Of a stretch of DNA of 64,000 nucleotides, positions 1 to 64,000 are shown piece after piece. Source of the stretch: Cytophagales bacterium (lineage in GTDB: Bacteria; Bacteroidota; Bacteroidia; Cytophagales; UBA9547); NCBI GenBank assembly GCA_013297755.1, contig JAAFIH010000004.1, forward strand, positions 62,001-126,000, read 5' to 3'. How positions within the stretch are numbered: position 1 is the first letter of the stretch; each line of letters begins with the position of its first letter. The notes beneath the pieces were generated by a model that was not told the DNA's origin, did no database searches, and saw only the letters and a program-made list of their open reading frames with translations. The position numbers were made by a program, and so were the translations under genes.

Positions 1-1
1 T

Positions 2-304
2 TCAGGTAGTTTTATGTTGGCAATAAACCAATATGTACAAGAATATTTGCAATTGCCTGTTTTAGATAAAAAATTCGGAGAAATGGCAGATGGTACTCGC
101 CTAGAGTGTGATGTGGTTGGGCCAGTAGAATTGAAATTTAAAAACAGAAGTACTACATGTAGGGCTATGGTTTTGCTAGGTGATGCAGAAGTACTTTTAG
201 GTGCAATCCCTATGGAGGATTTAGATGTAATATTGCATCCTTTAAGACAAGAATTAATGGTAAATCCAGAACATCCAACAATGGCTGTTACAAAATTAAA
301 GTAA
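2..304 (+). CDS. Retropepsin-like (clan AA) aspartic protease, 5' end missing
   Basis: The frame is open from the first base, so the gene begins outside the window. The first readable codons give S-G-S, and the one base before them is a T, as in an Asp codon (GAT). This fits a D-S-G-S catalytic motif cut by the window edge. The visible part has the usual retropepsin-like layout: a beta-rich stretch, then LLGAIPMEDLDVILHP, which resembles the G-x-P-x-E/D-L-D segment near the second half of these small proteases, and a C-terminal N-P-E-H-P. It ends 41 bases before the porP/sprF-like gene in the same direction, so co-transcription is likely. The family call is from motif pattern only; the aspartate itself is inferred. 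Confidence 0.6.
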   Translation, partial: SGSFMLAINQYVQEYLQLPVLDKKFGEMADGTRLECDVVGPVELKFKNRSTTCRAMVLLGDAEVLLGAIPMEDLDVILHPLRQELMVNPEHPTMAVTKLK

Positions 305-345
305 TAATATTTAACAATTATAATTAAAAAATTATCGTAAATCCC

Positions 346-1290
346 ATGAAAAATAAACTTAAAAACAGTTTTCTATTACTAATATTGACAAGTACTTTGT
401 ATGCCCAAGAATTGCCTCACTTCAATTCTTACATGTTCAATCAATTTTTGTACAATCCTGCCAGTGGTGGCATGTACGATGCCGATTTCAATGCTAGCGT
501 AGGCAGTAGGTTGCAATGGGCAGGCACGGATGGAGCACCTATTACTGGTTTTGCTTGGGCTGATCATAGATTCAAAAAAAATTCTATGTCTGTTGGTGTA
601 ATGGCCATTTATGATAGCTATGGTGCTAGGTCAAATACCGAATTTGCTGGGAATTTTACTTATATCTTACGACTTACCAATAAATTAAAACTGTCTTTTG
701 GTTTGCGTGCAGGTTTTGGTTCTTATGGTTTTGATGGTTCTAAACTTACCGTTTTTGATACAGACGATCCACTAGCTATGAGTTATCGCAACAATTATCC
801 TAAGTTTGGGGGTGGGGTTCAGTTGTATGGTCGTAAATTTTATGTAAGTCTTGGCTTCCCCGATTTAGCGGCAATTGGAGCCAAAGCCTCGCCAGCAGAC
901 GTTGATAAAAACTTTTTTCAAAAAAATAAAAACTTTTCACTTTTAGGGGGCTACAGATTTAAGATTAGTGATGGTTTTGGACTATATCCTAATGCCAAAT
1001 TACATTATTTTCCAGGAAATATCAATAGTTCTGTACGAGCAGATGTTTCTTTATTAGTAGAAATTACGGATTATTTTTGGGCAGGTGCCAATTATGGAAG
1101 TCTAGGAAATGCAGCCCTCATGGCAGGTACTTTTATCAGTAGTAGATTTAGATTTATGTATGCTTACGAGTTTTATGCTAAATCAAAAGCCATTCGAGGT
1201 GTTGCTTTCAATGTACACGAGATAAATTTGATGGTTCAATTAGATGATTTGTTTGCAAGAAAAAGCAAAGAAGTTATAGTTACAGAATAG
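346..1290 (+). CDS. PorP/SprF family type IX secretion system outer-membrane protein
   Basis: This 314-residue protein has a Sec signal peptide (about residues 1-20, ending YAQ) followed by the family's typical start, Q-x-P-H-F-N-S-Y-M-F-N-Q-F-L-Y-N-P-A. The rest is a series of amphipathic beta strands ending in a short tail, as expected of a barrel of about 14 strands. PorP/SprF proteins are Bacteroidetes-specific; members work in the type IX secretion and gliding machinery or as anchors for secreted adhesins. The length is normal for the family. It lies between the aspartic protease (41 bases upstream) and the TPR-CHAT gene (32 bases downstream), which suggests one operon. The specific role is not visible from sequence. 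Confidence 0.88.
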   Translation: MKNKLKNSFLLLILTSTLYAQELPHFNSYMFNQFLYNPASGGMYDADFNASVGSRLQWAGTDGAPITGFAWADHRFKKNSMSVGVMAIYDSYGARSNTEFAGNFTYILRLTNKLKLSFGLRAGFGSYGFDGSKLTVFDTDDPLAMSYRNNYPKFGGGVQLYGRKFYVSLGFPDLAAIGAKASPADVDKNFFQKNKNFSLLGGYRFKISDGFGLYPNAKLHYFPGNINSSVRADVSLLVEITDYFWAGANYGSLGNAALMAGTFISSRFRFMYAYEFYAKSKAIRGVAFNVHEINLMVQLDDLFARKSKEVIVTE

Positions 1291-1322
1291 CTTTTTATTT
1301 ACTAAATCTTACAACCCTTTCG

Positions 1323-4300
1323 ATGAAAACAAAATTATTATTTCTAACCTTTATTTTTTCATTTCTTACATCTTTTTGTAATATAGATGAGTCCAATTTT
1401 GCCATGATTAAAGACTTAATTGATCAAGGTGAATACGAAGAAGCTTTGCGAGTGGGCAATAACTTTTATGATAATTTTAAAGAAAAGCAACCAGAAATGG
1501 CTGTTATTTCAGCTTCTTTGATGGCTAAAGCTGCCTATTTATGGTATAACTTTAATCAATCTGACGTACATTTTAATAAAGCTTTGAAACTATGGGAAAA
1601 AATTGATTCTATATCAACCGAAAAATATGTTTCAGGTGTTTATCTTGCCGAATCGGCACTTCGTAGAAACGATGTAGATAAATCAGTAGAAATCCTAAAC
1701 AAATTGAAAGGTTTTAATGCTGTTTCCCCAAGATATATCATATTTCATGACTTTTTACAAGTGGAATGTGTAAGCCATATTGGAGAATTTGAACAAGCAT
1801 TAAATCAACTTGAAAACCTTAAAATTGAAATTGAAAAAATATCTATTTCTTACAAACCAACATATTTCAAATTAATGTTTGATTGGCATCTTCTGACAGC
1901 TCAAGTACTTCAAAAATACGGAAATTGGCCTTTGGCAGACACCAATATAAGAAAAATGAAAACAATAGCTCTTGAAGGCCAACTTAATTCAGGTTTTCAC
2001 AAATACTCCATTAATTTGATGGAAGCTGTTATGGCCTATGAAAAATCAAATTTTGAAAAAGCCTCTATAAAATACCTTGATGCTTTCAACTCTTTACAAG
2101 CAAATGAAGAGGAGTATAGAAAATACGAAAGTTTAAAAATGGCATCCATTTCGGCCTTAAAAGCTGGTTCTTATTCTGAATTTAAAAAACTTTTTCGTAG
2201 AACAGATATGCTTTCTTTTCGTAAAGCTGGTCGATTACAATTATTTAGACCTTCTGTGGCTTATCTCAAAATAATGGATTTGATGCACACCGGCCAGTAC
2301 AACTTAGCCATACAAAAATGCAATGAATCATTAAAAAGATTCAAATTTTTACCCAAAAGTTGCCCCTTTTTATATGACTTTAATGTACTAAAAGCTGAAG
2401 CCTCTGAATACGCAGGATTATTAAATGTATATGTTGCCCAGTTAGATACTTTAGAAATAATTACAGAGCAAAAATATGGTAAAAACTCAGTTCAATGGAA
2501 CTCTGCTAGATTAAGATATGCCGATTTTCAGGCAAAATATATGGGCAGTTTGTCGAAAGCTGCCGAATTGTATTCAAAACATTACTTTGGATATATATCA
2601 AAAAAATATTACCAATATTCACCTTATCTTTTACAAAATTTAGCTTCTTATGCAGAAATAAGTAGTTTACTAAACAAAAACGACTCATCTTACATTGCTT
2701 CGCAGTTAGGAATGAAAATTGCTAATAGAAATTTTGGCAGAAAGAGTGCTGAAAGTTACTTTTTTACATCTCAAAATGCCCTTTATGGTTTTAATATTGG
2801 CAAATATAAAGTAGCAATGGATACTGTGGCTAGCTCCAATTCTTTTGTAAGTAATACTAAAATTGACAAAAATCCATACTATATACATGCGCTTTTTACT
2901 CTTACAGAACTTAATCAATGGCTTGGTGAGTTTCAAAAATCAGACCAGTTGATATCAAAAGCTCAAGTTATAGTAAAAGCAACTGAAGATGCCAAATTTT
3001 ATGAAAAAGGCCTAGTACTTGATAATTTGGCTAGAAATTATATTTTTAATAGTAATTATTTGAGGGCCGAAAGAAATAACAAATCTGCAATTAATCTCAA
3101 AAAACCAGTAGTATTTGAAAATGGATACATGATGCTGACTTCTTATTTGGATAAAATCAACCTTAAAGTAAGAAAAGGAGAGTTAAAAGACGCAAATACT
3201 GCTATAGAATTAACAGAAAAAGTAATGCCAATGTATTTTCCTGTGGAATCTAAACCAAATGCAATTTTTTTGTTTTACAAGGCTCAATATTTTGCGGCAA
3301 TAGCTGATTATAAAAAAGCACGTGAAGCACTACAAAGTTCTATACAAATTCACATCAATATATATGGCATTAATCATGTAAGACTAGCACCACTTTATAC
3401 TGAACTAGCTCAATTAACATTGAGCGAAAATTCTAAAAATGTAAGCGAAGCTGATAATTTATATGAAAAAGCTAAAAAAATTGTAGAAAATACACTTGGT
3501 ACACAAAATCCAACCTATGCCAATTTATTGGTTAAACAAGCTATTTTATTATCCGAAAATGCCAGTTACGATAAAGCTTTTGGAAATTTACAAACTGCCG
3601 AAAAATTTTGGACTTCAAAAATGGGGGCTCAAAATACTTATGTGGCTGAAATCAATTACATTAGAGGTAATACATACTATAAACAAAAAAATTATTCTCA
3701 ATCCCAAAAATATTACCAAACAGCTGCAGAGCAATATGGTAATATTTTCAATAAAACTCATATCGGCTACCTAAGTGCCAACACTGGTATTGCAAAAGTG
3801 GCTTATATGAATAAAGATGCTGCTAAGGCTTGTGCTATCATGGAGCCTGTTTTAGAGGCCAGACTGAAATTTACTGACAACAATTTCCCGATCATGTCAT
3901 TTAGCCAAAAAACTGGTTTTTGGACTCTTTTCAAAGAAGAGTTTGAATTTTATAATGCTGTTGCATACGAATTGTTTAATACAAAAAAGGATGTATCTAA
4001 AACATCACAAATGTACAATTATGCTCTAAAAACGAAAGGTTTACTATTAAATTCTGATGCTAAGATTAGAAGACAAGTTTTCCAATCTGGCGATTCTACG
4101 TTAATTGCAAATTTTAACGCTTGGCTCGAAACAAAAGAATATTTTTCTTTGATAAGCTCTTACTCAAATGCTCAGTTGGAAGAAGAAAAAATTGATCTTT
4201 TGAAAGTCGAAACTGAATTACTTGATTTAGAGAAAAAAATTAATTCTAAAACAAATAATAGTCTTGGTAGCAACACTGATATAACTTGGTTAGATATTAA

Positions 4301-5456
4301 AAATGTATTACAACCAAGCAATATGGCCATAGAAATGATTAGATTTAGGCATTTTAATCATACTTTTACTGATACTGCACGATATCTAGGATTGATAATT
4401 GATCAAAAAACTAAATTAGCACCAGATGCAGTTGTTTTGGAAAATGGCAAAAAAATGGAAAAAGGATTTTTAAATTATTACAGAAATGCTACTATTTCAA
4501 GATCTGATGATGAGAATTCATATCAAGCTTTTTTCGAGCCATTAAAAGCTAAAATACCTGATGGTTATACTGTATTTTTTGCTAGTGAAGGTGTTTATTC
4601 GCAATTAAATATAGAAATGTTGTATAATACTGCAACTAAAAAATATGCTTTAGAAAGTAATGCTTTCGTTTTTGTAACAAATACAAGAGACTTGATTCCG
4701 TCTGAAAATAGCAAACAAAATAATAAAATCGCTCAAGAATATTACCTTTATGGTAATCCACAATTTTATCTAGGTAACGATGTGGCAGAAAAAGATAAAT
4801 CTGTGCCTTCGTTGTATGGAGCCGAAAAAGAAGTTAATCAAATTGCAGAATTATTGAAAAAAGCAGGTAAAAATACAACACACATTATTGGCAAAGATAT
4901 TAGTGAAGATACTGTCAAATCTCTCAACAGCCCTACAGTTTTGCATGTTTCTACACATGGTTTTTTTATGGAACGTAAAAAAGGTGGCAATGAAATTGTA
5001 AATAACCCTATGTTGAACTCTGGTTTGATGCTGGCTGGTTCTGGTGATATTATGCAACATTCTGATACTTATATAAACCAAAAACCAGGTATTCTTACTG
5101 CTAGTGAGGTTATGGATTTGAATTTTACTAACACCAATTTGGTTGTGTTGAGTGCCTGCGAAACTGGTCGTGGTCAAATTGAAGTAGGAGAGGGCGTTTT
5201 TGGATTGCAACGTGCTTTTTTGGTTGCTGGTGCTAAATCTATTATTTTGAGTTTATTTAAAGTTGATGACGATGCTACTCAACTGTTGATGACAAAGTTT
5301 TATGATAAGTTTCTTACCAATGGTGGCGATTATCGCAAAGCATTTAGAGAAGCCAAATACGAACTCAGAAATAGCGAAAAATTTACTTCTCCTGTATATT
5401 GGGGTGCTTTTGTGATGATAGAAGGTCAGCAACAAGCTGGTAAAAACGTACAATAA
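1323..5456 (+). CDS. TPR-repeat protein with C-terminal CHAT (caspase-like) protease domain
   Basis: The 1377-residue protein has an N-terminal hydrophobic signal-like segment (residues 1-20), about 850 residues of TPR-like helical repeats, a charged helical linker and a CHAT domain from about residue 1010. The caspase-type dyad is visible: His1212 in V-S-T-H-G-F-F and Cys1279 in L-S-A-C-E-T-G, followed by the E-G-V-F-G-L-Q-R-A-F motif. CHAT domains are clan CD cysteine peptidases or their relatives, often controlled by attached repeat domains. The signal segment suggests an extracytoplasmic location, though the cysteine at residue 19 does not fit a lipobox. A second, longer CHAT protein is encoded at 13,828. 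Substrate unknown. Confidence 0.85.
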   Translation: MKTKLLFLTFIFSFLTSFCNIDESNFAMIKDLIDQGEYEEALRVGNNFYDNFKEKQPEMAVISASLMAKAAYLWYNFNQSDVHFNKALKLWEKIDSISTEKYVSGVYLAESALRRNDVDKSVEILNKLKGFNAVSPRYIIFHDFLQVECVSHIGEFEQALNQLENLKIEIEKISISYKPTYFKLMFDWHLLTAQVLQKYGNWPLADTNIRKMKTIALEGQLNSGFHKYSINLMEAVMAYEKSNFEKASIKYLDAFNSLQANEEEYRKYESLKMASISALKAGSYSEFKKLFRRTDMLSFRKAGRLQLFRPSVAYLKIMDLMHTGQYNLAIQKCNESLKRFKFLPKSCPFLYDFNVLKAEASEYAGLLNVYVAQLDTLEIITEQKYGKNSVQWNSARLRYADFQAKYMGSLSKAAELYSKHYFGYISKKYYQYSPYLLQNLASYAEISSLLNKNDSSYIASQLGMKIANRNFGRKSAESYFFTSQNALYGFNIGKYKVAMDTVASSNSFVSNTKIDKNPYYIHALFTLTELNQWLGEFQKSDQLISKAQVIVKATEDAKFYEKGLVLDNLARNYIFNSNYLRAERNNKSAINLKKPVVFENGYMMLTSYLDKINLKVRKGELKDANTAIELTEKVMPMYFPVESKPNAIFLFYKAQYFAAIADYKKAREALQSSIQIHINIYGINHVRLAPLYTELAQLTLSENSKNVSEADNLYEKAKKIVENTLGTQNPTYANLLVKQAILLSENASYDKAFGNLQTAEKFWTSKMGAQNTYVAEINYIRGNTYYKQKNYSQSQKYYQTAAEQYGNIFNKTHIGYLSANTGIAKVAYMNKDAAKACAIMEPVLEARLKFTDNNFPIMSFSQKTGFWTLFKEEFEFYNAVAYELFNTKKDVSKTSQMYNYALKTKGLLLNSDAKIRRQVFQSGDSTLIANFNAWLETKEYFSLISSYSNAQLEEEKIDLLKVETELLDLEKKINSKTNNSLGSNTDITWLDIKNVLQPSNMAIEMIRFRHFNHTFTDTARYLGLIIDQKTKLAPDAVVLENGKKMEKGFLNYYRNATISRSDDENSYQAFFEPLKAKIPDGYTVFFASEGVYSQLNIEMLYNTATKKYALESNAFVFVTNTRDLIPSENSKQNNKIAQEYYLYGNPQFYLGNDVAEKDKSVPSLYGAEKEVNQIAELLKKAGKNTTHIIGKDISEDTVKSLNSPTVLHVSTHGFFMERKKGGNEIVNNPMLNSGLMLAGSGDIMQHSDTYINQKPGILTASEVMDLNFTNTNLVVLSACETGRGQIEVGEGVFGLQRAFLVAGAKSIILSLFKVDDDATQLLMTKFYDKFLTNGGDYRKAFREAKYELRNSEKFTSPVYWGAFVMIEGQQQAGKNVQ

Positions 5457-5514
5457 TATTTCTTTTTTGATTTCTTATTTTTAATAGTACATTTGTTCAA
5501 TTATTTATTTTAAT

Positions 5515-6816
5515 TTGAAAAAAGTATTATTTATTACTTATTACTGGCCTCCTTCAGGTGGTTCTGGCGTACAACGACCACTCAAATTTGTAAAATATTT
5601 ACAATCTTTTGGCTGGCAACCTATTGTTTATACCGTTGAGAATGGAGAATTTCCTGAAACTGATTTTTCTTTGTTGAACGAAATTCCCGAAAATATTACT
5701 GTACTCAAAAAATCAATTTTTGAACCCTTTTCTTTTTATAAATGGTTTACAGGAAAGAAAAAAGATTTTAAATTAGTAGCAGGATACGTTAATCAAAAAA
5801 AATCAACTTCATTTTTAGAAAAAATAGCCATGTGGATAAGAAGTAATATTTTTATCCCTGATGCTAGAATGTTTTGGATAAAACCTTCCATTCATTATAT
5901 CGATAAATGGCTCAAAACCAACAAAGTAGATGCCATAATCACTACTGGGCCACCACACTCTGTTTTACTGATTGGTCTTGGTATAAAACAAAAACATAAA
6001 TTGCCTTGGTTGGTAGATTTTAGAGATCCTTGGACTGAAATAGATTTTTATAAAGACCTAAATCTTACCAAATTTGCTGATAAAGAACATAAAAAATTAG
6101 AAATACAAGTCCTTCAACTGGCCGATAAAGTTGTATGCGTAAGCCCAGATTGGGGACAAGGTTTGGCTCGCATTGGTAATAGACAAATTAATTATATTTC
6201 TAATGGATTTGACGAACAAGACATTCATGCAGAAATTTTGGTCAACCTAGACCCAAAATTTAGTATAGTACATATTGGTATGATGGGTAAAAGTCGTAAT
6301 CATGAAGTTTTTTGGCAAGCTATTTCAGAATTGATCATTGAAAATGAATCTTTTGAGAAAGATGTAGAAATAAAATTATATGGAAAATGTGATGTATCGG
6401 TAGCTCAAAGTATTGCATCAAATCAATTAGAAAATTATGCTAAAATTTTTGATTATGTACCTCATAATGAGATAGTTTATATTCAAAAATCTGCACAGGT
6501 GTTGTATCTTTCAGTGAATGAAACTGCCAATGCCAAAGGTATTTTGACAGGTAAGATTTATGAATATTTGGCAGTAAAAAGACCAATTTTGTGTATTGGT
6601 CCACCAGATGGAGAAGCTGCAAAAGTTGTTTTGGATTCTGGGGCTGGATTAGTTTCTGATTTTGGTGATAAAACAATGTTAAAATCCAATATTATCAATT
6701 TTTACAATAATTATAAAAATAAAATTACCTTTGAAGGAGGAAAAGATTTTGAGAAATATAGTAGAAAAAGCCAAACACAGCAACTGGCTCATTTGCTTGA
6801 TTTGATAACAAAATAA
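5515..6816 (+). CDS. Glycosyltransferase, GT4/GT1-like
   Basis: The 433-residue protein starts with F-I-T-Y-Y-W-P-P-S-G-G-S-G-V-Q-R-P, the N-terminal nucleotide-sugar transferase signature common in Bacteroidetes GT-B enzymes. The C-terminal half contains G-I-L-T-G-K-I-Y-E-Y-L-A-V-K-R-P-I-L, the donor-binding region of GT4-type enzymes. The predicted start is TTG; no in-frame ATG lies close by and homologs begin at this M-K-K-V-L-F position. It follows the TPR-CHAT gene by 58 bases and may be read from the same promoter. It probably transfers a sugar during polysaccharide or surface glycan synthesis in the cytoplasm; the acceptor cannot be told. Confidence 0.82.
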   Translation: MKKVLFITYYWPPSGGSGVQRPLKFVKYLQSFGWQPIVYTVENGEFPETDFSLLNEIPENITVLKKSIFEPFSFYKWFTGKKKDFKLVAGYVNQKKSTSFLEKIAMWIRSNIFIPDARMFWIKPSIHYIDKWLKTNKVDAIITTGPPHSVLLIGLGIKQKHKLPWLVDFRDPWTEIDFYKDLNLTKFADKEHKKLEIQVLQLADKVVCVSPDWGQGLARIGNRQINYISNGFDEQDIHAEILVNLDPKFSIVHIGMMGKSRNHEVFWQAISELIIENESFEKDVEIKLYGKCDVSVAQSIASNQLENYAKIFDYVPHNEIVYIQKSAQVLYLSVNETANAKGILTGKIYEYLAVKRPILCIGPPDGEAAKVVLDSGAGLVSDFGDKTMLKSNIINFYNNYKNKITFEGGKDFEKYSRKSQTQQLAHLLDLITK

Positions 6817-7063
6817 GATATTGTCCAAAAAAGTGTGTAAGCCTATATTATTATATTTTAGGATCTAACCGTAAATAGTAATATTCGATTGAAATTACAA
6901 ATTTACACATTTACTGAGTATTTAATTCATTCATAAAAGAAATGATTATTTTAAGTTATTAATAAACTCGAGCTTTGATGCCATGATGAAACACTATGGA
7001 GAAGTATAAAACGCTATACAGGCAAATGTAAAGTATCATCTAACAAATTGTAGATCAAGGATT
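6817..7063. other. AT-rich intergenic stretch
   Basis: No supported gene. At 6,825-6,845 there is a stretch resembling the outer end of a mutator-type insertion sequence (TTGTCCAAAAAAGTGTGTA). Around 6,968-7,050 a short reading frame broken by stops (C-H-D-E-T-L-W-R-S-I-K-R-Y-T-G-K) looks like decayed coding sequence. Neither is strong enough to name. It separates the glycosyltransferase from a gene that ends from the opposite direction. Confidence 0.3.
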
Positions 7064-7996
7064 TTATGTTTTGAGTTTACTTGCAGGTTTTACAAATAAT
7101 TTTTTATCTTTGAGATAAAATAGAAGCCAAACCCATGTAAAAAATGCCAACACAAAAGAAATCATTAAATCTTTAAAAAGTATATCCTTTACAACTTCGT
7201 TTGTTTGTAGTTCAGTAACTGATTGCTCTAAGGATAGCCCTTCTTGCATAAGTAAAGCAATTATTGTTATAAAATTGGCAATTAATATGCTTAGGATATT
7301 AGATAAAACAATTACATATTTTGTGAATTTACTATGTTGTCCTTTGAAATATTCATAACCTTTAATTCCAAGCAATGCTATTGCTATTGCCATTGCAGAA
7401 GCAAGTCTTTCTAAATAGACTGCCACTAAAACCCAAGCAATAATTGCTGGTATTGAAAAAATAACAGAGCCTATAAAGCCTGTCAAATAATTTTTTTCAC
7501 TTGAAAATTTTTCTCTTTCAATTTCGTAATAATTGTTTTCTATCTGTCTTAAACAAGAATTACATAATAATACACCATTATCATTTTGGTCATAATAATT
7601 GAAGTTATCCTTTGAACTACAATTATGACATTTATTCTGCTTGGGGATATTAAGTTTTGTAAAAAGTTCTATCAAAAAGTCAAACAACGAGTAAATAGTT
7701 TGACTTTTAGTATATGACCAAGTTTCGATGAATTGAATAAAAATACTGTTGTCTTCTATTTCAAAAGTTGTGAACTTTAATAATTTTTTGTTTGCATCTA
7801 GCTCAGTTTTAATTTGTAGTTTTTGTTCTTCTGTTAAGTTATCAACAGTTGCAATAATGTATTTGAATTGAGGGTTGTTTAGCAAACTTGCGTCACCTAT
7901 ATTGAAAAAATAGTCTTTATATAGACCAAATACACCATCATTTTTTGTATGCCAATCTAATTCTTTGGCTATTTTTTTTGCTTTAGGGAAAATCAT
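7064..7996 (-). CDS. Zinc-ribbon membrane protein of unknown function
   Basis: I do not recognise this 310-residue protein. The N-terminal 120 residues look soluble. A four-cysteine zinc ribbon follows (Cys123, Cys126, Cys145, Cys148 in C-H-N-C ... C-N-S-C). The second half carries four hydrophobic segments, roughly residues 172-195, 198-215, 226-250 and 276-295. The layout suggests an inner-membrane protein with a cytoplasmic metal-binding head. It is transcribed alone toward the glycosyltransferase gene and away from nothing related. The ATG start is preceded by an AT-rich leader without a clear Shine-Dalgarno, as is normal for Bacteroidetes. Confidence 0.6.
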   Translation of the reverse strand: MIFPKAKKIAKELDWHTKNDGVFGLYKDYFFNIGDASLLNNPQFKYIIATVDNLTEEQKLQIKTELDANKKLLKFTTFEIEDNSIFIQFIETWSYTKSQTIYSLFDFLIELFTKLNIPKQNKCHNCSSKDNFNYYDQNDNGVLLCNSCLRQIENNYYEIEREKFSSEKNYLTGFIGSVIFSIPAIIAWVLVAVYLERLASAMAIAIALLGIKGYEYFKGQHSKFTKYVIVLSNILSILIANFITIIALLMQEGLSLEQSVTELQTNEVVKDILFKDLMISFVLAFFTWVWLLFYLKDKKLFVKPASKLKT

Positions 7997-8135
7997 AATT
8001 TTTTATATTTACAGCATTGTTTTTTTAACATTGATCACAACTATTCTAATTAGCTTAATGAAGTAATTTATCTATCAATTAAATAATTATTGAAATTTTA
8101 AATTTTGTTATTTTAAGTTTAGCTTTCTCTTTTTA

Positions 8136-10649
8136 CTAAAATCCGCCATCGCCACCACCAGTATTGTATTCGGCTTTTTTGGCTCTTTTTACATTTATTT
8201 CTTTGCCAAATTTATATGTAAAATTGGCTGTAATTATACGAGATTCGCCTTTGCGTCTAAATCCACCTGAGAAATTTTTGTTGATATTGTCATTAAACAC
8301 AACTCCAAATTCTCTTATATCAAACACATCACTTATATTTAGGTTTACAATTCCTTTTCCTTTGAATACATCTTTTCTAACACCTATATCTAAGCCATTG
8401 AAACCCTGAAAAGTGCCTTGCAAAGTGGCTCGTGGCAGCATATAAAATGCCGAAATTGTAATGTCAAAGCCTTTTATAATTTTGATATTGTGCATCTGAC
8501 GAATATCAGCTGTAATACTTTTATTGATTGTATTTTCTAGTTTTATTTCATTTCCAAAAGCATTGAGGTTGGTCATAAAATTCCACCAATCGGCTACATT
8601 GGTACGCAAAACCATTTCTAAACCATAATTTGTAGAGAAATTGGTGTTTTTAAAATCTGTTTTTGCAATGCCGCCATCATCGCTTACATTTCTGACCCTT
8701 TGTATAGAATTGGTGGTTCTTCGATAATAAATCGTTGAGGTAAGTCCATGATTCTTACCATTGTAGCTATGCGAAAGTTCCAAAGCATACACATTTTCGG
8801 GTCTAATTTGTGGACTTCCTTGTCTCAAATCTCTTGGGTTGTTCCAAGTAGGAAATGGGTTTAGGGTCTCATTCCCAGGTCTATTGATGCGCTGACTGTA
8901 GCTCAATTTTATGTCATTTTCTTTGCCAATTTTTTTATTTATGTGCATGCTTGGAAATAGGTTGATATAATCTTGGTAATTTTTAGGGTTATTATTCAAA
9001 AATTTTGATTCGCCAGAAATGTGGGTATATTCTGAGCGAAGCCCTGCCTGAACGGCTGCAAATCCAAAATTATGATTAACTAAAGCATAAGCTGCATAGA
9101 TATTTTCTATAAAATTGAAGCTATTTGTACGATTAGGGTCTATTATCTGAGCCAGTGTTTGGTCGGCCACCATGGTATTGTTTATGTTTCGTAAGGTAGA
9201 TTTTGCCCCAGTTTCAAACTTAGTTTTGTCGGATAGTGGGTTGATGTAATCTATTTGAATTACACCTACATTGTTTAGGTTTTGGTTGTTGATTCTCGAA
9301 TAGGCAGTTTCATAATTGGATGGTAGAATAGCTCCAAACAAAAAACTTTCTCTAAAACTATTTAGGTTTTGGTTTTTGCTATGCGAAAACGAGGCACTTA
9401 TGTTTAATTCTTGGCCTTTTTTTGCCAAATTTCTACGATAATACGCATTTCCGTCAATATTATAACCACTACCAATACTTGTAAAATTTCTTCGTGATAA
9501 AGAATCTAGCTGGGTGGCAGTTCTCAATTTTTTATATTCAGTATCAATATATTCTGGGTTATCACCTTTATTAAAACCAAAAGTAGAGCCTATGCCAAAA
9601 GTATTTTTTTCGCTCTGATTATAGTCAGCATTGATACTGGCAGAATGATTGTGTCGTTTCAGATGGTTACCATAAGTTACTTGGTCGAGGCTAAAATTTT
9701 GAGTTTCATCTGCAAATTTGTTGTATCGTTCTTGTTTGATATAGTGCCAACCTTCGTTGTATCTATACCCATAATTGGATGATAAATTCCATTTGCCAGT
9801 TTTAAAATTTAAAGTAGCACTAGCATTGTTTTTGTTGAGGGCAAAATAATTTTGTATGGGTACATTAGAGGGCAATCTAGTACCTACCCCAGCCTGCACA
9901 CTGCCATTGATACCATCTTGGCGATTTTTTTTGAGAATAATATTGATAATACCACCCATGCCTTCGGCATCGTATCTGGCCGATGGATTAGTAATAAGTT
10001 CTACTTTTTCGATTGTACTTGCAGGTATTTGGTCGAGTATGGCTTGCCTGTTTACGCCAGTCATTCCTGATGGTTTTCCGTTGATCCAAACAGTAATATT
10101 TCCATTTCCTCTAGCAGTAATATTTCCGTCTTGGTCGAGGGTTATGGTGGGTACTTGTTTGAGTACATCTGTGGCCGAACCCCCAGTAACTATACTATTG
10201 GATCCTACATTAAATACAGTTTTGTCTATGGAGTGTTCTATACTACTTTTTTCGCCTTGGATTTCGATTTCTTTGAGTTGTTTTGCAGATACAGAAATCT
10301 GTAAAACTCCTATTTTGGCTTCTTCGTTGCCTGGTTTTAGGGTAATTGGGGCAGAAAAAGTATTGTCGTAGCCTATAAAAGCAGCCTTTATAATATAGGT
10401 TCCAAATGTTACTTGATTGATTTCAAAATATCCTTTAGTATCTGTCAAAGCACCAGAAACGAGCGATGAGTCAGCAGCATTGAGCAAAGAAATGGTAGCA
10501 TATTCAACATTTGAATCGTCTCTAGTATCACGTACAATTCCTGAAATCTTACCAATAGCAGGTGTTTTAGAAGGTTCTGGTTTTTGTTGTGCAATTAATA
10601 TTTGGGCAAATAGTAGACTTATATAGATGGCAATATTTTTTTTTATCAT
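8136..10649 (-). CDS. Outer-membrane beta-barrel protein, TonB-dependent-receptor-like (CarboxypepD_reg + plug + barrel)
   Basis: The 837-residue protein has a signal peptide (1-20), a carboxypeptidase-regulatory-like domain (about 33-120, starting G-K-I-S-G-I-V-R-D), a TonB-receptor plug (about 135-245, with G-M-G-G-I-I-N-I-I-L-K-K-N) and a long beta barrel of the OMP_b-brl_3 type. The tail is glycine-rich (G-G-G-D-G-G-F). Such proteins take up or bind substrates at the outer membrane with energy from TonB. The absence of an adjacent SusD gene argues against a polysaccharide utilisation locus. The substrate is unknown; iron or peptide-related roles are common for this architecture. Confidence 0.85.
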   Translation of the reverse strand: MIKKNIAIYISLLFAQILIAQQKPEPSKTPAIGKISGIVRDTRDDSNVEYATISLLNAADSSLVSGALTDTKGYFEINQVTFGTYIIKAAFIGYDNTFSAPITLKPGNEEAKIGVLQISVSAKQLKEIEIQGEKSSIEHSIDKTVFNVGSNSIVTGGSATDVLKQVPTITLDQDGNITARGNGNITVWINGKPSGMTGVNRQAILDQIPASTIEKVELITNPSARYDAEGMGGIINIILKKNRQDGINGSVQAGVGTRLPSNVPIQNYFALNKNNASATLNFKTGKWNLSSNYGYRYNEGWHYIKQERYNKFADETQNFSLDQVTYGNHLKRHNHSASINADYNQSEKNTFGIGSTFGFNKGDNPEYIDTEYKKLRTATQLDSLSRRNFTSIGSGYNIDGNAYYRRNLAKKGQELNISASFSHSKNQNLNSFRESFLFGAILPSNYETAYSRINNQNLNNVGVIQIDYINPLSDKTKFETGAKSTLRNINNTMVADQTLAQIIDPNRTNSFNFIENIYAAYALVNHNFGFAAVQAGLRSEYTHISGESKFLNNNPKNYQDYINLFPSMHINKKIGKENDIKLSYSQRINRPGNETLNPFPTWNNPRDLRQGSPQIRPENVYALELSHSYNGKNHGLTSTIYYRRTTNSIQRVRNVSDDGGIAKTDFKNTNFSTNYGLEMVLRTNVADWWNFMTNLNAFGNEIKLENTINKSITADIRQMHNIKIIKGFDITISAFYMLPRATLQGTFQGFNGLDIGVRKDVFKGKGIVNLNISDVFDIREFGVVFNDNINKNFSGGFRRKGESRIITANFTYKFGKEINVKRAKKAEYNTGGGDGGF

Positions 10650-10757
10650 TTATAATAATTAAGGTTGTAAAATTAAGCAATAAAACTGAATAAAGTTATT
10701 GAATAAACTAAATTAAGGTTTAATTTTGAAATAAAATAAAAATCACTGAAATCACAT

Positions 10758-11543
10758 TTGAACATAAATTTTGAAAAAATCGAATTAAAAGAGGGCAAAA
10801 AAATTTATTTTGCTTCAGATTTTCATTTAGGTGCTCCAGCTGGGGCAGCATCTGCAAAGCGTGAAAAACAGATTGTAGCTTGGCTTAGTTCCATTCAATC
10901 TGATATGCAAGCCTTGTTTTTGGTTGGAGATGTATTTGATTTTTGGTTTGAATATTCTTATACTATCCCCAAAGGATATGCTAGATTTCAAGGCAAACTA
11001 GCCGAGTTGGCCGATGCTGGTGTTCAAATCTATTTTTTTCCTGGCAACCATGATATGTGGATGTTTGATTACTTTTCTACTGAGTTTGGTGCTAAAATTT
11101 ATAGAAAACCCTTAGAATTGCATTGCAACAATAGTCGCTTTTTTATCAATCATGGCGATGGCATAGGGCCTGGCGATTATTTTTATAAATTACTAAAAAT
11201 ATTGTTTGAGAGTAAGGTTTTTCAATTTATTTTTACTCTTTTTCCTACAAATTTTTGTTATTGGATAGCTCAAAATTGGTCGAAAAAAAGTAGAATTTCA
11301 AATTTAAAATTTGAAGAAAAGTTTTTGGGTGATAATGAGTGGTTATGGCAATTTGCAAAAAATACAGAATCGCTAAAACACTTTGATTATTACATTTTTG
11401 GTCATAGACATTTGGTTTTAAATCTGCCCGTAGGAATCAATAGCAGATATATTAACCTAGGTGAGTGGTTTTCTGGTACAGGGAATTTCACCGTTTTTGA
11501 TGGTAAAACTTTGGAAATGAAAACTTTTATTTTCAAAAACTAA
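10758..11543 (+). CDS. lpxH: UDP-2,3-diacylglucosamine diphosphatase, LpxH-like
   Basis: This 261-residue calcineurin-type metallophosphoesterase contains all the metal motifs in order: A-S-D-F-H-L-G near residue 20, G-D-V-F-D-F-W near 55, P-G-N-H-D-M near 95, N-H-G-D-G near 135 and F-G-H-R-H near 215. LpxH removes UMP from UDP-2,3-diacylglucosamine to give lipid X in lipid A synthesis at the inner membrane. The other lipid A genes lie 20 kb away (31,815-35,067). The predicted start is TTG at 10,758. It reads divergently from the TonB-receptor-like gene. The family is clear; the exact substrate is inferred from similarity. Confidence 0.78.
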   Translation: MNINFEKIELKEGKKIYFASDFHLGAPAGAASAKREKQIVAWLSSIQSDMQALFLVGDVFDFWFEYSYTIPKGYARFQGKLAELADAGVQIYFFPGNHDMWMFDYFSTEFGAKIYRKPLELHCNNSRFFINHGDGIGPGDYFYKLLKILFESKVFQFIFTLFPTNFCYWIAQNWSKKSRISNLKFEEKFLGDNEWLWQFAKNTESLKHFDYYIFGHRHLVLNLPVGINSRYINLGEWFSGTGNFTVFDGKTLEMKTFIFKN

Positions 11544-11624
11544 AAAATTACTATTTTAGTAATATTATTTAATAAAATTTATATTATTTTTTAATTTATA
11601 AATTAACCAAAAATTAAGAGCTAA

Positions 11625-13529
11625 TTACGATTCAATCAAAATATCCCATTCATATTGCTTTTCGTTGAGCAATTTTTGAGTTTTAGAGTATTCAGCATTT
11701 AGTTGATTTACTTTGGTATTGTCAGCATAAATTTCTGGATTTTCTAATTGAGAAGAAATTCCTTTTAGCTGTACTTCAAGTGTAGCAATTTCAGATTCAA
11801 TATTTTGTAATTTTTGAGCATTTAGTTTAGCTTTTTTCTCGGCTTCTTTTTTAGCTACCTCGTCTTGTGGAGCTGTTGGTTTGGGTTTTATTTCAATATT
11901 TTTTTTGGTGGGTGGCAAAGCTGTTTCAGAGGCTTTTACGTTGTCTCTCCAAAACAAATACTCATCATAAGGCCCAGGATAAACTTTTATTTCATGGTCT
12001 TCGATATACCAAATTTTGTTGGCCACGCTCGATACAAAATCTCTATCATGGCTCACAACTACAAAAGTGCCTTCATACTGTTGTAAAGCCTGAATTAATA
12101 TATTTACCGAAACCATATCTAAGTGGTTGGTCGGCTCATCAAGTAGTAAGAAATTGGCTTGTGATATCAATGTTTTGGCCAAAGCAACTCTTGATTTTTC
12201 GCCACCAGACAGCACTTTTATTTTCTTAAAAACCTCTTCGCCTGCAAACAAAAAGCAACCCAAAATGGTACGCAATTCTACTTCCAATTTTGAACTACCA
12301 GCTTCTTTTAATTCTTGCAAAATTTCGTTGTCCAGCTTCAAACTTTCTAGTTGATGCTGTGCAAAAAAGGCTTTTATGACATTATAACCCTCTTCTCTAG
12401 TCCCTTCGATAGGTTCGCTACCACTGATAATTCTCAAAAGTGTAGATTTTCCTTTGCCATTAGCTCCTATTAAAGCTATTTTATCGCCTCTTTCTATGAT
12501 GGCATTGGCACCTTTCAAGATAGTTAAATTGCCGTAAGATTTAGAAATATTTTCTAAATTTAGTATGTTTCTGCCAGGTTGTTGTCCAAAATTAAACTTA
12601 AAATACACACGAGCATTGTCATCCATTACCTCATCAACCACATCCATTCTGGCCAAAGATTTTACCCTCGATTGCACCTGATTTGCTTTAGAAGCCTTGG
12701 CCTTAAATCTTTCTATAAATCGCTCAGTTTGTCTTATTTGGGCTTGTTGATTTTCGTAAGCTCCCCTTTGAATCTCCTGTCTCATGGCTTTTTCTTCAAC
12801 AAAAAAGTCATAATTACCAGCATATTGAGTTATTTTACAACCCGAAACCTCGGCTATGCTAGTTACACAATTATTCAAAAACTGCCTATCATGCGACACA
12901 ATCACTACAGCACCCTCGTATCCTTTTAGGTAATTTTCTACCCATTCTATCGAAGGCAAATCCAAGTGATTGGTAGGTTCATCTAGTAATAATAGTGAAG
13001 GTTGTTGAAGTAATATCTTGGCCAACATTACCCTCATACGCCAACCACCCGAAAATTCTTTGAGTGGTTTTTGCAAATCAGCAGTATTAAAACCAAGACC
13101 TTCTAGTATTTCTTCAGTTTTGGCTTCTATGGTGTAGCCATCCAACATAGCAAACTCTTCTTGCAACTGTGTCAGCTTATCTACTTGCTTGTCTTCATAA
13201 GCAGTTTCCATCAAATGTAAGACTTTATCAATTTCTTTTTGCAGAAATAGCTGACGCTCAAAGGCTTGCATGGCCACATTTCTAATACTATCATCGCTAT
13301 TGTAGCTCAATAAATCTTGATTCAAAAAACCTATGGTGCAATCAGAACTTTTAGAAATAGAACCTGCATCTAGCTTATACTCGCCTACAATCAATCGCAA
13401 TAAAGTTGATTTTCCAGTTCCATTTTTGCCAATCAACCCTATTTTATCTTTAGGTTTGATGTGTAAACTAGCGTTTTCGTATAATGCTCTTGCTCCCAAA
13501 AGGAACGAAATATTGGTAATTGCTAACAT
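11625..13529 (-). CDS. ABC-F family ATPase (duplicated ATP-binding cassettes)
   Basis: This 634-residue soluble protein has two ABC domains and no membrane segments. Each has a Walker A (G-K-N-G-T-G-K-S-T and G-A-N-G-K-G-K-S-T), an ABC signature (F-S-G-G-W-R-M-R and L-S-G-G-E-K-S-R) and a Walker B followed by D-E-P-T-N-H-L-D, then S-H-D-R. Between the two domains lies the positively charged linker typical of ABC-F proteins. The C-terminal 90 residues form a charged coiled coil, as in Uup/YheS-type members. ABC-F proteins act on ribosomes as translation factors or antibiotic-protection factors; which applies here cannot be told. Confidence 0.88.
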   Translation of the reverse strand: MLAITNISFLLGARALYENASLHIKPKDKIGLIGKNGTGKSTLLRLIVGEYKLDAGSISKSSDCTIGFLNQDLLSYNSDDSIRNVAMQAFERQLFLQKEIDKVLHLMETAYEDKQVDKLTQLQEEFAMLDGYTIEAKTEEILEGLGFNTADLQKPLKEFSGGWRMRVMLAKILLQQPSLLLLDEPTNHLDLPSIEWVENYLKGYEGAVVIVSHDRQFLNNCVTSIAEVSGCKITQYAGNYDFFVEEKAMRQEIQRGAYENQQAQIRQTERFIERFKAKASKANQVQSRVKSLARMDVVDEVMDDNARVYFKFNFGQQPGRNILNLENISKSYGNLTILKGANAIIERGDKIALIGANGKGKSTLLRIISGSEPIEGTREEGYNVIKAFFAQHQLESLKLDNEILQELKEAGSSKLEVELRTILGCFLFAGEEVFKKIKVLSGGEKSRVALAKTLISQANFLLLDEPTNHLDMVSVNILIQALQQYEGTFVVVSHDRDFVSSVANKIWYIEDHEIKVYPGPYDEYLFWRDNVKASETALPPTKKNIEIKPKPTAPQDEVAKKEAEKKAKLNAQKLQNIESEIATLEVQLKGISSQLENPEIYADNTKVNQLNAEYSKTQKLLNEKQYEWDILIES

Positions 13530-13827
13530 ATTTTAAAATCTGTGCTATTCTTTAAAAAAAATTTTTGCAAATATACTTTTTTTAGAGCTAATAACAAGAC
13601 TTTTTAAAACATCAATTCACTAATGAATAACGAAGACTAAATATTTTAACTTTAAAGTAAGATACTTAAATAAAATGAAAATATATCTGAAATTAAAGTA
13701 ATAAAAATACATAAATTAACTTTAGATTTATAATGATTTAAAATCAAAATGTATATAAATTTGAAAAAATTAAAATATTATTCATAAAATTCAGATACAA
13801 ATTTCTTTAAAATATAAAATATAACTA
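13530..13827. other. AT-rich intergenic region between divergent genes
   Basis: 298 bases, strongly A+T-rich, separating the leftward ABC-F gene from the rightward MORN-TPR-CHAT gene. It must contain promoters for both, but I could not settle on a convincing TTTG/TAnnTTTG pair. No gene, repeat or hairpin was seen. Confidence 0.4.
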
Positions 13828-16800
13828 ATGCAAAAAATCAAAGCAATAATAATTACCATTATTTTTTTAATAAATTTCAAGGTAGAATCCTCTGTACCCA
13901 TTTCTCCAAACCAATACGACCAAAACAAGCTAAAAACAGGGCATTGGACCCTTACTTACGATAGTTTGTTTAGACCAACTCAAAATTTAGATTCTATATA
14001 TTATTACCGAATAGCTAGATTTGAAGCAGGTAAACCTATTGGAAAAGTACGTGATTTCTACATTACAGGACAAAAGCAATGGGAGGGGTTTTTGAGTTCA
14101 AACGAACCAGAAATCAAAGAGGGAGAATGTACATTTTATTACGAAAATGGTAAAGTTTCTTCAATCTCAAATTTCATACATAATAAAATGAATGGACTTT
14201 CAACCAATTACTATCTCAATGGTAAAATTTCTTCTGTGGGTACAGTCAAAAATGACTCCAACGATGGTGTATGGCATTGGTACTATGAAAGTGGAAATTT
14301 GAATGGCAGAACTACTTTTAGCAATAATAAAGTCAATGGATTATTAGAGATTTTTTACGAAAACGGAAAATTAAAATCTAAAGGAACTAAAATAAATGGA
14401 TTATTAGATGGGCAATCTGTTAACTATTATGAAAATGGTAATGTAGAATTAATACAAAATTTTATAAATGACAATTTACATGGTAAATATGAAAAATATT
14501 ACGAAACTGGAAATTTAAAAGTAAAGGGTTTATATGAAAATAATAATCAAATAGGAATTTGGGAATATTTTTATGAAAATGGAAAACTCGAAGCTAAAGG
14601 TAAGAATAATGAAAAAGGACTTAAACAAGGTATTTGGAATTATTACGATGAAAATGGTGTACTAAATACCACCGAATACCTAGAAGATGAAGTTCCTAAT
14701 GGTGTATTTTCATCATTTTATCCTTCTGGAAAACTAAAAAGTAAAGGTATATACAAGAATGGTCTTAGAGATTCTATCTGGAACTATTATCATGAAAATG
14801 GTAAATTGAGCAAAAATGGGTCTATTTTAAAAGATAGTTTAGTAGGTGTTTGGAAATATTTTTATGAAAATGGACTATTAAAATCCACAGGATTGTATGT
14901 AGATAATAAAAAAAATGATACTTGGAATTATTACTACGAAAACGGAAATTTAGATGCCACCGAACATCTGAAAATGGGGACACTTGATGGTATTTATAAA
15001 GAATATTACGAAAAAGGTGGCCTCAAAGCTGAATTTAGTTACAAAAATGGGCTAAAAAATGGATTATATACAGAGTATTACCTTAATGGAAATATTTTTT
15101 CTCAAGGCAAATATGTTGATGGAAATAAGCATGAAATTTGGAAGGATTGGCATAAAAATGGTGTTTTGTCTGCTTTTTGTAATTACAATATGGGGCGTAG
15201 AGATGGCTCATGGAAATGGTATTATGATAATGGGCAAATAAGCGATGATTATTTTTATAAAAACGAAAATTATGATGGAAAATATACTGAATATTACGAA
15301 AATGGAAATAAAAAAATAGAAGGAAAATACAAAAATGGACAAAAAACTGATTTTCACACCTATTACTCAAGGGATGGATCAGTGTACAGCCAAGGAATAT
15401 GTATGAATAATTACAGAACTGGAAAATGGATTTTCAATGATTCTATAACCAAAAAAATAAGCTCTAAGGGAGAATATCTAAACGGAAATTTTGATGGTAA
15501 ATGGATCTTTTATGATAGTCTTGGTAAATACAAAAGCACAACATATTATAGAAATGGATTTTTAGAAAACATAAATAATATAAGCGATAGTATTGATATT
15601 CTTACTAAAAATGAAAAATATTCAGAAGCATTAATCGCCATAGAATGGCTCAATAAAGTAATAAAAAGAAATAATAAATTAAAAACTGTTATCGAAGCCA
15701 CCCCATATTATCATTATGGTTCGATTTATTATAGAAAAAATGAATTTAATAAATCTTTAGAAAATTATAAGAAATATGCTGAATTAACCAAAAAATACGA
15801 TAGCGATACCGCTCATAACTACAGCACAGCCCTAAATGGTATTGCCATTAATTTGATAAAATTGAATAAAATTACTGAAGCTCTTACTTATTATAATAAA
15901 GTTTTAGATATTTTAAATAAAACCAATAAAAGGTTTGGCAATTCATATACTACTGTATTTACAAACAAAGCAAATTTATATATAAGTATCAATCAAAAAG
16001 ATACTACCGAAAAATTATTATTCAAAGAATTGGAAATAAGAGAAAATAAATTTGGTATAAATTCTGACAAAACTTACCCATTATTAAAATCACTTAGCGA
16101 ATTTTATGAAGAACAAATGGAATACGAAAAATCATTAATTTACCTTAAAAAATTAAATAATAAAGTAGATACATTAAGAGATAAATACGAAGAATATTAC
16201 ATTGATAGCAAAACAGGTCAGATATTATGCTATGAAAATATAGGCAAAAATAAGGAAGCACTAAATCAGCAAAAAGAATTGATTGGACATTTTTTGAATA
16301 CAAAAAAAGATAATACTCTCAAATTTTTTGACAACGTGAATAATTTAGCTATTATTTATGGACGACTAAACCTTACTGATAGTTCAAAAATATTTTATGA
16401 TTATGTAGTAGCAGCAACTAATAAAAATGAATGGCAAAATACATCTGTAGCCATGGAAGCTAAATATGGATTGGCCGTTTATTATAGTAATAATTTTCAA
16501 TATAATAAATCAATAGAATTTTACCCAGAAGTACTTTCATATTTTAAGAAAAATAATAATAAAAGCAATTTATATGCCTCTATTTTGTATGGGTATGGCT
16601 ACACCATGTATAAATGCGATAATAGCAAAATCAAAGAATCAATAGCTTACACAAAAGAATACGTTGCCTTGAAAAAGTCTATTTTTGGACCTTCACATAT
16701 TCAATACATAGAAGCATTATTGAATTTATCAAAAACATATAGAAACGATCTTGATTATAAAAATGCAGAAGCCGTTTTGGATACAGCACAAACTATAATG

Positions 16801-19800
16801 AACAATCATTACTCAACTGAAAATGTAATAAATGGTAAAATAATTACGGACAAGGCATATCTAAAATATTGTCAAAATTTATCAAACCAATCACTTCATT
16901 TGTATAAGCAAGCTCTTAATTTTTATCTGCAAAAATTACCTGAATATTTTGATGATTATATTGAATGTATAAGCAAAATCTCTAATCAATTTAATGCACT
17001 TTCTAAAACTGATTCAGCTATATATTACAGTAAGAAAGCAATGGAATTATATAAAAAAGAAAAAAACGAAACTGATGATACCTATATTAATTTGAGTACA
17101 TCTTACGCATTTGATTTAACCAAATTGGGTCTTTTCAACGATGCTGAAAAAATATATCTTAAAGCATTAAACCAAACCGAAAAAAATAGTGGTAAAGAAT
17201 CTTTAAAATATGTATATATCCTCAATGACATGGGTTATTTTTATGATGAAAAAAATGACATAAAAAAACAAAAAAAATATTATGCAGAAGCCAAAAATAT
17301 TTCAATTTCAATATCAAACGAAACAAACGAAAATACATTTATAGCACAAAAAGGAATTTTAAGTGCTTTAGTAAAAGAAGAAAACTATACTGAAGCCGAA
17401 AAATTATGTAATTATTTATTAAAAATTACTAAAGAAAAATATGGAGATCAAAGCCTAGATTATGCTTTATTTTTAAAGAAAATGGGCAATGTGTTGAAAA
17501 ATCAAAGAAAATGGTCTGAATCTGAATCTTATTATCTGAAATCTATAAAAATATTAAAATCTATTTATGGTAACGATGCAAAAGAAGTGGCTGATGCTCA
17601 ATTTGAGTACGCAAAAGTAACTTATGCTCTAGGTAAATTTAAAGAAACTGAGGCTTTGCACAACTCAAATATCTTAATTTATGCCAATAGGAACGGTAAA
17701 TCAAGCTGGTCTTACATCAACTCTTTGACTAATTTATCAGATTTTTATTTAGAAATGGGCCAATATATAGAATGTGAAAAATATATGCTTGAACAAATCG
17801 AATTAAGTAATAAAAAAGAAAATAAATATAATACTGCAATATTTTATAGTAATTACGCAAAATTACTAAATCAATGGAAAAAATATGCAAAAGCTGACTC
17901 TATTGCCAACAATGCACTTGTACTTTTTGAAGATATTTTGGAAAGAAATCACCCCAAAATCATTAATACCAAAAACTTGATAGGTTTGATAGCTTTAAAT
18001 CAACTAAAAATAGACAAAGCATATACTAATTTTCAGTTTTGTATAGATGAAACTAAATTAAAAAATGATTCTACATCGTTTGCTTATGGTGCATACCTAA
18101 ACAATCAGAGTATGGTTTGGATTGAAAAAGATAATTATCAAAAAGCCGAAAACTTACTTAAACACTCTTCAAAAATATTTTCTAAAACAACTGATAAAAG
18201 TTTCAACGATGTATTTCATTTAGACAATTACAGCACTTTGTATCAGGCTTGGAACAAGCCAGAATTGGCCGAAAAATACTGGCTTTTGGTTTGCAAAAAA
18301 TCATTAGCTTATATCGAAACCAATTTTTATTTTATGTCTGACAACGAAAAAGCTCAATTTTGGGCCAAAAACAACGCTGATTTTGAGTATTTTAATACTT
18401 TTGCTACGCTTAGAGCCGCTCAAAACCCTTCAATAATTGGCGAAATGTATAATAACCAATTGGCCACCAAAGGAATTTTATTGAGTACCTCAAACAAAAT
18501 CAAAAATAGAATCTTAAATAGCCAAGACACTTCATTAATTCAAGATTATCAAAAATGGATTAAAATTAAAGAAGATTTGGCCAAAACATACTTACTGACC
18601 GAAGAAGAAAAAAAATCTAAAAATATAATTATTACAGATTTAGAAAAACAATCGAATACTCTAGAAAAAAATCTTAACATTACTTCACAAGATATAGAAA
18701 ACGAAAAATTAAATACCAAAATAAACTGGAAAGATGTACAAAAATTACTTGGACCAGACGAAGCTGCCATAGAAATTATCAGGTATAGATACTACAATAA
18801 ACACTTGACAGACAGCGTTTTATATGCAGCACTTATACTGACTCAGGAAACAAAAATATCGCCAAAATTGGTAGTTTTGAGCCAAGGACTTGCTTTAGAA
18901 AATCAATACCTAAAATATTATAAAAATACTATAAAATATGGACTAGAAGAAAGCAATTCTTACGAAAATTATTGGAAACCTATCGAAAATTTAATTCCCT
19001 CAAAATCAAAAATTTATATTTCTTTGGATGGTGTTTATAATTCTATCAACTTAAATACGCTACAAAATAGCAAAGGCGAATATTTAATTGATTCAAAAAA
19101 CATAAAAATTATATCAAACACCAAAGATATTATAGCCATAAAATCAAAATTAATCAAAACTACCTCAAAATCAACTGCATCTCTTTTTGGTTTTCCTACA
19201 TATTTTGTTGGTGATAAAAAACCAATAAATGTGCCCAATAGCGAACGAGCCATAAATAATGTAGACAGGTCAGGTATAGCTGCTCTGCCTGGCACCAAAG
19301 TAGAAATTGAAAAAATATCATCTATACTTGAAACAGCAAGTTGGCAATCCCAAAATTATATTGGAGAAAATGCTTCTGAAAAATCATTAAAATCTATCAA
19401 CAATCCCAAACTATTACACATAGCAACACATGGGATATTTATTGACAATGAAAATAGTTCTGATTCTAAAAATTCGGTAATAAATAGAATAAAATCGTTA
19501 CAAAATCCATTACTCAAAGTAGGACTTTTGCTGACTGGAGCTGCCAATTATTTTCAAAACGAACATTTATTTTCAGAAGAAAACGGAATACTAACAGCTT
19601 ATGAAGCCTCAAATCTTAATTTAGAAAACACTGATATGGTTATTTTGAGTGCCTGCGAAACTGGAAAAGGTCAGATAATAAATGGCGAAGGCGTTTATGG
19701 TTTGCAGCGAGCATTTCAAACTGCTGGTTCAAAAGCCGTAATGATGAGCCTTTGGAAAGTAAACGATACAGCCACACAAGAGCTTATGACTGCTTTTTAT

Positions 19801-19917
19801 TCAAAATGGCTAAATGGTATGGACAAAATGTTGGCTTTTAAAAATGCACAATTAGAAATTAAACAAAAATACAAAAATCCTTACTATTGGGGTTCTTTTG
19901 TTTTGGTTGGAAATTAA
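13828..19917 (+). CDS. Giant MORN/YwqK-repeat, TPR and CHAT-protease fusion protein
   Basis: The 2029-residue protein has four parts: a signal peptide (1-22); about 20 MORN_2/YwqK-type repeats of 22-24 residues between about 85 and 580 (recurrent G-x-W-x-Y-Y-x-E-N-G-x-L); TPR-like repeats from about 590 to 1560; and a C-terminal CHAT domain. The catalytic dyad is present: His1868 in A-T-H-G-I-F and Cys1943 in L-S-A-C-E-T-G, followed by G-E-G-V-Y-G-L-Q-R-A-F. The last 450 residues are clearly related to the CHAT protein at 1,323, but only this one has the MORN repeats. MORN repeats often contact membranes or act as scaffolds, so surface attachment is plausible. Function unknown. Confidence 0.82.
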   Translation: MQKIKAIIITIIFLINFKVESSVPISPNQYDQNKLKTGHWTLTYDSLFRPTQNLDSIYYYRIARFEAGKPIGKVRDFYITGQKQWEGFLSSNEPEIKEGECTFYYENGKVSSISNFIHNKMNGLSTNYYLNGKISSVGTVKNDSNDGVWHWYYESGNLNGRTTFSNNKVNGLLEIFYENGKLKSKGTKINGLLDGQSVNYYENGNVELIQNFINDNLHGKYEKYYETGNLKVKGLYENNNQIGIWEYFYENGKLEAKGKNNEKGLKQGIWNYYDENGVLNTTEYLEDEVPNGVFSSFYPSGKLKSKGIYKNGLRDSIWNYYHENGKLSKNGSILKDSLVGVWKYFYENGLLKSTGLYVDNKKNDTWNYYYENGNLDATEHLKMGTLDGIYKEYYEKGGLKAEFSYKNGLKNGLYTEYYLNGNIFSQGKYVDGNKHEIWKDWHKNGVLSAFCNYNMGRRDGSWKWYYDNGQISDDYFYKNENYDGKYTEYYENGNKKIEGKYKNGQKTDFHTYYSRDGSVYSQGICMNNYRTGKWIFNDSITKKISSKGEYLNGNFDGKWIFYDSLGKYKSTTYYRNGFLENINNISDSIDILTKNEKYSEALIAIEWLNKVIKRNNKLKTVIEATPYYHYGSIYYRKNEFNKSLENYKKYAELTKKYDSDTAHNYSTALNGIAINLIKLNKITEALTYYNKVLDILNKTNKRFGNSYTTVFTNKANLYISINQKDTTEKLLFKELEIRENKFGINSDKTYPLLKSLSEFYEEQMEYEKSLIYLKKLNNKVDTLRDKYEEYYIDSKTGQILCYENIGKNKEALNQQKELIGHFLNTKKDNTLKFFDNVNNLAIIYGRLNLTDSSKIFYDYVVAATNKNEWQNTSVAMEAKYGLAVYYSNNFQYNKSIEFYPEVLSYFKKNNNKSNLYASILYGYGYTMYKCDNSKIKESIAYTKEYVALKKSIFGPSHIQYIEALLNLSKTYRNDLDYKNAEAVLDTAQTIMNNHYSTENVINGKIITDKAYLKYCQNLSNQSLHLYKQALNFYLQKLPEYFDDYIECISKISNQFNALSKTDSAIYYSKKAMELYKKEKNETDDTYINLSTSYAFDLTKLGLFNDAEKIYLKALNQTEKNSGKESLKYVYILNDMGYFYDEKNDIKKQKKYYAEAKNISISISNETNENTFIAQKGILSALVKEENYTEAEKLCNYLLKITKEKYGDQSLDYALFLKKMGNVLKNQRKWSESESYYLKSIKILKSIYGNDAKEVADAQFEYAKVTYALGKFKETEALHNSNILIYANRNGKSSWSYINSLTNLSDFYLEMGQYIECEKYMLEQIELSNKKENKYNTAIFYSNYAKLLNQWKKYAKADSIANNALVLFEDILERNHPKIINTKNLIGLIALNQLKIDKAYTNFQFCIDETKLKNDSTSFAYGAYLNNQSMVWIEKDNYQKAENLLKHSSKIFSKTTDKSFNDVFHLDNYSTLYQAWNKPELAEKYWLLVCKKSLAYIETNFYFMSDNEKAQFWAKNNADFEYFNTFATLRAAQNPSIIGEMYNNQLATKGILLSTSNKIKNRILNSQDTSLIQDYQKWIKIKEDLAKTYLLTEEEKKSKNIIITDLEKQSNTLEKNLNITSQDIENEKLNTKINWKDVQKLLGPDEAAIEIIRYRYYNKHLTDSVLYAALILTQETKISPKLVVLSQGLALENQYLKYYKNTIKYGLEESNSYENYWKPIENLIPSKSKIYISLDGVYNSINLNTLQNSKGEYLIDSKNIKIISNTKDIIAIKSKLIKTTSKSTASLFGFPTYFVGDKKPINVPNSERAINNVDRSGIAALPGTKVEIEKISSILETASWQSQNYIGENASEKSLKSINNPKLLHIATHGIFIDNENSSDSKNSVINRIKSLQNPLLKVGLLLTGAANYFQNEHLFSEENGILTAYEASNLNLENTDMVILSACETGKGQIINGEGVYGLQRAFQTAGSKAVMMSLWKVNDTATQELMTAFYSKWLNGMDKMLAFKNAQLEIKQKYKNPYYWGSFVLVGN

Positions 19918-20015
19918 TTTTATAATTATCACTTAATTAAATGCATAAAATTAGATTTTTTTTCATTTTAGGGTCTTAGTTAAGTAAGTTTTATTTTTCT
20001 TTTAATAGACATATC

Positions 20016-21227
20016 TTAAAAATCATAATCATCAGCTCTAAAAATATTATCTCCATACATAAAATTTTCAGAACCATTTTTCTGTAATTTTATTAGTTCT
20101 TGCATTTTTTTGAGGTTTGCATTTTCAATTTTTTTAAATTGTATTTCTATTTGTTGATTATGGTCAGAATAGTCATTTTCTACTTTCAATATTTTTGTGA
20201 TTGAACTTTTTATATTGTGATGGTAATATTGAATGTAAAACGAGTATCGAGGATTATATTTGAATTGGTAATTTTTGGTACTAATTTCATTTAATTGTTC
20301 TCTTAACATTTCGTTGTATACCTCAAGTTTTTCATCTGTCAATGTTGTTAAATTATTACTATCTTTGGTAATCCATTTTAGTTCTAATTGTAATAATTTA
20401 TACAAATCTTTATTTTTGAATGCTAAAATCACTTCTTTCATCAACTCTTCTTTTTCGAGTTTTAGCATTGGATCTTGCTCCAAATCTGGATGTAACAATT
20501 TGGCCAGTTGTTTATAAATGGTGCTTATATTTTTAGTTTTGGCTTCTTTGGTTTTGGCTATTTTACTTTCAATTTCACGCTCTTTTTTGTTTTTTTTCTT
20601 TGATTTTTCCTCTTCTTGGTTCATTTTTTCTTCGTATTTTTCACTTTCTTCATCAATTCTATGCTGTATCTCTTCTAAATGTTCTAAAATTTCAGTTTTT
20701 GATTGTCCATATTCTGATAGGTCAATTTTTATGTTAAGATGTTTTATATAAAATTCAAGGATAGATAACTTTTTTGCTGCCTCTTCTTCTATTTTATCTT
20801 CTATATTTATATTTTCTATTTCGCAAAGTATTGTATTTAACTCCAAATCGTTTATTTCGGTCATATATTTGTAATAATTGATGTTTACAAGTAATATTTC
20901 ATCAAGTATTTCATGGTCGTTTTTTTTAATTTCTTTACTAAATTCTTTCTTTTTGGCATAAATGGCAAGTGTAGTTTTTTTTAAATTTTCTATAAAATTA
21001 GATTTTATAGGTTGTACTTTTTGTGCATATATAGAAATAATACGTTCAAAATTTGATTCTTTTTGTGTTAATTTTTTCTGTTCTGATTCTATTTTTGAAG
21101 TTAGAATATTAAATTCTTTTTGTTTTTTTGATAAAATTTTCTTTTCAATGTTTACTTTTAAAATCAAATCATTTTGATTATATTTAATTTGGGGGTCTTC
21201 AAATAAATTTGTCTGTATTGGTTTCAT
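20016..21227 (-). CDS. Coiled-coil protein with J-domain-like HPD motif
   Basis: This 403-residue, very charged protein has long coiled coils (about 25-110 and 175-235). A segment at about 232-275 resembles helices II and III of a J domain: I-Y-K-Q-L-A-K-L-L-H-P-D-L-E-Q-D with H-P-D at residues 246-248, followed by a charged helix. J domains stimulate Hsp70 (DnaK) ATPase. No zinc-finger or G/F region of classical DnaJ is present, so it would be a class C-type J protein or a phage/defence-type accessory protein. It reads divergently from the helicase-nuclease gene 134 bases away. The HPD call is a motif match; function is otherwise unknown. Confidence 0.6.
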   Translation of the reverse strand: MKPIQTNLFEDPQIKYNQNDLILKVNIEKKILSKKQKEFNILTSKIESEQKKLTQKESNFERIISIYAQKVQPIKSNFIENLKKTTLAIYAKKKEFSKEIKKNDHEILDEILLVNINYYKYMTEINDLELNTILCEIENINIEDKIEEEAAKKLSILEFYIKHLNIKIDLSEYGQSKTEILEHLEEIQHRIDEESEKYEEKMNQEEEKSKKKNKKEREIESKIAKTKEAKTKNISTIYKQLAKLLHPDLEQDPMLKLEKEELMKEVILAFKNKDLYKLLQLELKWITKDSNNLTTLTDEKLEVYNEMLREQLNEISTKNYQFKYNPRYSFYIQYYHHNIKSSITKILKVENDYSDHNQQIEIQFKKIENANLKKMQELIKLQKNGSENFMYGDNIFRADDYDF

Positions 21228-21361
21228 TACTATGTTTTGATGTAATTATATAATAATTTCTATATTTATACAACAATTAAAATGATGTTTTAGAAATATA
21301 TTTACTCACACAACCAAATTTTATTACTAATAGTGTTTTATTTGCAATAAATAAATTATTT

Positions 21362-24300
21362 ATGTTTTCTAAAAGCAAAAATTCAGAAGTATTTGAACAA
21401 AAATTACTATTAACCAATATTCAACAACGAGAAGCCATAGAAAATACTGAGGGCCCTGTATTGGTTGTAGCAGGTCCAGGCACTGGCAAAACTCAGATTT
21501 TGGCTCTACGAATTGGTAATATTTTGAAAAATACTGACGCATCGCCTCACAATATTTTGTGTCTTACATACACAGAGGCAGGCTCTGTGGCCATGCGACA
21601 AAGACTGATTTCTATCATTGGGGCTGATGCTCACAAAGTGCATATTCATACCTTTCATTCGTTTTGTAATACTGTTATTCAAGAAAACAGGTCTTTATTT
21701 GGCATGAGCTCTAATTTAAAACCCATTTCTGAGCTAGAATCCATCGATATTTTTTATGAAATAATTAATGACCTTCCTTACGGCAATGTATTTAAAAATT
21801 ATACAGGAAATGTATATAGTGTCGTTAGTACACTAAAAGATTTTTTTAATAGTTTGAAAAAAGAAAATTTAGAACCAGACTATTTGATCGTTGAAGCCAA
21901 AAAACATATTGAATCATTGCCATTTGATGAAGAGTTTTATTATAAAATAAATACCAAAGGTTTCAAAAAAGGTGATTTAAAAACCAAGGCAATCAATGAA
22001 ATTACATTAAAAATCGAAAAATTTATAGCTGCTGTAGAGCTTTTCAAAATTTTTAATGAAAAAATGTATCAAGCCGAAAGGTATGATTTTAATGATATGA
22101 TTCAATGGGTAATTAATGCTTTTATTACTAATGATTTTCTTTTAGGTCGCTACCAAGAGCAATATTTATATATTTTAGTAGATGAGTTTCAAGATACTAA
22201 TGGTTCACAAAATGAAATTTTAAATTTACTCACTTCTTACTGGGGAGATACTCCAAATATATTTGCAGTGGGCGATGATGATCAATCTATTTATAGTTTT
22301 CAGGGTGCTGAAAATAAAAGAATTAGTACTTTTATTAGAAAATATGCCGATAATCTACAAGCCATTGTCCTAACCCAAAATTATCGTTCCACTCAGTCAA
22401 TTTTAGATGCTGCAAAAGCTACCATTCAAAACAATACTACAAGACTAATTCATGACCCTTTTTTATTGTCTATTTTTAATCAAAAAAAAGTTGTTTTAAA
22501 TAAAAACTTACTATCCAATAAAGATATTTCTGCTCAATGTGTGCATATAAGGGCGTACACAAATACATATCATGAGGCAGCACATATTGTTAAAGAAATT
22601 GAAAATTGCTATAAAAATGGCGACAAATTATCAGAAATAGCTATTTTATATCACAACCACAATCATATTTTAAATATGATTAAAGCATTTGATGTTTTAA
22701 AAATTCCTTACAATATAAATCAAAGAATAAATGTATTAAAACTACCTATTATTTCAAAAATTATTACTATACTTCAATATATTTTAGCAGAGAACAAAGA
22801 ATATGATAGTGGTAACCATTATTTAGCCAAAATTCTACATTTTGATTTTTTTGATATAGATACCCAAGACATAGCACTGATTTCTTTGGAATGTTATAAA
22901 AATAAATTAAAATGGCGTAAAGTTATTTCTGACAAAAACTTACTTTTTAAATGGGGCATTACTTCTCTACAAAGTGTAGAAACAATACATCAAGCACTAT
23001 CATTTTCGCTAAAATCATTGCATAATGACACGCTTCAAGTGTTTTTTGAACACGTATTGCATCAGTTTGGTATTATGAAATATTGTATAATTTCAGAAAA
23101 TAAAATTGAACATATACAAGCTATCAATACGTTTTTTGATTTTTTAAAAGAAGAATCCGAAAAAAATCCTTCTATTACCTTGTTTCAACTATTAGGAATG
23201 ATAGATAAAATGAATATAAATAATATTAAATTACCTATCGAACAGATTACAATACAACAAGATGGGGTTCATTTTATTACAGCACACTCATCAAAGGGCC
23301 TCGAGTTTGAAACTGTATATATTATAAATGCAGAAAAAAGCTCTTGGGAAGATAAAAGAAATAAATCTGATAAAATTACTTTTCCACCTTTAAAAGAATA
23401 TACAAAACCATCCAAAAATAAAGATATTGAAGAGGAACGTAGGTTGTTTTATGTAGCCATGACAAGAGCTAAACATAAATTGTATATTTCTTATCCCATT
23501 GCCAAAGTTTCTGACATATCAATAGAAAATTCTACCTTACAATCCTCTCAATTTATAGCCGAAATTATTGATGATTTTGAAGTTGAAATTGAAAAAATAG
23601 CATTAGACGATCAAGTAATAATTGATTTTGTGGCCAATAATTTTGAACCGAATAATAAGATTGATATTAACCTTGCCGAAAAGTCATTAATTGCTCATAG
23701 ATTGGCCAATTACAAGCTAAGTGCCACACATTTGAATAAGTTTTTGTATTGTCCTATTTCATTTTATTTTGAGATAATATTACAATATCCTCAAGCAAGT
23801 TCGGCTGATAACTCTTTTGGAATTGCTGTTCATTATGCTTTAGAACTATTATTTAAAAATATGCTTTTAAATAGTGAAAAACATTTTCCTACAAAAGATC
23901 AATTTTTGTACTATTTTAAGCAAGGAATGACCAAAAATGCTTCACATTTTACTGAAGATCAGTATGAATTGAAAAAAGAATATGGAGAATCTATTTTACC
24001 TATTTATTACGATTATTATATTAATGATTGGCAAAAAAATGTAGTAGTAGAACATAATTTTTTGAATATAGAAGTTGATGGAATTCCACTTACTGGCAAA
24101 GTAGACAAAATTGAAATACATGGAAAAGACATCAATGTAGTAGATTACAAAACTGGAAAATCGAAAAAAGCCAAAGAAAAAATGAAACCCCCAGTAGAGG
24201 ATGCCGATCCTGAGACTGATACTTATGAAAAAGTATATGGTGGAGATTATTGGCGGCAAATAGTTTTTTATTCAATCTTACTAGATTCTGATAAATTGAA

Positions 24301-24523
24301 TAATTGGCAAATGACATCTGGCGAAATAAATTTTCTAGAAAAAACACCAGAAAATACTTTTGAAAAATTAAAATATTATGTTACCCCACAAGATGTTTCT
24401 ATTGTAAAAAAACAGATTTCTACAGTATATGACAGCATTATGATGGGCAATTTTCATACAGGTTGTGGTAAAGAAAGTTGTCGTTGGTGTAGTTTTGTAA
24501 AAGACAATAATTTAGTCATTTAA
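21362..24523 (+). CDS. UvrD/Rep-type helicase fused to RecB/AddB-type PD-(D/E)XK nuclease
   Basis: The 1053-residue protein has SF1A helicase motifs in order: Walker A A-G-P-G-T-G-K-T near residue 40, D-E-F-Q-D-T-N near 280, G-D-D-D-Q-S-I-Y-S-F-Q-G near 303, Q-N-Y-R-S-T near 338, A-H-S-S-K-G-L-E-F near 640 and Y-V-A-M-T-R-A near 695. From about residue 790 a PD-(D/E)XK nuclease follows, with G-K-V-D-K-I-E and V-V-D-Y-K-T-G-K. Cysteines in F-L-Y-C-P-I before the nuclease and C-x4-C-x2-C at the C-terminus match the AddB-type iron-sulphur staple. It probably acts in double-strand-break processing or DNA repair. Confidence 0.85.
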   Translation: MFSKSKNSEVFEQKLLLTNIQQREAIENTEGPVLVVAGPGTGKTQILALRIGNILKNTDASPHNILCLTYTEAGSVAMRQRLISIIGADAHKVHIHTFHSFCNTVIQENRSLFGMSSNLKPISELESIDIFYEIINDLPYGNVFKNYTGNVYSVVSTLKDFFNSLKKENLEPDYLIVEAKKHIESLPFDEEFYYKINTKGFKKGDLKTKAINEITLKIEKFIAAVELFKIFNEKMYQAERYDFNDMIQWVINAFITNDFLLGRYQEQYLYILVDEFQDTNGSQNEILNLLTSYWGDTPNIFAVGDDDQSIYSFQGAENKRISTFIRKYADNLQAIVLTQNYRSTQSILDAAKATIQNNTTRLIHDPFLLSIFNQKKVVLNKNLLSNKDISAQCVHIRAYTNTYHEAAHIVKEIENCYKNGDKLSEIAILYHNHNHILNMIKAFDVLKIPYNINQRINVLKLPIISKIITILQYILAENKEYDSGNHYLAKILHFDFFDIDTQDIALISLECYKNKLKWRKVISDKNLLFKWGITSLQSVETIHQALSFSLKSLHNDTLQVFFEHVLHQFGIMKYCIISENKIEHIQAINTFFDFLKEESEKNPSITLFQLLGMIDKMNINNIKLPIEQITIQQDGVHFITAHSSKGLEFETVYIINAEKSSWEDKRNKSDKITFPPLKEYTKPSKNKDIEEERRLFYVAMTRAKHKLYISYPIAKVSDISIENSTLQSSQFIAEIIDDFEVEIEKIALDDQVIIDFVANNFEPNNKIDINLAEKSLIAHRLANYKLSATHLNKFLYCPISFYFEIILQYPQASSADNSFGIAVHYALELLFKNMLLNSEKHFPTKDQFLYYFKQGMTKNASHFTEDQYELKKEYGESILPIYYDYYINDWQKNVVVEHNFLNIEVDGIPLTGKVDKIEIHGKDINVVDYKTGKSKKAKEKMKPPVEDADPETDTYEKVYGGDYWRQIVFYSILLDSDKLNNWQMTSGEINFLEKTPENTFEKLKYYVTPQDVSIVKKQISTVYDSIMMGNFHTGCGKESCRWCSFVKDNNLVI

Positions 24524-24682
24524 TTTTTTTAAGTTCAAAATTGATAAACATAATAATTGACTTTAATTTGTATTTTAAAAAGATTTATTAATATAAAATA
24601 TTACTAAATCTCTTATTCTATATAATTTTTTAATATTTTGAAATTAATTAAAAAACTTGTATTTATAAACAAATAGATTAAT

Positions 24683-24690
24683 TATATTTG
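24683..24690 (+). promoter_or_regulatory. Putative -7 promoter box for purA
   Basis: TATATTTG matches the Bacteroidetes TAnnTTTG box exactly. A weak TTG element lies at 24,657-24,659, 23 bases upstream, which is longer than the usual gap. If used, transcription would start near 24,697, about 42 bases before the purA ATG. This argues against the in-frame TTG at 24,688, which lies inside the box, as the start codon. Confidence 0.5.
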
Positions 24691-24738
24691 CAATCTTTTT
24701 TAAAAAAATACAATACATTTAGCAAAAAAATTGAAATT

Positions 24739-26055
24739 ATGGCTGTAGATATTTTGTTGGGATTGCAATGGGGCGATGAAGGAAAAGGTAAGATTGTGGA
24801 CGTAATAGCACCAAAATATGATGTTGTTGCTCGTTTTCAGGGGGGGCCAAATGCTGGTCATACACTTGAGTTTGATGGACACAAACACGTTTTACACCAA
24901 ATTCCTTCAGGTATATTTCATGCAGCTATCAAAAATGTCATTGGAAATGGAGTTGTACTTGATCCTATTATTTTTAGAAAAGAAATTGATGCTTTAAAAA
25001 AATTTAATATTGATTTTGCTAAAAATCTTTTTATATCTAAAAAAGCTCAATTAATCATTCCCTCACATCGTTTGCTTGATTTGGCCTCTGAAAAGAGCAA
25101 AGGCGAAAGCAAAATTGGCTCTACCCTTAAAGGTATTTCGCCAACATATCAAGATAAAATAGCTCGACAAGGGTTGAGGGTAGGGGATATATTAGATAAA
25201 AATTTTAAATCTTACTATACTACGCTACTCACTATACATAAATCTAAATTAGATTTTTATCAATTTGATTTGTCAAAAGATTTGGCAGGTATCAAAGATT
25301 TTGAAAAATATGATTTTGATTTTGCAAAAATTGAAGCAGATTTTTTTTCTGCCATAGAGTTTCTCAAAACTTTTAATTTGGTAGATAGCGAATATCTTAT
25401 CAATCAAGAATTGTCTCAAGGGAAAAGTGTTTTGGCGGAGGGTGCTCAAGGGTCTTTACTTGATATAGATTTTGGTTCTTATCCTTTTGTAACATCTTCA
25501 AACACTACTGCTGCTGGGGTTTGTTCTGGTTTAGGAGTGGCTCCATCTACAATAAAAGAAGTCTTTGGTATTTTCAAAGCCTATTGTACTAGAGTTGGTA
25601 GTGGGCCATTTCCAACCGAACTTTTAGATGTCGTTGGTAATAAAATCAGAGAAATTGGCAGAGAATTTGGTTCTACCACAGGTCGCCCTCGTAGATGTGG
25701 TTGGTTAGATTTGCCCACACTCAAATATTCTTGCATGCTCAATGGAGTTACTCATTTATTGATGATGAAAGCAGATGTTTTGAACGACTTTGATGAGATA
25801 AATATTTGTACTGGTTATAAGCTGGCTAATGGCTCTACCACAGATCAGTTGCCCTACGACATGGTAAAAGAAGCTGTTACGCCTGTATATACAACCATGA
25901 AAGGTTGGCATTGCGACTTATCGCCCTACAAAACTTTTGATACAATGCCTGTCGAACTTAAAGAATATCTTACTTTTATAGAATCAGAAATGAAAGTTCC
26001 AGTTTCGGTTGTGTCAATTGGTCCGGATAGAAATCAAACAATTTCTAGGTTGTAA
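24739..26055 (+). CDS. purA: Adenylosuccinate synthetase
   Basis: The enzyme joins IMP and aspartate, using GTP, to give adenylosuccinate, the first committed step from IMP to AMP. The 438-residue product starts M-A-V-D-I-L-L-G-L-Q-W-G-D-E-G-K-G-K, the conserved N-terminal GTP-site motif of PurA. Also visible are G-G-P-N-A-G-H-T near residue 39 and G-S-T-T-G-R-P-R-R-C-G-W near 310. A reading frame extends 17 codons upstream to a TTG, but that extension overlaps the promoter box and is absent from the family, so the ATG at 24,739 is preferred. The gene stands alone. Confidence 0.95.
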   Translation: MAVDILLGLQWGDEGKGKIVDVIAPKYDVVARFQGGPNAGHTLEFDGHKHVLHQIPSGIFHAAIKNVIGNGVVLDPIIFRKEIDALKKFNIDFAKNLFISKKAQLIIPSHRLLDLASEKSKGESKIGSTLKGISPTYQDKIARQGLRVGDILDKNFKSYYTTLLTIHKSKLDFYQFDLSKDLAGIKDFEKYDFDFAKIEADFFSAIEFLKTFNLVDSEYLINQELSQGKSVLAEGAQGSLLDIDFGSYPFVTSSNTTAAGVCSGLGVAPSTIKEVFGIFKAYCTRVGSGPFPTELLDVVGNKIREIGREFGSTTGRPRRCGWLDLPTLKYSCMLNGVTHLLMMKADVLNDFDEINICTGYKLANGSTTDQLPYDMVKEAVTPVYTTMKGWHCDLSPYKTFDTMPVELKEYLTFIESEMKVPVSVVSIGPDRNQTISRL

Positions 26056-26106
26056 TTGATTGATATTTTTTAATTGAAATATATCATTTTTTTTTGTATT
26101 TGTTTA

Positions 26107-26733
26107 TTAAATAATATTGCTAACTTTTGCGTAAGGAAAAGTAGCTAGTTTACTAACCTTATAGTAAGATTCTAAGCCTGCTATGGCTACATCGTTTACT
26201 ACATCAAGAGCCACATTTCCTGTTTCTGAAATAATTTCTTTAGGTACATAAATATGTTCAATCTTACCAATCATAAGAATCGTATTATTCAGTTTGATAG
26301 GGATTTCGTCTACTAATTTTAATCCAATTTTGATGGTACTTTCTTTTACATAAGGTGCTATAAAATCATTCAAATACTCTTCAGAAAGTTTGCAAGCGGC
26401 AAATTCTGATACACCTCTATCAAATTTTGCAGAAGTAAAATGTGCTTTTTCGGCAAAGTTCTCGTGTATATGGTTGATGGTAAAAAATCCAGTTTCTTTC
26501 ATATTTTCATACGAATGGCGTGGTACAGACGCAGGCCTTACGATTAATCCTAGCAATGCTGGATTGGCACCCAAATGAATCACTGAGCTAAAAATGGCCA
26601 AATTAGCTTCGCCTTTTTTTGAAATGCTACCTATCAAATTGGCTGGTTTGTACCCACTAATACCGTTTATCAAATTGGCTCTGAATATTTTTTCTAATTG
26701 TTCGATTGCTACCGAATCGTAATATTGTATCAT
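26107..26733 (-). CDS. Flavin reductase-like FMN-binding protein
   Basis: This 208-residue protein matches the DIM6/NTAB flavin reductase fold: K-P-A-N-L-I-G-S-I near residue 28, N-L-A-I-F-S-S near 43, R-P-A-S-V-P-R-H-S near 66 and the T-G-F-F-T-I-N core strand near 82. Such proteins bind FMN and either reduce it with NAD(P)H or use it to act on small substrates. It faces purA tail to tail across 51 bases and is followed, in transcription order, by nothing obvious; the mscS gene lies just upstream in the same direction (33 bases), so the two may be co-transcribed. Confidence 0.78.
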   Translation of the reverse strand: MIQYYDSVAIEQLEKIFRANLINGISGYKPANLIGSISKKGEANLAIFSSVIHLGANPALLGLIVRPASVPRHSYENMKETGFFTINHIHENFAEKAHFTSAKFDRGVSEFAACKLSEEYLNDFIAPYVKESTIKIGLKLVDEIPIKLNNTILMIGKIEHIYVPKEIISETGNVALDVVNDVAIAGLESYYKVSKLATFPYAKVSNII

Positions 26734-26766
26734 TTTATAGTAAAAAAAAGAAATTATAATTTTAAT

Positions 26767-27642
26767 TTAAACTGCAATTCTTTTGATAGGTGGAGGAACA
26801 ATTCCTTTTTGTTCAAACATTACTTTTACATTTTCTAAAATTTGAGATTTTACTCCAGGCAAATCATCAATATTTACAAAGGCACGCAAACCCAAAAACA
26901 CAGAACCATCTCCAAATCTCAAAACCACAACTTGTTGTTCTGGTGTTTGAAGTAATTTTTTGTGGTTTGACATCACAATTAATATTTCATTTCTTACTTC
27001 AGCTATATCATTTTCATAACCAATTTCTATATCTATATTAATTCCAATTTGACCTTCTTTAGAGAAATTTACTACTGTGCCATTGGCCAAATTTCCATTA
27101 GGTAATATGATTGTTTTGTTATCTGGAGTGAGCAAAATTGTGTTAAAAATTTGTATTTCTGTTACTTTACCAGTTTGGCCTTGAGCTTCAATGATGTCAT
27201 TTACTTTGTAGGGTTTAAACATCAAAATCAAAACTCCACCAGCAAAATTACTCAAACTGCCTTGTAGAGCCAAGCCTAAAGCCAAACCTGCTGCACCTAT
27301 AATGGCCACAAACGAGGTGTTTTGGATGCCAAGCATGCCAGCAACAGTAATAAAAAGAATAATTTTGAGACCTATATTAACCATACTTTTAAAAAAAGTA
27401 AGTAGCGATACTTCAAATTCTTTGCGTTGCAGTGCTCGAGCCATTACCCTAGATAAAACTCCAATAAGCCAATAACCTAAAACTAAAACAATACCTGCTG
27501 TAATTAATTTTGGGGTAAAATCTGAAAGCCATTCAGTAAATTTTTCGGTATATTTATGCAATAAATCTACTTCATTTTTAATAATAGGTACATTTTGTAC
27601 ATTTAATTGTATCTTATTTATGACATATATAAATAGATTCAT
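26767..27642 (-). CDS. Small-conductance mechanosensitive channel, MscS family
   Basis: The 291-residue protein has three membrane helices (about 40-62, 78-100 and 105-135) and the MscS core signature: G-L-A-L-G-L-A-L-Q-G-S-L-S-N-F-A-G-G in the pore helix (TM3), then the beta-domain motif F-K-P-Y-K-V-N-D-I-I and I-L-P-N-G. MscS channels open under membrane tension to release solutes during osmotic downshock. Length is close to E. coli MscS (286), with a slightly longer N-terminus. It lies 33 bases upstream of the flavin reductase gene in the same direction. Confidence 0.9.
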   Translation of the reverse strand: MNLFIYVINKIQLNVQNVPIIKNEVDLLHKYTEKFTEWLSDFTPKLITAGIVLVLGYWLIGVLSRVMARALQRKEFEVSLLTFFKSMVNIGLKIILFITVAGMLGIQNTSFVAIIGAAGLALGLALQGSLSNFAGGVLILMFKPYKVNDIIEAQGQTGKVTEIQIFNTILLTPDNKTIILPNGNLANGTVVNFSKEGQIGINIDIEIGYENDIAEVRNEILIVMSNHKKLLQTPEQQVVVLRFGDGSVFLGLRAFVNIDDLPGVKSQILENVKVMFEQKGIVPPPIKRIAV

Positions 27643-27870
27643 AGATAGTTTTTATATTTTTAAAAATATTTTCTTAATTTTGGTTTACAAATCAATGTCT
27701 TTTACATAAAAATCAGTTTATTTTGCTCTTTTTTGAAGAAAAACTAAGAAAGGCGTATTGTAAAATGTTTAAGTAAACAACATTGATTTACAAATATTAA
27801 ACTTATTTGATGTAAAAAATAATTTATTTATAATTTTATAAAAATTTTTAACTTTTCTCAAAACTAAATA

Positions 27871-28926
27871 ATGAAAACAATAAAAGGACCTGCCATTTTT
27901 TTGGCTCAATTTATGGGTGATGTTTCTCCTTTCAATTCCCTTGAAAGTATATGCAAATATATGTCTAATTTGGGGTATAAAGGTATCCAAATTCCCACTT
28001 GGGACAGCCGTTGTATAGATTTGCAAAAGGCTGCTGAGAGCAAAACCTATTGCGATGAATTACTGGCAAAAGTAAGAAGTTTTGGTTTAGAAATTTCAGA
28101 ACTTTCTACTCACCTTCAAGGTCAGTTGGTGGCTGTGCATCCTGCTTATAACGATATGTTTGATGGCTTTGCACCCGAAATTCATAGAAATAATCCTACT
28201 TCTCGTACTGCTTGGGCTGTGCAACAACTCTCTTGGGCTGCACAAGCCAGTAAGAATTTGGGGTTAAAATCCCATGTTACTTTTTCAGGAGCCTTGCTTT
28301 GGCATACAGTATATCCTTGGCCTCAAAGGCCTGCTGGGCTTGTGCAAACTGGTTTCAAAGAACTGGCCAATAGATGGTTGCCAATCTTAAATACTTTTGA
28401 CGAAAATGGTATTGATTTGTGCTTTGAAATCCACCCAGGCGAAGATTTGCACGATGGTATTACTTTTGAGCGATTTTTAGCGGCTACTGGCAATCACAAA
28501 AGAGTACATATCCTCTACGATCCAAGTCATTTTGTGCTTCAACAACTCGATTATCTGTCGTTTATTGATCATTACCACGACCATATTAAAATGTTTCATG
28601 TCAAAGATGCAGAGTTTATTACTTCTGGCAAATCTGGGATTTATGGTGGCTACCAAGATTGGATAGATAGGCCTGGTCGATTTAGATCTTTGGGCGATGG
28701 ACAAGTTGATTTTAAAGGTATTTTTTCTAAATTAGCCAAATATAATTACGATGGATGGGCAGTAGTAGAATGGGAATGTTGCCTAAAACATCCTGAGCAA
28801 GGTGCAGTCGAAGGTGCTATTTTTGTTAAAAACAACATTATAAAAGTTACTGACAAATCATTTGATGATTTTGCAGCTACAGGAACTAATGAAATTTTGA
28901 ATAAAAAGATACTGGGATTGACTTAG
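27871..28926 (+). CDS. Sugar phosphate isomerase/epimerase-like TIM-barrel protein
   Basis: This 351-residue protein belongs to the AP_endonuc_2/xylose isomerase-like TIM barrels. Metal-ligand motifs appear at barrel strand ends: C-F-E-I-H-P-G-E-D near residue 190, Y-D-P-S-H-F near 213, F-H-V-K-D-A-E near 245, G-D-G-Q-V-D-F near 275 and V-V-E-W-E near 293. Close relatives are annotated as sugar phosphate isomerases/epimerases or inosose-type enzymes, and occur near sugar catabolic genes in Bacteroidetes. Here there are no such neighbours, so the substrate is unknown. The start is ATG with an AT-rich leader. Confidence 0.8.
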   Translation: MKTIKGPAIFLAQFMGDVSPFNSLESICKYMSNLGYKGIQIPTWDSRCIDLQKAAESKTYCDELLAKVRSFGLEISELSTHLQGQLVAVHPAYNDMFDGFAPEIHRNNPTSRTAWAVQQLSWAAQASKNLGLKSHVTFSGALLWHTVYPWPQRPAGLVQTGFKELANRWLPILNTFDENGIDLCFEIHPGEDLHDGITFERFLAATGNHKRVHILYDPSHFVLQQLDYLSFIDHYHDHIKMFHVKDAEFITSGKSGIYGGYQDWIDRPGRFRSLGDGQVDFKGIFSKLAKYNYDGWAVVEWECCLKHPEQGAVEGAIFVKNNIIKVTDKSFDDFAATGTNEILNKKILGLT

Positions 28927-28927
28927 A

Positions 28928-28948
28928 TTGATTATTGATTATTGATAG
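28928..28948. repeat. Heptanucleotide tandem repeat (ATTGATT type)
   Basis: Three copies of a 7-bp unit directly after the TIM-barrel gene stop codon and immediately before the first 138-bp direct repeat. The same 7-bp period recurs at many sites in the window. Confidence 0.7.
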
Positions 28949-28950
28949 TA

Positions 28951-29088
28951 ACCAATTTTTATAGTTTCTAAACACAATTATTTTCACACAATACTTGTAA
29001 AAATTGATTGAAGTTTAAAAAACTCTTTTATCAAAAGTTCAACAATCGCAGGGCTAGATTGTAAAATAGTATTGGGAAGTTGCCAAAG
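28951..29088. repeat. 138-bp direct repeat, copy 1
   Basis: Matches 30,316-30,453 over 138 positions with 5 mismatches and no gaps; flanking bases differ on both sides. The sequence is AT-rich with no coding potential and a partial dyad around TCTTTTATCAAAAG near the middle. Together the copies bracket two unrecognised genes at 29,262-30,104, and occupy most of the 335-base gap after the TIM-barrel gene. Confidence 0.92.
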
Positions 29089-29261
29089 AGTTGGTTTTTC
29101 TTACGTATATTGATATGTTAATTTAAAAATTACTTTTTTTATGCTAATTACAAAATACGAATTGAAAAGTGTTTTTTGATTCAATTGAAAAAAATATAAC
29201 AAATTTTTGTATTATCTATAAGATTGTTGCAAATTGCAACACGATTAATTTCATTTCATAA

Positions 29262-29465
29262 ATGGCTAAATACGATAAAATAAAATCACTTTTTAAAGAA
29301 AACACAGCCACAGAATTTTCTGAATTAACCAATGATTTATCTATACACCAAGTCGATTTTACAAATGTAAGGGGCAGTGTAAGGCTTATTCATCGCAATG
29401 TACTTACTCCAAGTGCTGTTGCAAAAATGAAAGCATCTGTTTTGAATTTTAATTTTGGAAAATAA
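29262..29465 (+). CDS. Small hypothetical protein
   Basis: I do not recognise this 67-residue soluble protein. It starts at an ATG with an AT-rich leader and ends 9 bases before the next gene, which suggests translational coupling. A short dyad (TTGCAAATTGCAA, 29,227-29,239) lies just upstream. It is moderately basic, with no membrane segment or recognised motif. Both this gene and the next lie inside the pair of 138-bp direct repeats, so they may have been acquired together. It could be a toxin-antitoxin-sized partner of the next gene, but nothing in the sequence proves this. Confidence 0.55.
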   Translation: MAKYDKIKSLFKENTATEFSELTNDLSIHQVDFTNVRGSVRLIHRNVLTPSAVAKMKASVLNFNFGK

Positions 29466-29474
29466 TTCTTATTT

Positions 29475-30104
29475 GTGTCCAACTCAGAGAAAATTTATGT
29501 CCAATTAGACGAAATAAGCAAACTTTACGAGCAGATTAAACAAGTTATTTTGGATGCTGAGTATGCAAATGGAAATAACTCTTATAACATTAGCCCTGTA
29601 AATGAAGTAAGAAATGCTTTTGATCATATCATGAAGTCTTTTTTGAATCAAAATATAAATTTTGATAAAGAATACGAAAAAGCAAAGGGACATTTATATA
29701 GATCAGGATTTGATGCTTATGAGATTATCGCCATTTTTAAGCTAAATGAAATAGAGTCAGTAAGAAAATCATATAAACTTGAAAGTATCACAACTGGCTA
29801 CCCTGATTATTTTGCAAAATTTATTCCATTAACAACTAAAATTAAAAACAAGTTAAGTCATGCTCGTGGAAACAAAATGGTAACAGATATTGAACAAGAA
29901 AAATCTGCTTTTGAACAGTATCGTCCATTGGTTGTTGAACTTATTGAAATTGTTGATCAAATCAACCTTCATCTGCCTGGCATTCAACTAGTTGAAAACG
30001 AAATCAAAAGAAAAAATAAAATTGAGATTATTAAGAATTTTCTTTTTGGTGGGTTAGGAATTAGTTTAGTTATTTTACTTATTGATAAGTACGTTTTAAA
30101 ATAA
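29475..30104 (+). CDS. Hypothetical protein with C-terminal membrane anchor
   Basis: The 209-residue protein is mostly alpha-helical and charged. A single hydrophobic segment lies at the extreme C-terminus (about residues 187-207, F-L-F-G-G-L-G-I-S-L-V-I-L-L-I), which would anchor a cytoplasmic domain to the inner membrane. The start is GTG at 29,475. No known domain is recognised; N-K-L-S-H-A-R-G-N-K near residue 130 resembles the R-x-x-x-x-H region of some HEPN-type helical bundles only loosely. It follows the 67-residue gene by 9 bases, and both lie between the 138-bp repeats. Confidence 0.6.
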   Translation: MSNSEKIYVQLDEISKLYEQIKQVILDAEYANGNNSYNISPVNEVRNAFDHIMKSFLNQNINFDKEYEKAKGHLYRSGFDAYEIIAIFKLNEIESVRKSYKLESITTGYPDYFAKFIPLTTKIKNKLSHARGNKMVTDIEQEKSAFEQYRPLVVELIEIVDQINLHLPGIQLVENEIKRKNKIEIIKNFLFGGLGISLVILLIDKYVLK

Positions 30105-30558
30105 ATCAATGATTTTTTAACCAATCAACCAGTTCTTTGTAATAATTTGACTAAATATCCAGACCATTTCGTGGCAATAATAAACTTTTTATTTATCTAT
30201 AAATTACTAAATTTATTTTTTTTTGCTTAGAAAAATATTTTTTTAAAACACAAATTAGTAATATTCCATTTTTTTTATAAAATAAAATATACCTATCATC
30301 AAATTACAATTTATTACCAATTTTTATAGCTTCTAAACACAATTATTTTCACACAATACTTGTAAAAATTGATTGAAGTTTAAAAAACTCTTTTATCTAA
30401 AGTTCAACAATCGTTGGGCTAGATTGTAGAATAGTATTGGGAAGTTGCCAAAGTACTACATAGTGGGTTACATTATTTAGTTTGAATAATTTTTTTTTGA
30501 AAATTAAATATTAAAATTCTAAAATAATGTTTTTATTGTAAAAATTTTTAAATCTTAA
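30105..30558. other. Intergenic region holding direct-repeat copy 2
   Basis: 454 bases without a supported gene. It is very AT-rich. Apart from the 138-bp repeat at 30,316-30,453 I see no hairpin with a T-run and no clear promoter pair for the HD-domain gene that follows. Confidence 0.5.
30316..30453. repeat. 138-bp direct repeat, copy 2
   Basis: Second copy of the repeat at 28,951, same orientation, 1,365 bases downstream, with 5 substitutions. The near-identity without indels suggests recent duplication or a mobile-element end. Confidence 0.92.
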
Positions 30559-31800
30559 ATGAATAAACGTAAATTAATCAACGACCCCTTGTATGGTTTC
30601 ATTACCTTACATTCTGATTTGATTTATGATATTATTCAACATCCTTATTTTCAGCGACTTAGACGTATAAAACAGCTTGGACTCACAGACTTGGTCTATC
30701 CTGGGGCCAACCATACCCGTTTTCATCATGCCTTGGGTGCCATGCACTTGATGGCACAAGCCCTCGATTCTTTAAAGCAAAAAGGATATATGATTACCGA
30801 AATCGAATACGAATCAGCCCTTATTGCTATTTTGCTTCACGATATTGGTCATGGCCCTTTTTCGCATGTACTCGAAAAATCAATTTTGCAAAATGTGCAC
30901 CATGAAGATATTTCTATGCTATTTATGCAAAAATTAAATACCATTTTTAGTAATAAATTAGACTTAGCTATCAAAATATTTTCTGGCAAATACGAACGAC
31001 AATTTTTCCATGATTTGGTAAGTAGCCAGTTGGATATGGACAGGCTCGATTATCTTAATAGAGATTCTTACTTTACTGGTGTATCAGAAGGTATTGTTGG
31101 AGCCGATAGATTAGTAAGAATGTTTGATTTAGTAAACGATGAGCTTGTTATTGAAGAAAAAGCCATTTATAGTGTCGAAAATTTTTTGAACGCCCGTAGA
31201 ATTATGTATTGGCAAGTGTATTTGCACAAAGCCACCATTAGTGCCGAAGAAATGCTAATTCAGATTGTAAAAAGGGCAAAATTCTTGGTTCAAAGTGGCC
31301 ATTATTTGTCCATGACAGACAACTTGGCCTTGTTTTTTGCCAATAATTTTAAACTTTCGGATTTTGAAAAACACGCAGAACTGCTACAAATATATGGCTC
31401 TCTCGATGATTATGATTTGTGGGGAGGCATCAAGCAATGGGTGCAGTCTAGCGATATGATTTTGGCACTTCTTTGTACTAATTTGCTTCAGCGTACGTTA
31501 TTCAAAGTAGTTTTATCAAAAGAGGAGTTTTCTGCTGATTATATTCAGAAAATAGAACAAAAAGTAGCTCAGTTTTATAGTTTAAGCAAACCAGATTTAG
31601 ATTATTTTAGGGTTGTAGGTAGCATTAGTAATTTAGGTTACATTTCGTCTGGCAAGGGCATAAACATCAAAAAAAAAACTGGCGAAATTGTGGATATAAA
31701 ATATGCTTCAGATTTGCCAAATATAAAAGCAATTTCAGAAGTTGTAATAAAATATTATCTTTGTAGTACAGAAGAAGCATTTATCGGGTTCTTTAAATAA
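30559..31800 (+). CDS. HD-domain phosphohydrolase (dNTPase-like)
   Basis: This 413-residue HD-superfamily protein shows the metal-binding residues in order: R-F-H-H-A-L-G (His56/His57), L-L-H-D-I-G-H-G-P-F-S-H with H94-D95, and Q-L-D-M-D-R-L-D-Y-L near residue 160. The layout matches the YdhJ/dGTPase-like branch of Bacteroidetes, in which the enzyme hydrolyses (deoxy)nucleotide triphosphates. It is followed after 14 bases by lpxD, so it probably heads the lipid A operon transcript. No functional link to lipid A is known; co-location of this gene with lpxD is seen in other Bacteroidetes. Confidence 0.85.
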   Translation: MNKRKLINDPLYGFITLHSDLIYDIIQHPYFQRLRRIKQLGLTDLVYPGANHTRFHHALGAMHLMAQALDSLKQKGYMITEIEYESALIAILLHDIGHGPFSHVLEKSILQNVHHEDISMLFMQKLNTIFSNKLDLAIKIFSGKYERQFFHDLVSSQLDMDRLDYLNRDSYFTGVSEGIVGADRLVRMFDLVNDELVIEEKAIYSVENFLNARRIMYWQVYLHKATISAEEMLIQIVKRAKFLVQSGHYLSMTDNLALFFANNFKLSDFEKHAELLQIYGSLDDYDLWGGIKQWVQSSDMILALLCTNLLQRTLFKVVLSKEEFSADYIQKIEQKVAQFYSLSKPDLDYFRVVGSISNLGYISSGKGINIKKKTGEIVDIKYASDLPNIKAISEVVIKYYLCSTEEAFIGFFK

Positions 31801-31814
31801 AAAATAGATAAAAT

Positions 31815-32861
31815 ATGGAATTTACTACCAGTCAGATAGCACACATACTTGGCGGAAAAGTAGAAGGCAACGCCAACTTAAAAGTGAATACTTTGGCAAA
31901 AATACAAGAAGGAACGCCTAATTCTATTAGTTTTTTATCCAATTTAAAATACGAAAACTATTTATACACCACCCTTTCGGGTGCTGTAATTGTAGATAAG
32001 GATTACTTATTGAAAGATAAAATAAATGCTACTTTGATTAGAGTTGATAATTCATATACAGCTTTTTCGACTTTGCTAGAAGAGTATCACAAACTAACAA
32101 GTTTTGCCAAACAAGGCGTAGAACAGCCCTGTTATGTGGGCGAAAATGTAGAAATTGGCACAAATATATATAGAGGTGCATTTTCTTATATTGGTAATAA
32201 TTGCAAGATTGGTAATAATGTCAAAATATATCCACACGTGTATATTGGTGACAATGTGCATATTGGCGACAACACTATAATATATGCTGGTGTCAAAATA
32301 TACGCTGATACCAAAATTGGCAAACATTGCACCTTGCAATCTGGCTGTGTCATTGGTAGCGATGGATTTGGATTTGCACCACAAAACGATGGCACTTACA
32401 AAACAATCCCTCAGATAGGCAACGTCATACTCGAAAATCATGTTGATATTGGTGCCAATACTGTGATAGATTGTGCCACAATGGGATCTACCATTATAAG
32501 AAGTGGCGTAAAATTAGATAATTTAATACAAATTGCACATAATGTAGATTTGGGCAAAAACACCGTAATAGCAGCACAAAGTGGTGTTTCGGGTTCTACC
32601 AAAATAGGAGAAAGTTGCATTATAGCTGGTCAAGTTGGTGTAGTAGGACATATAGAAATAGCATCAAAAACATCTATTGGGGCTCAATCGGGCATTTCAA
32701 AAGCTGTTACAGAAGAAGGCAAATCTTACTTTGGCTCGCCTGCCGTTGAGTTGAAGCAACAAATGCGAACTTATAGCGTATACAGAAAATTACCAGAATT
32801 ATTAAAACGAATTGAGGAACTTGAAGAAAAAGTTCTACATTTGTCATCGCTCGAATCTTAA
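31815..32861 (+). CDS. lpxD: UDP-3-O-acylglucosamine N-acyltransferase
   Basis: LpxD adds the N-linked acyl chain to UDP-3-O-acylglucosamine, the third step of lipid A synthesis. The 348-residue protein has the LpxD N-terminal domain (about 1-100) and then a left-handed parallel beta helix of hexapeptide repeats (about 105-310). Conserved features include G-S-D-G-F-G-F-A near residue 182, H-N-V-D-L-G near 245 and the C-terminal helix. It lies 14 bases after the HD-domain gene and only 3 bases before lpxC/fabZ, so it is within an operon. Confidence 0.93.
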   Translation: MEFTTSQIAHILGGKVEGNANLKVNTLAKIQEGTPNSISFLSNLKYENYLYTTLSGAVIVDKDYLLKDKINATLIRVDNSYTAFSTLLEEYHKLTSFAKQGVEQPCYVGENVEIGTNIYRGAFSYIGNNCKIGNNVKIYPHVYIGDNVHIGDNTIIYAGVKIYADTKIGKHCTLQSGCVIGSDGFGFAPQNDGTYKTIPQIGNVILENHVDIGANTVIDCATMGSTIIRSGVKLDNLIQIAHNVDLGKNTVIAAQSGVSGSTKIGESCIIAGQVGVVGHIEIASKTSIGAQSGISKAVTEEGKSYFGSPAVELKQQMRTYSVYRKLPELLKRIEELEEKVLHLSSLES

Positions 32862-32864
32862 TTA

Positions 32865-34259
32865 ATGAATAGCAAACAACAAACCATCAAACAAAAAGTT
32901 ACTATATCTGGTGTAGGTTTACACACAGGTGCAAGTTGTAACATGACATTTGTGCCACAAGATGTAAACTTTGGTATTAAATTTCAAAGAATAGATTTAC
33001 CAGATCAGCCCATAGTAGAAGCCGATGTAGACTATGTAGTTGATTTGTCGAGAGGCACAACAATCGAAAAAAATGGGGCTAGAGTAAACACAGTAGAACA
33101 CACGCTTGCAGCACTCAGTGGATTAGAAATAGATAATATTTTGATTCAATTGGATGGCCCTGAGCCACCCATTATGGATGGTAGCTCCAAGGTTTATGTA
33201 GACGAACTCTTGAAGGTAGGATTGCAAGAGCAAAATTCATTAAGAAATTATTTTGTAGTACCCGAAAATATACGCTATATTGACGAAGCTCGTGGGGTAG
33301 AAATAGCAGCCATGCCCCTTGATAATTACAGACTTACTGTAATGGTCGATTACAACTCGCCAGTACTAGGTAGCCAACACGCCTCCATTAGCGACATCAA
33401 ACAATTTGCCAAAGAAATTGCGGCTTGTCGTACTTTTTGCTTTTTACATGAATTAGAAATGCTGAAAGCTGCCAACCTTATCAAAGGTGGCGACCTCAAC
33501 AATGCCATAGTGATTGTAGATAGAGTTATAAAAGACGATGAACTCGAAAGCCTAGCCAAATTATTTAACATACCCAAAGTAGAAGTCAAAAAAGAAGGAA
33601 TATTAAATAACCTAGAATTAAGATTCAATAACGAACCAGCACGACATAAATTATTGGATGTGATTGGCGACCTTACTTTAGTTGGCCGCCCATTGAAAGC
33701 ACAGATTTTGGCCGCTAGGCCTGGCCATGCAGCCAATATAGCTTTTGCCAGAAAATTGAAAAAAGCCATGTTGGAATCCAAAAAAATGGCACCTTATTAC
33801 AATCCTACCTTGCCACCTGTATATGATGTAAAACAAGTGTATAAAATTTTGCCACATTCTTACCCTTTCAAAATGTTGGATAAAATAATCCATCTTGAAG
33901 AAAGCCTAGTTGTGGGAGTCAAAAATGTAACTATCAACGAGCCCTTTTTTATGGGTCATTTCAACGATAATCCAGTTTTTCCAGGTGTTTTTCAAATCGA
34001 AGGAATGGCACAAACAGGTGGTATTTTGGCACTCGAAACGGTAGATGATCCCGAAAATTACTGGGCCTATTTTTTAGCTATCGAAAATTGTAGGTTCAAA
34101 AAAATGGTTGTTCCAGGCGATACTCTTATCTATAAATGTGAGTTGGTAGCTCCCATCAAAAGAGGTATTATCAAAATGCAAGGCCACGCTTATGTCAATG
34201 GACAATTGACCTGCGAAGCCACCATGACAGCAAGTATAGTTCGTAAACCAGGCGTATAA
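32865..34259 (+). CDS. lpxC/fabZ: Bifunctional LpxC deacetylase / FabZ 3-hydroxyacyl-ACP dehydratase
   Basis: The 464-residue protein is a fusion typical of Bacteroidetes. Residues 1 to about 305 are LpxC, the zinc deacetylase that commits UDP-3-O-acyl-GlcNAc to lipid A; V-E-H-T-L-A-A-L near residue 78 and R-H-K-L-L-D-V-I-G-D-L near 265 carry metal and catalytic residues. Residues 315-464 are FabZ, a hot-dog-fold dehydratase; H-S-Y-P-F near residue 330 and G-H-F-N-D-N-P-V-F-P-G-V near 367 carry the active-site His and Glu region. It is 3 bases from lpxD and 7 from lpxA. The fusion couples lipid A and fatty acid synthesis. Confidence 0.95.
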   Translation: MNSKQQTIKQKVTISGVGLHTGASCNMTFVPQDVNFGIKFQRIDLPDQPIVEADVDYVVDLSRGTTIEKNGARVNTVEHTLAALSGLEIDNILIQLDGPEPPIMDGSSKVYVDELLKVGLQEQNSLRNYFVVPENIRYIDEARGVEIAAMPLDNYRLTVMVDYNSPVLGSQHASISDIKQFAKEIAACRTFCFLHELEMLKAANLIKGGDLNNAIVIVDRVIKDDELESLAKLFNIPKVEVKKEGILNNLELRFNNEPARHKLLDVIGDLTLVGRPLKAQILAARPGHAANIAFARKLKKAMLESKKMAPYYNPTLPPVYDVKQVYKILPHSYPFKMLDKIIHLEESLVVGVKNVTINEPFFMGHFNDNPVFPGVFQIEGMAQTGGILALETVDDPENYWAYFLAIENCRFKKMVVPGDTLIYKCELVAPIKRGIIKMQGHAYVNGQLTCEATMTASIVRKPGV

Positions 34260-34266
34260 ATACATC

Positions 34267-35067
34267 ATGATTCACAATTTAGCTTATATACACCCAGCTG
34301 CAATTATTGGTCCAAATGTTACCATCGAGCCATTTGCATACATAGCAGCAAATGTCGAAATTGGTGAAGGTACTTGGATAGGCTCCAATGCTGTCATATT
34401 TGATGGTGCCAGAATAGGAAAAAATTGCAAAATATTTCCTGGAGCTTCAATCTCGGCTGTGCCACAAGATTTGAAATACAAAGGCGAACCTACCCTTACC
34501 ATTATTGGCGATAACACCACAATCAGAGAATGTGTAACTTTAAATAGGGGTACTACTGCCAATAATCAAACCTCTATTGGTGCCAATTGCCTTATTATGG
34601 CTTATGTGCATGTGGCTCATGATTGTGTAATTGGTAATAATTGCATCATTGTAAATAGTGTGCAATTGGCAGGACATATTACTATTGATGATTGGGCAAT
34701 GATAGGTGGAACCTCAGCTGTGCACCAATTTGTGCATATTGGTACCCATGCGTTTGTTACAGGTGGAGCCTTGGTACGCAAAGATGTGCCCCCTTTTATA
34801 AAAGCAGCCCGTGAACCATTGAGCTATTGTGGTATCAATTCGGTAGGATTGCGTAGAAGAGGCTACTCCAATGACCAAATCAATGAAATAGCCGATATTT
34901 ATCGTACTTTTTATATGAAAGGCATGAACACTAACCAAGCCTTGCACAAAGTTGAGGTAGAATTTAAGCCCTCACCAGAACGAGACGAGATTATAAATTT
35001 TGTATCCTCTAGCACAAGAGGAATCTTAAAAGGCCCAGATATGAAAGCTACCATTGAAGAGGATTAA
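34267..35067 (+). CDS. lpxA: Acyl-ACP:UDP-N-acetylglucosamine O-acyltransferase
   Basis: LpxA performs the first step of lipid A synthesis, transferring a 3-hydroxyacyl chain to UDP-GlcNAc. The 266-residue product is a left-handed beta helix of hexapeptide repeats (about 5-190) with a helical C-terminus. The catalytic region M-A-Y-V-H-V-A-H-D-C near residue 120 contains the histidine expected of LpxA, and G-G-x-x-x-V-R-K-D-V-P-P-F near 165 is conserved. It is the last gene of the HD - lpxD - lpxC/fabZ - lpxA unit. Confidence 0.94.
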   Translation: MIHNLAYIHPAAIIGPNVTIEPFAYIAANVEIGEGTWIGSNAVIFDGARIGKNCKIFPGASISAVPQDLKYKGEPTLTIIGDNTTIRECVTLNRGTTANNQTSIGANCLIMAYVHVAHDCVIGNNCIIVNSVQLAGHITIDDWAMIGGTSAVHQFVHIGTHAFVTGGALVRKDVPPFIKAAREPLSYCGINSVGLRRRGYSNDQINEIADIYRTFYMKGMNTNQALHKVEVEFKPSPERDEIINFVSSSTRGILKGPDMKATIEED

Positions 35068-35156
35068 ATGTTAGTAATTTTGATTTAAGTATATTCAACA
35101 TTTTGAAATATTTAATTAAAATTATAATGTGATTTTAAAATTACTTGAACTTTTGT

Positions 35157-35192
35157 AAAAATTAAAAAATTAAAAAATTAAAAAATTAAAAA
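35157..35192. repeat. 8-bp-period A/T tandem repeat in the leader of the DUF4197 gene
   Basis: Four copies of an 8-bp unit (TT plus six A) end just before the ATG at 35,195. Its period is 8, unlike the 7-bp repeats found elsewhere. It supplies an A-rich leader; a regulatory role is only possible. Confidence 0.7.
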
Positions 35193-35194
35193 AA

Positions 35195-36067
35195 ATGAAA
35201 AATATAATTATTGTAATAGCTCTTGTTTCGGCACAATTAGCCATAGCTCAAGCCAAAAAGAAAAAACCATCTTCTACGATGGATAAGCTAAAAACAACCA
35301 TCAAAAATCTGCCTGCCACACTTCCTGCAAACATACCAAGTATAGCCACTAAGTTGTCGGAAGGCGATATAGCATCTGGTCTCAAAGAAGCACTCAATGT
35401 GGGTACAGATATAACTGTCAAAAATTTATCGGCTCCAGATGGTTATTTTGGAAACGCAATTTTAAAAATACTTTTACCAGCCGAAGCACAAGCTAAAGTA
35501 GCTACTCTTAAAAGTGTAGTTGGACAAGATAATTACAATAAATTTATTAAATCTTACGAAGACGATGTCATCAAAAGTTTGAATCGTGCGGCCGAAGATG
35601 CTGCCACTACTGCAGCACCTATTGTAAAAAATGCCATCACTGGTATGACCATTGTTGATGCCAAAAATATACTCATGGGACAAGATACTGCTGCAACCAA
35701 TTATTTGAGAGGCAAAACATTCAATGGTTTGGTAGATGCCTATACACCCAAAATCAATGCTTCTTTGGACAAACCCTTTGTGATGAATAAATCTACCAAT
35801 GCTTTGTATAATGATTTTGTGGGTGCTTATAATAAAATGTTTGAAAACAGCGTAACTTCTACCTTGATTAGCGGCTATAATATGTTTGCATCTGAAAAAG
35901 TAGAACGTATGCCAAATACTACTTTGGGCGAATATGCTACTCGTAGGGCTCTCAATGGCTTGTTTTTGAAAGTAAAAGACGAAGAAAAAATCATCAGAAC
36001 AGATATTAATGCTCGTACATCTGATATTCTAAAAAAGGTATTTGACAAAAAAAATTGGCCTTTTTAG
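35195..36067 (+). CDS. DUF4197 domain protein
   Basis: The 290-residue protein has a signal peptide (1-19, ending A-I-A-Q) and a DUF4197 domain over most of the rest. Family features include L-S-E-G-D-I-A-S-G-L-K-E-A-L near residue 55, the P-D-G-Y-F-G-N-A-I-L-K-I-L-L-P segment near 80, and D-A-K-N-I-L-x-G-x-x-x-A-A-T-x-Y-L near 155. The domain is common in Bacteroidetes and Proteobacteria periplasmic proteins; its function is unknown. It starts 127 bases after lpxA and is probably transcribed separately. Confidence 0.85.
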   Translation: MKNIIIVIALVSAQLAIAQAKKKKPSSTMDKLKTTIKNLPATLPANIPSIATKLSEGDIASGLKEALNVGTDITVKNLSAPDGYFGNAILKILLPAEAQAKVATLKSVVGQDNYNKFIKSYEDDVIKSLNRAAEDAATTAAPIVKNAITGMTIVDAKNILMGQDTAATNYLRGKTFNGLVDAYTPKINASLDKPFVMNKSTNALYNDFVGAYNKMFENSVTSTLISGYNMFASEKVERMPNTTLGEYATRRALNGLFLKVKDEEKIIRTDINARTSDILKKVFDKKNWPF

Positions 36068-36169
36068 TTTTATAGCATTTTTTTGTTCAATACATTTACC
36101 AGAGGCTTAATCTAAAAGTGTTTTCTTTATTTTAGTTTAGGATTTAATAACACAATCTTGTTTAAATGT

Positions 36170-36286
36170 ATTATATTGAACCGAAAAACTAATATTACAA
36201 TTTTATTTAAAACCCCTCTTTTAATTTCTTCCCAAGTGGTAGAAAAATTGTAGGAATGTAATCTTAATTTTTCGGTTTGATATAAT
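36170..36286. repeat. Imperfect inverted repeat upstream of nuoD
   Basis: Arms at 36,170-36,200 and 36,257-36,286 pair over about 30 positions with four or five mismatches (core AACCGAAAAA and its complement), around a loop of about 56 bases. It could be a degenerate MITE or a structured leader element; it is not followed by a T-run. It lies in the 295-base gap between the DUF4197 gene and nuoD. Confidence 0.6.
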
Positions 36287-36341
36287 TAAAATAAAATCAA
36301 AATTTAATAAGATAGATTAGCAAAACAAACAGAGTTTTATG

Positions 36342-36349
36342 TAGTTTTG
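36342..36349 (+). promoter_or_regulatory. Putative -7 promoter box for nuoD
   Basis: TAGTTTTG matches TAnnTTTG exactly, 13 bases before the predicted TTG start codon. No TTTG element is found at the usual 19-base distance upstream. If real, the transcript would be nearly leaderless or translation would start at a later codon. Confidence 0.4.
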
Positions 36350-36362
36350 CAAAAAAAATCTT

Positions 36363-37571
36363 TTGCCAACAATACAAATCATTACCAAAAATCTTCAGGC
36401 TTCGGTGCCTGGCAAATACACGCCTGATATGTTGTCAGACGATGAAATGGTATTGAATTTGGGACCTCAGCATCCATCTACACATGGTGTATTGAGGCTA
36501 GAAGTTGTTACTGATGGAGAAATAATTGTAGATGTAGTACCTCATTTGGGCTATTTGCATCGTTGTTTTGAAAAACATACAGAAGCTCTTACATTCCCAC
36601 AAATCTTACCATACGTAGATAGGCTCGACTATGTAGCAAGTATGAACAACGAACATGCTTTTGTGATGGGCGTTGAAAAAATGTTAGGAATAGATAAAGA
36701 TATTCCCAAAAGAATAGAATATATACGTGTATTGGTTTGCGAACTTAATCGAATAGCATCTCACTTTATTGCTATTGGCAGCTATGCCATGGATATTGGG
36801 GCCTATACTCCTTTTTTGTGGCTTTTGAGAGATAGAGAGCATATTTTAAGATTACTCGAATGTACTTGTGGTGCTCGTATGCTTTACAATTATATCTGGA
36901 TTGGCGGTTTATATTATGATATTCCTGTAGGATTTGAAGAGAAAACTATAGATTTTGTCAATTATCTAAAACCAAAAATGGATGAGTTACAAAAAATAAT
37001 TGTTGAAAATAAAATTTTTATACAACGTACCGCCAATGTGGGCGTACTGCCCATGGATTTGGCCATCAATTATGGATGTACTGGCCCAGTTTTGCGTGGT
37101 TCTGGTCTTAAATTTGACTTACGAAAAGTAGATGCTTATTCAGTGTACCCAGAAATAGATTTTAAAATTCCTATTGGTACAGGCAAAATGGGCACCACAG
37201 GCGATTGTTGGGATAGAAATTATGTACGTGTGCAAGAGTGCCTAGAAAGTATAAAAATAATAGAACAATGCACCCAAAAATTACTAAAAGAACATAAAAG
37301 AGATAGAGAATTTAATCCTCAAGCCCTTGTACCCAAACGTATAAGAGTAGAACCTACAGAATTTTATGCGCGTGCCGAAAATCCAAAGGGTGAATTAGGT
37401 TTTTATTTTAAAACTGAGGGCAGGGGAGAACAACCCTACAGATGCAAAGCTCGCTCGTGTAGTTTTCATAACCTCTCGGTTATCCATGAAATATCAAAAG
37501 GGGCTTTATTATCAGATTTGATTGCCATTATTGGTTCTCTTGATTTTGTGATGGGCGAAGTTGATCGCTAA
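36363..37571 (+). CDS. nuoD: NADH-quinone oxidoreductase subunit D
   Basis: NuoD (49-kDa type) is a peripheral subunit of respiratory complex I and forms part of the quinone-binding pocket with NuoB. The 402-residue product contains N-L-G-P-Q-H-P-S-T-H-G-V near residue 31, H-L-G-Y-L-H-R-C-F-E-K near 60 and a C-terminal G-S-L-D-F-V-M-G-E-V-D-R, the conserved end. The TTG start is weakly supported; an ATG at 36,429 would remove 22 poorly conserved residues. No other nuo gene is nearby, which is unusual because nuo genes normally form one long operon. Confidence 0.9.
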   Translation: MPTIQIITKNLQASVPGKYTPDMLSDDEMVLNLGPQHPSTHGVLRLEVVTDGEIIVDVVPHLGYLHRCFEKHTEALTFPQILPYVDRLDYVASMNNEHAFVMGVEKMLGIDKDIPKRIEYIRVLVCELNRIASHFIAIGSYAMDIGAYTPFLWLLRDREHILRLLECTCGARMLYNYIWIGGLYYDIPVGFEEKTIDFVNYLKPKMDELQKIIVENKIFIQRTANVGVLPMDLAINYGCTGPVLRGSGLKFDLRKVDAYSVYPEIDFKIPIGTGKMGTTGDCWDRNYVRVQECLESIKIIEQCTQKLLKEHKRDREFNPQALVPKRIRVEPTEFYARAENPKGELGFYFKTEGRGEQPYRCKARSCSFHNLSVIHEISKGALLSDLIAIIGSLDFVMGEVDR

Positions 37572-37650
37572 TGGAATGGATTTCAATTTTAAAAATCATA
37601 TTTTTTAGTAATAATTTTTAGTATTTTTGTAGTTTTTTTATTAATAATTA

Positions 37651-37886
37651 ATAATTCATAATTCATAATTCATAATTCATAATTCATAATCAATATCCTC
37701 AAAAAGCCCCACCCCCTGCCCCCTCATCCCTTATGGAGGGGGAAATAGGATTTTTTTTAATTTTTTAATGCTAAAGCATTTATAAAGTTATCAATGTACG
37801 AATTTTAATCAAAATTCCATAATTCATAATTCATAATTCATAATTCATAATTCATAATCAATAATCAATAATCAATAATCAATAAT
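37651..37886. repeat. Intergenic repeat cluster: two heptamer arrays around one palindromic element
   Basis: This 315-base gap after nuoD holds, in order, about five ATTCATA units (37,652-37,690), one G/C-rich palindromic element of type B (37,697-37,748, CCCCACCCCCTGCCCC then ATGGAGGGGG), and a second array of five ATTCATA units passing into ATAATCA units (37,814-37,886). All arrays have a 7-bp period. This is the only copy of the palindromic family that I see outside the prophage. Confidence 0.85.
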
Positions 37887-38219
37887 TTATTTATTACCAA
37901 AATACTTTAAAAACCCCCAAAATGGTCTTTTGATTAGATAATTCAAATCAAAATCATTGGAATAGGCTTCTTTTTCAAACGAAATATTCATGTATGAATC
38001 GTAAGTCGAAAATTTTTTATAACGATAGTAAAAATATTCTGCCAAATACCAAATATAAAATGGAATAACCAACATTTCTAATTCTTGTCTTAGATGTATT
38101 TTTTCGTGGTTGATTAAATATTTATTTTGCTTTAAGTGTTTGTTTTGAAGCACAATAAAAGGAAAAAGTGCAATTCCTAAAACTTTCAGTTTAGGAAAAA
38201 TGATAAAAATTGGCTTCAA
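37887..38219 (-). CDS. Small membrane protein with HExxH-like motif
   Basis: The 110-residue protein has a hydrophobic N-terminal segment, then N-H-E-K-I-H-L-R-Q-E-L-E near residue 38, a zinc-peptidase-like H-E-x-x-H, and a second hydrophobic segment (L-V-I-P-F-Y-I-W-Y-L). Similar short proteins are widespread in Bacteroidetes and resemble the core of M56/BlaR1-like peptidases. It may be a minimal membrane metalloprotease or a derivative; catalysis is not shown. The array of 7-bp repeats ends at its stop codon. It follows leuA in the same direction after 74 bases. Confidence 0.6.
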   Translation of the reverse strand: MKPIFIIFPKLKVLGIALFPFIVLQNKHLKQNKYLINHEKIHLRQELEMLVIPFYIWYLAEYFYYRYKKFSTYDSYMNISFEKEAYSNDFDLNYLIKRPFWGFLKYFGNK

Positions 38220-38293
38220 AATAGATAATGATTTTTGCTTTTAAAATTACTGTTTAATTTTTTTTTATTAAACAGTAATTTTACGATTTATTA

Positions 38294-39790
38294 CTACACA
38301 ATGGCTTTGTTTAGGGCATCAAGATAGGCTCTTACAGAAGCTACAACAATATCTGTACTTTGAGAAAAGCCATAAAAGGTTTTGTTTTGAAACGCAATTT
38401 CCATGTTTACTTTGCAACTATCAGAGCTGCCACCTGTGATGGATTGTATTAAAAATTCGTCTACAATAACTTTCTTTTTTACCAATTTATCTATAGCTTT
38501 GAAAGCTGCATCTACTGGGCCATTCCCGTCTGATACAGAGATGTGGCTTTCGCCATGTATGCGTAGTTGCACAGTAGCCATTGGGTGTAGAGGGTTGCCA
38601 CAAAGTACTTGTAAAGATTCTAAACGAATACCAACATTTTCGACTTTTTCGCCCATCAACACATACAAATCTTCATCGTTTACTTGTTTTTTTACATCTG
38701 CTACTTTCAAATATTCTGTATAGACATCGTCTAATTTTTCTTTAGTGATTTCAAAACCTAGCCTTTCGAGATGATGTTTGAGGGCAGCTCGGCCGCTACG
38801 TGCAGTAAGAATAATAGAATTATTTTGAATACCTACATCTTTTGGATCTATGATTTCGTAATTTTTTTTGTTTTTTAATACCCCATCTTGATGTATCCCA
38901 GAAGAGTGAGCAAAGGCATTTTTGCCAACAATAGCTTTGTTGGGTTGCACTGGCATACGCATCAAACTTGATACCATTTTACTTATGGTATATATTTTTT
39001 TAGGATTGACATCTGTATATAGATTCAAACTTTTTTCATGCAGTTTCATAGCCATTACCACCTCTTCGAGTGATGTATTGCCAGCACGTTCACCAATTCC
39101 ATTGATAGTACATTCGATTTGTCTTGCCCCATTTCTTACGCCCGCTAGCGAATTTGCAGTAGCCAACCCCAAGTCATTGTGGCAATGAACAGAAATGATT
39201 GCTTTATGAATATTTTTGACATTTTCCATCAAAAATTTTATTTTTTCTCCATATTGTTCTGGCAAACAATAGCCATTGGTATCAGGAATATTTACCACTG
39301 TGGCACCAGCAGCAATAACGGCCTCTACCATTTGAGCCAAATATACATTGTCGGCACGGCCAGCATCTTCGCAATAAAATTCTATGTCTTCTACAGATTT
39401 TTTGGCATACTTTACAGCAGCAACTCCACGTTGCAATATTTCTTCTCTGGTGCTATTGAATTTATGCAAAATATGAAAATCAGAAGCACCAATGCCAGTA
39501 TGTATGCGTTTGTTTTTGGCATATTTTAAAGATTCTACGGCCGCATTTATGTCTCCCTCAACTGCTCTTGTAAGTGCACAAATGATGGGTTGTGATACTG
39601 CTTTTGAGATTTCGACTACAGAATTGAAATCACCTGGGCTAGAAACAGGAAATCCAGCCTCTATCACATCTACACCCAATAATTCGAGTTCGATAGCAAC
39701 TTTTATTTTTTCTAATGTACTTAGCTGACAGCCAGGCACTTGTTCGCCATCTCTAAGAGTTGTGTCAAAAATATATACTTTATCTTTCAT
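38294..39790 (-). CDS. leuA: 2-isopropylmalate synthase
   Basis: LeuA condenses acetyl-CoA with 2-oxoisovalerate to make 2-isopropylmalate, the first step of leucine synthesis. The 498-residue product has the HMGL-like TIM barrel (about 5-270) with [12 protein letters not shown] at residue 10, H-C-H-N-D-L-G-L-A near 200 and N-G-I-G-E-R-A-G-N near 235, then the C-terminal leucine-responsive domain (about 370-498). Length fits type 1 LeuA. There are no other leu or ilv genes nearby. It is the last host gene before the prophage. Confidence 0.92.
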
Positions 39791-40206
39791 TCTATTTGGT
39801 AATATTTTATATTAGATTTTAATAATATTTTATTTTTTTTATTGTGTTTATTTTAACTTTAAAGTTTAGTTTTTTTTTAAAAGTTACTATTTCAAAAAAA
39901 ATAAGTTCAACTTCAATATTCTCACAAATTTATAAGTAAGATATTAATTTCACAATTTTTTAATTTTTAATATTGGTTTTTTGATTTCATGGTTCAACCT
40001 CTTTAGTTTTCAAATGTGGATAGTATAAGGGGTAAAACAAAACAACACAATATAGATTTATATAAAACCCTGAAAATCAAAGAGTTATAGAAAAAGGATT
40101 TAATTCAAAAGGGTACAAAAAGGTTAATTTACTTCCATTTTTGGTTAATTTTTTTGGGCAAATAAGGGCAAAACTACCATGTAACTTCCATTGAGGGTTA
40201 ATTTTT
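39791..40206. other. Intergenic region containing the host-prophage junction
   Basis: 416 bases between leuA and the repressor. The first part is the AT-rich leuA promoter region. The last 90 bases carry GGTTAAT three times (40,122, 40,143 and 40,196), a candidate set of transposase-binding sites near the left phage end. TG dinucleotides suitable as a Mu-type end occur at 40,015-40,018, but several others are equally possible. Confidence 0.5.
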
Positions 40207-40208
40207 TT
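40131..40208. repeat. Pair of 25-bp direct repeats near the left prophage end
   Basis: Copies at 40,131-40,155 and 40,184-40,208 share ACTTCCATT and GGTTAATTTTTTT, differing only in the three bases between. They are 53 bases apart; a partial third copy lies at 40,122. The second copy touches the repressor stop codon. Repeated sites at a phage end fit binding sites for a MuA-like transposase, but no protein data support this. Confidence 0.65.
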
Positions 40209-40911
40209 ATTCGAGGCGGATAACGCCTATGACTAGGGCTAATGCTCGAACTGAATCTTGGGAAATATCAAAAGGTTTGTAGGCTTCGTTGTCGGAGTGG
40301 CAGAGGTAGTGGTTTGGTTTTGTGGATTGGAAAAGGCGTTTGACAACGGCACCCTGCCCTGTATCCATGACGTAAACCTTGCCATATTGGATAAATGAGG
40401 CATCTTTTACGTAAATACACGCCAGTATATCGCCACTTGAGTATTTGGGATACATGGACGAGCCTGAAACCTTGATGACAAAATCGGCACGGCTGAGTTC
40501 GGGGATGTTGTAATACTGTAAGTCTTGCTCGAGAGCCGAAAACTCGCCAGCACCCTGCCCAGCCATAGCCTCGATAGGTATAAGTGGGATAGAACCCTTG
40601 CTGCTTTTGTCCCCTTTTTTTGTATCATTTTGAATTGATTTTGGTTCTAAGTATGCATCAAAGTATGCATCAAAGTATGCATCATAATTATTTTGCGTAT
40701 TTAAAAAAAAATCAGAACTGACATTATACTTTAAACAAGTATTCTGAATCATCTCAATGGTTACAGACCTTCTATTTCCTTTTATATCCCCTAATGATTG
40801 TGGTAGAACACCAATTGAATCACAAAAGGATTTATCTGAATTAACTATATTTCTGCTTTTTAATTCATTAATAAAATTAATAAAATTCGCATTTACAGTA
40901 TTTTTGTCCAT
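40207..40911 (-). CDS. Phage repressor, HTH plus LexA-like S24 peptidase domain
   Basis: The 234-residue protein has an N-terminal helix-turn-helix (about 15-60), a linker containing three DAYF-type repeats encoded by a 12-bp tandem repeat (40,649-40,684), and a C-terminal S24 domain. The serine lies in K-V-S-G-S-S-M-Y-P-K and the lysine in G-A-V-V-K-R-L-F; A-M-A-G-Q-G-A-G is a plausible self-cleavage region. It likely maintains lysogeny and is inactivated by RecA-stimulated cleavage. The reading frame extends to a TTG at 40,932, but that codon is within the operator, so the ATG at 40,911 is preferred. Confidence 0.88.
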   Translation of the reverse strand: MDKNTVNANFINFINELKSRNIVNSDKSFCDSIGVLPQSLGDIKGNRRSVTIEMIQNTCLKYNVSSDFFLNTQNNYDAYFDAYFDAYLEPKSIQNDTKKGDKSSKGSIPLIPIEAMAGQGAGEFSALEQDLQYYNIPELSRADFVIKVSGSSMYPKYSSGDILACIYVKDASFIQYGKVYVMDTGQGAVVKRLFQSTKPNHYLCHSDNEAYKPFDISQDSVRALALVIGVIRLE

Positions 40912-40923
40912 AATGTTTATAAA

Positions 40924-40973
40924 TATACGCAAATAAAGTATAAAATATTTTGCAAATACTTTATTTACGTATA
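40924..40973. promoter_or_regulatory. Palindromic operator between repressor and early genes
   Basis: Two 18-base arms (40,924-40,941 and 40,956-40,973; core AAATAAAGTAT / ATACTTTATTT) are inverted copies with one mismatch around a 14-base spacer. The site lies just upstream of the repressor ATG and overlaps the early promoter, exactly where a repressor dimer pair would block both directions. Confidence 0.8.
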
Positions 40974-40979
40974 TATTTG
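40949..40979 (+). promoter_or_regulatory. Early rightward promoter
   Basis: TTTG at 40,949-40,952 and TATATTTG at 40,972-40,979 are separated by 19 bases, a full match to the Bacteroidetes housekeeping promoter (TTTG, TAnnTTTG). Transcription would start near 40,986, about 30 bases before the first early gene. The right operator arm lies between the two boxes. Confidence 0.8.
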
Positions 40980-41014
40980 CAACATCAATTTAACAAATAT
41001 AGCTGATTATTAGA

Positions 41015-41332
41015 ATGTTGGAACTAGGAAAGCAAAAAATAATTTCAAAATGCCTTGGTGTGAGCCATGCTATGGTAAGCCTTACGCTACGTGGGGAGCG
41101 AGGCAGTAGGGGTTCGGATTTGCAAGATAAAATTCTAAAAACTAGCTATGAATTGGATAAAATAGTGGATAAGGCAAATATTGAAATAGTACAATATTGT
41201 GAGCGGTTGAGAATGGAGAGCCCCCTAACCCCCGAAGGCAAAAAAAGCCCCCTAACCCCCGAAGGGGGAACTGCTGGCGCAAGCTATATTAGGGTAATGG
41301 AAAAAGTAGGTAATAATAAAAACGAAAAATAA
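41015..41332 (+). CDS. Small HTH protein (Ner/Cro-like position) with repeat-derived tail
   Basis: This 105-residue protein is the first early gene. Residues 5-40 form a helix-turn-helix candidate (I-I-S-K-C-L-G-V-S-H-A-M-V-S-L-T-L-R-G), consistent with a Ner/Cro-type early regulator. The C-terminal part carries two in-frame palindromic elements (bases 41,219-41,281) that encode S-P-L-T-P-E-G twice and end G-G-T-A-G-A. The role as early regulator is inferred from position and HTH; no close family is recognised. Eight bases separate it from the next gene. Confidence 0.6.
   Translation: MLELGKQKIISKCLGVSHAMVSLTLRGERGSRGSDLQDKILKTSYELDKIVDKANIEIVQYCERLRMESPLTPEGKKSPLTPEGGTAGASYIRVMEKVGNNKNEK
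41219..41281. repeat. Two type A palindromic elements inside a coding region
   Basis: AGCCCCCTAACCCCCGAAGG occurs twice, the second copy extended by the tail CTGCTGGCGCA. Both keep the reading frame of the HTH gene. Confidence 0.9.
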
Positions 41333-41340
41333 ATAAGGTA

Positions 41341-41661
41341 ATGATAACGGCTGTGAAGTATAAAATAGAGATTGATTACGAGATTATCAGCAAAGATGAT
41401 TCAAATAAGATAGGTTTTGATTGTGATTTTGAAAAAATGACTATCAAAGTTAATGGAGATTTGGATACAGAAATTACTTGTAAGTATAAAAAATGTGAAG
41501 ATGCTTTGATATCAGGTATTATCAAAAGATTTGTATGGCAAAAACATAGTGATGGCTTGGGAAATGTTGGCAACAATGGTAGTAATGGTTTGGGCTTTGG
41601 TAAAAAGCTCTGGCTTAAGATGGTCTACTTCAAGCAAGAGTTTGTCAAGGTTTTGAAGTAA
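41341..41661 (+). CDS. Hypothetical early phage protein
   Basis: This 106-residue protein is not recognised. The N-terminal 60 residues look like a small soluble domain; the end is rich in glycine and asparagine (residues 70-90). Its last 150 bases overlap, on the opposite strand, a better-supported gene (41,512-41,934). Either the two genes genuinely overlap tail to tail or the C-terminal part of this frame is not conserved. It follows the HTH gene by 8 bases. Confidence 0.4.
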   Translation: MITAVKYKIEIDYEIISKDDSNKIGFDCDFEKMTIKVNGDLDTEITCKYKKCEDALISGIIKRFVWQKHSDGLGNVGNNGSNGLGFGKKLWLKMVYFKQEFVKVLK

Positions 41662-41934
41662 TAGAAACTCTTGGCCGACAAAACCGCCACGACTTATAAA
41701 GTCTGAGGCTTCGATTTGTAAAGTAAATGAATAGATATGGTAATTTAATGAGAAATCAGCAATAAAATTAAGACGCTCAAAATATTTAAAGATGCCATCT
41801 AAAGTAGAAATATCTAATTGAAGAAATGCAGCAAGTTCACGCCTTTTGAAAGATTGTGATTTAGCATACTTTGCTTCAGATATAATCCAAGAAAGTACTT
41901 TATCTTTTGACTCGGCTGTTACAATATTCATCAT
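41512..41934 (-). CDS. Hypothetical phage protein, leftward within the early region
   Basis: This 140-residue protein is oriented against its neighbours. It has a winged-helix-like N-terminal half (about 10-60, F-K-R-R-E-L-A-A-F-L-Q-L-D-I-S) and a C-terminal E-A-S-D-F-I-S-R-G-G-F-V-G-Q-E followed by a leucine-rich helix, a pattern I associate with uncharacterised Bacteroidetes proteins. It lies between the early regulators and the transposase gene and would need its own promoter near 41,940-41,985. It might be a transcription regulator or moron. Confidence 0.55.
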   Translation of the reverse strand: MMNIVTAESKDKVLSWIISEAKYAKSQSFKRRELAAFLQLDISTLDGIFKYFERLNFIADFSLNYHIYSFTLQIEASDFISRGGFVGQEFLLLQNLDKLLLEVDHLKPELFTKAQTITTIVANISQAITMFLPYKSFDNT

Positions 41935-41983
41935 ATAAAATTTGAAAGTACAAATATATTAAAATAAACGAAAAAATAAGACA

Positions 41984-44344
41984 TTGAAACTAACTGAGCA
42001 TAAAAACCCCACCCCTAACCCCTCTCCCATAGGGAGGGGAACTGCTGGCGCACAACTGCTGGGGCGGATTGGGGAGTATGTGAAGATACATGGCACTGAT
42101 TTGGGCATAAGCATACAGTTGATTGTGAAAGCTGTGGGTAGTGAGGGTACTGTAAAAAGTGCAATAAGTCGTAAGAATATAGTGTCAGTTGGTCGTGGGT
42201 GGTATAGTTTTAGGAGTTTGGAGGGGTATAATGGGTGGGGCGGGAAGGTAATGGAGAATGTAGAAAGTAGCCTTTTAACAAACCCCACCCCAACCCCTCC
42301 CCAAAAGGGAGGGGCTACGCTGACGAATATGGATAGGTTGCGGATGATGTTGAAAATGGAGATGGCGGAGGCTGAGGTGGTGGAGATGGGTAATAAGGAG
42401 GCGGATTTGGAGGTGCTTTGGAATAAATTTAAGAAAATAACGGATGCTCACTATTACTATAATAAGCATGGTGTGGCTATGAAAAGGGCTTTTGGGCTGG
42501 CGGAGAGTGTGGCGGTGTATAGGTTTTTGGATGGCACTAGATGGGGCAAAGTGGAGCTAAAAAAAGCTACAGGGTACGAAAAGCGTGAGGATTTGTATAG
42601 GAGTGCGATAGTGATTTTGAAAACTAAGGAATTGCCCTTGGTGCCGCTGAGTTATGATAGGCTACGCACAGATGTAGATGCGTTTGGGCAATGGAAATTG
42701 GCAAAAAACCGTGTGGATATGGACTGGTTTGTGGACGAAAGAAAGGGCAATATCAACAATATGGTGATTGGCAAACCTAGCTATACGATGGATGATATTA
42801 TGCTCGAAAATAGTAATATCAACATGGCGGAGTGGCATGCCAATACCTTAGCGATGCTATACATGAACCCAGGGAGGGCGAATAAGTTTGATTTTGAAGA
42901 ATTGTATACAAGGTATAAACGCAAATGTGTGGAATGGACACAGGAGGCACAAAGTTTGAGTGCTATAAAGAGGTTTTTGAGCCAAGAAGTGGTGCAAACT
43001 TATGTAACATGGGAGCGAAACGGATATTCGGAATTTGATAAACTACTGCCAACGATTAGGGGCAAAAAACCTATGTACGCATTGAATAAATGTGGCATAG
43101 ATGGATTTCAGGTAGATTTTAGGACTGATACTGGCACGGCAAGTGTGATGCTAACGTGTGTGGTAGTGGTAGATTATATGAGCGAATGTGCGAGTGGTTT
43201 TGCGATAGGATTTACAGAAACGAGCAAATTGGTAAGGGATGCGTATAGAATGCACCTAAAAATGTACGGTGGCAAAACCTATAATGAAATAGACATGGAC
43301 GGCTCTATGGCGAATACCTGCAAAAAAAGTATGGAATTGCTAGAGCAAGTGAGCAAAAAAGTAAATACGAGCATGAGCGATGATCCGAGCAATAAGCATA
43401 GGTCGAACTCGAAAAGTAGGTATGTGGAGCGATTGATACAGGAAATAAACAGGCTGAGCCAAAGCATGGTAGGCTGGAAAGGCACAAACATAACGAGTAT
43501 AGACAGGAACAGGAAGCCGAACCCTGATTATATGAAAGGAAACGCACTAAAAGGATTGGCCGAAGGCACAAAGCAGGTAGTGCAACTATTGAACATATAC
43601 AACAGCGAGAAGCTAGATAAGCTAAAAGGCATGAGCCGAGCCGAAACGATGGAAAGCTATATGCACCCCGAAGCTGAGGTAATAGACGAACTAACCCAAG
43701 CAAGGATGCTACTCGAACGTAGGGTATTGACAATAAGAGGTGGATTGATACAAATAGAAATTGACAAAAAGAAATATGAATATGAGCTAAAAGACTGGCA
43801 CTTGCATAGGGCACGATTTGCGAAAGGCGATAAAGTGGCGGTGTATATGGACGAAACGGACATGGCTCAGATAGATATATGGGGATGGAAGGTAGATAAT
43901 AACGATAACCCCATAGAAACCTACATAGCCACAGTGCAAGAACTGAGCCGTGTATTTAGAGATGTGGCTAGCCAAACGGATGCAGATAAAGAGGCACTGG
44001 CAGAGCAAATGGGTAGGCGAAAAAGGATGCTAGGCGATGTAGAACGCAAACAACTGGAAATAGAAGCCAAAAATTATGGACTAGAACTGGCACTATATGG
44101 GGACATAAAGGAATTGAGAAAAGCAGTAGAGGGCGGAAGGATGACACAAAAAACGGTGGTGCCGATGGAAGAGCGATTTGAAGAGGAGTTGGCGAGTGAG
44201 CATAGTGAGAGGGTGGATAGGTATTTTGAAAGCCCCCTAACCCCCGAAGGGGGAACTGCTGGCGCATATTATAAGACAGTGTCAAAAATAGATCATTGGG
44301 AAAAGTTTAATAAATATAAGGAGGACGAGGGGATGTTTGAATAA
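41984..44344 (+). CDS. MuA-like DDE transposase with three in-frame palindromic insertions
   Basis: The 786-residue protein catalyses integration and replicative transposition. An rve-type DDE core is visible: Asp378 in Q-V-D-F, Asp439 in D-M-D-G-S, Glu482 in Y-V-E-R-L. The N-terminal part holds DNA-binding regions and the C-terminal part resembles the mu-type beta barrel and the MuB-interacting tail. Three palindromic elements are translated in frame: residues about 8-23 (N-P-T-P-N-P-S-P-I-G-R-G), 100-114 (N-P-T-P-T-P-P-Q-K-G-G) and 750-761 (S-P-L-T-P-E-G-G-T-A-G-A). The first reaches the TTG start, so translation may begin later. MuB-like ATPase follows. Confidence 0.82.
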   Translation: MKLTEHKNPTPNPSPIGRGTAGAQLLGRIGEYVKIHGTDLGISIQLIVKAVGSEGTVKSAISRKNIVSVGRGWYSFRSLEGYNGWGGKVMENVESSLLTNPTPTPPQKGGATLTNMDRLRMMLKMEMAEAEVVEMGNKEADLEVLWNKFKKITDAHYYYNKHGVAMKRAFGLAESVAVYRFLDGTRWGKVELKKATGYEKREDLYRSAIVILKTKELPLVPLSYDRLRTDVDAFGQWKLAKNRVDMDWFVDERKGNINNMVIGKPSYTMDDIMLENSNINMAEWHANTLAMLYMNPGRANKFDFEELYTRYKRKCVEWTQEAQSLSAIKRFLSQEVVQTYVTWERNGYSEFDKLLPTIRGKKPMYALNKCGIDGFQVDFRTDTGTASVMLTCVVVVDYMSECASGFAIGFTETSKLVRDAYRMHLKMYGGKTYNEIDMDGSMANTCKKSMELLEQVSKKVNTSMSDDPSNKHRSNSKSRYVERLIQEINRLSQSMVGWKGTNITSIDRNRKPNPDYMKGNALKGLAEGTKQVVQLLNIYNSEKLDKLKGMSRAETMESYMHPEAEVIDELTQARMLLERRVLTIRGGLIQIEIDKKKYEYELKDWHLHRARFAKGDKVAVYMDETDMAQIDIWGWKVDNNDNPIETYIATVQELSRVFRDVASQTDADKEALAEQMGRRKRMLGDVERKQLEIEAKNYGLELALYGDIKELRKAVEGGRMTQKTVVPMEERFEEELASEHSERVDRYFESPLTPEGGTAGAYYKTVSKIDHWEKFNKYKEDEGMFE
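42005..42052. repeat. Type B palindromic element in the transposase N-terminus
   Basis: CCCCACCCCTAACCCCTC ... GGGAGGGG followed by the tail CTGCTGGCGCA, in frame with the transposase (residues 8-23). Confidence 0.9.
42280..42325. repeat. Type B palindromic element in the transposase
   Basis: ACCCCAACCCCTCCCC with the matching GGGAGGGG arm and a degenerate tail; in frame (residues about 100-114), between the N-terminal binding region and the catalytic core. Confidence 0.85.
44231..44266. repeat. Type A palindromic element in the transposase C-terminus
   Basis: Full-length type A element with CTGCTGGCGCA tail, in frame, residues 750-761. Confidence 0.9.
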
Positions 44345-44345
44345 A

Positions 44346-44500
44346 AAAACCCCACCCCTAACCCCTCCCCATAAAAGGGAGGGGAACTGCTGACGCGTGT
44401 AAAAAAAAGGAATTTAGAATTTAGAATTGATTTAATAGGTATTTAATAATTAAAAAATAAACAACCGAGGGAAGTCCCCTTCGGGGATTTAGGGGCTACA
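44346..44500. repeat. Intergenic palindromic elements between transposase and MuB-like genes
   Basis: A type B element (44,346-44,397) starts directly after the transposase stop codon, followed by a three-unit heptamer array (44,408-44,428, GAATTTA type) and an inverted type A element (44,472-44,500) that ends 5 bases before the next start codon. Confidence 0.85.
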
Positions 44501-44505
44501 AAAAT

Positions 44506-45375
44506 ATGAATAAGGATAATTTGGATAGGTTGAAATGTGCGGTGGTGGCTTACGAAAAGCAAACTGGCATTAGTCAGAACGATTTGGCAAAAGCCATTGG
44601 CATATCAAGTAGCTATCTTACGCATCTGAAAAATAGCAACTACGATGCTATACCTGCTGGCGAGGGGCGTACTACGACTTTTAGCGATGCTATGGCTAAA
44701 AAAATATCGGTTTACTTGAAAATCGACACCGAAATATGGCAAATAGAGAACTATGCCATGATGTTTAATGCACTGGTAGAGTGCAAAAAACACAAAGAAC
44801 ATAGGATAATAGACGGGCTAAAGGGGAGCGGCAAAACATTTACGGCACGGATGTTTAAAAAGCAATTTCCAAGCGAAACTTATATAGTAACGGCCGATGA
44901 TGATATGAGCCCCAAAGCATTTTTGGAGGAGTTGGCAGGGCAAATGGGCATTACGGTAAGTGGTAGCAAGCGAGTGATACGCAAGGCCATAGAAGCCAAA
45001 ATAATGAGCCAAAAAAATACGATTATCATCGTAGACGAAGCCGAAAACCTGAAAGCTGGTAGCTACGGTGCCATAAAAGCCCTATACGATAGCGTAATGG
45101 AATATGCAGGGCTGGTGCTGATAGGTGCTAATAATTATGGGGACTGGCTGCGCAAGCAGGCTGGCAAAAACAAAACGCCATTTACGCAACTATATAGCCG
45201 ATTTAGTGCCAATACTGTAAACCTAGCCACTATGACTAAGGCTGATGTGGTGATGATATGTAAGCTCAATGGCATTGTGGATAGGGAGACTATCCTACAA
45301 TTTTATAATACCTGTACGGATTATAGGGAATTGGATAGGGCTGTGAAGAGGTGGTTGCGTGATAGGGAGTTGTAA
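44506..45375 (+). CDS. MuB-like transposition ATPase (HTH plus AAA)
   Basis: The 289-residue protein has an N-terminal helix-turn-helix (about 18-45, G-I-S-Q-N-D-L-A-K-A-I-G-I-S-S-S-Y-L), and an AAA ATPase domain with Walker A G-L-K-G-S-G-K-T at 104-111 and Walker B I-I-I-V-D-E-A-E at 173-180. This matches MuB, which binds target DNA non-specifically, delivers it to the transposase and stimulates strand transfer. It directly follows the transposase, as in Mu. The HTH in place of the Mu-type N-terminus is usual for Bacteroidetes relatives. Confidence 0.85.
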   Translation: MNKDNLDRLKCAVVAYEKQTGISQNDLAKAIGISSSYLTHLKNSNYDAIPAGEGRTTTFSDAMAKKISVYLKIDTEIWQIENYAMMFNALVECKKHKEHRIIDGLKGSGKTFTARMFKKQFPSETYIVTADDDMSPKAFLEELAGQMGITVSGSKRVIRKAIEAKIMSQKNTIIIVDEAENLKAGSYGAIKALYDSVMEYAGLVLIGANNYGDWLRKQAGKNKTPFTQLYSRFSANTVNLATMTKADVVMICKLNGIVDRETILQFYNTCTDYRELDRAVKRWLRDREL

Positions 45376-45437
45376 ATTATTAATTATTAATTATTAATTA
45401 TTACCCCACCCCAACCCCTCCCCAAAGGGAGGGGCTT
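45376..45437. repeat. Heptamer array followed by type B palindromic element
   Basis: Four ATTATTA units start at the MuB-like stop codon; a type B element (45,403-45,437) follows directly. Confidence 0.85.
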
Positions 45438-45442
45438 AAAAA

Positions 45443-45482
45443 AAGGAATTTGTTAATAATAGGGTTGGCACATGATATTGAA
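45443..45482. promoter_or_regulatory. 40-bp conserved early-gene leader repeat, copy 1 (TTGGCAC motif)
   Basis: Identical to 45,857-45,896 except one base. The core GGGTTGGCACATGATATTG lies 24 bases before the following gene start. TTGGCAC resembles a sigma-54 -24 box, but the matching -12 GC is missing. A related third copy is at 47,494. Confidence 0.65.
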
Positions 45483-45505
45483 GGATATAAATTTTGATTT
45501 TGGTA

Positions 45506-45751
45506 ATGGATTTTGATTTTGAATTATTTAAACTAAGTAAGGAAATGGAAATATTATTGAGTAGTGAGATGCAAAGAGGTAATGACATATTGGTAGAGAT
45601 TGAAAACTTGAATTTTGAGATGCACCAACTAAACGAGCGTATGCAGCGTGTGTATCTAAATACAGATGTGATGGTTGATTTGCTTCAAAAATCTAGGGAA
45701 ATAAGAAAAGAAATTGAGGTTTTGGAAGTGGAGCTGAAGGGGTTGATGTAA
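45506..45751 (+). CDS. Small coiled-coil phage protein
   Basis: This 81-residue protein is nearly all charged heptad-type helix, with no recognisable domain. I chose the ATG at 45,506 over a TTG four codons upstream. It is preceded by the 40-bp conserved leader repeat and followed immediately by palindromic elements, the first of which starts at its stop codon. It sits in the transposition module after the MuB-like gene, so a role in early phage development is likely but unspecified. Confidence 0.55.
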   Translation: MDFDFELFKLSKEMEILLSSEMQRGNDILVEIENLNFEMHQLNERMQRVYLNTDVMVDLLQKSREIRKEIEVLEVELKGLM

Positions 45752-45853
45752 GCCCCCTAATACCCGAAGGGGGGGGAAAAAGCCCCCTAACCCCCGAAGG
45801 GGGGACAGAAATTTAAACCCCACCCCCTGCCCCCTCTCCCATAGGGAGGGGGT
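45751..45853. repeat. Three adjacent palindromic elements (A, A, B)
   Basis: Two type A elements (45,751 and 45,780) and one type B (45,816-45,853) fill most of the gap between two small early genes. Confidence 0.9.
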
Positions 45854-45856
45854 AAT

Positions 45857-45896
45857 AAGGAATTTATTAATAATAGGGTTGGCACATGATATTGAA
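45857..45896. promoter_or_regulatory. 40-bp conserved early-gene leader repeat, copy 2
   Basis: Matches 45,443-45,482 with one substitution. It lies 34 bases before the next gene. Because sequence on either side differs, the conservation points to a functional site rather than a recent long duplication. Confidence 0.65.
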
Positions 45897-45929
45897 TTGT
45901 AAGTAAGATAAATTTAAAAGGTTAATAAT

Positions 45930-46253
45930 ATGAAATATAAAGTAGAATGTACGTACTGGCAGTTGCTAAAATTGAACGAGGCTTTGGGTAATATGTCTCT
46001 TTTGTATTGCCACGAGTTGGGCAGTAATACCAAGATGGTGTCGATAGTGGAGCATTTGGCACGGTTGAATTATAAGTTTCTAAAAAAATTGCTCAAAAAT
46101 TTTAATGCTCCTGGTGGTGTAACTGGGTTTGGTATTTCGTATGTGGATTTGGTAGCCATAAAGGCTGTATTTACGATGTTGGATTTTGATGATAGATGTA
46201 TGGATAGCCTTATGATTAAGGGTAAGTTGCATCAGTTGCTAGTGAGTATGTAA
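45930..46253 (+). CDS. Hypothetical early phage protein
   Basis: The 107-residue soluble, mostly helical protein is not recognised. It starts at an ATG behind the second 40-bp leader repeat and is followed by a heptamer array (46,256-46,280) and the GemA-like gene. Its position in the semi-essential early region between MuB-like and GemA-like genes is the only clue to function. Confidence 0.55.
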   Translation: MKYKVECTYWQLLKLNEALGNMSLLYCHELGSNTKMVSIVEHLARLNYKFLKKLLKNFNAPGGVTGFGISYVDLVAIKAVFTMLDFDDRCMDSLMIKGKLHQLLVSM

Positions 46254-46255
46254 TG

Positions 46256-46280
46256 TAGAATTTAGAATTTAGAATTTAGA
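46256..46280. repeat. Heptamer tandem repeat (TAGAATT type)
   Basis: Three 7-bp units between two early genes, ending 5 bases before the GemA-like start codon. Confidence 0.8.
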
Positions 46281-46284
46281 AAAT

Positions 46285-46890
46285 ATGAATGCAAGTCAAA
46301 ATAAATATGTGTGGGGCGAAATACATAGGATTGCTCCTGTAATGCAGCTAAGTGCGGATGATTATAAAAATATACTTGGCTATGAGGTGCTAAAAAATGA
46401 GAGTGGTAGTATAAAATGTAGTAGCACGGCAGCGTTTTTGCTGCTAAAAGAGCGGTTGAGGGCAGATGCGGAGGCGGCAGGGATAGGAGGAGATGGTAGA
46501 ATTGCATCAAAACCCAAACCGCACCCACAAGGGGTGGAGATACAGGCAACAAAAACCAAACCGCACCCACAAGGGGTGGTGCTACAGGCGGCAGGGATAG
46601 GAGGAGATGTAAAGAAAAACCCCACCCCTAACCCCTCACCCATAGGGAGGGGGACTGCTGGCGCACGATTACAGGCGGATACGATGCGAAAAAAGTTGAT
46701 TAGCATGGTTTATCGCATGGGTTGGGCTAGTGCTGGAGACTGGCGTAAGGCTTTGGAACGCATAGGGCTTTTTGTAGAGGGCGAAAAAAGTATCTACAAA
46801 AAACCGCTCATGCACCATAGCATAGACGAATTGAGTAAGGTAGTAACCCAATTTGAGCAAATGCTGAAAAAGCACTATGCAAGTAGTTGA
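46285..46890 (+). CDS. Mu gp16/GemA-like regulator with a large repeat-built insertion
   Basis: The ends of this 201-residue protein resemble Mu gp16 (GemA, DUF1018): M-N-A-S-Q-N-K-Y-V at the start and G-W-A-S-A-G-D-W-R near 147 with the closing V-T-Q-F-E-Q-M-L-K. In between, residues about 65-132 are made of palindromic elements: two type C (K-P-H-P-Q-G-V) and one type B (N-P-T-P-N-P-S-P-I-G-R-G). A segment encoding A-A-G-I-G-G-D is also repeated on both sides of the type C copies. GemA in Mu affects host supercoiling and replication genes. Whether the inserted form is active is unknown. Confidence 0.6.
   Translation: MNASQNKYVWGEIHRIAPVMQLSADDYKNILGYEVLKNESGSIKCSSTAAFLLLKERLRADAEAAGIGGDGRIASKPKPHPQGVEIQATKTKPHPQGVVLQAAGIGGDVKKNPTPNPSPIGRGTAGARLQADTMRKKLISMVYRMGWASAGDWRKALERIGLFVEGEKSIYKKPLMHHSIDELSKVVTQFEQMLKKHYASS
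46516..46665. repeat. Two type C and one type B palindromic elements in frame
   Basis: Type C copies (CCGCACCCACAAGGGGTGG core) at 46,519 and 46,561 and a type B element at 46,615-46,665 lie inside the GemA-like gene. A 22-base sequence ending GGATAGGAGGAGATG occurs before (about 46,474) and after (about 46,589) the type C pair. Confidence 0.9.
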
Positions 46891-46891
46891 A

Positions 46892-46978
46892 AGCCCCCTA
46901 ACCCCCGAAGGGGGGACTGCTGGCGCACGAAAAACCTATAACCTATAACCTTTAACCTTTAACCTTTAACCTTTAACC
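46892..46978. repeat. Type A element and AACCTTT heptamer array
   Basis: A full type A element follows the GemA-like stop codon (46,892-46,927). Then come two ACCTATA and four or five ACCTTTA units of 7 bp, ending 11 bases before the next start codon. Confidence 0.88.
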
Positions 46979-46988
46979 TTTATAATAT

Positions 46989-47414
46989 ATGAGTTACGCA
47001 AAGATACAGGTATTGAAAAATGAGCAAGTAAGGGCTGATATATTGGGCTTTACGGGTATGGACATGGGCGAGTATATGGCTTGGTGTTTTGAGCTGGGTT
47101 GCGAGTGGGCCGAAAGGCACGCCACCCGTGCCGATGGGGCTGATTACCTCAAAAGCCAACCTGTATATTGGGGTTGGTGGCGCTGCGAATGGGCTAGGCT
47201 GAGTGAATTGTGGATAGATACGATGCTACAAGCCGATGCTTACGATGGCGTATGGGTGTGGATACGCACCGAAGATAATAAATTTAAGATGCTAAAAACC
47301 GAAGCCGAACTGACATCACATTATAAAGTATTTATGCAAATAAGGATGCGCGATTGCCAATGCCAAAGGGCAGTAATGGAGGGGAGTTTTCATAGGGGGG
47401 TGATAAAAAGGTAG
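46989..47414 (+). CDS. Hypothetical early phage protein
   Basis: This 141-residue protein is rich in tryptophan (W-G-W-W-R-C-E-W near residue 60) and acidic residues. The C-terminal end has C-Q-C-Q-R. No domain is recognised. It begins after a heptamer array and ends directly at a type A palindromic element. By place in the module it could correspond to a small Mu early-region protein, but no homology is evident. Confidence 0.55.
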   Translation: MSYAKIQVLKNEQVRADILGFTGMDMGEYMAWCFELGCEWAERHATRADGADYLKSQPVYWGWWRCEWARLSELWIDTMLQADAYDGVWVWIRTEDNKFKMLKTEAELTSHYKVFMQIRMRDCQCQRAVMEGSFHRGVIKR

Positions 47415-47520
47415 TAGCCCCCTAACCCCCGAAGGGGGAACTGCTGGCGCAAGATAAAGCCCCTCCCTTTTGGGGAGGGGTTGGGGTGGGGCTTTTATTA
47501 ATAATTGGGTTGGCACATGA
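47415..47520. repeat. Type A and inverted type B elements plus leader repeat copy 3
   Basis: Type A at 47,415-47,451, type B in reverse orientation at 47,457-47,494, then the conserved TTATTAATAAT and GGGTTGGCACATGA segments (47,494-47,520), which match the 40-bp early leader repeats at 45,443 and 45,857. Confidence 0.8.
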
Positions 47521-47544
47521 ATATACAATATTATAAAATAAAAA

Positions 47545-47775
47545 ATGAAAACTAAAGAAGAGAAGTTAGCAAAAAAGTTGATAAACATAATGCTAAAGCA
47601 AGGCATGAACAAAAAACAAATGCTACAAACACTGGCAGTTGCACGTGAAAGATATAATGAATTAATACAAATAATGCCTAATGTAAATTGTGATAATCAT
47701 TTGTACGATGAATATTATAAAAAAACCAAAAGAACCCCACCCCCTGCCCCCTCACCCATAGGGAGGGGGTGCTAA
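47545..47775 (+). CDS. Small phage protein ending in a palindromic element
   Basis: The 76-residue protein is basic and helical (K-E-E-K-L-A-K-K-L-I-N-I-M-L-K-Q). Its last 14 residues, R-T-P-P-P-A-P-S-P-I-G-R-G-C, are encoded by a type B element (47,731-47,780), which also supplies the stop codon. The natural protein probably ended near residue 62 before insertion. No family is recognised. It is preceded by leader repeat copy 3. Confidence 0.5.
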   Translation: MKTKEEKLAKKLINIMLKQGMNKKQMLQTLAVARERYNELIQIMPNVNCDNHLYDEYYKKTKRTPPPAPSPIGRGC

Positions 47776-47817
47776 TGCAAGATAAAATAGTAACAATTTA
47801 ACTTTAATTTATATACA

Positions 47818-48222
47818 ATGAGCAAAACAAAGCAAAAAAAAGATGTAGCACCTTTGGAGGTGCCCATAGAAGTAAAAGCAGAGGCTTTGGCCAATCTGTT
47901 TAGGAGCAAAAAGGCAGTAGATGCCGAAATAAAGCCTATCAAAGAAGAGATAATGGCGTATGTGGAGCTGCACAAAAAGGAGCTTTTTGGCGACAAAAAA
48001 AGTTGCAAAATAGGGGGACTAGAGATAGCCATTCGCCCCGACCATAGCTATGTGCTGGGCGAGGATTTTAATCTAGTGAAGTTTTATAAGCTATTTCCAA
48101 GAGCTGTAGAAATAACGCTGAGCCATACCAACATGACCAATGTAGATGCAAAAAAATATGGCATTGAGCATACCGTGGCAGAGAAAGTAACGGTGGCATT
48201 GCAAAAGGAAAAAGCCCCCTAA
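47818..48222 (+). CDS. Gam-like host-nuclease inhibitor (tentative)
   Basis: The 134-residue protein has a helical N-terminal half with A-L-A-N-L-F-R-S-K-K-A-V-D-A-E-I-K-P-I-K-E-E-I and then a short beta region, C-K-I-G-G-L-E-I-A-I-R, followed by V-K-F-Y-K-L-F-P. This helix plus beta layout resembles Mu Gam-like proteins, which bind DNA ends and protect them from RecBCD-type nucleases, and the place in the early region fits. The similarity is by pattern only; other phage recombination accessory proteins have a comparable layout. A type A element supplies the last residues (K-A-P) and stop. Confidence 0.5.
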   Translation: MSKTKQKKDVAPLEVPIEVKAEALANLFRSKKAVDAEIKPIKEEIMAYVELHKKELFGDKKSCKIGGLEIAIRPDHSYVLGEDFNLVKFYKLFPRAVEITLSHTNMTNVDAKKYGIEHTVAEKVTVALQKEKAP

Positions 48223-48319
48223 CCCCCGAAGGGGGAACTGCTGGCGCATGAAAAAAAACCAAACCGCACCCACAAGGGGTGGTGCTACAAACAACCCCTC
48301 TCCCAAAGGAGAGGGGTTT
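48212..48319. repeat. Palindromic elements A, C and B in series
   Basis: Type A (48,212-48,248) overlaps the end of the Gam-like gene; type C (48,260-48,291) and a short type B (48,292-48,319) follow before the HNH gene. Confidence 0.9.
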
Positions 48320-48333
48320 AAAAAAAAGGAATT

Positions 48334-48987
48334 ATGGAAAGTTTACAAGATTTTATCAAGGCACATTATGAGACCAAAACGGCTTTAGAAATTGCTAATT
48401 TGTATGGTTGCAGTATAGGCAGTGTAAAAAATAATGTTTTTAAACTTGGGTTAAAAAAAGAGAACAAAACAAGGTTTAAAACAGGACACACACCTGCCAA
48501 TAAGGGCAAAAAACAGCTAGAGTACATGAGCCAAGAGGCGATAGAAAAAAGCAGTGTAGGTAGGTACAAGAAAGGTCAGTTGCCCACAAACACCAAGTAC
48601 GATGGCCACGAACGCATAGATGCCGATGGCTACACGATGGTAAGGGTAAGTGTGGGTAATTATATGCAAAAACATAGATACATTTGGCAATGTGCACATG
48701 GCCCTATACCCAAAAATCATATAGTTATATTTGTGGATGGCAACAGGCAAAATATAGTTTTGGAAAATCTAAAACTGATAACTTTTGCCGAAAATGCAGA
48801 GCGAAGTCGCCAAACGGATGGCTACATAGCCAATACGATGTCGTTTTTAAAAGAAAATGGGAGAGGTAAAATAAACCGTGAATTGAGAGCTAAGTTGCTC
48901 GAGAATAAAGAATTATTAGAACTTAAAAGGAATCAGTTACATTTAAACAAAACAATCAATGAAAGCATTAGACGAGGTAATGGGTAG
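48334..48987 (+). CDS. HNH endonuclease
   Basis: The 217-residue protein has an N-terminal HTH-like segment (residues 15-40, A-L-E-I-A-N-L-Y-G-C-S-I-G-S-V), a central basic region and an HNH nuclease domain (about 105-155): H-R-Y-I-W then G-P-I-P-K-N-H-I-V-I-F-V-D-G-N and N-I-V-L-E-N-L. This resembles HNH_3-type free-standing nucleases of phages. It could be a homing-type selfish gene or function in phage DNA processing. Its last 29 bases overlap the next gene's start. Confidence 0.78.
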   Translation: MESLQDFIKAHYETKTALEIANLYGCSIGSVKNNVFKLGLKKENKTRFKTGHTPANKGKKQLEYMSQEAIEKSSVGRYKKGQLPTNTKYDGHERIDADGYTMVRVSVGNYMQKHRYIWQCAHGPIPKNHIVIFVDGNRQNIVLENLKLITFAENAERSRQTDGYIANTMSFLKENGRGKINRELRAKLLENKELLELKRNQLHLNKTINESIRRGNG

Positions 48988-49339
48988 AGATTTTGTGTTC
49001 AAAAAAGACAATAGTAATGTTAGATTTTTGAGCTACAAAATAAAAGGCGAGGAGGTAACGATAGTAACAGACCGTGAATGGTTTGTGAAACACAAGAGCG
49101 AAATATTACTATTCCTAGATTGGTTTATACCCGTAGGCGGAGTTAGAAATATGGGGTTGGCTCAAGTGAATAAAAATCAGTTTGAAGATGTGAAATCTAT
49201 CATTAAGAATAACATCGAAAAGGTGCAAAGCGACAAATCCTACATACCACAGGCAATGGAGGTCAATAATCAGATAAAATCATTGATTGAAATTGCTAAG
49301 ATGGAGATAGATGCGTTTAAGGTGCTAAAGGGGGCTTAG
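48959..49339 (+). CDS. Hypothetical phage protein
   Basis: The 126-residue protein is not recognised. The middle is hydrophobic but short (I-L-L-F-L-D-W-F-I-P-V-G-G), followed by a helical C-terminus. The start overlaps the HNH gene by 29 bases, so the two are translationally coupled. It is followed by the tandem type C array. Confidence 0.5.
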   Translation: MKALDEVMGRDFVFKKDNSNVRFLSYKIKGEEVTIVTDREWFVKHKSEILLFLDWFIPVGGVRNMGLAQVNKNQFEDVKSIIKNNIEKVQSDKSYIPQAMEVNNQIKSLIEIAKMEIDAFKVLKGA

Positions 49340-49350
49340 AATAACCCTAA

Positions 49351-49500
49351 ACCGCACCCACAAGGGGTGGTGCTACAAACAACCCCACAAACCGCACCCA
49401 CAAGGGGTGGTGCTACAAACAACCCCACAAACCGCACCCACAAGGGGTGGTGCTACAAACAACCCCACAAACCGCACCCACAAGGGGTGGTGCTACAAAA
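49351..49500. repeat. Tandem array of four type C palindromic elements (40-bp period)
   Basis: Units begin at 49,351, 49,391, 49,431 and 49,471 (ACCGCACCCACAAGGGGTGG core), separated by identical CTACAAACAACCCCACAA linkers. The array is not coding in a convincing frame. Confidence 0.95.
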
Positions 49501-49591
49501 AACCCCTCCCCATAAAAGGGAGGGGCTTAAAAAAAAGAATTTAAAAAATAAAACAACCGAAAAAAGTCCCTTTCGGGGATTTATGGGGCAC
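49501..49591. repeat. Type B and inverted type A elements before the ATPase gene
   Basis: A type B element (49,501-49,530) directly follows the type C array; an inverted type A element (49,563-49,591) ends 8 bases before the ATPase start codon. Confidence 0.85.
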
Positions 49592-49598
49592 ATACAAA

Positions 49599-50237
49599 AT
49601 GGGAAATACAATATCTGTACACACGCTGCTTGGCAAAAAATACCCTGTGTATGGCTTTGATTCGGATTTGATAGAGATGATTGGCGAAGCCGAAATTGGG
49701 TTTAAGATGCTTATATGGGGTGCTAGTGGCCAAGGCAAATCTACCTTTGCGGCACTATTGCTAAAAAGTCTTAGCAAATATGGTAAGGTATATTACAATA
49801 GCATAGAGCAAGGCGAGGGCAAATCTATACAAGATTTGGCTACACATACTGGCCTTGGCGAGTGCGACAAAGGTAAGTTTATGTTTGGCGACAGAGACGA
49901 TTTTGAACAAATGATGCGAAAATTGAAAACAAATAATAGTAAATTTGTAGTGATAGATTCGCTACAATATATAAATTTGACTGTGGTGCAATATAAACGC
50001 ATGATTACTGCATTTCCCAAAAAAGCATTTATAATAATAAGTTGGGAGGGTGCTGGGGGCAATCCTAAGGGCGAATATGCCAAGAGCATACGCTACATGG
50101 TTGATATAAAAAGCTACGTAAAGGCTGGCGAAGTATTTACCAACAGCAGGTTTGCTGCCACACAGCCGTGGAAAATACCTGGGCTTTATGATAAGTTTAA
50201 TAAAGTAAAAATAGTGAGTTGCCCTTTGGGGTTTTGA
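49599..50237 (+). CDS. Phage RecA-fold/AAA ATPase
   Basis: The 212-residue protein has a Walker A motif G-A-S-G-Q-G-K-S-T (residues 41-49), a Walker B K-F-V-V-I-D-S-L-Q-Y near 113 and a P-loop core length fitting RecA/Sak4-like or DnaB-like single-domain ATPases. Sak4-like proteins support single-strand annealing recombination in phages, which would suit a replication region. No primase or helicase domains are attached. It is followed by a heptamer array and the cassette-like block. Confidence 0.72.
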   Translation: MGNTISVHTLLGKKYPVYGFDSDLIEMIGEAEIGFKMLIWGASGQGKSTFAALLLKSLSKYGKVYYNSIEQGEGKSIQDLATHTGLGECDKGKFMFGDRDDFEQMMRKLKTNNSKFVVIDSLQYINLTVVQYKRMITAFPKKAFIIISWEGAGGNPKGEYAKSIRYMVDIKSYVKAGEVFTNSRFAATQPWKIPGLYDKFNKVKIVSCPLGF

Positions 50238-50239
50238 TA

Positions 50240-50272
50240 ATTATTGATTATTGATTATTGATTATTGATTAT
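50240..50272. repeat. Heptamer tandem repeat (TTATTGA type)
   Basis: Four to five 7-bp units directly between the ATPase stop codon and the 59-bp palindromic direct repeat. Confidence 0.85.
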
Positions 50273-50274
50273 TA

Positions 50275-50333
50275 ACACCGTGGACTGAGGCACACAGTAC
50301 ACTAATAAATAAGGTGTTTTGTGTGCCACAAAC
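50275..50333. repeat. 59-bp palindromic direct repeat, copy 1
   Basis: Identical to 50,611-50,669 except one base. An inner stem is GGCACACA pairing TGTGTGCC. The outer arm CCGTGG has no partner in this copy. It ends 8 bases before the ATG of a 89-residue gene. Confidence 0.93.
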
Positions 50334-50341
50334 TAAATACA

Positions 50342-50611
50342 ATGATAGAATTTAAAGTACAAGTAAATCCTTTTATAAAAGAAGCTATAATTAACACTAA
50401 AATCGGTGTTATTGAATATACTCATAAAATGTATTATGAGGATATTGACGAATGGAAATCTTTTGAATTTTGTGGTCAAACCTTTGATATTCATTTTCAT
50501 TATGATGCTGAATTTTTAGTAAGTATTTATCCAGTAGAGGGCAATAAGGTTGATTTTTCAAAGCCTTTTAAAGTTGAATTAACTTTTAAAATGACTGATT
50601 GCAGATTTTGA
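50342..50611 (+). CDS. Single-gene cassette product, unknown function
   Basis: This 89-residue acidic protein is not recognised; it looks like a small beta-rich soluble domain (I-G-V-I-E-Y-T-H-K-M-Y-Y-E-D). I chose the ATG at 50,342 because the frame's upstream GTG lies within the 59-bp repeat. The last base of the TGA stop codon is the first base of the second 59-bp repeat, so the whole gene fits exactly between the repeat copies. This is typical of mobile gene cassettes. No promoter is apparent. Confidence 0.6.
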   Translation: MIEFKVQVNPFIKEAIINTKIGVIEYTHKMYYEDIDEWKSFEFCGQTFDIHFHYDAEFLVSIYPVEGNKVDFSKPFKVELTFKMTDCRF

Positions 50612-50669
50612 CACCGTGGACTGTGGCACACAGTACACTAATAAATAAGGTGTTTTGTGTGCCACAAAC
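50611..50669. repeat. 59-bp palindromic direct repeat, copy 2
   Basis: Same as copy 1 with one substitution (T for A), which completes the inner stem TGGCACACA / TGTGTGCCA. Here the outer arm CCGTGG also pairs with CCACGG just past the repeat (50,669-50,674), giving a two-part stem around an internal loop, similar in layout to an integron attC. Confidence 0.93.
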
Positions 50670-50813
50670 CACGGAGAGGGATTATCATTTTAATTTGATA
50701 AATATTTAAAAATAATTCTAATAATTTTTGTTATTATCAAATATAATATATATCTTTACACCATCAAAAAAAATAAAAAAGCGGTGCAGCTTTTAAAACT
50801 CTGCAAAAATAAG

Positions 50814-51437
50814 ATGAATAATAAATTAGTTAAAATCGCAAACAAGTACCAAGCTATCAAATTTAACGAAAACAATTATAGCGTTGGTGGTGGATTATCA
50901 GATGGTGCTTTTGCTTCTAAGCGTCATCAAGATGCAAAGTATGATGAAGGTAAATTAACAGAAGGTCAAGCCACACAACTATTCAAAAAAGCAACTGAAT
51001 TAGAAATTGAAGTTGTGAAAGCTGTTATCAATTATGCAGTGCCAAATATGGAATGGCATCACGCTGGTAAATTGCCTAAACAATATGGTGGTGGAATGAA
51101 AAAAACTTATTTTTTAAACAATACTGAAATTGTTGATTTAGCTACTAATTGGGAAAGTTATTTTGAAAAATACCAAATATCAATTGAAGCTAAAAAAACT
51201 GCTGAACAAATTAAAAAAGAATTAGAAAGCAAAAAGTTTGAATTTTTACAAGCAAATGCAAAAAAATTAGAAAGAACAACAAATCAACCAAACTATTTTT
51301 ACAAAACAGCACAAGAAATGAATGGAAAGTATGGCTGGTTTGATAGCACTTACAAATCTTATAATATGACTGAATATTTTAGTGGTTGGGAATTTGAAAG
51401 CCAAGAAAAATACCAAGAATTTTTAAATATAAAATAA
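50814..51437 (+). CDS. Hypothetical protein, accessory gene pair member 1
   Basis: The 207-residue protein is not recognised. Motif-like features are W-H-H-A-G-K-L-P-K-Q-Y-G-G-G-M-K-K-T-Y, which recurs in uncharacterised Bacteroidetes accessory proteins, and a charged helix near residue 140. The ATG at 50,814 is preferred to a GTG ten codons earlier. Its stop overlaps the next ATG (T-A-A-T-G), so the two are translationally coupled. Composition is more AT-rich than the surrounding phage genes. A toxin-antitoxin or defence role is possible because of the HTH partner, but unproven. Confidence 0.55.
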   Translation: MNNKLVKIANKYQAIKFNENNYSVGGGLSDGAFASKRHQDAKYDEGKLTEGQATQLFKKATELEIEVVKAVINYAVPNMEWHHAGKLPKQYGGGMKKTYFLNNTEIVDLATNWESYFEKYQISIEAKKTAEQIKKELESKKFEFLQANAKKLERTTNQPNYFYKTAQEMNGKYGWFDSTYKSYNMTEYFSGWEFESQEKYQEFLNIK

Positions 51438-51883
51438 TGAATGAAAATGTAATTTTAGAAGCCCGACAGAAATTCGGGCTTCTTTTCAAAAATTTGAGAA
51501 ACAAAAAAAGACTAAGCCAAAGCCAAGTGGCTGAATTTTGTGGCGTAACTTTTCAAACTATAAACAAAATTGAGCAAGGCAAATTTCCTTACTCGGTTGA
51601 TTTGCTTATGAAATTATCCGTTGTACTTGAATTTACCATCAATTTTGAAATGAAAGAAATTGGCGATGATAGTAGATTTATTTTGCAACCAAGCCAAAGG
51701 CAAGGCTTTTGGACTTGCACTGATAAAGAAAATCAAATTGTTTGCAATTTTGAAGCTGGAAAATTTAACGATACTCAAAGTTTTAGCTTCTTAAATGATA
51801 CTCAATTTTCTGCTGGAAAAGTCGCAACAATAATGAGGGAATTTGGCGACTGGTTGGCTCAAAATCATAGCGATAAAGTTTAG
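51437..51883 (+). CDS. HTH-domain protein, accessory gene pair member 2
   Basis: The 148-residue protein has an N-terminal XRE-type helix-turn-helix (residues 14-60, L-R-N-K-K-R-L-S-Q-S-Q-V-A-E-F-C-G-V) and an unrecognised C-terminal domain of about 80 residues. It is coupled to the preceding gene by a TAATG overlap, as antitoxin-type regulators often are. It ends 25 bases before an inverted-repeat arm that resembles a cassette recombination site. The HTH is clear; the role is inferred. Confidence 0.75.
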   Translation: MNENVILEARQKFGLLFKNLRNKKRLSQSQVAEFCGVTFQTINKIEQGKFPYSVDLLMKLSVVLEFTINFEMKEIGDDSRFILQPSQRQGFWTCTDKENQIVCNFEAGKFNDTQSFSFLNDTQFSAGKVATIMREFGDWLAQNHSDKV

Positions 51884-51907
51884 GGTGGCGGTTATTGCAA
51901 TTGCCCA

Positions 51908-52088
51908 TAACGTTGAGGCGGTTGGCGCAGTGCGAATTATTAACGAAAAACTAAAATAGAATGACATTTATACCAAGGCAACAAGAAAAGCATTGCTTTG
52001 TAGCTTGCAGTGAAGATAAAGTAAATGCAGGGCTTTGCGATTGCATCAATAGAATGAGAAACGAAGCATTGCGCCAACCGCTTGTTAT
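51908..52088. repeat. Cassette-site-like inverted repeat
   Basis: GCGGTTGGCGCAGTGC (51,918-51,933) pairs with GCATTGCGCCAACCGC (52,066-52,081), 15 of 16 bases, and both arms extend outward to ATAAC and GTTAT. The arms are 132 bases apart, and the span is about 181 bases. This is long for an attC but within reported limits. No integrase gene is visible. Confidence 0.6.
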
Positions 52089-52191
52089 AAGTTCGGTTTG
52101 CACTTGCACAAAGTTTCGTGAAACTCCAATGATTAATGGTAAGCACATCTGCTCAATTTGTAACAAGCCAATTGTGCAAACTGACTTATAA
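51961..52191 (+). CDS. Doubtful small ORF across the inverted repeat
   Basis: A 76-residue frame runs from the loop of the inverted repeat through its right arm. The C-terminal part, K-H-I-C-S-I-C-N-K-P, looks like a real zinc-knuckle ending, but the central residues are dictated by the repeat arm. It may be a cassette gene or a chance frame. Kept at low confidence. Confidence 0.3.
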   Translation: MTFIPRQQEKHCFVACSEDKVNAGLCDCINRMRNEALRQPLVISSVCTCTKFRETPMINGKHICSICNKPIVQTDL

Positions 52192-52231
52192 CATAAAAAT
52201 ATACGCAAGTTATCTATTTAATACGCATTAA

Positions 52232-52672
52232 ATGAACACAAAAATAATAGTTACGGCCAAGAGTTTTGAGGGCGAATTGGAGTTTTGCTACGACTACACG
52301 AGTGGGGTGCTGGTGCGGTTTGAGTGCCGTGCCCAACTCTCGGATGTGCAAATAGACTGGTTTGGCACTAATATGCCCATGCGATACCAAGACCTGACTG
52401 CCTTTTGTGCAAAATCTAAAAACCTACACGTAAATGAAGTGGTAGAAATACCTACCTTTGAGCAGTTTTGGGATGCCTACAGTTACAAAGTAGATAAACA
52501 ACTGGCCATAAAAGCATGGGATAAACTAGGCATTGCGGATATGCACCGAGCTATGGCAGCCATAGTTAGCTACGATAACTACCTAAAACGCACTGGCATA
52601 GCCAAAATATACCCTTGTAGGTACATAAGCGATAGGAAATTTGAGAATGATTATAAGAAATTGGGGAGGTAG
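52232..52672 (+). CDS. Phage replication-type protein (DnaT/replisome-organiser-like C-terminus)
   Basis: The 146-residue protein has a poorly conserved N-terminal half and a C-terminal segment P-T-F-E-Q-F-W-D-A-Y-S-Y-K-V-D-K near residue 78 with A-I-K-A-W-D-K-L, the pattern found in phage replisome organisers and primosome components (F-W-x-x-Y-P-x-K-x-x-K-x-x-A-x-x-A-W). It probably helps load replication proteins on phage DNA. It is G-rich like the surrounding phage genes and marks the return to phage sequence after the AT-rich accessory block. Confidence 0.65.
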   Translation: MNTKIIVTAKSFEGELEFCYDYTSGVLVRFECRAQLSDVQIDWFGTNMPMRYQDLTAFCAKSKNLHVNEVVEIPTFEQFWDAYSYKVDKQLAIKAWDKLGIADMHRAMAAIVSYDNYLKRTGIAKIYPCRYISDRKFENDYKKLGR

Positions 52673-52676
52673 TTGT

Positions 52677-52714
52677 TAATGGTTAATGGTTAATTGTTAA
52701 TTGTTAATTGTTAA
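52677..52714. repeat. Heptamer tandem repeat (TTAATTG type)
   Basis: Five units of 7 bp (two TTAATGG, three TTAATTG) follow the replication-type gene stop codon. Confidence 0.85.
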
Positions 52715-52755
52715 TTTGGGAAATTAAGAGGTTTTTTTATGAAAAAGTAAAAAAG

Positions 52756-52929
52756 ATGTTGCAAATGTGGTTGAATAATAGTTTGTTTGCATCTATATTT
52801 TGTTTGTGTGGTTTGGGTGCTTACGGCTTTTATTTGGGCTATGCCACACAAGTAAGTGTAATTATAACAGGTACTTTGGCTAGCTTAGCAGGTGTTTTTT
52901 TACTAAAAAATAGAGCTTCAAAAAAATGA
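52756..52929 (+). CDS. Small two-helix membrane protein
   Basis: The 57-residue protein has two hydrophobic segments (about 7-28 and 32-50) and a short positively charged tail. An upstream TTG start is possible, but the ATG at 52,756 better fits a small membrane protein. Its stop codon overlaps the next ATG. The topology resembles small holins; however, it lies with early genes, so it could instead be a membrane moron coupled to the cysteine-rich protein that follows. Confidence 0.5.
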   Translation: MLQMWLNNSLFASIFCLCGLGAYGFYLGYATQVSVIITGTLASLAGVFLLKNRASKK

Positions 52930-53102
52930 TTAGAAAAATTTTATTAATTACTGGTTTAGTATTGGTTAGTTCGATTGGTTATGTTGTTTACAGCACAATT
53001 TCGAGTAAATGTACAGGCTCAAAAAATTGTTATGCTTGCAAAAATTGCTCAGGATGCAAGCATTGTGCGAAAGATGGGGGCACATGTGGAACTTGCAGAT
53101 AA
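52926..53102 (+). CDS. Small membrane-anchored cysteine-rich protein
   Basis: This 58-residue protein has an N-terminal hydrophobic helix (about 4-26) followed by a lysine-rich tail with eight cysteines in C-x6-C-x2-C-x2-C-x2-C-x2-C-x6-C-x2-C. The regular C-x2-C spacing suggests zinc or iron-sulphur binding, or disulphides if the tail is periplasmic. Its ATG overlaps the TGA of the preceding membrane protein gene, so they are co-translated. I recognise no family. It is followed by the promoter of the antirepressor leader. Confidence 0.6.
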   Translation: MIRKILLITGLVLVSSIGYVVYSTISSKCTGSKNCYACKNCSGCKHCAKDGGTCGTCR

Positions 53103-53116
53103 TTTTTAATCTTTTT

Positions 53117-53147
53117 TTTGCAATATTAAATTTAATCATTATGTTTG
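53117..53147 (+). promoter_or_regulatory. Promoter of the antirepressor leader
   Basis: TTTG (53,117-53,120) and TATGTTTG (53,140-53,147) are exactly 19 bases apart, the same geometry as the early promoter. Predicted start near 53,154, which gives a leader of about 206 bases before the antirepressor ATG. Confidence 0.75.
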
Positions 53148-53153
53148 CATTGT

Positions 53154-53331
53154 CAAATACTAATACTTGTGGGTACGGAAGCCCATAGAATACTATAGGG
53201 CTATTTTTATGCCCAAAAAGTAATGTTAATACTGTGAATAGCGGTGTTGCAACCCCGTTTCATAGTTGTAATGGCTATGATAAGCTCCACAAGTTGGTGT
53301 TTGACAACGGGAAGTGCAACACCGCTTTTTT
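53154..53331 (+). ncRNA. Structured leader RNA upstream of the antirepressor gene
   Basis: Two structures are visible. The first hairpin (53,180-53,202; AGCCC/GGGCT, one bulge) is followed by ATTTTT and then GCCC, which could re-pair with GGGC. The second has a perfect 12-bp stem (53,240-53,251 with 53,315-53,326), an inner CCCGTT/AACGGG stem, and a side hairpin TCATAG/CTATGA, and ends in six T. It could be an attenuating leader or a free small RNA with an intrinsic terminator. Confidence 0.65.
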
Positions 53332-53359
53332 GTTGCTCAAAATCAATGTCAAACACCAA

Positions 53360-54052
53360 ATGCTTAAAAACCAACCCAATCAAGCTGCGAATAACAGTAA
53401 CAGCCTATTTGCGAATGACTCACGAAAAGAGTTAATCCCGATTATACAAAAACAAGGAGAACAACTCATAGATGCAAGGCAATTGCATGAGTTTTTAGAA
53501 ATAAAAACTAAGTTTACACAATGGTTTCAGATTCGTGTTAAAGAATATGACTTCAAAAATGGCTTAGACTATTTCCCAAATTTCGGAAATACTGGTTTTA
53601 AACCAACCAATGAATTTAAAATTACCCTCGACATGGCAAAAGAATTAGCTATGCTTGAGCGTTCGGATAAAGGCAGGCAGATACGCCAGTATTTTATTGC
53701 ATGTGAAAAAAAGCTACGTGAGGTTGCCAAAATAGATGTGCCACTCGTAACCAAAATGCTTAAAGAAATTGACAAAAGCATAAAGCCAATACGCATAAAC
53801 AACCGCAAAGTATATGAATACCGAAAAGTGCAAGATTGGCTCGGTTTTAGCACCAAAAGTAGCATAGGGCACGTTCGCAAAAGCTACGAAAGCCAGTTGG
53901 TAATATTCGACAAAAAAGCCTATATCAGCGAGCGATATGTAGAGGTAATGATAAGCCGTGCGAATACCCGAAATTTGGAGGTAGTAGCCAAAGCATCGCC
54001 AGCAGTATTACAAATTAGTTTTTCTAACCCTTTAAACTTCTCTAACCCATGA
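53360..54052 (+). CDS. AntA/AntB-type phage antirepressor
   Basis: The 230-residue protein has an AntA/AntB domain at about 25-115 (L-I-D-A-R-Q-L-H-E-F-L-E-I-K-T-K-F-T-Q-W and the E-F-K-I-T-L-D-M-A-K-E-L-A-M-L-E-R segment), then a second DNA-binding-like region near 150-195 (V-Y-E-Y-R-K-V-Q-D-W-L-G-F). Antirepressors of this type inactivate the repressor and promote lytic growth. The ATG at 53,360 is chosen; an upstream GTG would place the structured leader inside the frame. It is preceded by that leader and overlaps the next gene by four bases. Confidence 0.82.
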   Translation: MLKNQPNQAANNSNSLFANDSRKELIPIIQKQGEQLIDARQLHEFLEIKTKFTQWFQIRVKEYDFKNGLDYFPNFGNTGFKPTNEFKITLDMAKELAMLERSDKGRQIRQYFIACEKKLREVAKIDVPLVTKMLKEIDKSIKPIRINNRKVYEYRKVQDWLGFSTKSSIGHVRKSYESQLVIFDKKAYISERYVEVMISRANTRNLEVVAKASPAVLQISFSNPLNFSNP

Positions 54053-54270
54053 TAACTACCCACGAAAACCGAGTAAAGGCTATTATAGATATGGATAGTG
54101 CCACCTATATAGCCACCCAGCGCGCCTTGGGCGATGCCATACGCTACCAAAGTGGTATGCGTGGCGACTTGCCCGAATATATGGTAGAAGCCAATAGCTA
54201 CTTGCTAGAATTGAGCCAGCAGCTGCTGCCCAGCGAGGCACAGGTAGAGGCGATGATGAAAGCCCCCTAA
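54049..54270 (+). CDS. Small phage protein coupled to the antirepressor
   Basis: The 73-residue helical, acidic protein starts at an ATGA overlap with the antirepressor stop codon. No family is recognised. The last three residues (K-A-P) and the stop codon come from a degenerate type A palindromic element. A strong terminator follows 36 bases downstream, so this is probably the last gene of that transcript. Confidence 0.55.
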   Translation: MITTHENRVKAIIDMDSATYIATQRALGDAIRYQSGMRGDLPEYMVEANSYLLELSQQLLPSEAQVEAMMKAP

Positions 54271-54297
54271 CACCCTAAGTGAGAACTGCTGGCGCAC
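54258..54297. repeat. Degenerate type A palindromic element
   Basis: AGCCCCCTAACACCCTAAG then CTGCTGGCGCA; the palindrome arm is mutated but the tail is intact. It forms the 3' end of the small gene. Confidence 0.8.
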
Positions 54298-54305
54298 GTT
54301 ATTAA

Positions 54306-54341
54306 AGATGCTATCGCTTTGAGCGATGGCATCTTTTTTTT
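54306..54341 (+). terminator. Rho-independent terminator of the early/antirepressor transcript
   Basis: Arms AGATGCTATCGCT and AGCGATGGCATCT (13 bp, one G-T pair) around a three-base loop, followed by eight T. Confidence 0.92.
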
Positions 54342-54436
54342 GCCCAACCTACCAACCTACCAACCTTTCAATCTTTCAATAAAAAGTTATATACATTGCG
54401 AAATTGGTAATGAAAATGGGTTATATTTGCGAAGTT

Positions 54437-54472
54437 GATAATTAACCATTAATCATTAACCATTAACCATTA
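54437..54472. repeat. Heptamer tandem repeat (TTAACCA type)
   Basis: Four to five 7-bp units (TTAACCA/TTAATCA) immediately before the start of the 70-residue gene. An 8-bp-period array (ACCTACCA type) lies just upstream at 54,346-54,378. Confidence 0.85.
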
Positions 54473-54477
54473 AATAC

Positions 54478-54690
54478 ATGTCTCCTCAGGCTCTCAACAA
54501 AGTACATCGTGATTTGGCGTTTAAGGCTCGGTTTGATTATTTGTATAATACCGAACGCAAGCGTGTAGACGATGTATGGGCTTGCCTCAGCCAAGAGTAT
54601 CATGTATCGGTGGTTACGCTACAGCGCAGGTTGCGCCAGTTAGACGAGCGGTTGAGTAGTAGCAAAACCAACCAAATGAGCCTTTTTTAA
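54478..54690 (+). CDS. Small basic phage protein, possible DNA-binding
   Basis: The 70-residue protein has a likely helix-turn-helix at its centre (V-W-A-C-L-S-Q-E-Y-H-V-S-V-V-T-L-Q-R-R-L-R). It stands alone between the early terminator and the convergent late operon, with a heptamer leader. The position suits a Mor/C-like activator of late transcription, but it is shorter than those and the resemblance is only in the HTH. Call is tentative. Confidence 0.5.
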   Translation: MSPQALNKVHRDLAFKARFDYLYNTERKRVDDVWACLSQEYHVSVVTLQRRLRQLDERLSSSKTNQMSLF

Positions 54691-54749
54691 TTTTAATTCA
54701 GAACATATCTTATTTTTTTTCGTAAAAGGTATCATCTCCATTTATATAA

Positions 54750-54887
54750 ATGAAACTATTTTTGTTTTTATTATTTTTAGCCCTAACGCTTATTTATTAC
54801 TTTGATGGCCAGTATCCAGCCATGAGTATCCTTTTTTTGGGGCTTACGGTGTGGCGAGGTGCTAGATTGGTAGCACCTAATCAATAG
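54750..54887 (+). CDS. Very small membrane protein at the early-late junction
   Basis: The 45-residue protein has a hydrophobic first half (F-L-F-L-L-F-L-A-L-T-L-I-Y-Y) and a second hydrophobic stretch (M-S-I-L-F-L-G-L-T-V-W). Its last 11 bases overlap the end of the leftward tail-terminator-like gene. It may be a small membrane moron or holin; no family is recognised, and it is shorter than usual gene-calling limits. Confidence 0.4.
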   Translation: MKLFLFLLFLALTLIYYFDGQYPAMSILFLGLTVWRGARLVAPNQ

Positions 54888-55482
54888 AATAATCGCCAAT
54901 AGGTGGAGCGTTGGGTTTTCGTTTTTGGATTAAACGGGCATTGAAATCGCTATTGAGTGTAGCATCTAGCATATCTATGCCATGATTGCCTGCCGATAGT
55001 GCATAATCTTTGAGTCTGTGGGTGCTGTTGTCGTCTATATTGGTTTGGTATTCCAAAATATAAGTATATAAGTTGGATGGGTTGGTTTCAGATACTAGCC
55101 TTGTACGGACAAATTTGCCACTATATTGAGGTATATCGAAGCCTTGCATGGTGGTATGGAGCATGTCTACGGTGTCGAGAATTTTGAGTGCTAGGGCTTT
55201 GTCGATGCTATTATCTGCCGTGTCGGCATAGCACTCTTGCACTAGGTGTAGGCGAATATTGAGATTAGCTTTTTGAGTGTTTTGCCCTTGGTTGGCAAAG
55301 TCAAAATCCATTTCTACAAACACGGCAGGGATTGCAAAAGGATGTTCTTCTTGCATATCGGCTTGCTGGTATTGGCTAAAATAAAGGTCGAAATGAGCCA
55401 CAGGCACTAGATCAGCATCTGTAAAATCAGATGCTTTTGATTTGATTTGTGCCACAATGGCAGTGTAGATTTGTTTGAGCAT
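54877..55482 (-). CDS. Phage tail-terminator/gp37-like protein
   Basis: The 201-residue protein begins M-L-K-Q-I-Y-T-A-I-V-A-Q-I, a pattern of phage head-tail completion or tail-terminator proteins (Mu gp37-like), with a core of beta strands (F-V-E-M-D-F-D-F, I-R-L-H-L-V-Q-E). It is last in the leftward late operon within the window, downstream of the gpG-like gene. Function is inferred from layout and neighbours; no strong motif is present. Confidence 0.5.
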   Translation of the reverse strand: MLKQIYTAIVAQIKSKASDFTDADLVPVAHFDLYFSQYQQADMQEEHPFAIPAVFVEMDFDFANQGQNTQKANLNIRLHLVQECYADTADNSIDKALALKILDTVDMLHTTMQGFDIPQYSGKFVRTRLVSETNPSNLYTYILEYQTNIDDNSTHRLKDYALSAGNHGIDMLDATLNSDFNARLIQKRKPNAPPIGDYSID

Positions 55483-55490
55483 AGAATTAA

Positions 55491-55531
55491 GAACCCCACC
55501 CTAAATCCCTCCCCATAAAAGGGAGGGACTT
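55491..55531. repeat. Type B palindromic element at a late-gene junction
   Basis: CCCCACCCTAAATCCCTCCC with its GGGAGGG arm, filling the gap between the tail-terminator-like and gpG-like genes. The orientation is the same as in the early region, therefore antisense to the late genes. Confidence 0.9.
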
Positions 55532-55552
55532 GATTAAGGATTTTTTTTAAAG

Positions 55553-56056
55553 TTACATGATAGATAATATTTCTTTTTCAATCATTTTTAAGATTTGGTT
55601 TTCGAGTTGGGTAGATTCTCCCATAAATTGTCGTTTTGGCATGGTAAAACTTCGTTCTTTCATGGTTACTTTTTGGGAGAATTTGGCGTTTTTTTCTTTA
55701 GAAAATCGTGTTTTGCCTTTTTTTGTGGCAAAGTTTAGCACTTGGCTACGCTCGGGTATTTTTACCTGACCGCCTTCGTTGTGTATTTGAGCATATTTGA
55801 CATCGGAGCCTACCCAAATGGATAATCCACTTTGGCGAGTTACTCTGATAGATTTGCGTAACAAGCCCGATTTTATGAGTATGCCACGAGTTTTGGCGGC
55901 AGTGTCTTTTTTGGCAAATGTACGCTTGGGCTTTGCCCAAGGCTCTAGAGAGCGGTTAATAAAGCCACCATTGCGAAACGATTTGGCAAAATGATTGACA
56001 GCCATAGTGCCAGCTGAGCGTACTATTCGGTCGAATGTGGTTGATAGTTTTGTCAT
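55553..56056 (-). CDS. Phage virion morphogenesis protein, Mu gpG-like
   Basis: The 167-residue protein matches the phage_tail_S/Mu gpG group: N-H-F-A-K-S-F-R-N-G-G-F near residue 20, G-I-L-I-K-S-G-L-L-R-K-S-I near 62, S-D-V-K-Y-A-Q-I-H-N-E-G-G near 88. Such proteins take part in tail completion or head-tail joining. I took the ATG at 56,056 rather than a GTG four codons earlier, which lies in the palindromic element. It follows the tape measure gene in transcription order. Confidence 0.75.
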   Translation of the reverse strand: MTKLSTTFDRIVRSAGTMAVNHFAKSFRNGGFINRSLEPWAKPKRTFAKKDTAAKTRGILIKSGLLRKSIRVTRQSGLSIWVGSDVKYAQIHNEGGQVKIPERSQVLNFATKKGKTRFSKEKNAKFSQKVTMKERSFTMPKRQFMGESTQLENQILKMIEKEILSIM

Positions 56057-56065
56057 AAGAATTTG

Positions 56066-56179
56066 CACCCCACCCTAAATCCCTCCCCATAAAAGGGAGG
56101 GACTTGAATAAGGATTTTTTTAAGTTAATTATTAAATTGTGCGTAAGCCTAAGCCCCCTTCGGGGGTTTGGGGGCTTTT
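56066..56179. repeat. Palindromic elements between tape measure and gpG-like genes
   Basis: A type B element (56,066-56,105) and an inverted type A element (56,151-56,179) flank a short AT-rich segment; the second touches the tape measure stop codon. Confidence 0.9.
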
Positions 56180-57944
56180 ATATTGCTGTTTCTACGTTTC
56201 GGATGGTTCTTAGTATTTCTTCTTCTAGAATACGAGTTACTTCTTTTATTAGATCAGGTAGGCTTTTTTCGGACATGACTTTGTCTATACGTATGCTCAC
56301 GAGTTCTTTGTTATTGTTAATGGTGATGTTTTTTTGAGATTTGGAATCGCCAGCTATGCTATCGGCACGGTCGGAAAGGGACTTAGACTTTTTGCCTTTA
56401 TCTTTGTCTTTACCTACTTTAATTTTTGAAACATCTCCTGGGTCTATACCTTGGGTAAATGATTGTGGAGTAATAAGGTCTTTTGATTTGTTTTTGAACA
56501 AATCTATGCCATTTCCTATGCCATCTTCAAAACCTTTGACTATTCCTTTGCCAATTTCAGCGGCTTTACCTCCAAACATACCTTTGAGTGCCAAACCTAG
56601 TTTGCCCATTGCTCCTTTTATCATGTCTAAATCGCCCGAAAGTATGCCAATTACTAAATCGGCTACACCGCCTATGGTATTTTTGGCTATATCCACGATT
56701 GCCAAAAAGGCGGCTTTAAATCCCTCTACCAAGCCCCCTATAAGTTTATTAACCCACGTAACTTTCATTACCATATTGATAATATTGGCAATGATATTGA
56801 CTATTTCAGCCCCAAATTCCATTATTTTTGAAATAAAAGGCATCATAAATACTAGTGCAGAGCCTATGGTATTTAGTACTTTTTCGGCAATTGAGCCATT
56901 GCCACCTATTCCACCTAAACTTTCAGAAAGTTTGGCAAAAGCATCACGCACGGGGTTTAGTGCTACATTTATTTTATCAAAAATAGGTTTCAAAGCACCT
57001 ACTTTGGCTAATATTTCGCCAAAAAGCGTAATAGCACCGTTGAGAAAAGGCTGTAAGTTTTGAAATAATTTTATACCCATATTATTGATTTGCGACACCA
57101 AAGTAGACCATTGCCCTGCGGTGGATTTGCTTTGGGCATCCATCATATTGAAAAATAAACCTCCCTCAGTAGTTACATTTTGGAACGCTTTTTCAATTAA
57201 TTTAACATCTAATCCGTCTTCAGCTAGTTTTCGCACTTCGCCTACGCTTTTACCCATAATTTGAGAAAGCTGTTGAAAAATAGGAATACCAGCCTCCGCC
57301 ATTTGGTTGAGCGAATCGTTTTGGGCAAAGCCTGCAGATTTCATTTTACCATACATTACTGCAAGTTCGTTAAAATCTTTGCCCGTACCAGCCGAAATAT
57401 CGCCTAGTGTTTTCATGGTTGGCATCAAATTTTTAGCATCTACACCTAATCCCAAAAGTGCCTTACCAGCCCCAATTACCTGTGGAGTGTCAAATGGCGA
57501 TACATCGGCAAAGTCTTGGAGTTCTTTTATCTTTGATTTTGCAGCATCTGCCGAACCCAAAAAAGTGGTAAAGGCGATATTTGCCTGTTCCATATCTGAG
57601 CCTGCCTTGAATACACTACCCGCCACACCCATAACGCCTTGAGCTACCTGTACGCCAATTTGCAAAAGGTTTAAGTTTTTTAGGAAATTTACCTTTGATG
57701 TTAGCCTAGAAATGCCATCTTCGCCTGATACATTGGCTTTGACATTGACAGTTTTAGTGCCAACTACAGCAGTTATTTTTTCTTTTACTTGCGTAAGTTG
57801 CTTTACCACATCAACGCCACCTTTTAGTTTAGAATTGATGTTTACCCCTTTTTTCAAATCATCTTTGATTTTTTGGATGTTTTTGAGCGGAGCGGTGAGC
57901 TTGTCTTTGAGTTTTAAGAGAAATTCTATGCCTGATTGTTTCAT
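56178..57944 (-). CDS. Tail tape measure protein
   Basis: The 588-residue protein shows typical tape measure features: basic helical N-terminus, then T-F-L-G-S-A-D-A-A-K-S-K-I-K-E-L-Q-D-F-A near 135 and Q-M-A-E-A-G-I-P-I-F-Q-Q-L-S near 210 (conserved TMP N-terminal domain), and several hydrophobic stretches in the second half (about 370-450). It sets tail length and is used in DNA ejection. At 588 residues it predicts a short or moderate tail. It lies between the MuF and gpG-like genes, not downstream of tail genes as in Mu. Confidence 0.85.
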   Translation of the reverse strand: MKQSGIEFLLKLKDKLTAPLKNIQKIKDDLKKGVNINSKLKGGVDVVKQLTQVKEKITAVVGTKTVNVKANVSGEDGISRLTSKVNFLKNLNLLQIGVQVAQGVMGVAGSVFKAGSDMEQANIAFTTFLGSADAAKSKIKELQDFADVSPFDTPQVIGAGKALLGLGVDAKNLMPTMKTLGDISAGTGKDFNELAVMYGKMKSAGFAQNDSLNQMAEAGIPIFQQLSQIMGKSVGEVRKLAEDGLDVKLIEKAFQNVTTEGGLFFNMMDAQSKSTAGQWSTLVSQINNMGIKLFQNLQPFLNGAITLFGEILAKVGALKPIFDKINVALNPVRDAFAKLSESLGGIGGNGSIAEKVLNTIGSALVFMMPFISKIMEFGAEIVNIIANIINMVMKVTWVNKLIGGLVEGFKAAFLAIVDIAKNTIGGVADLVIGILSGDLDMIKGAMGKLGLALKGMFGGKAAEIGKGIVKGFEDGIGNGIDLFKNKSKDLITPQSFTQGIDPGDVSKIKVGKDKDKGKKSKSLSDRADSIAGDSKSQKNITINNNKELVSIRIDKVMSEKSLPDLIKEVTRILEEEILRTIRNVETAI

Positions 57945-57950
57945 ATTTTA

Positions 57951-57977
57951 GCCCCTAAATCCCCGAAAGGGACTTTT
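57951..57977. repeat. Type A palindromic element before the tape measure gene
   Basis: AGCCCCTAAATCCCCGAAAG, in the leader between the MuF and tape measure genes. Confidence 0.8.
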
Positions 57978-58023
57978 ATAAGGAATTTTTTTAAGATTAT
58001 TAAACAAGTATTAAATAAGTTCG

Positions 58024-58031
58024 TATATTTG
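58024..58031 (+). promoter_or_regulatory. Candidate -7 box reading right, antisense to the late operon
   Basis: TATATTTG matches TAnnTTTG exactly, but there is no TTTG 19 bases upstream. A transcript from here would start near 58,038 and run through the hairpin at 58,051-58,103. Confidence 0.35.
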
Positions 58032-58050
58032 TGATATCGAAAGATAAAAT

Positions 58051-58103
58051 AAACCTATATAGTACTGGCACAGGATAGCTGTAGTCAAAGGCTTTATAGG
58101 TTT
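58051..58103. terminator. Large-loop hairpin after the MuF gene (terminator or small RNA)
   Basis: AAACCTATA (58,051-58,059) pairs perfectly with TATAGGTTT (58,095-58,103). The 35-base loop contains a smaller ACAG/CTGT hairpin and TACTGGCACAGGATAGCTG. T-rich sequence follows on both strands, so it could end the leftward MuF transcript or a rightward RNA. Confidence 0.5.
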
Positions 58104-59368
58104 TATTCTTTATTAAGAGAATTTGAATCTTTTATTGTCCAAAATTGAAGTTCATTACTTTGTACCATTTCTCTTACATTGATGTAAGATTTTTCTCCAT
58201 TAATTAAAACTTCAAAATAATGATGCTGTAAAATATCTTTTCTGTCTTTACTTTCATTTTGTGATCCTATATATTTTGCATTTTTTATAAACTCTTCAAA
58301 ATTTAATAAAGCTTCAATTTTTTCTTTTTCATGTTTGTGTTTTTGTTGCACAGCTTTATCAATACCACTACCGTAAACAATAAACTTTCTATTAAATCCA
58401 TCAATTTTAAATTGTTTACCTTGAATTTTTGATTTAACTTGTTTTTCAATTTCTTTTTTATACTTTCTAGCCTCTTCTTTTTCCATATTTGGTTGCAAAT
58501 CTACTTTTTTTTCTAGATTTTGGGCATTTTTGAGTACATCGGATAGGGTAAGTCCAAATAGGTTATTGGCAGCTTCTTGGTGTGGTTTTAGCACCTCAAA
58601 ATAGGGATGAGATGCTGGAAATATCGTACCAGTTTTGCCTACATTGTTTTTGAAAATAGGCTTCATTTCTGGTGTTTCTATTTTTTCGTTGGGTGTTGGT
58701 TTGGCTTGCTCATCGGTTACTTGCTCTACATTGCATCTACATCCCCAGTCGTTGGGTGGGAAGTAAATGTTCCAAAATGGGTCTGAAATAGGTTTGATTA
58801 CGCCATCCAACAGTTGGTGTTCGGGTCGCACATTGGCATCGCCAGCGGTGCTGTATTTGAGTAATGGAAATAAGTCTGCATTTCGTTCAAACTCCTGCCA
58901 CTGGCTGGCTGCCCTGCCACTGAGTTGTGCTAGATTGTATTCGGTTTCCAAATACCTGCCATTGAAGGTTTCGTCTATTTTCATGGCTTCGGTTTTGAAA
59001 TCAGCAAAACTGCGTTTTTTGCCTTCGCTATCTATCAAAAGCGTATTAACGAGCAATACGTTGTGGTAATCTTTGTATGCCGAAAACTGAAATACATTGG
59101 CTCGCATAAAGGCAAGAGCCTTATAATCGGGGCTGTTGTAATCGATGTTTGCGATAGATTTGCCATATCCTTTTTCTACGCCATTATATAAAGTGTCGAA
59201 AGTAGATTTTACGTTTTCTTTAGATACCTGCCCAGGTTTGAGTATGCGATCGAATATTTGGCGGATGTATGGCTTGAGGTTTGAGTTTACAAATAACCCC
59301 ACCCCCAACCCCTCCCCATAAAAGGGAGGGGAGCTTAAAGGTTCGATATGTCCGCAGGTTTGGCACAT
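58103..59368 (-). CDS. MuF head protein with C-terminal nuclease/toxin-like domain
   Basis: The 421-residue protein has a Mu gpF (MuF) minor head domain in its first 215 residues, with D-A-N-V-R-P-E-H-Q-L-L-D-G near 160 and F-P-P-N-D-W-G-C-R-C near 187. After a lysine-rich helical linker comes a C-terminal domain (about 300-421; K-F-I-V-Y-G-S-G-I-D-K-A, H-H-Y-F-E-V-L-I-N-G) resembling phage PBECR-type nucleases of the Barnase-EndoU-RelE fold. MuF-linked effector domains are known as polymorphic toxins delivered with phage particles. A type B element is translated at residues 11-25, just after M-C-Q-T-C-G. Confidence 0.72.
   Translation of the reverse strand: MCQTCGHIEPLSSPPFYGEGLGVGLFVNSNLKPYIRQIFDRILKPGQVSKENVKSTFDTLYNGVEKGYGKSIANIDYNSPDYKALAFMRANVFQFSAYKDYHNVLLVNTLLIDSEGKKRSFADFKTEAMKIDETFNGRYLETEYNLAQLSGRAASQWQEFERNADLFPLLKYSTAGDANVRPEHQLLDGVIKPISDPFWNIYFPPNDWGCRCNVEQVTDEQAKPTPNEKIETPEMKPIFKNNVGKTGTIFPASHPYFEVLKPHQEAANNLFGLTLSDVLKNAQNLEKKVDLQPNMEKEEARKYKKEIEKQVKSKIQGKQFKIDGFNRKFIVYGSGIDKAVQQKHKHEKEKIEALLNFEEFIKNAKYIGSQNESKDRKDILQHHYFEVLINGEKSYINVREMVQSNELQFWTIKDSNSLNKE
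59293..59336. repeat. Type B palindromic element in the MuF N-terminus
   Basis: In frame on the minus strand; encodes P-P-F-Y-G-E-G-L-G-V-G between residue 11 and 25. The MuF domain itself begins after it. Confidence 0.9.
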
Positions 59369-59372
59369 TTTA

Positions 59373-59397
59373 ATTTTAAATTGTTAATTGTTAATTG
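59373..59397. repeat. Heptamer tandem repeat in the MuF leader
   Basis: Two to three 7-bp units (TTAATTG) directly upstream of the MuF start codon. Confidence 0.7.
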
Positions 59398-59502
59398 ATA
59401 TACCTATTAAACAATCATTTAACAGGGGCAAATTTAGATTATCTTTTGTTTTAGGTAGCTTTGCTTAGGTTTGTTGAAATATCATGCCAAAAGCCTTATA
59501 AT

Positions 59503-60852
59503 TTAAGTATATAAATTTTTTAACCGAGCATGGATATTGAGTAATGCTTGAGCATTGGAAGCCCCCGACCCCGAAGGGGAGTTTTTAGAAGTTTTTTTAT
59601 CTTTATTTGGATTATCGGGTTGGGCTTCTTGTATTTCGTCTAAAGTAATGCCGTAGGTTTCTTCCATGTATTGTTTGGTGGGTTTAAAACCCATTTGGGT
59701 AATGGCAAGGTCTATGGCAGAGCGTTCGATAAGGTTTACTTCCTTGACTTCGTCCCAGTGAGCTTCGAGGTCTTCGCTTATTTTATAGCCATTAAGATTA
59801 AGAAATGGCAGTAGTTTATCTTGGATAATATTTAAGATAAACAGGGCATCGTCAGAGGTAATATCGTCTTCGGAACGTTCGTGTACTTCGGCTTGCGACC
59901 GAGAAGAGCCGTCTTCGGTAGTCATGGTTTGTCCAAGTACAGCTATTGCCATTTCTTTGTTGATACGGTTTATGAGTTCGTCATAAACTTTGAAAGAATC
60001 GGTTTTGGTAGTTTCTTGAAACTTGATTTCAGTACCTAATGGAAACACTCCCCACGTGGCAGAACCCATGTTTTGGAGCATATCTTCTACATCTCTGCGA
60101 ATGGAGCTGTCGAGGGTGGGTGTGTTGGCATAGCGGAGTGGCATGCCAAATATTTCGGCAAATTCGCTCCAGTTGCCAATGGCATTTTTTTTGATAAATT
60201 GGTACAATGATAGTTTGAGCAATAAACCCAAATCTGCTTTTTCGCCAACTCCTATACACATTTGATTAAAAGGAGGCATGGTGTAATCATAGCCTTCAAA
60301 ATCCATAGGGTTGATTAAAAACAGGTTGAACTCTGGAGCTACAAATCGCCTATCTATGAGTTGCACATCTTTGATTTGGCGTTTGTCATCAAAAACAAAT
60401 TCTATTAATGAGTGGCCATAAAAGCGAGATTCGAGAGCTAAACGCAAAAACTTACGTACCCACGATTTGCGAAGGAGCTTTGTTGCCTCTTCGTTTGGTT
60501 CGCCTTTGGTATCACAAATTTTGATGTTTCGCTTGGTGATTTTGAGGATGCGTTTTTCGATGATACCCGAAAGCACCAAGTCGAGCATGGCATCTACATA
60601 TACTTCTTGTAATAGGTATCGTTTGGGCTGATACACCTGTAGGGCTTGCATACGAGCAGTTGCCCATGTGCTAAGGTCTTTGGCAAATAGGGAGTTTGGG
60701 AACCGTTGCAAACTCATGGCGATGCTCGTAACTAGGTTTTCACGGGTAGTTTTATTGAGCTTGTCATCGTAGCTGGCTGGTTTTGTGCCAGGAATGGATG
60801 AGGGTTTGGTTGCTAAAGCAACTATGGACGGTTTTTTGTGGTTTTTTTTCAT
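59503..60852 (-). CDS. Phage portal protein, DUF935 (Mu gp29-like)
   Basis: The 449-residue protein matches DUF935 portals: F-Y-G-H-S-L-I-E-F-V-F near residue 145, G-M-P-L-R-Y-A-N-T-P near 240 and A-V-L-G-Q-T-M-T-T-E-D-G-S-S-R-S-Q-A near 308, all conserved in Mu-type portals. The portal forms the DNA entry ring at one capsid vertex. Near the C-terminus, residues about 425-431 are encoded by a type A palindromic element (59,561-59,580). It precedes the MuF gene as in Mu. Confidence 0.87.
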   Translation of the reverse strand: MKKNHKKPSIVALATKPSSIPGTKPASYDDKLNKTTRENLVTSIAMSLQRFPNSLFAKDLSTWATARMQALQVYQPKRYLLQEVYVDAMLDLVLSGIIEKRILKITKRNIKICDTKGEPNEEATKLLRKSWVRKFLRLALESRFYGHSLIEFVFDDKRQIKDVQLIDRRFVAPEFNLFLINPMDFEGYDYTMPPFNQMCIGVGEKADLGLLLKLSLYQFIKKNAIGNWSEFAEIFGMPLRYANTPTLDSSIRRDVEDMLQNMGSATWGVFPLGTEIKFQETTKTDSFKVYDELINRINKEMAIAVLGQTMTTEDGSSRSQAEVHERSEDDITSDDALFILNIIQDKLLPFLNLNGYKISEDLEAHWDEVKEVNLIERSAIDLAITQMGFKPTKQYMEETYGITLDEIQEAQPDNPNKDKKTSKNSPSGSGASNAQALLNIHARLKNLYT

Positions 60853-60858
60853 GGTTTA

Positions 60859-60900
60859 AGAACCCCACCCTAAATCCCTCACCATAAAAGGGAGGGACTT
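60859..60900. repeat. Type B palindromic element before the portal gene
   Basis: CCCCACCCTAAATCCCTCAC with its GGGAGGG arm, in the gap between the gp36-like gene and the portal gene. Confidence 0.9.
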
Positions 60901-60915
60901 GAATAAGGATTTTTT

Positions 60916-61464
60916 TTAGAAATAATTAGAACTATTGCTTCTGAAAGTGCTTTTTGAGCCAAATTTTACGGTGCTTTCTAGGTTATCCTGCACCGCAGGT
61001 TCTGCTATGGGTAGGTTGGCACTTAGGTCGCCTATGGCTACTGCTTTGAGCCATGCTATGGTTTGGTCGTAACGGTCTTTGTAGAGCTCTGGTACTTGGC
61101 GTGGATTCATGCGACACAAAGTGTATAGCACAATATCAATAACACGGGTTACGAGCAATGGCGAACGCTCATAAACGACTTGCCACTCGCTTGGGTTAAA
61201 TATACCAGCTTGCACTTCTACAATGGCTTTATACACTTTTTGGTTAAGTACTATTTTAGTGCCTATTGTGTAGCTATTGAGCGGATTGTGAGCATCATAA
61301 TCTAAGAACGCATCACGGGTATTGTATCGTGAGCTTAGGTAGGTAGATACTTCTTCAATAGCCGAAAGTTCGGCATCTTCACGTATGGTAACATCGCCAG
61401 AGATGATAGTAGCCAGTACTTCGTCTTTAATGCGTTTTTTGTAGTCGGAATTTTGTAAGAACAT
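60916..61464 (-). CDS. DUF1320/Mu gp36-like head-tail joining protein
   Basis: The 182-residue protein has a DUF1320-type core: L-S-A-I-E-E-V-S-T-Y-L-S-S-R-Y near residue 33 and a helical region with R-V-I-D-I-V-L-Y-T-L-C near 107 and R-Y-D-Q-T-I-A-W-L-K-A-V-A near 130. An inserted beta-hairpin (I-V-L-N-Q-K-V-Y-K-A) resembles a carbohydrate-binding-like motif common in Bacteroidetes phages. In Mu the homolog follows the capsid gene; here it lies between terminase and portal. Confidence 0.72.
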   Translation of the reverse strand: MFLQNSDYKKRIKDEVLATIISGDVTIREDAELSAIEEVSTYLSSRYNTRDAFLDYDAHNPLNSYTIGTKIVLNQKVYKAIVEVQAGIFNPSEWQVVYERSPLLVTRVIDIVLYTLCRMNPRQVPELYKDRYDQTIAWLKAVAIGDLSANLPIAEPAVQDNLESTVKFGSKSTFRSNSSNYF

Positions 61465-61466
61465 AT

Positions 61467-61487
61467 ATTTTAATTATTAATTATTAA
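61467..61487. repeat. Heptamer tandem repeat (ATTAATT type)
   Basis: Two to three 7-bp units upstream of the gp36-like gene, overlapping the stop codon of the coiled-coil gene. Confidence 0.7.
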
Positions 61488-61789
61488 TTAGTTTCAATTT
61501 CGTCTTTGTGGTTTGGCAAATAAGTGATTAATAGCTTATTGTATTCTTTCAATAGCTTATAATACTTGTTTTTCCAAGAATCCAATTCTGCTCCCATTTC
61601 TTTGAGCTGTGCTTGTAGTTCGTCTTGTCTTTTATTGACAGAATCAATTTGAGCTTGTAATTTTTCGATGAGGGTTATGTCAGCATCTTTGGTTTCTTTT
61701 TTGGTTGCAAAAAAGCTGTCCCATATTTTTAAGCCTAGTGCCCCAACAAGGGTGCAAATGGCATTGATAATTAAGTTTTGATTTTCCAT
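61484..61789 (-). CDS. Small membrane-anchored coiled-coil phage protein
   Basis: The 101-residue protein has one N-terminal hydrophobic segment (about 6-22) and a long coiled coil (about 38-90, L-Q-A-Q-I-D-S-V-N-K-R-Q-D-E-L). The layout is that of an inner-membrane spanin-like or lysis accessory protein. It is inserted between terminase and gp36-like genes. No conserved motif confirms a lysis role. Confidence 0.5.
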   Translation of the reverse strand: MENQNLIINAICTLVGALGLKIWDSFFATKKETKDADITLIEKLQAQIDSVNKRQDELQAQLKEMGAELDSWKNKYYKLLKEYNKLLITYLPNHKDEIETN

Positions 61790-61799
61790 GATTTTTTAA

Positions 61800-61836
61800 T
61801 AACCCCACCCTAAATCCCTCCCCATAGGGAGGGACT
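61800..61836. repeat. Type B palindromic element after the large terminase gene
   Basis: CCCCACCCTAAATCCCTCCC then ATAGGGAGGG, in the gap before the coiled-coil gene. Confidence 0.9.
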
Positions 61837-61857
61837 TAAACAAGGACTTTTTTATTG

Positions 61858-63363
61858 TTAATAAATTCGTTTATGTTTTCGCACTCCGTAGCTTGGTTTT
61901 TGTTCTGTAAATCGGGTTTTTTGTTGGAGATAATACCAGGCACCTTCGTCAGCATCGGGGCTATCGTCTGGTGTTCGGCTTCCTTTTTCGATGGCCAATA
62001 GCTGGTCGATGGCAGTCATAAAATGCCTGTCTGATTTTTTTGTTTCATTGTAATATATGTGTCCACGTTCGTAAAGTGGAGACATGGCTTCGATACGCTG
62101 AAACTTATCTGGTTTTTTGCGTGTATCTGGGATTATCGGTATTTGATAGCCTCGTGATTTGCCCTCTTTTACAAACTCGTCCATTAATAAATCTTGCACA
62201 AAATTCGCTTCCATCATGTAGTTGATAATGCAGTTGGATGGTTTGCGTTCGTGCAAATCATAAAACCAGCGTACCATTGCCGAAACTGAACATTGGTCTA
62301 CAAGTGCATCTATCAAATGCAAATCAGTGCCTATTTTGCCCCAAAGTTTGATAGCCTTATAATCGTTTCGGGTGCTGTTTTTGAAACTTGGGTCGCAATA
62401 GGCTACTAGGTGTTCGTATTTGTGCATGGCCAATGGTTTTGCCCAGTTTATCCATTTGGCATCGAAGACAGTACCCTCTTCGATGGGGTTGTTCATGTAT
62501 TCTTTCTCGAACCTGCGAAAACCCATGAACTCACGTATGTCTTCGATTTCTTTGAAGTTGTATTTTTGATGCCATGCAATGTTGCCGTTATCATCTATCA
62601 CGTTTACTTTGGTATGAAATAGCTGAGGTTGTTTTGCCAAATTTGCCAAAACAGAATTTTTGTGAATACGATTACCTACCATGATAAACCTGCCACGTCC
62701 CATATCGGTAGCACCGAGCAAGGCAGTAAGCACCCAGTCGAGCATTTTTCGGACACGGGTATCGTTTTCTACGAGCTCGTCATCGTCTAAATCGTCTATC
62801 ACTATATAATCAGGTCGAGATTCACGGTGGCGTAGCCCACGGGGAGATTGTCCACGGCCTCGGGCAAAAAAAGCGGTGCCATCTTGGGTTACAAATTCGC
62901 CTTCTGTCCAAGAGCCAGCTTGGTATTGCGAGCCAAAATCGTTGATATAGCGTTGATTAGATTGCAATTCGGCTTGAATATCTGAAAGTAGTGTATCGGC
63001 ACTGTCTTCGGACTTACCTACCAAAACCATGACATTGATTTGCCTTTCTTTTTGAATTTTGAGCCACATAGGAATCATAATATCCATGTGTGTGGATTTG
63101 GCATGTCCACGGGCCCACTCAAATATGGCTCTTAGATTTGGAGTTTTGAGTATTTTGTTTGCAGCTGCTACTTGAAAATCGCCACAAGCACTTTTGGCAT
63201 AGTGTGGGAAATAGTAACTCACAAAAAAGGCATAATCTTTTTGGGCTTTGCGGACACGAGCCATTTGCACGGCTGGGCTTTCGTTTACATCAATAGACGT
63301 ATATTGGTGTACTTGCTCGCAGTGTTTTTGAAAATCCCTTAATTGTGCGTCTGATTTACTCAT
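61858..63363 (-). CDS. Terminase large subunit
   Basis: The 501-residue protein packages phage DNA into the capsid. An ATPase domain has an A-R-G-H-A-K-S-T Walker A-like motif near residue 85 and Y-I-V-I-D-D-L-D-D-D-E Walker B near 187. The nuclease domain has A-Y-C-D-P-S-F-K near 320 and acidic residues of the RNase H-like fold downstream. Its start overlaps the small subunit gene by 8 bases. It resembles Mu gp28-type terminases. Confidence 0.87.
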   Translation of the reverse strand: MSKSDAQLRDFQKHCEQVHQYTSIDVNESPAVQMARVRKAQKDYAFFVSYYFPHYAKSACGDFQVAAANKILKTPNLRAIFEWARGHAKSTHMDIMIPMWLKIQKERQINVMVLVGKSEDSADTLLSDIQAELQSNQRYINDFGSQYQAGSWTEGEFVTQDGTAFFARGRGQSPRGLRHRESRPDYIVIDDLDDDELVENDTRVRKMLDWVLTALLGATDMGRGRFIMVGNRIHKNSVLANLAKQPQLFHTKVNVIDDNGNIAWHQKYNFKEIEDIREFMGFRRFEKEYMNNPIEEGTVFDAKWINWAKPLAMHKYEHLVAYCDPSFKNSTRNDYKAIKLWGKIGTDLHLIDALVDQCSVSAMVRWFYDLHERKPSNCIINYMMEANFVQDLLMDEFVKEGKSRGYQIPIIPDTRKKPDKFQRIEAMSPLYERGHIYYNETKKSDRHFMTAIDQLLAIEKGSRTPDDSPDADEGAWYYLQQKTRFTEQKPSYGVRKHKRIY

Positions 63364-63787
63364 TTTCGTTTAATACATGTAAGAATTTTTGTTGGTATTC
63401 GGTGATTTGTTTTGCCAAAGCAGGATTGATTTTGACTAAGAAATTATTAAATTCTTTGAATACAGAAATGGCATTTGGTAAGTTTACCTTGCGGTCGAGC
63501 TTATCAATCGTGGATCCTATTTTGCTAACGGTATCCATTTCTTTTGAGTTCATAATACGGTTATCGTTTTCGGCTTCAGATATTATTTTGAGAGCTTGGG
63601 CATATAGCTTTGTAATCATAGAATCTTTACCCAAATGACGAGCTGCTTTGATTTTGTCCCATCCGTCTTCGTCTTTCCATTTAGAAAGTGTTTTTTCTGA
63701 AATGCCTAAGTCTTCGGCAATTTTTGCTTGCGATGCATCACTATATATATATAGTTGTTGGGCTAATCTTTTTTCTTTGTCTTTCAC
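63356..63787 (-). CDS. Terminase small subunit-like protein (Mu gp27/DUF1804 type)
   Basis: The 143-residue protein has an N-terminal helix-turn-helix (residues 18-45, Q-A-K-I-A-E-D-L-G-I-S-E-K-T-L-S-K-W-K) and a helical C-terminus, the usual layout for small terminase subunits that recognise phage DNA. It is first in the leftward late operon and overlaps the large subunit gene by 8 bases. Its promoter should lie near 63,790-63,900. Confidence 0.72.
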   Translation of the reverse strand: MKDKEKRLAQQLYIYSDASQAKIAEDLGISEKTLSKWKDEDGWDKIKAARHLGKDSMITKLYAQALKIISEAENDNRIMNSKEMDTVSKIGSTIDKLDRKVNLPNAISVFKEFNNFLVKINPALAKQITEYQQKFLHVLNENE

Positions 63788-63977
63788 ACTTATTTTTTTT
63801 ACAAAAAAACATAAAAAAATAAGCTATAACTAACTGATTTTCAGAACAAATACGCTAAAAATAACTACTTCTTTTTAAGTAAGGATTAGTACGATTATGT
63901 CGTTTTTTTTTAGAAAAAATAGGTTGTTATTTTGAAACACCAAAAGGGAAAAAGCCCCTCAACTTAAAATAATATAA

Positions 63978-64000
63978 ATGAAAAACTACCATATCATCCA
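63978..64000 (+). CDS. Possible start of a rightward gene cut by the window edge
   Basis: An ATG after an AT-rich leader begins M-K-N-Y-H-I-I and continues past the end. The frame is too short to judge. If real, genes right of the terminase would read rightward, and this is where missing capsid or lysis genes could begin. Confidence 0.25.

Follow-up and report, generated by a model that had tools for sequence, protein, structure and literature searches.

How phages of the Bacteroidota maintain and leave lysogeny is little known, and the locus described here raises the question of which function a long structured leader ahead of a prophage antirepressor gene fulfils. The 64,000-nt stretch that was analysed (the window) is part of a Bacteroidota chromosome, exemplified by a fused LpxC/FabZ-like ORF (32865-34259, read by eye), and carries a Mu-like prophage with an S24-type repressor gene on the minus strand (40207-40932), a probable transposase gene assigned by position without a Pfam match (41984-44344), an AAA ATPase gene (44506-45375), a Gam-like gene (47818-48222), an HTH regulator gene (51437-51883) and, from 54877 onward, minus-strand head/tail genes. 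The antirepressor gene antA (53360-54052, plus strand, ATG at 53360) encodes a protein of 230 aa that matches Pfam AntA (PF08346; E 6.9e-23 to 1.1e-22) and the PHROGs family anti-repressor Ant (E 3e-34), and it starts 28 nt past the T-run of a structured element. We propose, with a probability of roughly 85%, that this element (53240-53331) is a C4/CI-type antisense RNA which represses antirepressor synthesis at the start codon and probably also via premature transcription termination. The proposal is based on the fold and its covariation, the promoter box, an arm complementary to two targets (T1 and T2) and the locus-specific matching of arm and targets.

Architecture of the antA leader

A Bacteroidota-type promoter on the plus strand (53117-53147) consists of TTTG (53117-53120), a spacer of 19 nt and TATGTTTG (53140-53147), the latter aligned with the -7 box of relatives. 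Target T1 (TTGTCAAATACTAATACTTGTGG, 53150-53172) begins directly past the -7 box and forms the first ca. 23 nt of the predicted transcript. In the 26 loci that allowed anchoring, a TAnnTTTG box precedes T1 at a constant distance, with base frequencies of.77 (T),.88 (A),.69 (T),.92 (T),.69 (T) and.81 (G). Downstream of T1, a terminator-like hairpin AGCCC...GGGCT (53180-53202) followed by ATTTTT constitutes a candidate premature terminator (53180-53209), as indicated by the fold and by a GGGC-T-run in most relatives. On the 3' side of the T-run lies TGCCC (53210-53214), which is conserved in main-type relatives and offers an alternative partner, such that GGGC at 53198-53201 can pair with GCCC at either 53181-53184 or 53211-53214.

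The element itself (53240-53326, plus strand) is closed by the perfect 12-bp stem P1 (53240-53251/53315-53326), which encloses the stem P1b (CCCGTT/AACGGG) and the hairpins P2 (53260-53280) and P3 (53281-53303). Six T residues at 53326-53331, kept after P1 in relatives, mark a candidate sRNA 3' end formed by intrinsic termination. The fold energies of 53150-53340 (z -4.85) and 53230-53340 (z -4.69) are each lower than those of 200/200 shuffled sequences, and the covariance model described below (R1) scores the element with 90.9 bits. These data corroborate the first-pass annotation of this DNA, which had described the promoter, the first hairpin with its T-rich tail, the GGGC/GCCC alternative and the three-part structure with its 12-bp closing stem and terminal T6, and which could name no RNA family for the leader. 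Indeed, no Rfam model matches the element: a search of the window at gathering threshold gave no C4 match (RF01695, threshold 45 bits) and none to isrK, a search of 53000-53500 at E<=10 gave no relevant match, C4 included, and 12 relatives checked against the Rfam C4 model were likewise without a match. A DNA search with the whole leader found no second copy in its own genome or in the family.

Several further features of the surroundings were recorded. Between 53106 and 53157 the sequence shares 83-88% identity with non-coding DNA of Bacteroides fragilis phages, in which similar stretches occur up to several times per phage (Barc2635, B40-8, B124-14 and others); it perhaps represents a common phage promoter sequence. 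An ORF for a 58-aa Cys-rich protein with a hydrophobic N-terminal segment (52926-53102) adjoins the promoter on the upstream side and bears a weak likeness to a FeoB-associated Cys-rich protein (E 0.011). Mutually inverted runs of TTAATTG/TTAACCA repeats at 52679-52714 and 54438-54478 bracket the antirepressor region. Peptide repeats of the types NPTPNPSPIGRGTAGA and KPHPQGVVLQ within the phage ORFs 41984-44344, 46285-46890 and 49367-49660 are likely an interspersed DNA repeat that is read through in frame.

Relatives and covariation of the fold

A search for AntA in 395 genomes of the phylum yielded only 2 matches, and the gene being too rare for collecting homologues, collection-wide DNA patterns were used instead. 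In many of 80 AntA loci on viral contigs, the leader contains a long stem accompanied by a T-run; four loci carry Rfam C4 matches there, one of them together with isrK, and another locus has a match to sRNA-Xcc1. The latter (RF02221, L061:2870-2957) occupies the place that C4 holds in other AntA loci, and in L065 (2776-2968) a weak a1b1 match, isrK and C4 follow one another ahead of AntA; Xcc1 may be a relative of C4, and isrK an a1b1-plus-terminator part. Loci resembling that of the window share the core AACCCCGT ... GACARCGGGAAGTG. A scan for this core identified 13 viral contigs and 7 genome contigs, the latter from 6 Bacteroidota MAGs and one Streptomyces genome; the Streptomyces locus (L111) lacks such a leader layout and was discarded as a chance match. 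The model R1, built from 14 sequences, recovered members outside its training set (L026, L089, L093, L101, L102, L103, L107 and, from a genome, L113 with E 2e-7), and relaxed patterns combined with R1 extended the collection to about 105 relatives, 70 of them non-redundant. The element thus occurs on some 100 contigs of viral or prophage origin, belongs to no Rfam family, and is present in 2/395 sampled genomes of the phylum, which points to a trait of mobile elements and not of the core genome.

The search patterns fixed P1b, one loop word of P2 and flanking bases, leaving P1, the P2 and P3 stems and the targets free; the near invariance of P1b (CCCG/CGGG) is therefore a consequence of the search. 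Counts and model are based on alignment A3, as the short-P2 subtype was out of register in A1 and P1 was broken up by gaps in A2. In 14 sequences aligned with MAFFT, both sides changed in 17/27 pairs, and RNAalifold recovered P1, P1b and P2 without prompting. Covariation analysis of homologous leaders, which had been suggested along with the first description, found conserved pairing in this set, with 71 double-changed cells compared to 21.2 after shuffling (reached by 0/500 shuffles) and at most 19 for slid structures, as well as in 76 distinct sequences, where 580 double changes stand against 173 shuffled. In the larger set, 94.7% of the cells are paired, and the covariation score is 0.759 compared to 0.206 for shuffled and at most 0.126 for slid structures; since this alignment was fitted to the model, the 14-sequence test is the cleaner one.

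The genes behind the element were analysed on the basis of 62 downstream proteins, which Pfam assigned to Bro-N (14), ANT (9), Rha (6), KilA-N (5), AntA (4) and P22_AR_N (1). All Pfam-recognised genes are thus of the antirepressor type, in agreement with PHROGs, and about half of the 62 ORFs are without a Pfam family match. At some of the loci without a direct match a short ORF comes first and is followed by an antirepressor-type gene, often with a 4-nt overlap. This order recalls orf45-anrP of Gifsy-1 (PMC4825925) and icd-ant of P1 (PMC8198154). The overlap between the first ORF, whose start forms T2, and the next was noted in L094, L117, L158, L168, L173, L194, L201 and L204, and suggests, by analogy, translational coupling as in orf45-anrP.

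An antisense arm and its two predicted targets

The third arm of the element contains an antisense segment (53287-53306, plus strand) composed of a' (CCACAAGT, 53287-53294) and b' (TTGGTGTTTGACA, 53294-53306), which is complementary to both T1 and T2; corresponding arms a' and b' have been described for C4 (PMC5320573). T2 (TGTCAAACACCAA, 53347-53359, plus strand) abuts the antA start codon and is the perfect complement of b' over 13 nt. When the 34-nt start-codon target was shuffled 2000 times, the longest complement reached 11 nt (mean 5.5). The duplex between arm and T2 in the window has a predicted energy of -22.8 kcal/mol and runs into the first antA codons. That with T1 amounts to -28.5 kcal/mol, a value better than those of all 18 foreign antisense arms.

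The matching of arm and target is locus-specific throughout the family. In 19 loci, pairing of T1 with its own arm averages -30.0 kcal/mol (-30.5 kcal/mol in L096) compared to -16.9 kcal/mol with foreign arms, and the corresponding values for T2 are -18.0 and -12.2 kcal/mol (permutation 0/20000 in both cases). The own RNA is the best T1 partner of all RNAs in 60/66 non-redundant loci. T2 represents the weaker and more variable target across the family: in 67 loci the own arm pairs with -17.7 compared to -13.2 kcal/mol for foreign arms (permutation 0/5000), and the specificity is lower, with the own RNA best of all in 12/67 and within the top 5% in 26/67 loci. The duplex with T2 extends as far as the start codon in 56/64 loci, and the ATG is located at a median distance of 32 nt past the element. 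Computational analysis thus finds the attributes of a C4-type RNA, namely a P1 stem enclosing two hairpins, a position in an antirepressor leader, a start-codon target and an upstream target, and the position before AntA genes is matched by Rfam C4 models in other phages.

A G/C arm with a T-run lies between T1 and the element in most relatives, one scan finding it absent in 21/65. Folding the nascent leader as far as the T-run gave mean predicted terminator probabilities for close relatives of 0.30 with T1 free and 0.96 with T1 blocked, rising in 18/18 loci. With T1 shuffled, the probability was 0.80, which indicates that the terminator is counteracted by the particular sequence of T1; in 44 loci the respective values were 0.49 (free), 0.97 (blocked) and 0.78 (shuffled). 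In the window, the probability increases only from 0.85 to 1.00 upon blocking of T1, so that the start-codon block probably matters more there and attenuation, according to this modelling, may be minor. The first-pass annotation, which had suggested an attenuator or a small RNA limiting antirepressor expression, pointed in the right direction, and its attenuator is well supported by these predictions for many relatives but weak in the window itself; it had overlooked the antisense segment with its two complementary targets and hence the probable mechanism, in which an antisense arm pairs with the 5' end of the transcript and with a start codon.

The location of the terminator-like hairpin and T-run after T1 also evokes another regulator, a short leader RNA (53150-53209) that would act in trans and activate antA by titrating the arm. 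There is a precedent in the short IsrK of Gifsy-1, which acts in trans to promote translation of the readthrough mRNA (PMC4825925). We consider such a role unlikely, as the G/C arm and T-run are missing from those 21 of the 65 relatives; it would, moreover, be compatible with the C4-like function and form an extra layer upon it.

Proposed mechanism and known antisense systems

Consistent with these data, we propose the following scenario for the C4-like antisense RNA. Transcription would begin near 53150 and mostly stop at T6, producing an RNA that contains the structured element of ca. 87 nt; the antisense RNA would thus be a portion of the antirepressor transcript's own leader and accumulate via termination at T6 or via processing. 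Binding in trans to T2 of readthrough transcripts would hide the antA start codon and block ribosome entry. In many relatives, binding of the arm to nascent T1 would additionally break the antiterminator, upon which the GCCC/GGGC hairpin and T-run would end transcription early. With antirepressor kept low, the repressor of the prophage, for which the S24-type protein encoded at 40207-40932 is the probable candidate, would remain active and lysogeny would hold. A related phage that infects the lysogen would be subject to silencing by the resident antisense RNA. Upon entry into a naive cell, this RNA would still be absent and antirepressor could be made.

A purely cis-acting switch, in which competition between T1, arm and T2 on a single transcript would set antA translation and termination, appears still less probable than the activating leader RNA. 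In cis, the arm:T1, arm:T2 and C4-like folds are predicted within about 4 kcal/mol of each other, and alternative structures of this kind are used by the IsrK readthrough mRNA of Salmonella (PMC4825925). However, the T6 directly past the 12-bp stem resembles an intrinsic terminator, at which the RNA would be set free, the arm fits T1 better than T2 in most loci, and the similarly arranged P1 C4 and P4 CI act in trans. Switching among the three near-equal pairings may instead add to repression in trans by the antisense RNA. Finally, an N-terminal extension of the antirepressor (a 272-aa frame from GTG 53234 that is open across the element) or a terminator of the upstream operon can practically be dismissed in view of the compensatory changes throughout the stems, the locus-specific antisense matches, the promoter box ahead of T1 and the different gene families behind one and the same element.

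The description of C4 RNA by Weinberg et al. (2010, PMC2864571) covers Proteobacteria and phages, and in the open-access literature we found no description of a C4-like RNA in Bacteroidota. Like the RNA proposed here, C4 of P1/P7 (RF01695; targets a1b1, RF03163, and a2b2) is small and is encoded ahead of ant in the leader of its transcript. Both have a P1 stem that encloses two hairpins and arms that can pair with upstream leader sequence as well as with the beginning of the gene under control, and in both cases this control concerns antirepressor genes, sometimes by way of a short upstream ORF. T1 would correspond to a1b1 of P1 or seqA of P4 and T2 to a2b2 of P1. In contrast to C4, the element has its own core (CCCCGT ... 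RCGGGAA with a TAATG loop), a T-run after P1, a Bacteroidota promoter and often an intrinsic terminator after T1; T2 of the window lies on the start codon of the antirepressor gene itself, whereas the P1 operon is arranged as c4-icd-ant (PMC8198154). Covariance models matched in neither direction, neither Rfam C4 to the element nor R1 to the loci with Rfam C4 matches. Judged from its sequence, the element would work like P1 C4 and P4 CI, yet by score it is no member of RF01695; the likeness is one of layout and predicted function and may, but need not, reflect shared ancestry.

The CI RNA of the satellite phage P4 is also a leader-derived antisense RNA; it pairs with seqA and seqC, which flank it on the upstream and the downstream side, and thereby causes premature transcription termination (PMC4825925). 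It is, however, an immunity factor for replication genes and no antirepressor brake; the comparison made here concerns its layout. The IsrK/orf45/anrP region of Gifsy-1 (Salmonella) likewise combines a terminator-hairpin leader, a readthrough mRNA with alternative structures and a downstream antirepressor-like gene, and in L065 the isrK match adjoins the C4 match on its upstream side before AntA, but sequence and phylum differ. The sar RNA of P22, which controls ant translation by an antisense mechanism (review PMC12197685), is a different RNA for which a leader-encoded dual-target layout is not described.

The element provides a testable RNA component of lysogeny control that can be read from sequence and extends the logic of P1 C4 and P4 CI beyond Proteobacteria, with one RNA scaffold serving unrelated antirepressor proteins. 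We see about even odds for the wider view that it belongs to a large, so far overlooked class of immunity RNAs by which Bacteroidota temperate phages exert antisense control; the variable arm would then set cross-immunity, one and the same arm would serve as attenuator trigger at the 5' end and as start-codon block, and the module would have been joined to six or more antirepressor domain families. The element further suggests that immunity groups could be readable from the arm of ca. 20 nt.

Three viral contigs (L163, L174, L221) contain two R1 elements each, which could reflect two separately controlled antirepressors. Leader hairpins of other scaffolds on AntA viral contigs (L009, L011, L012, L016, L038, L040) are without a convincing R1 match and seem to contain a stretch that could pair with the leader, the gene start or both; this stretch measures ca. 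19 nt in L040, compared to 11 nt in L016. Judging from these sequences, several unrelated scaffolds may exert C4-like control; the shuffle tests gave a mixed picture, with a clear result for one target in each of L016, L038 and L040.
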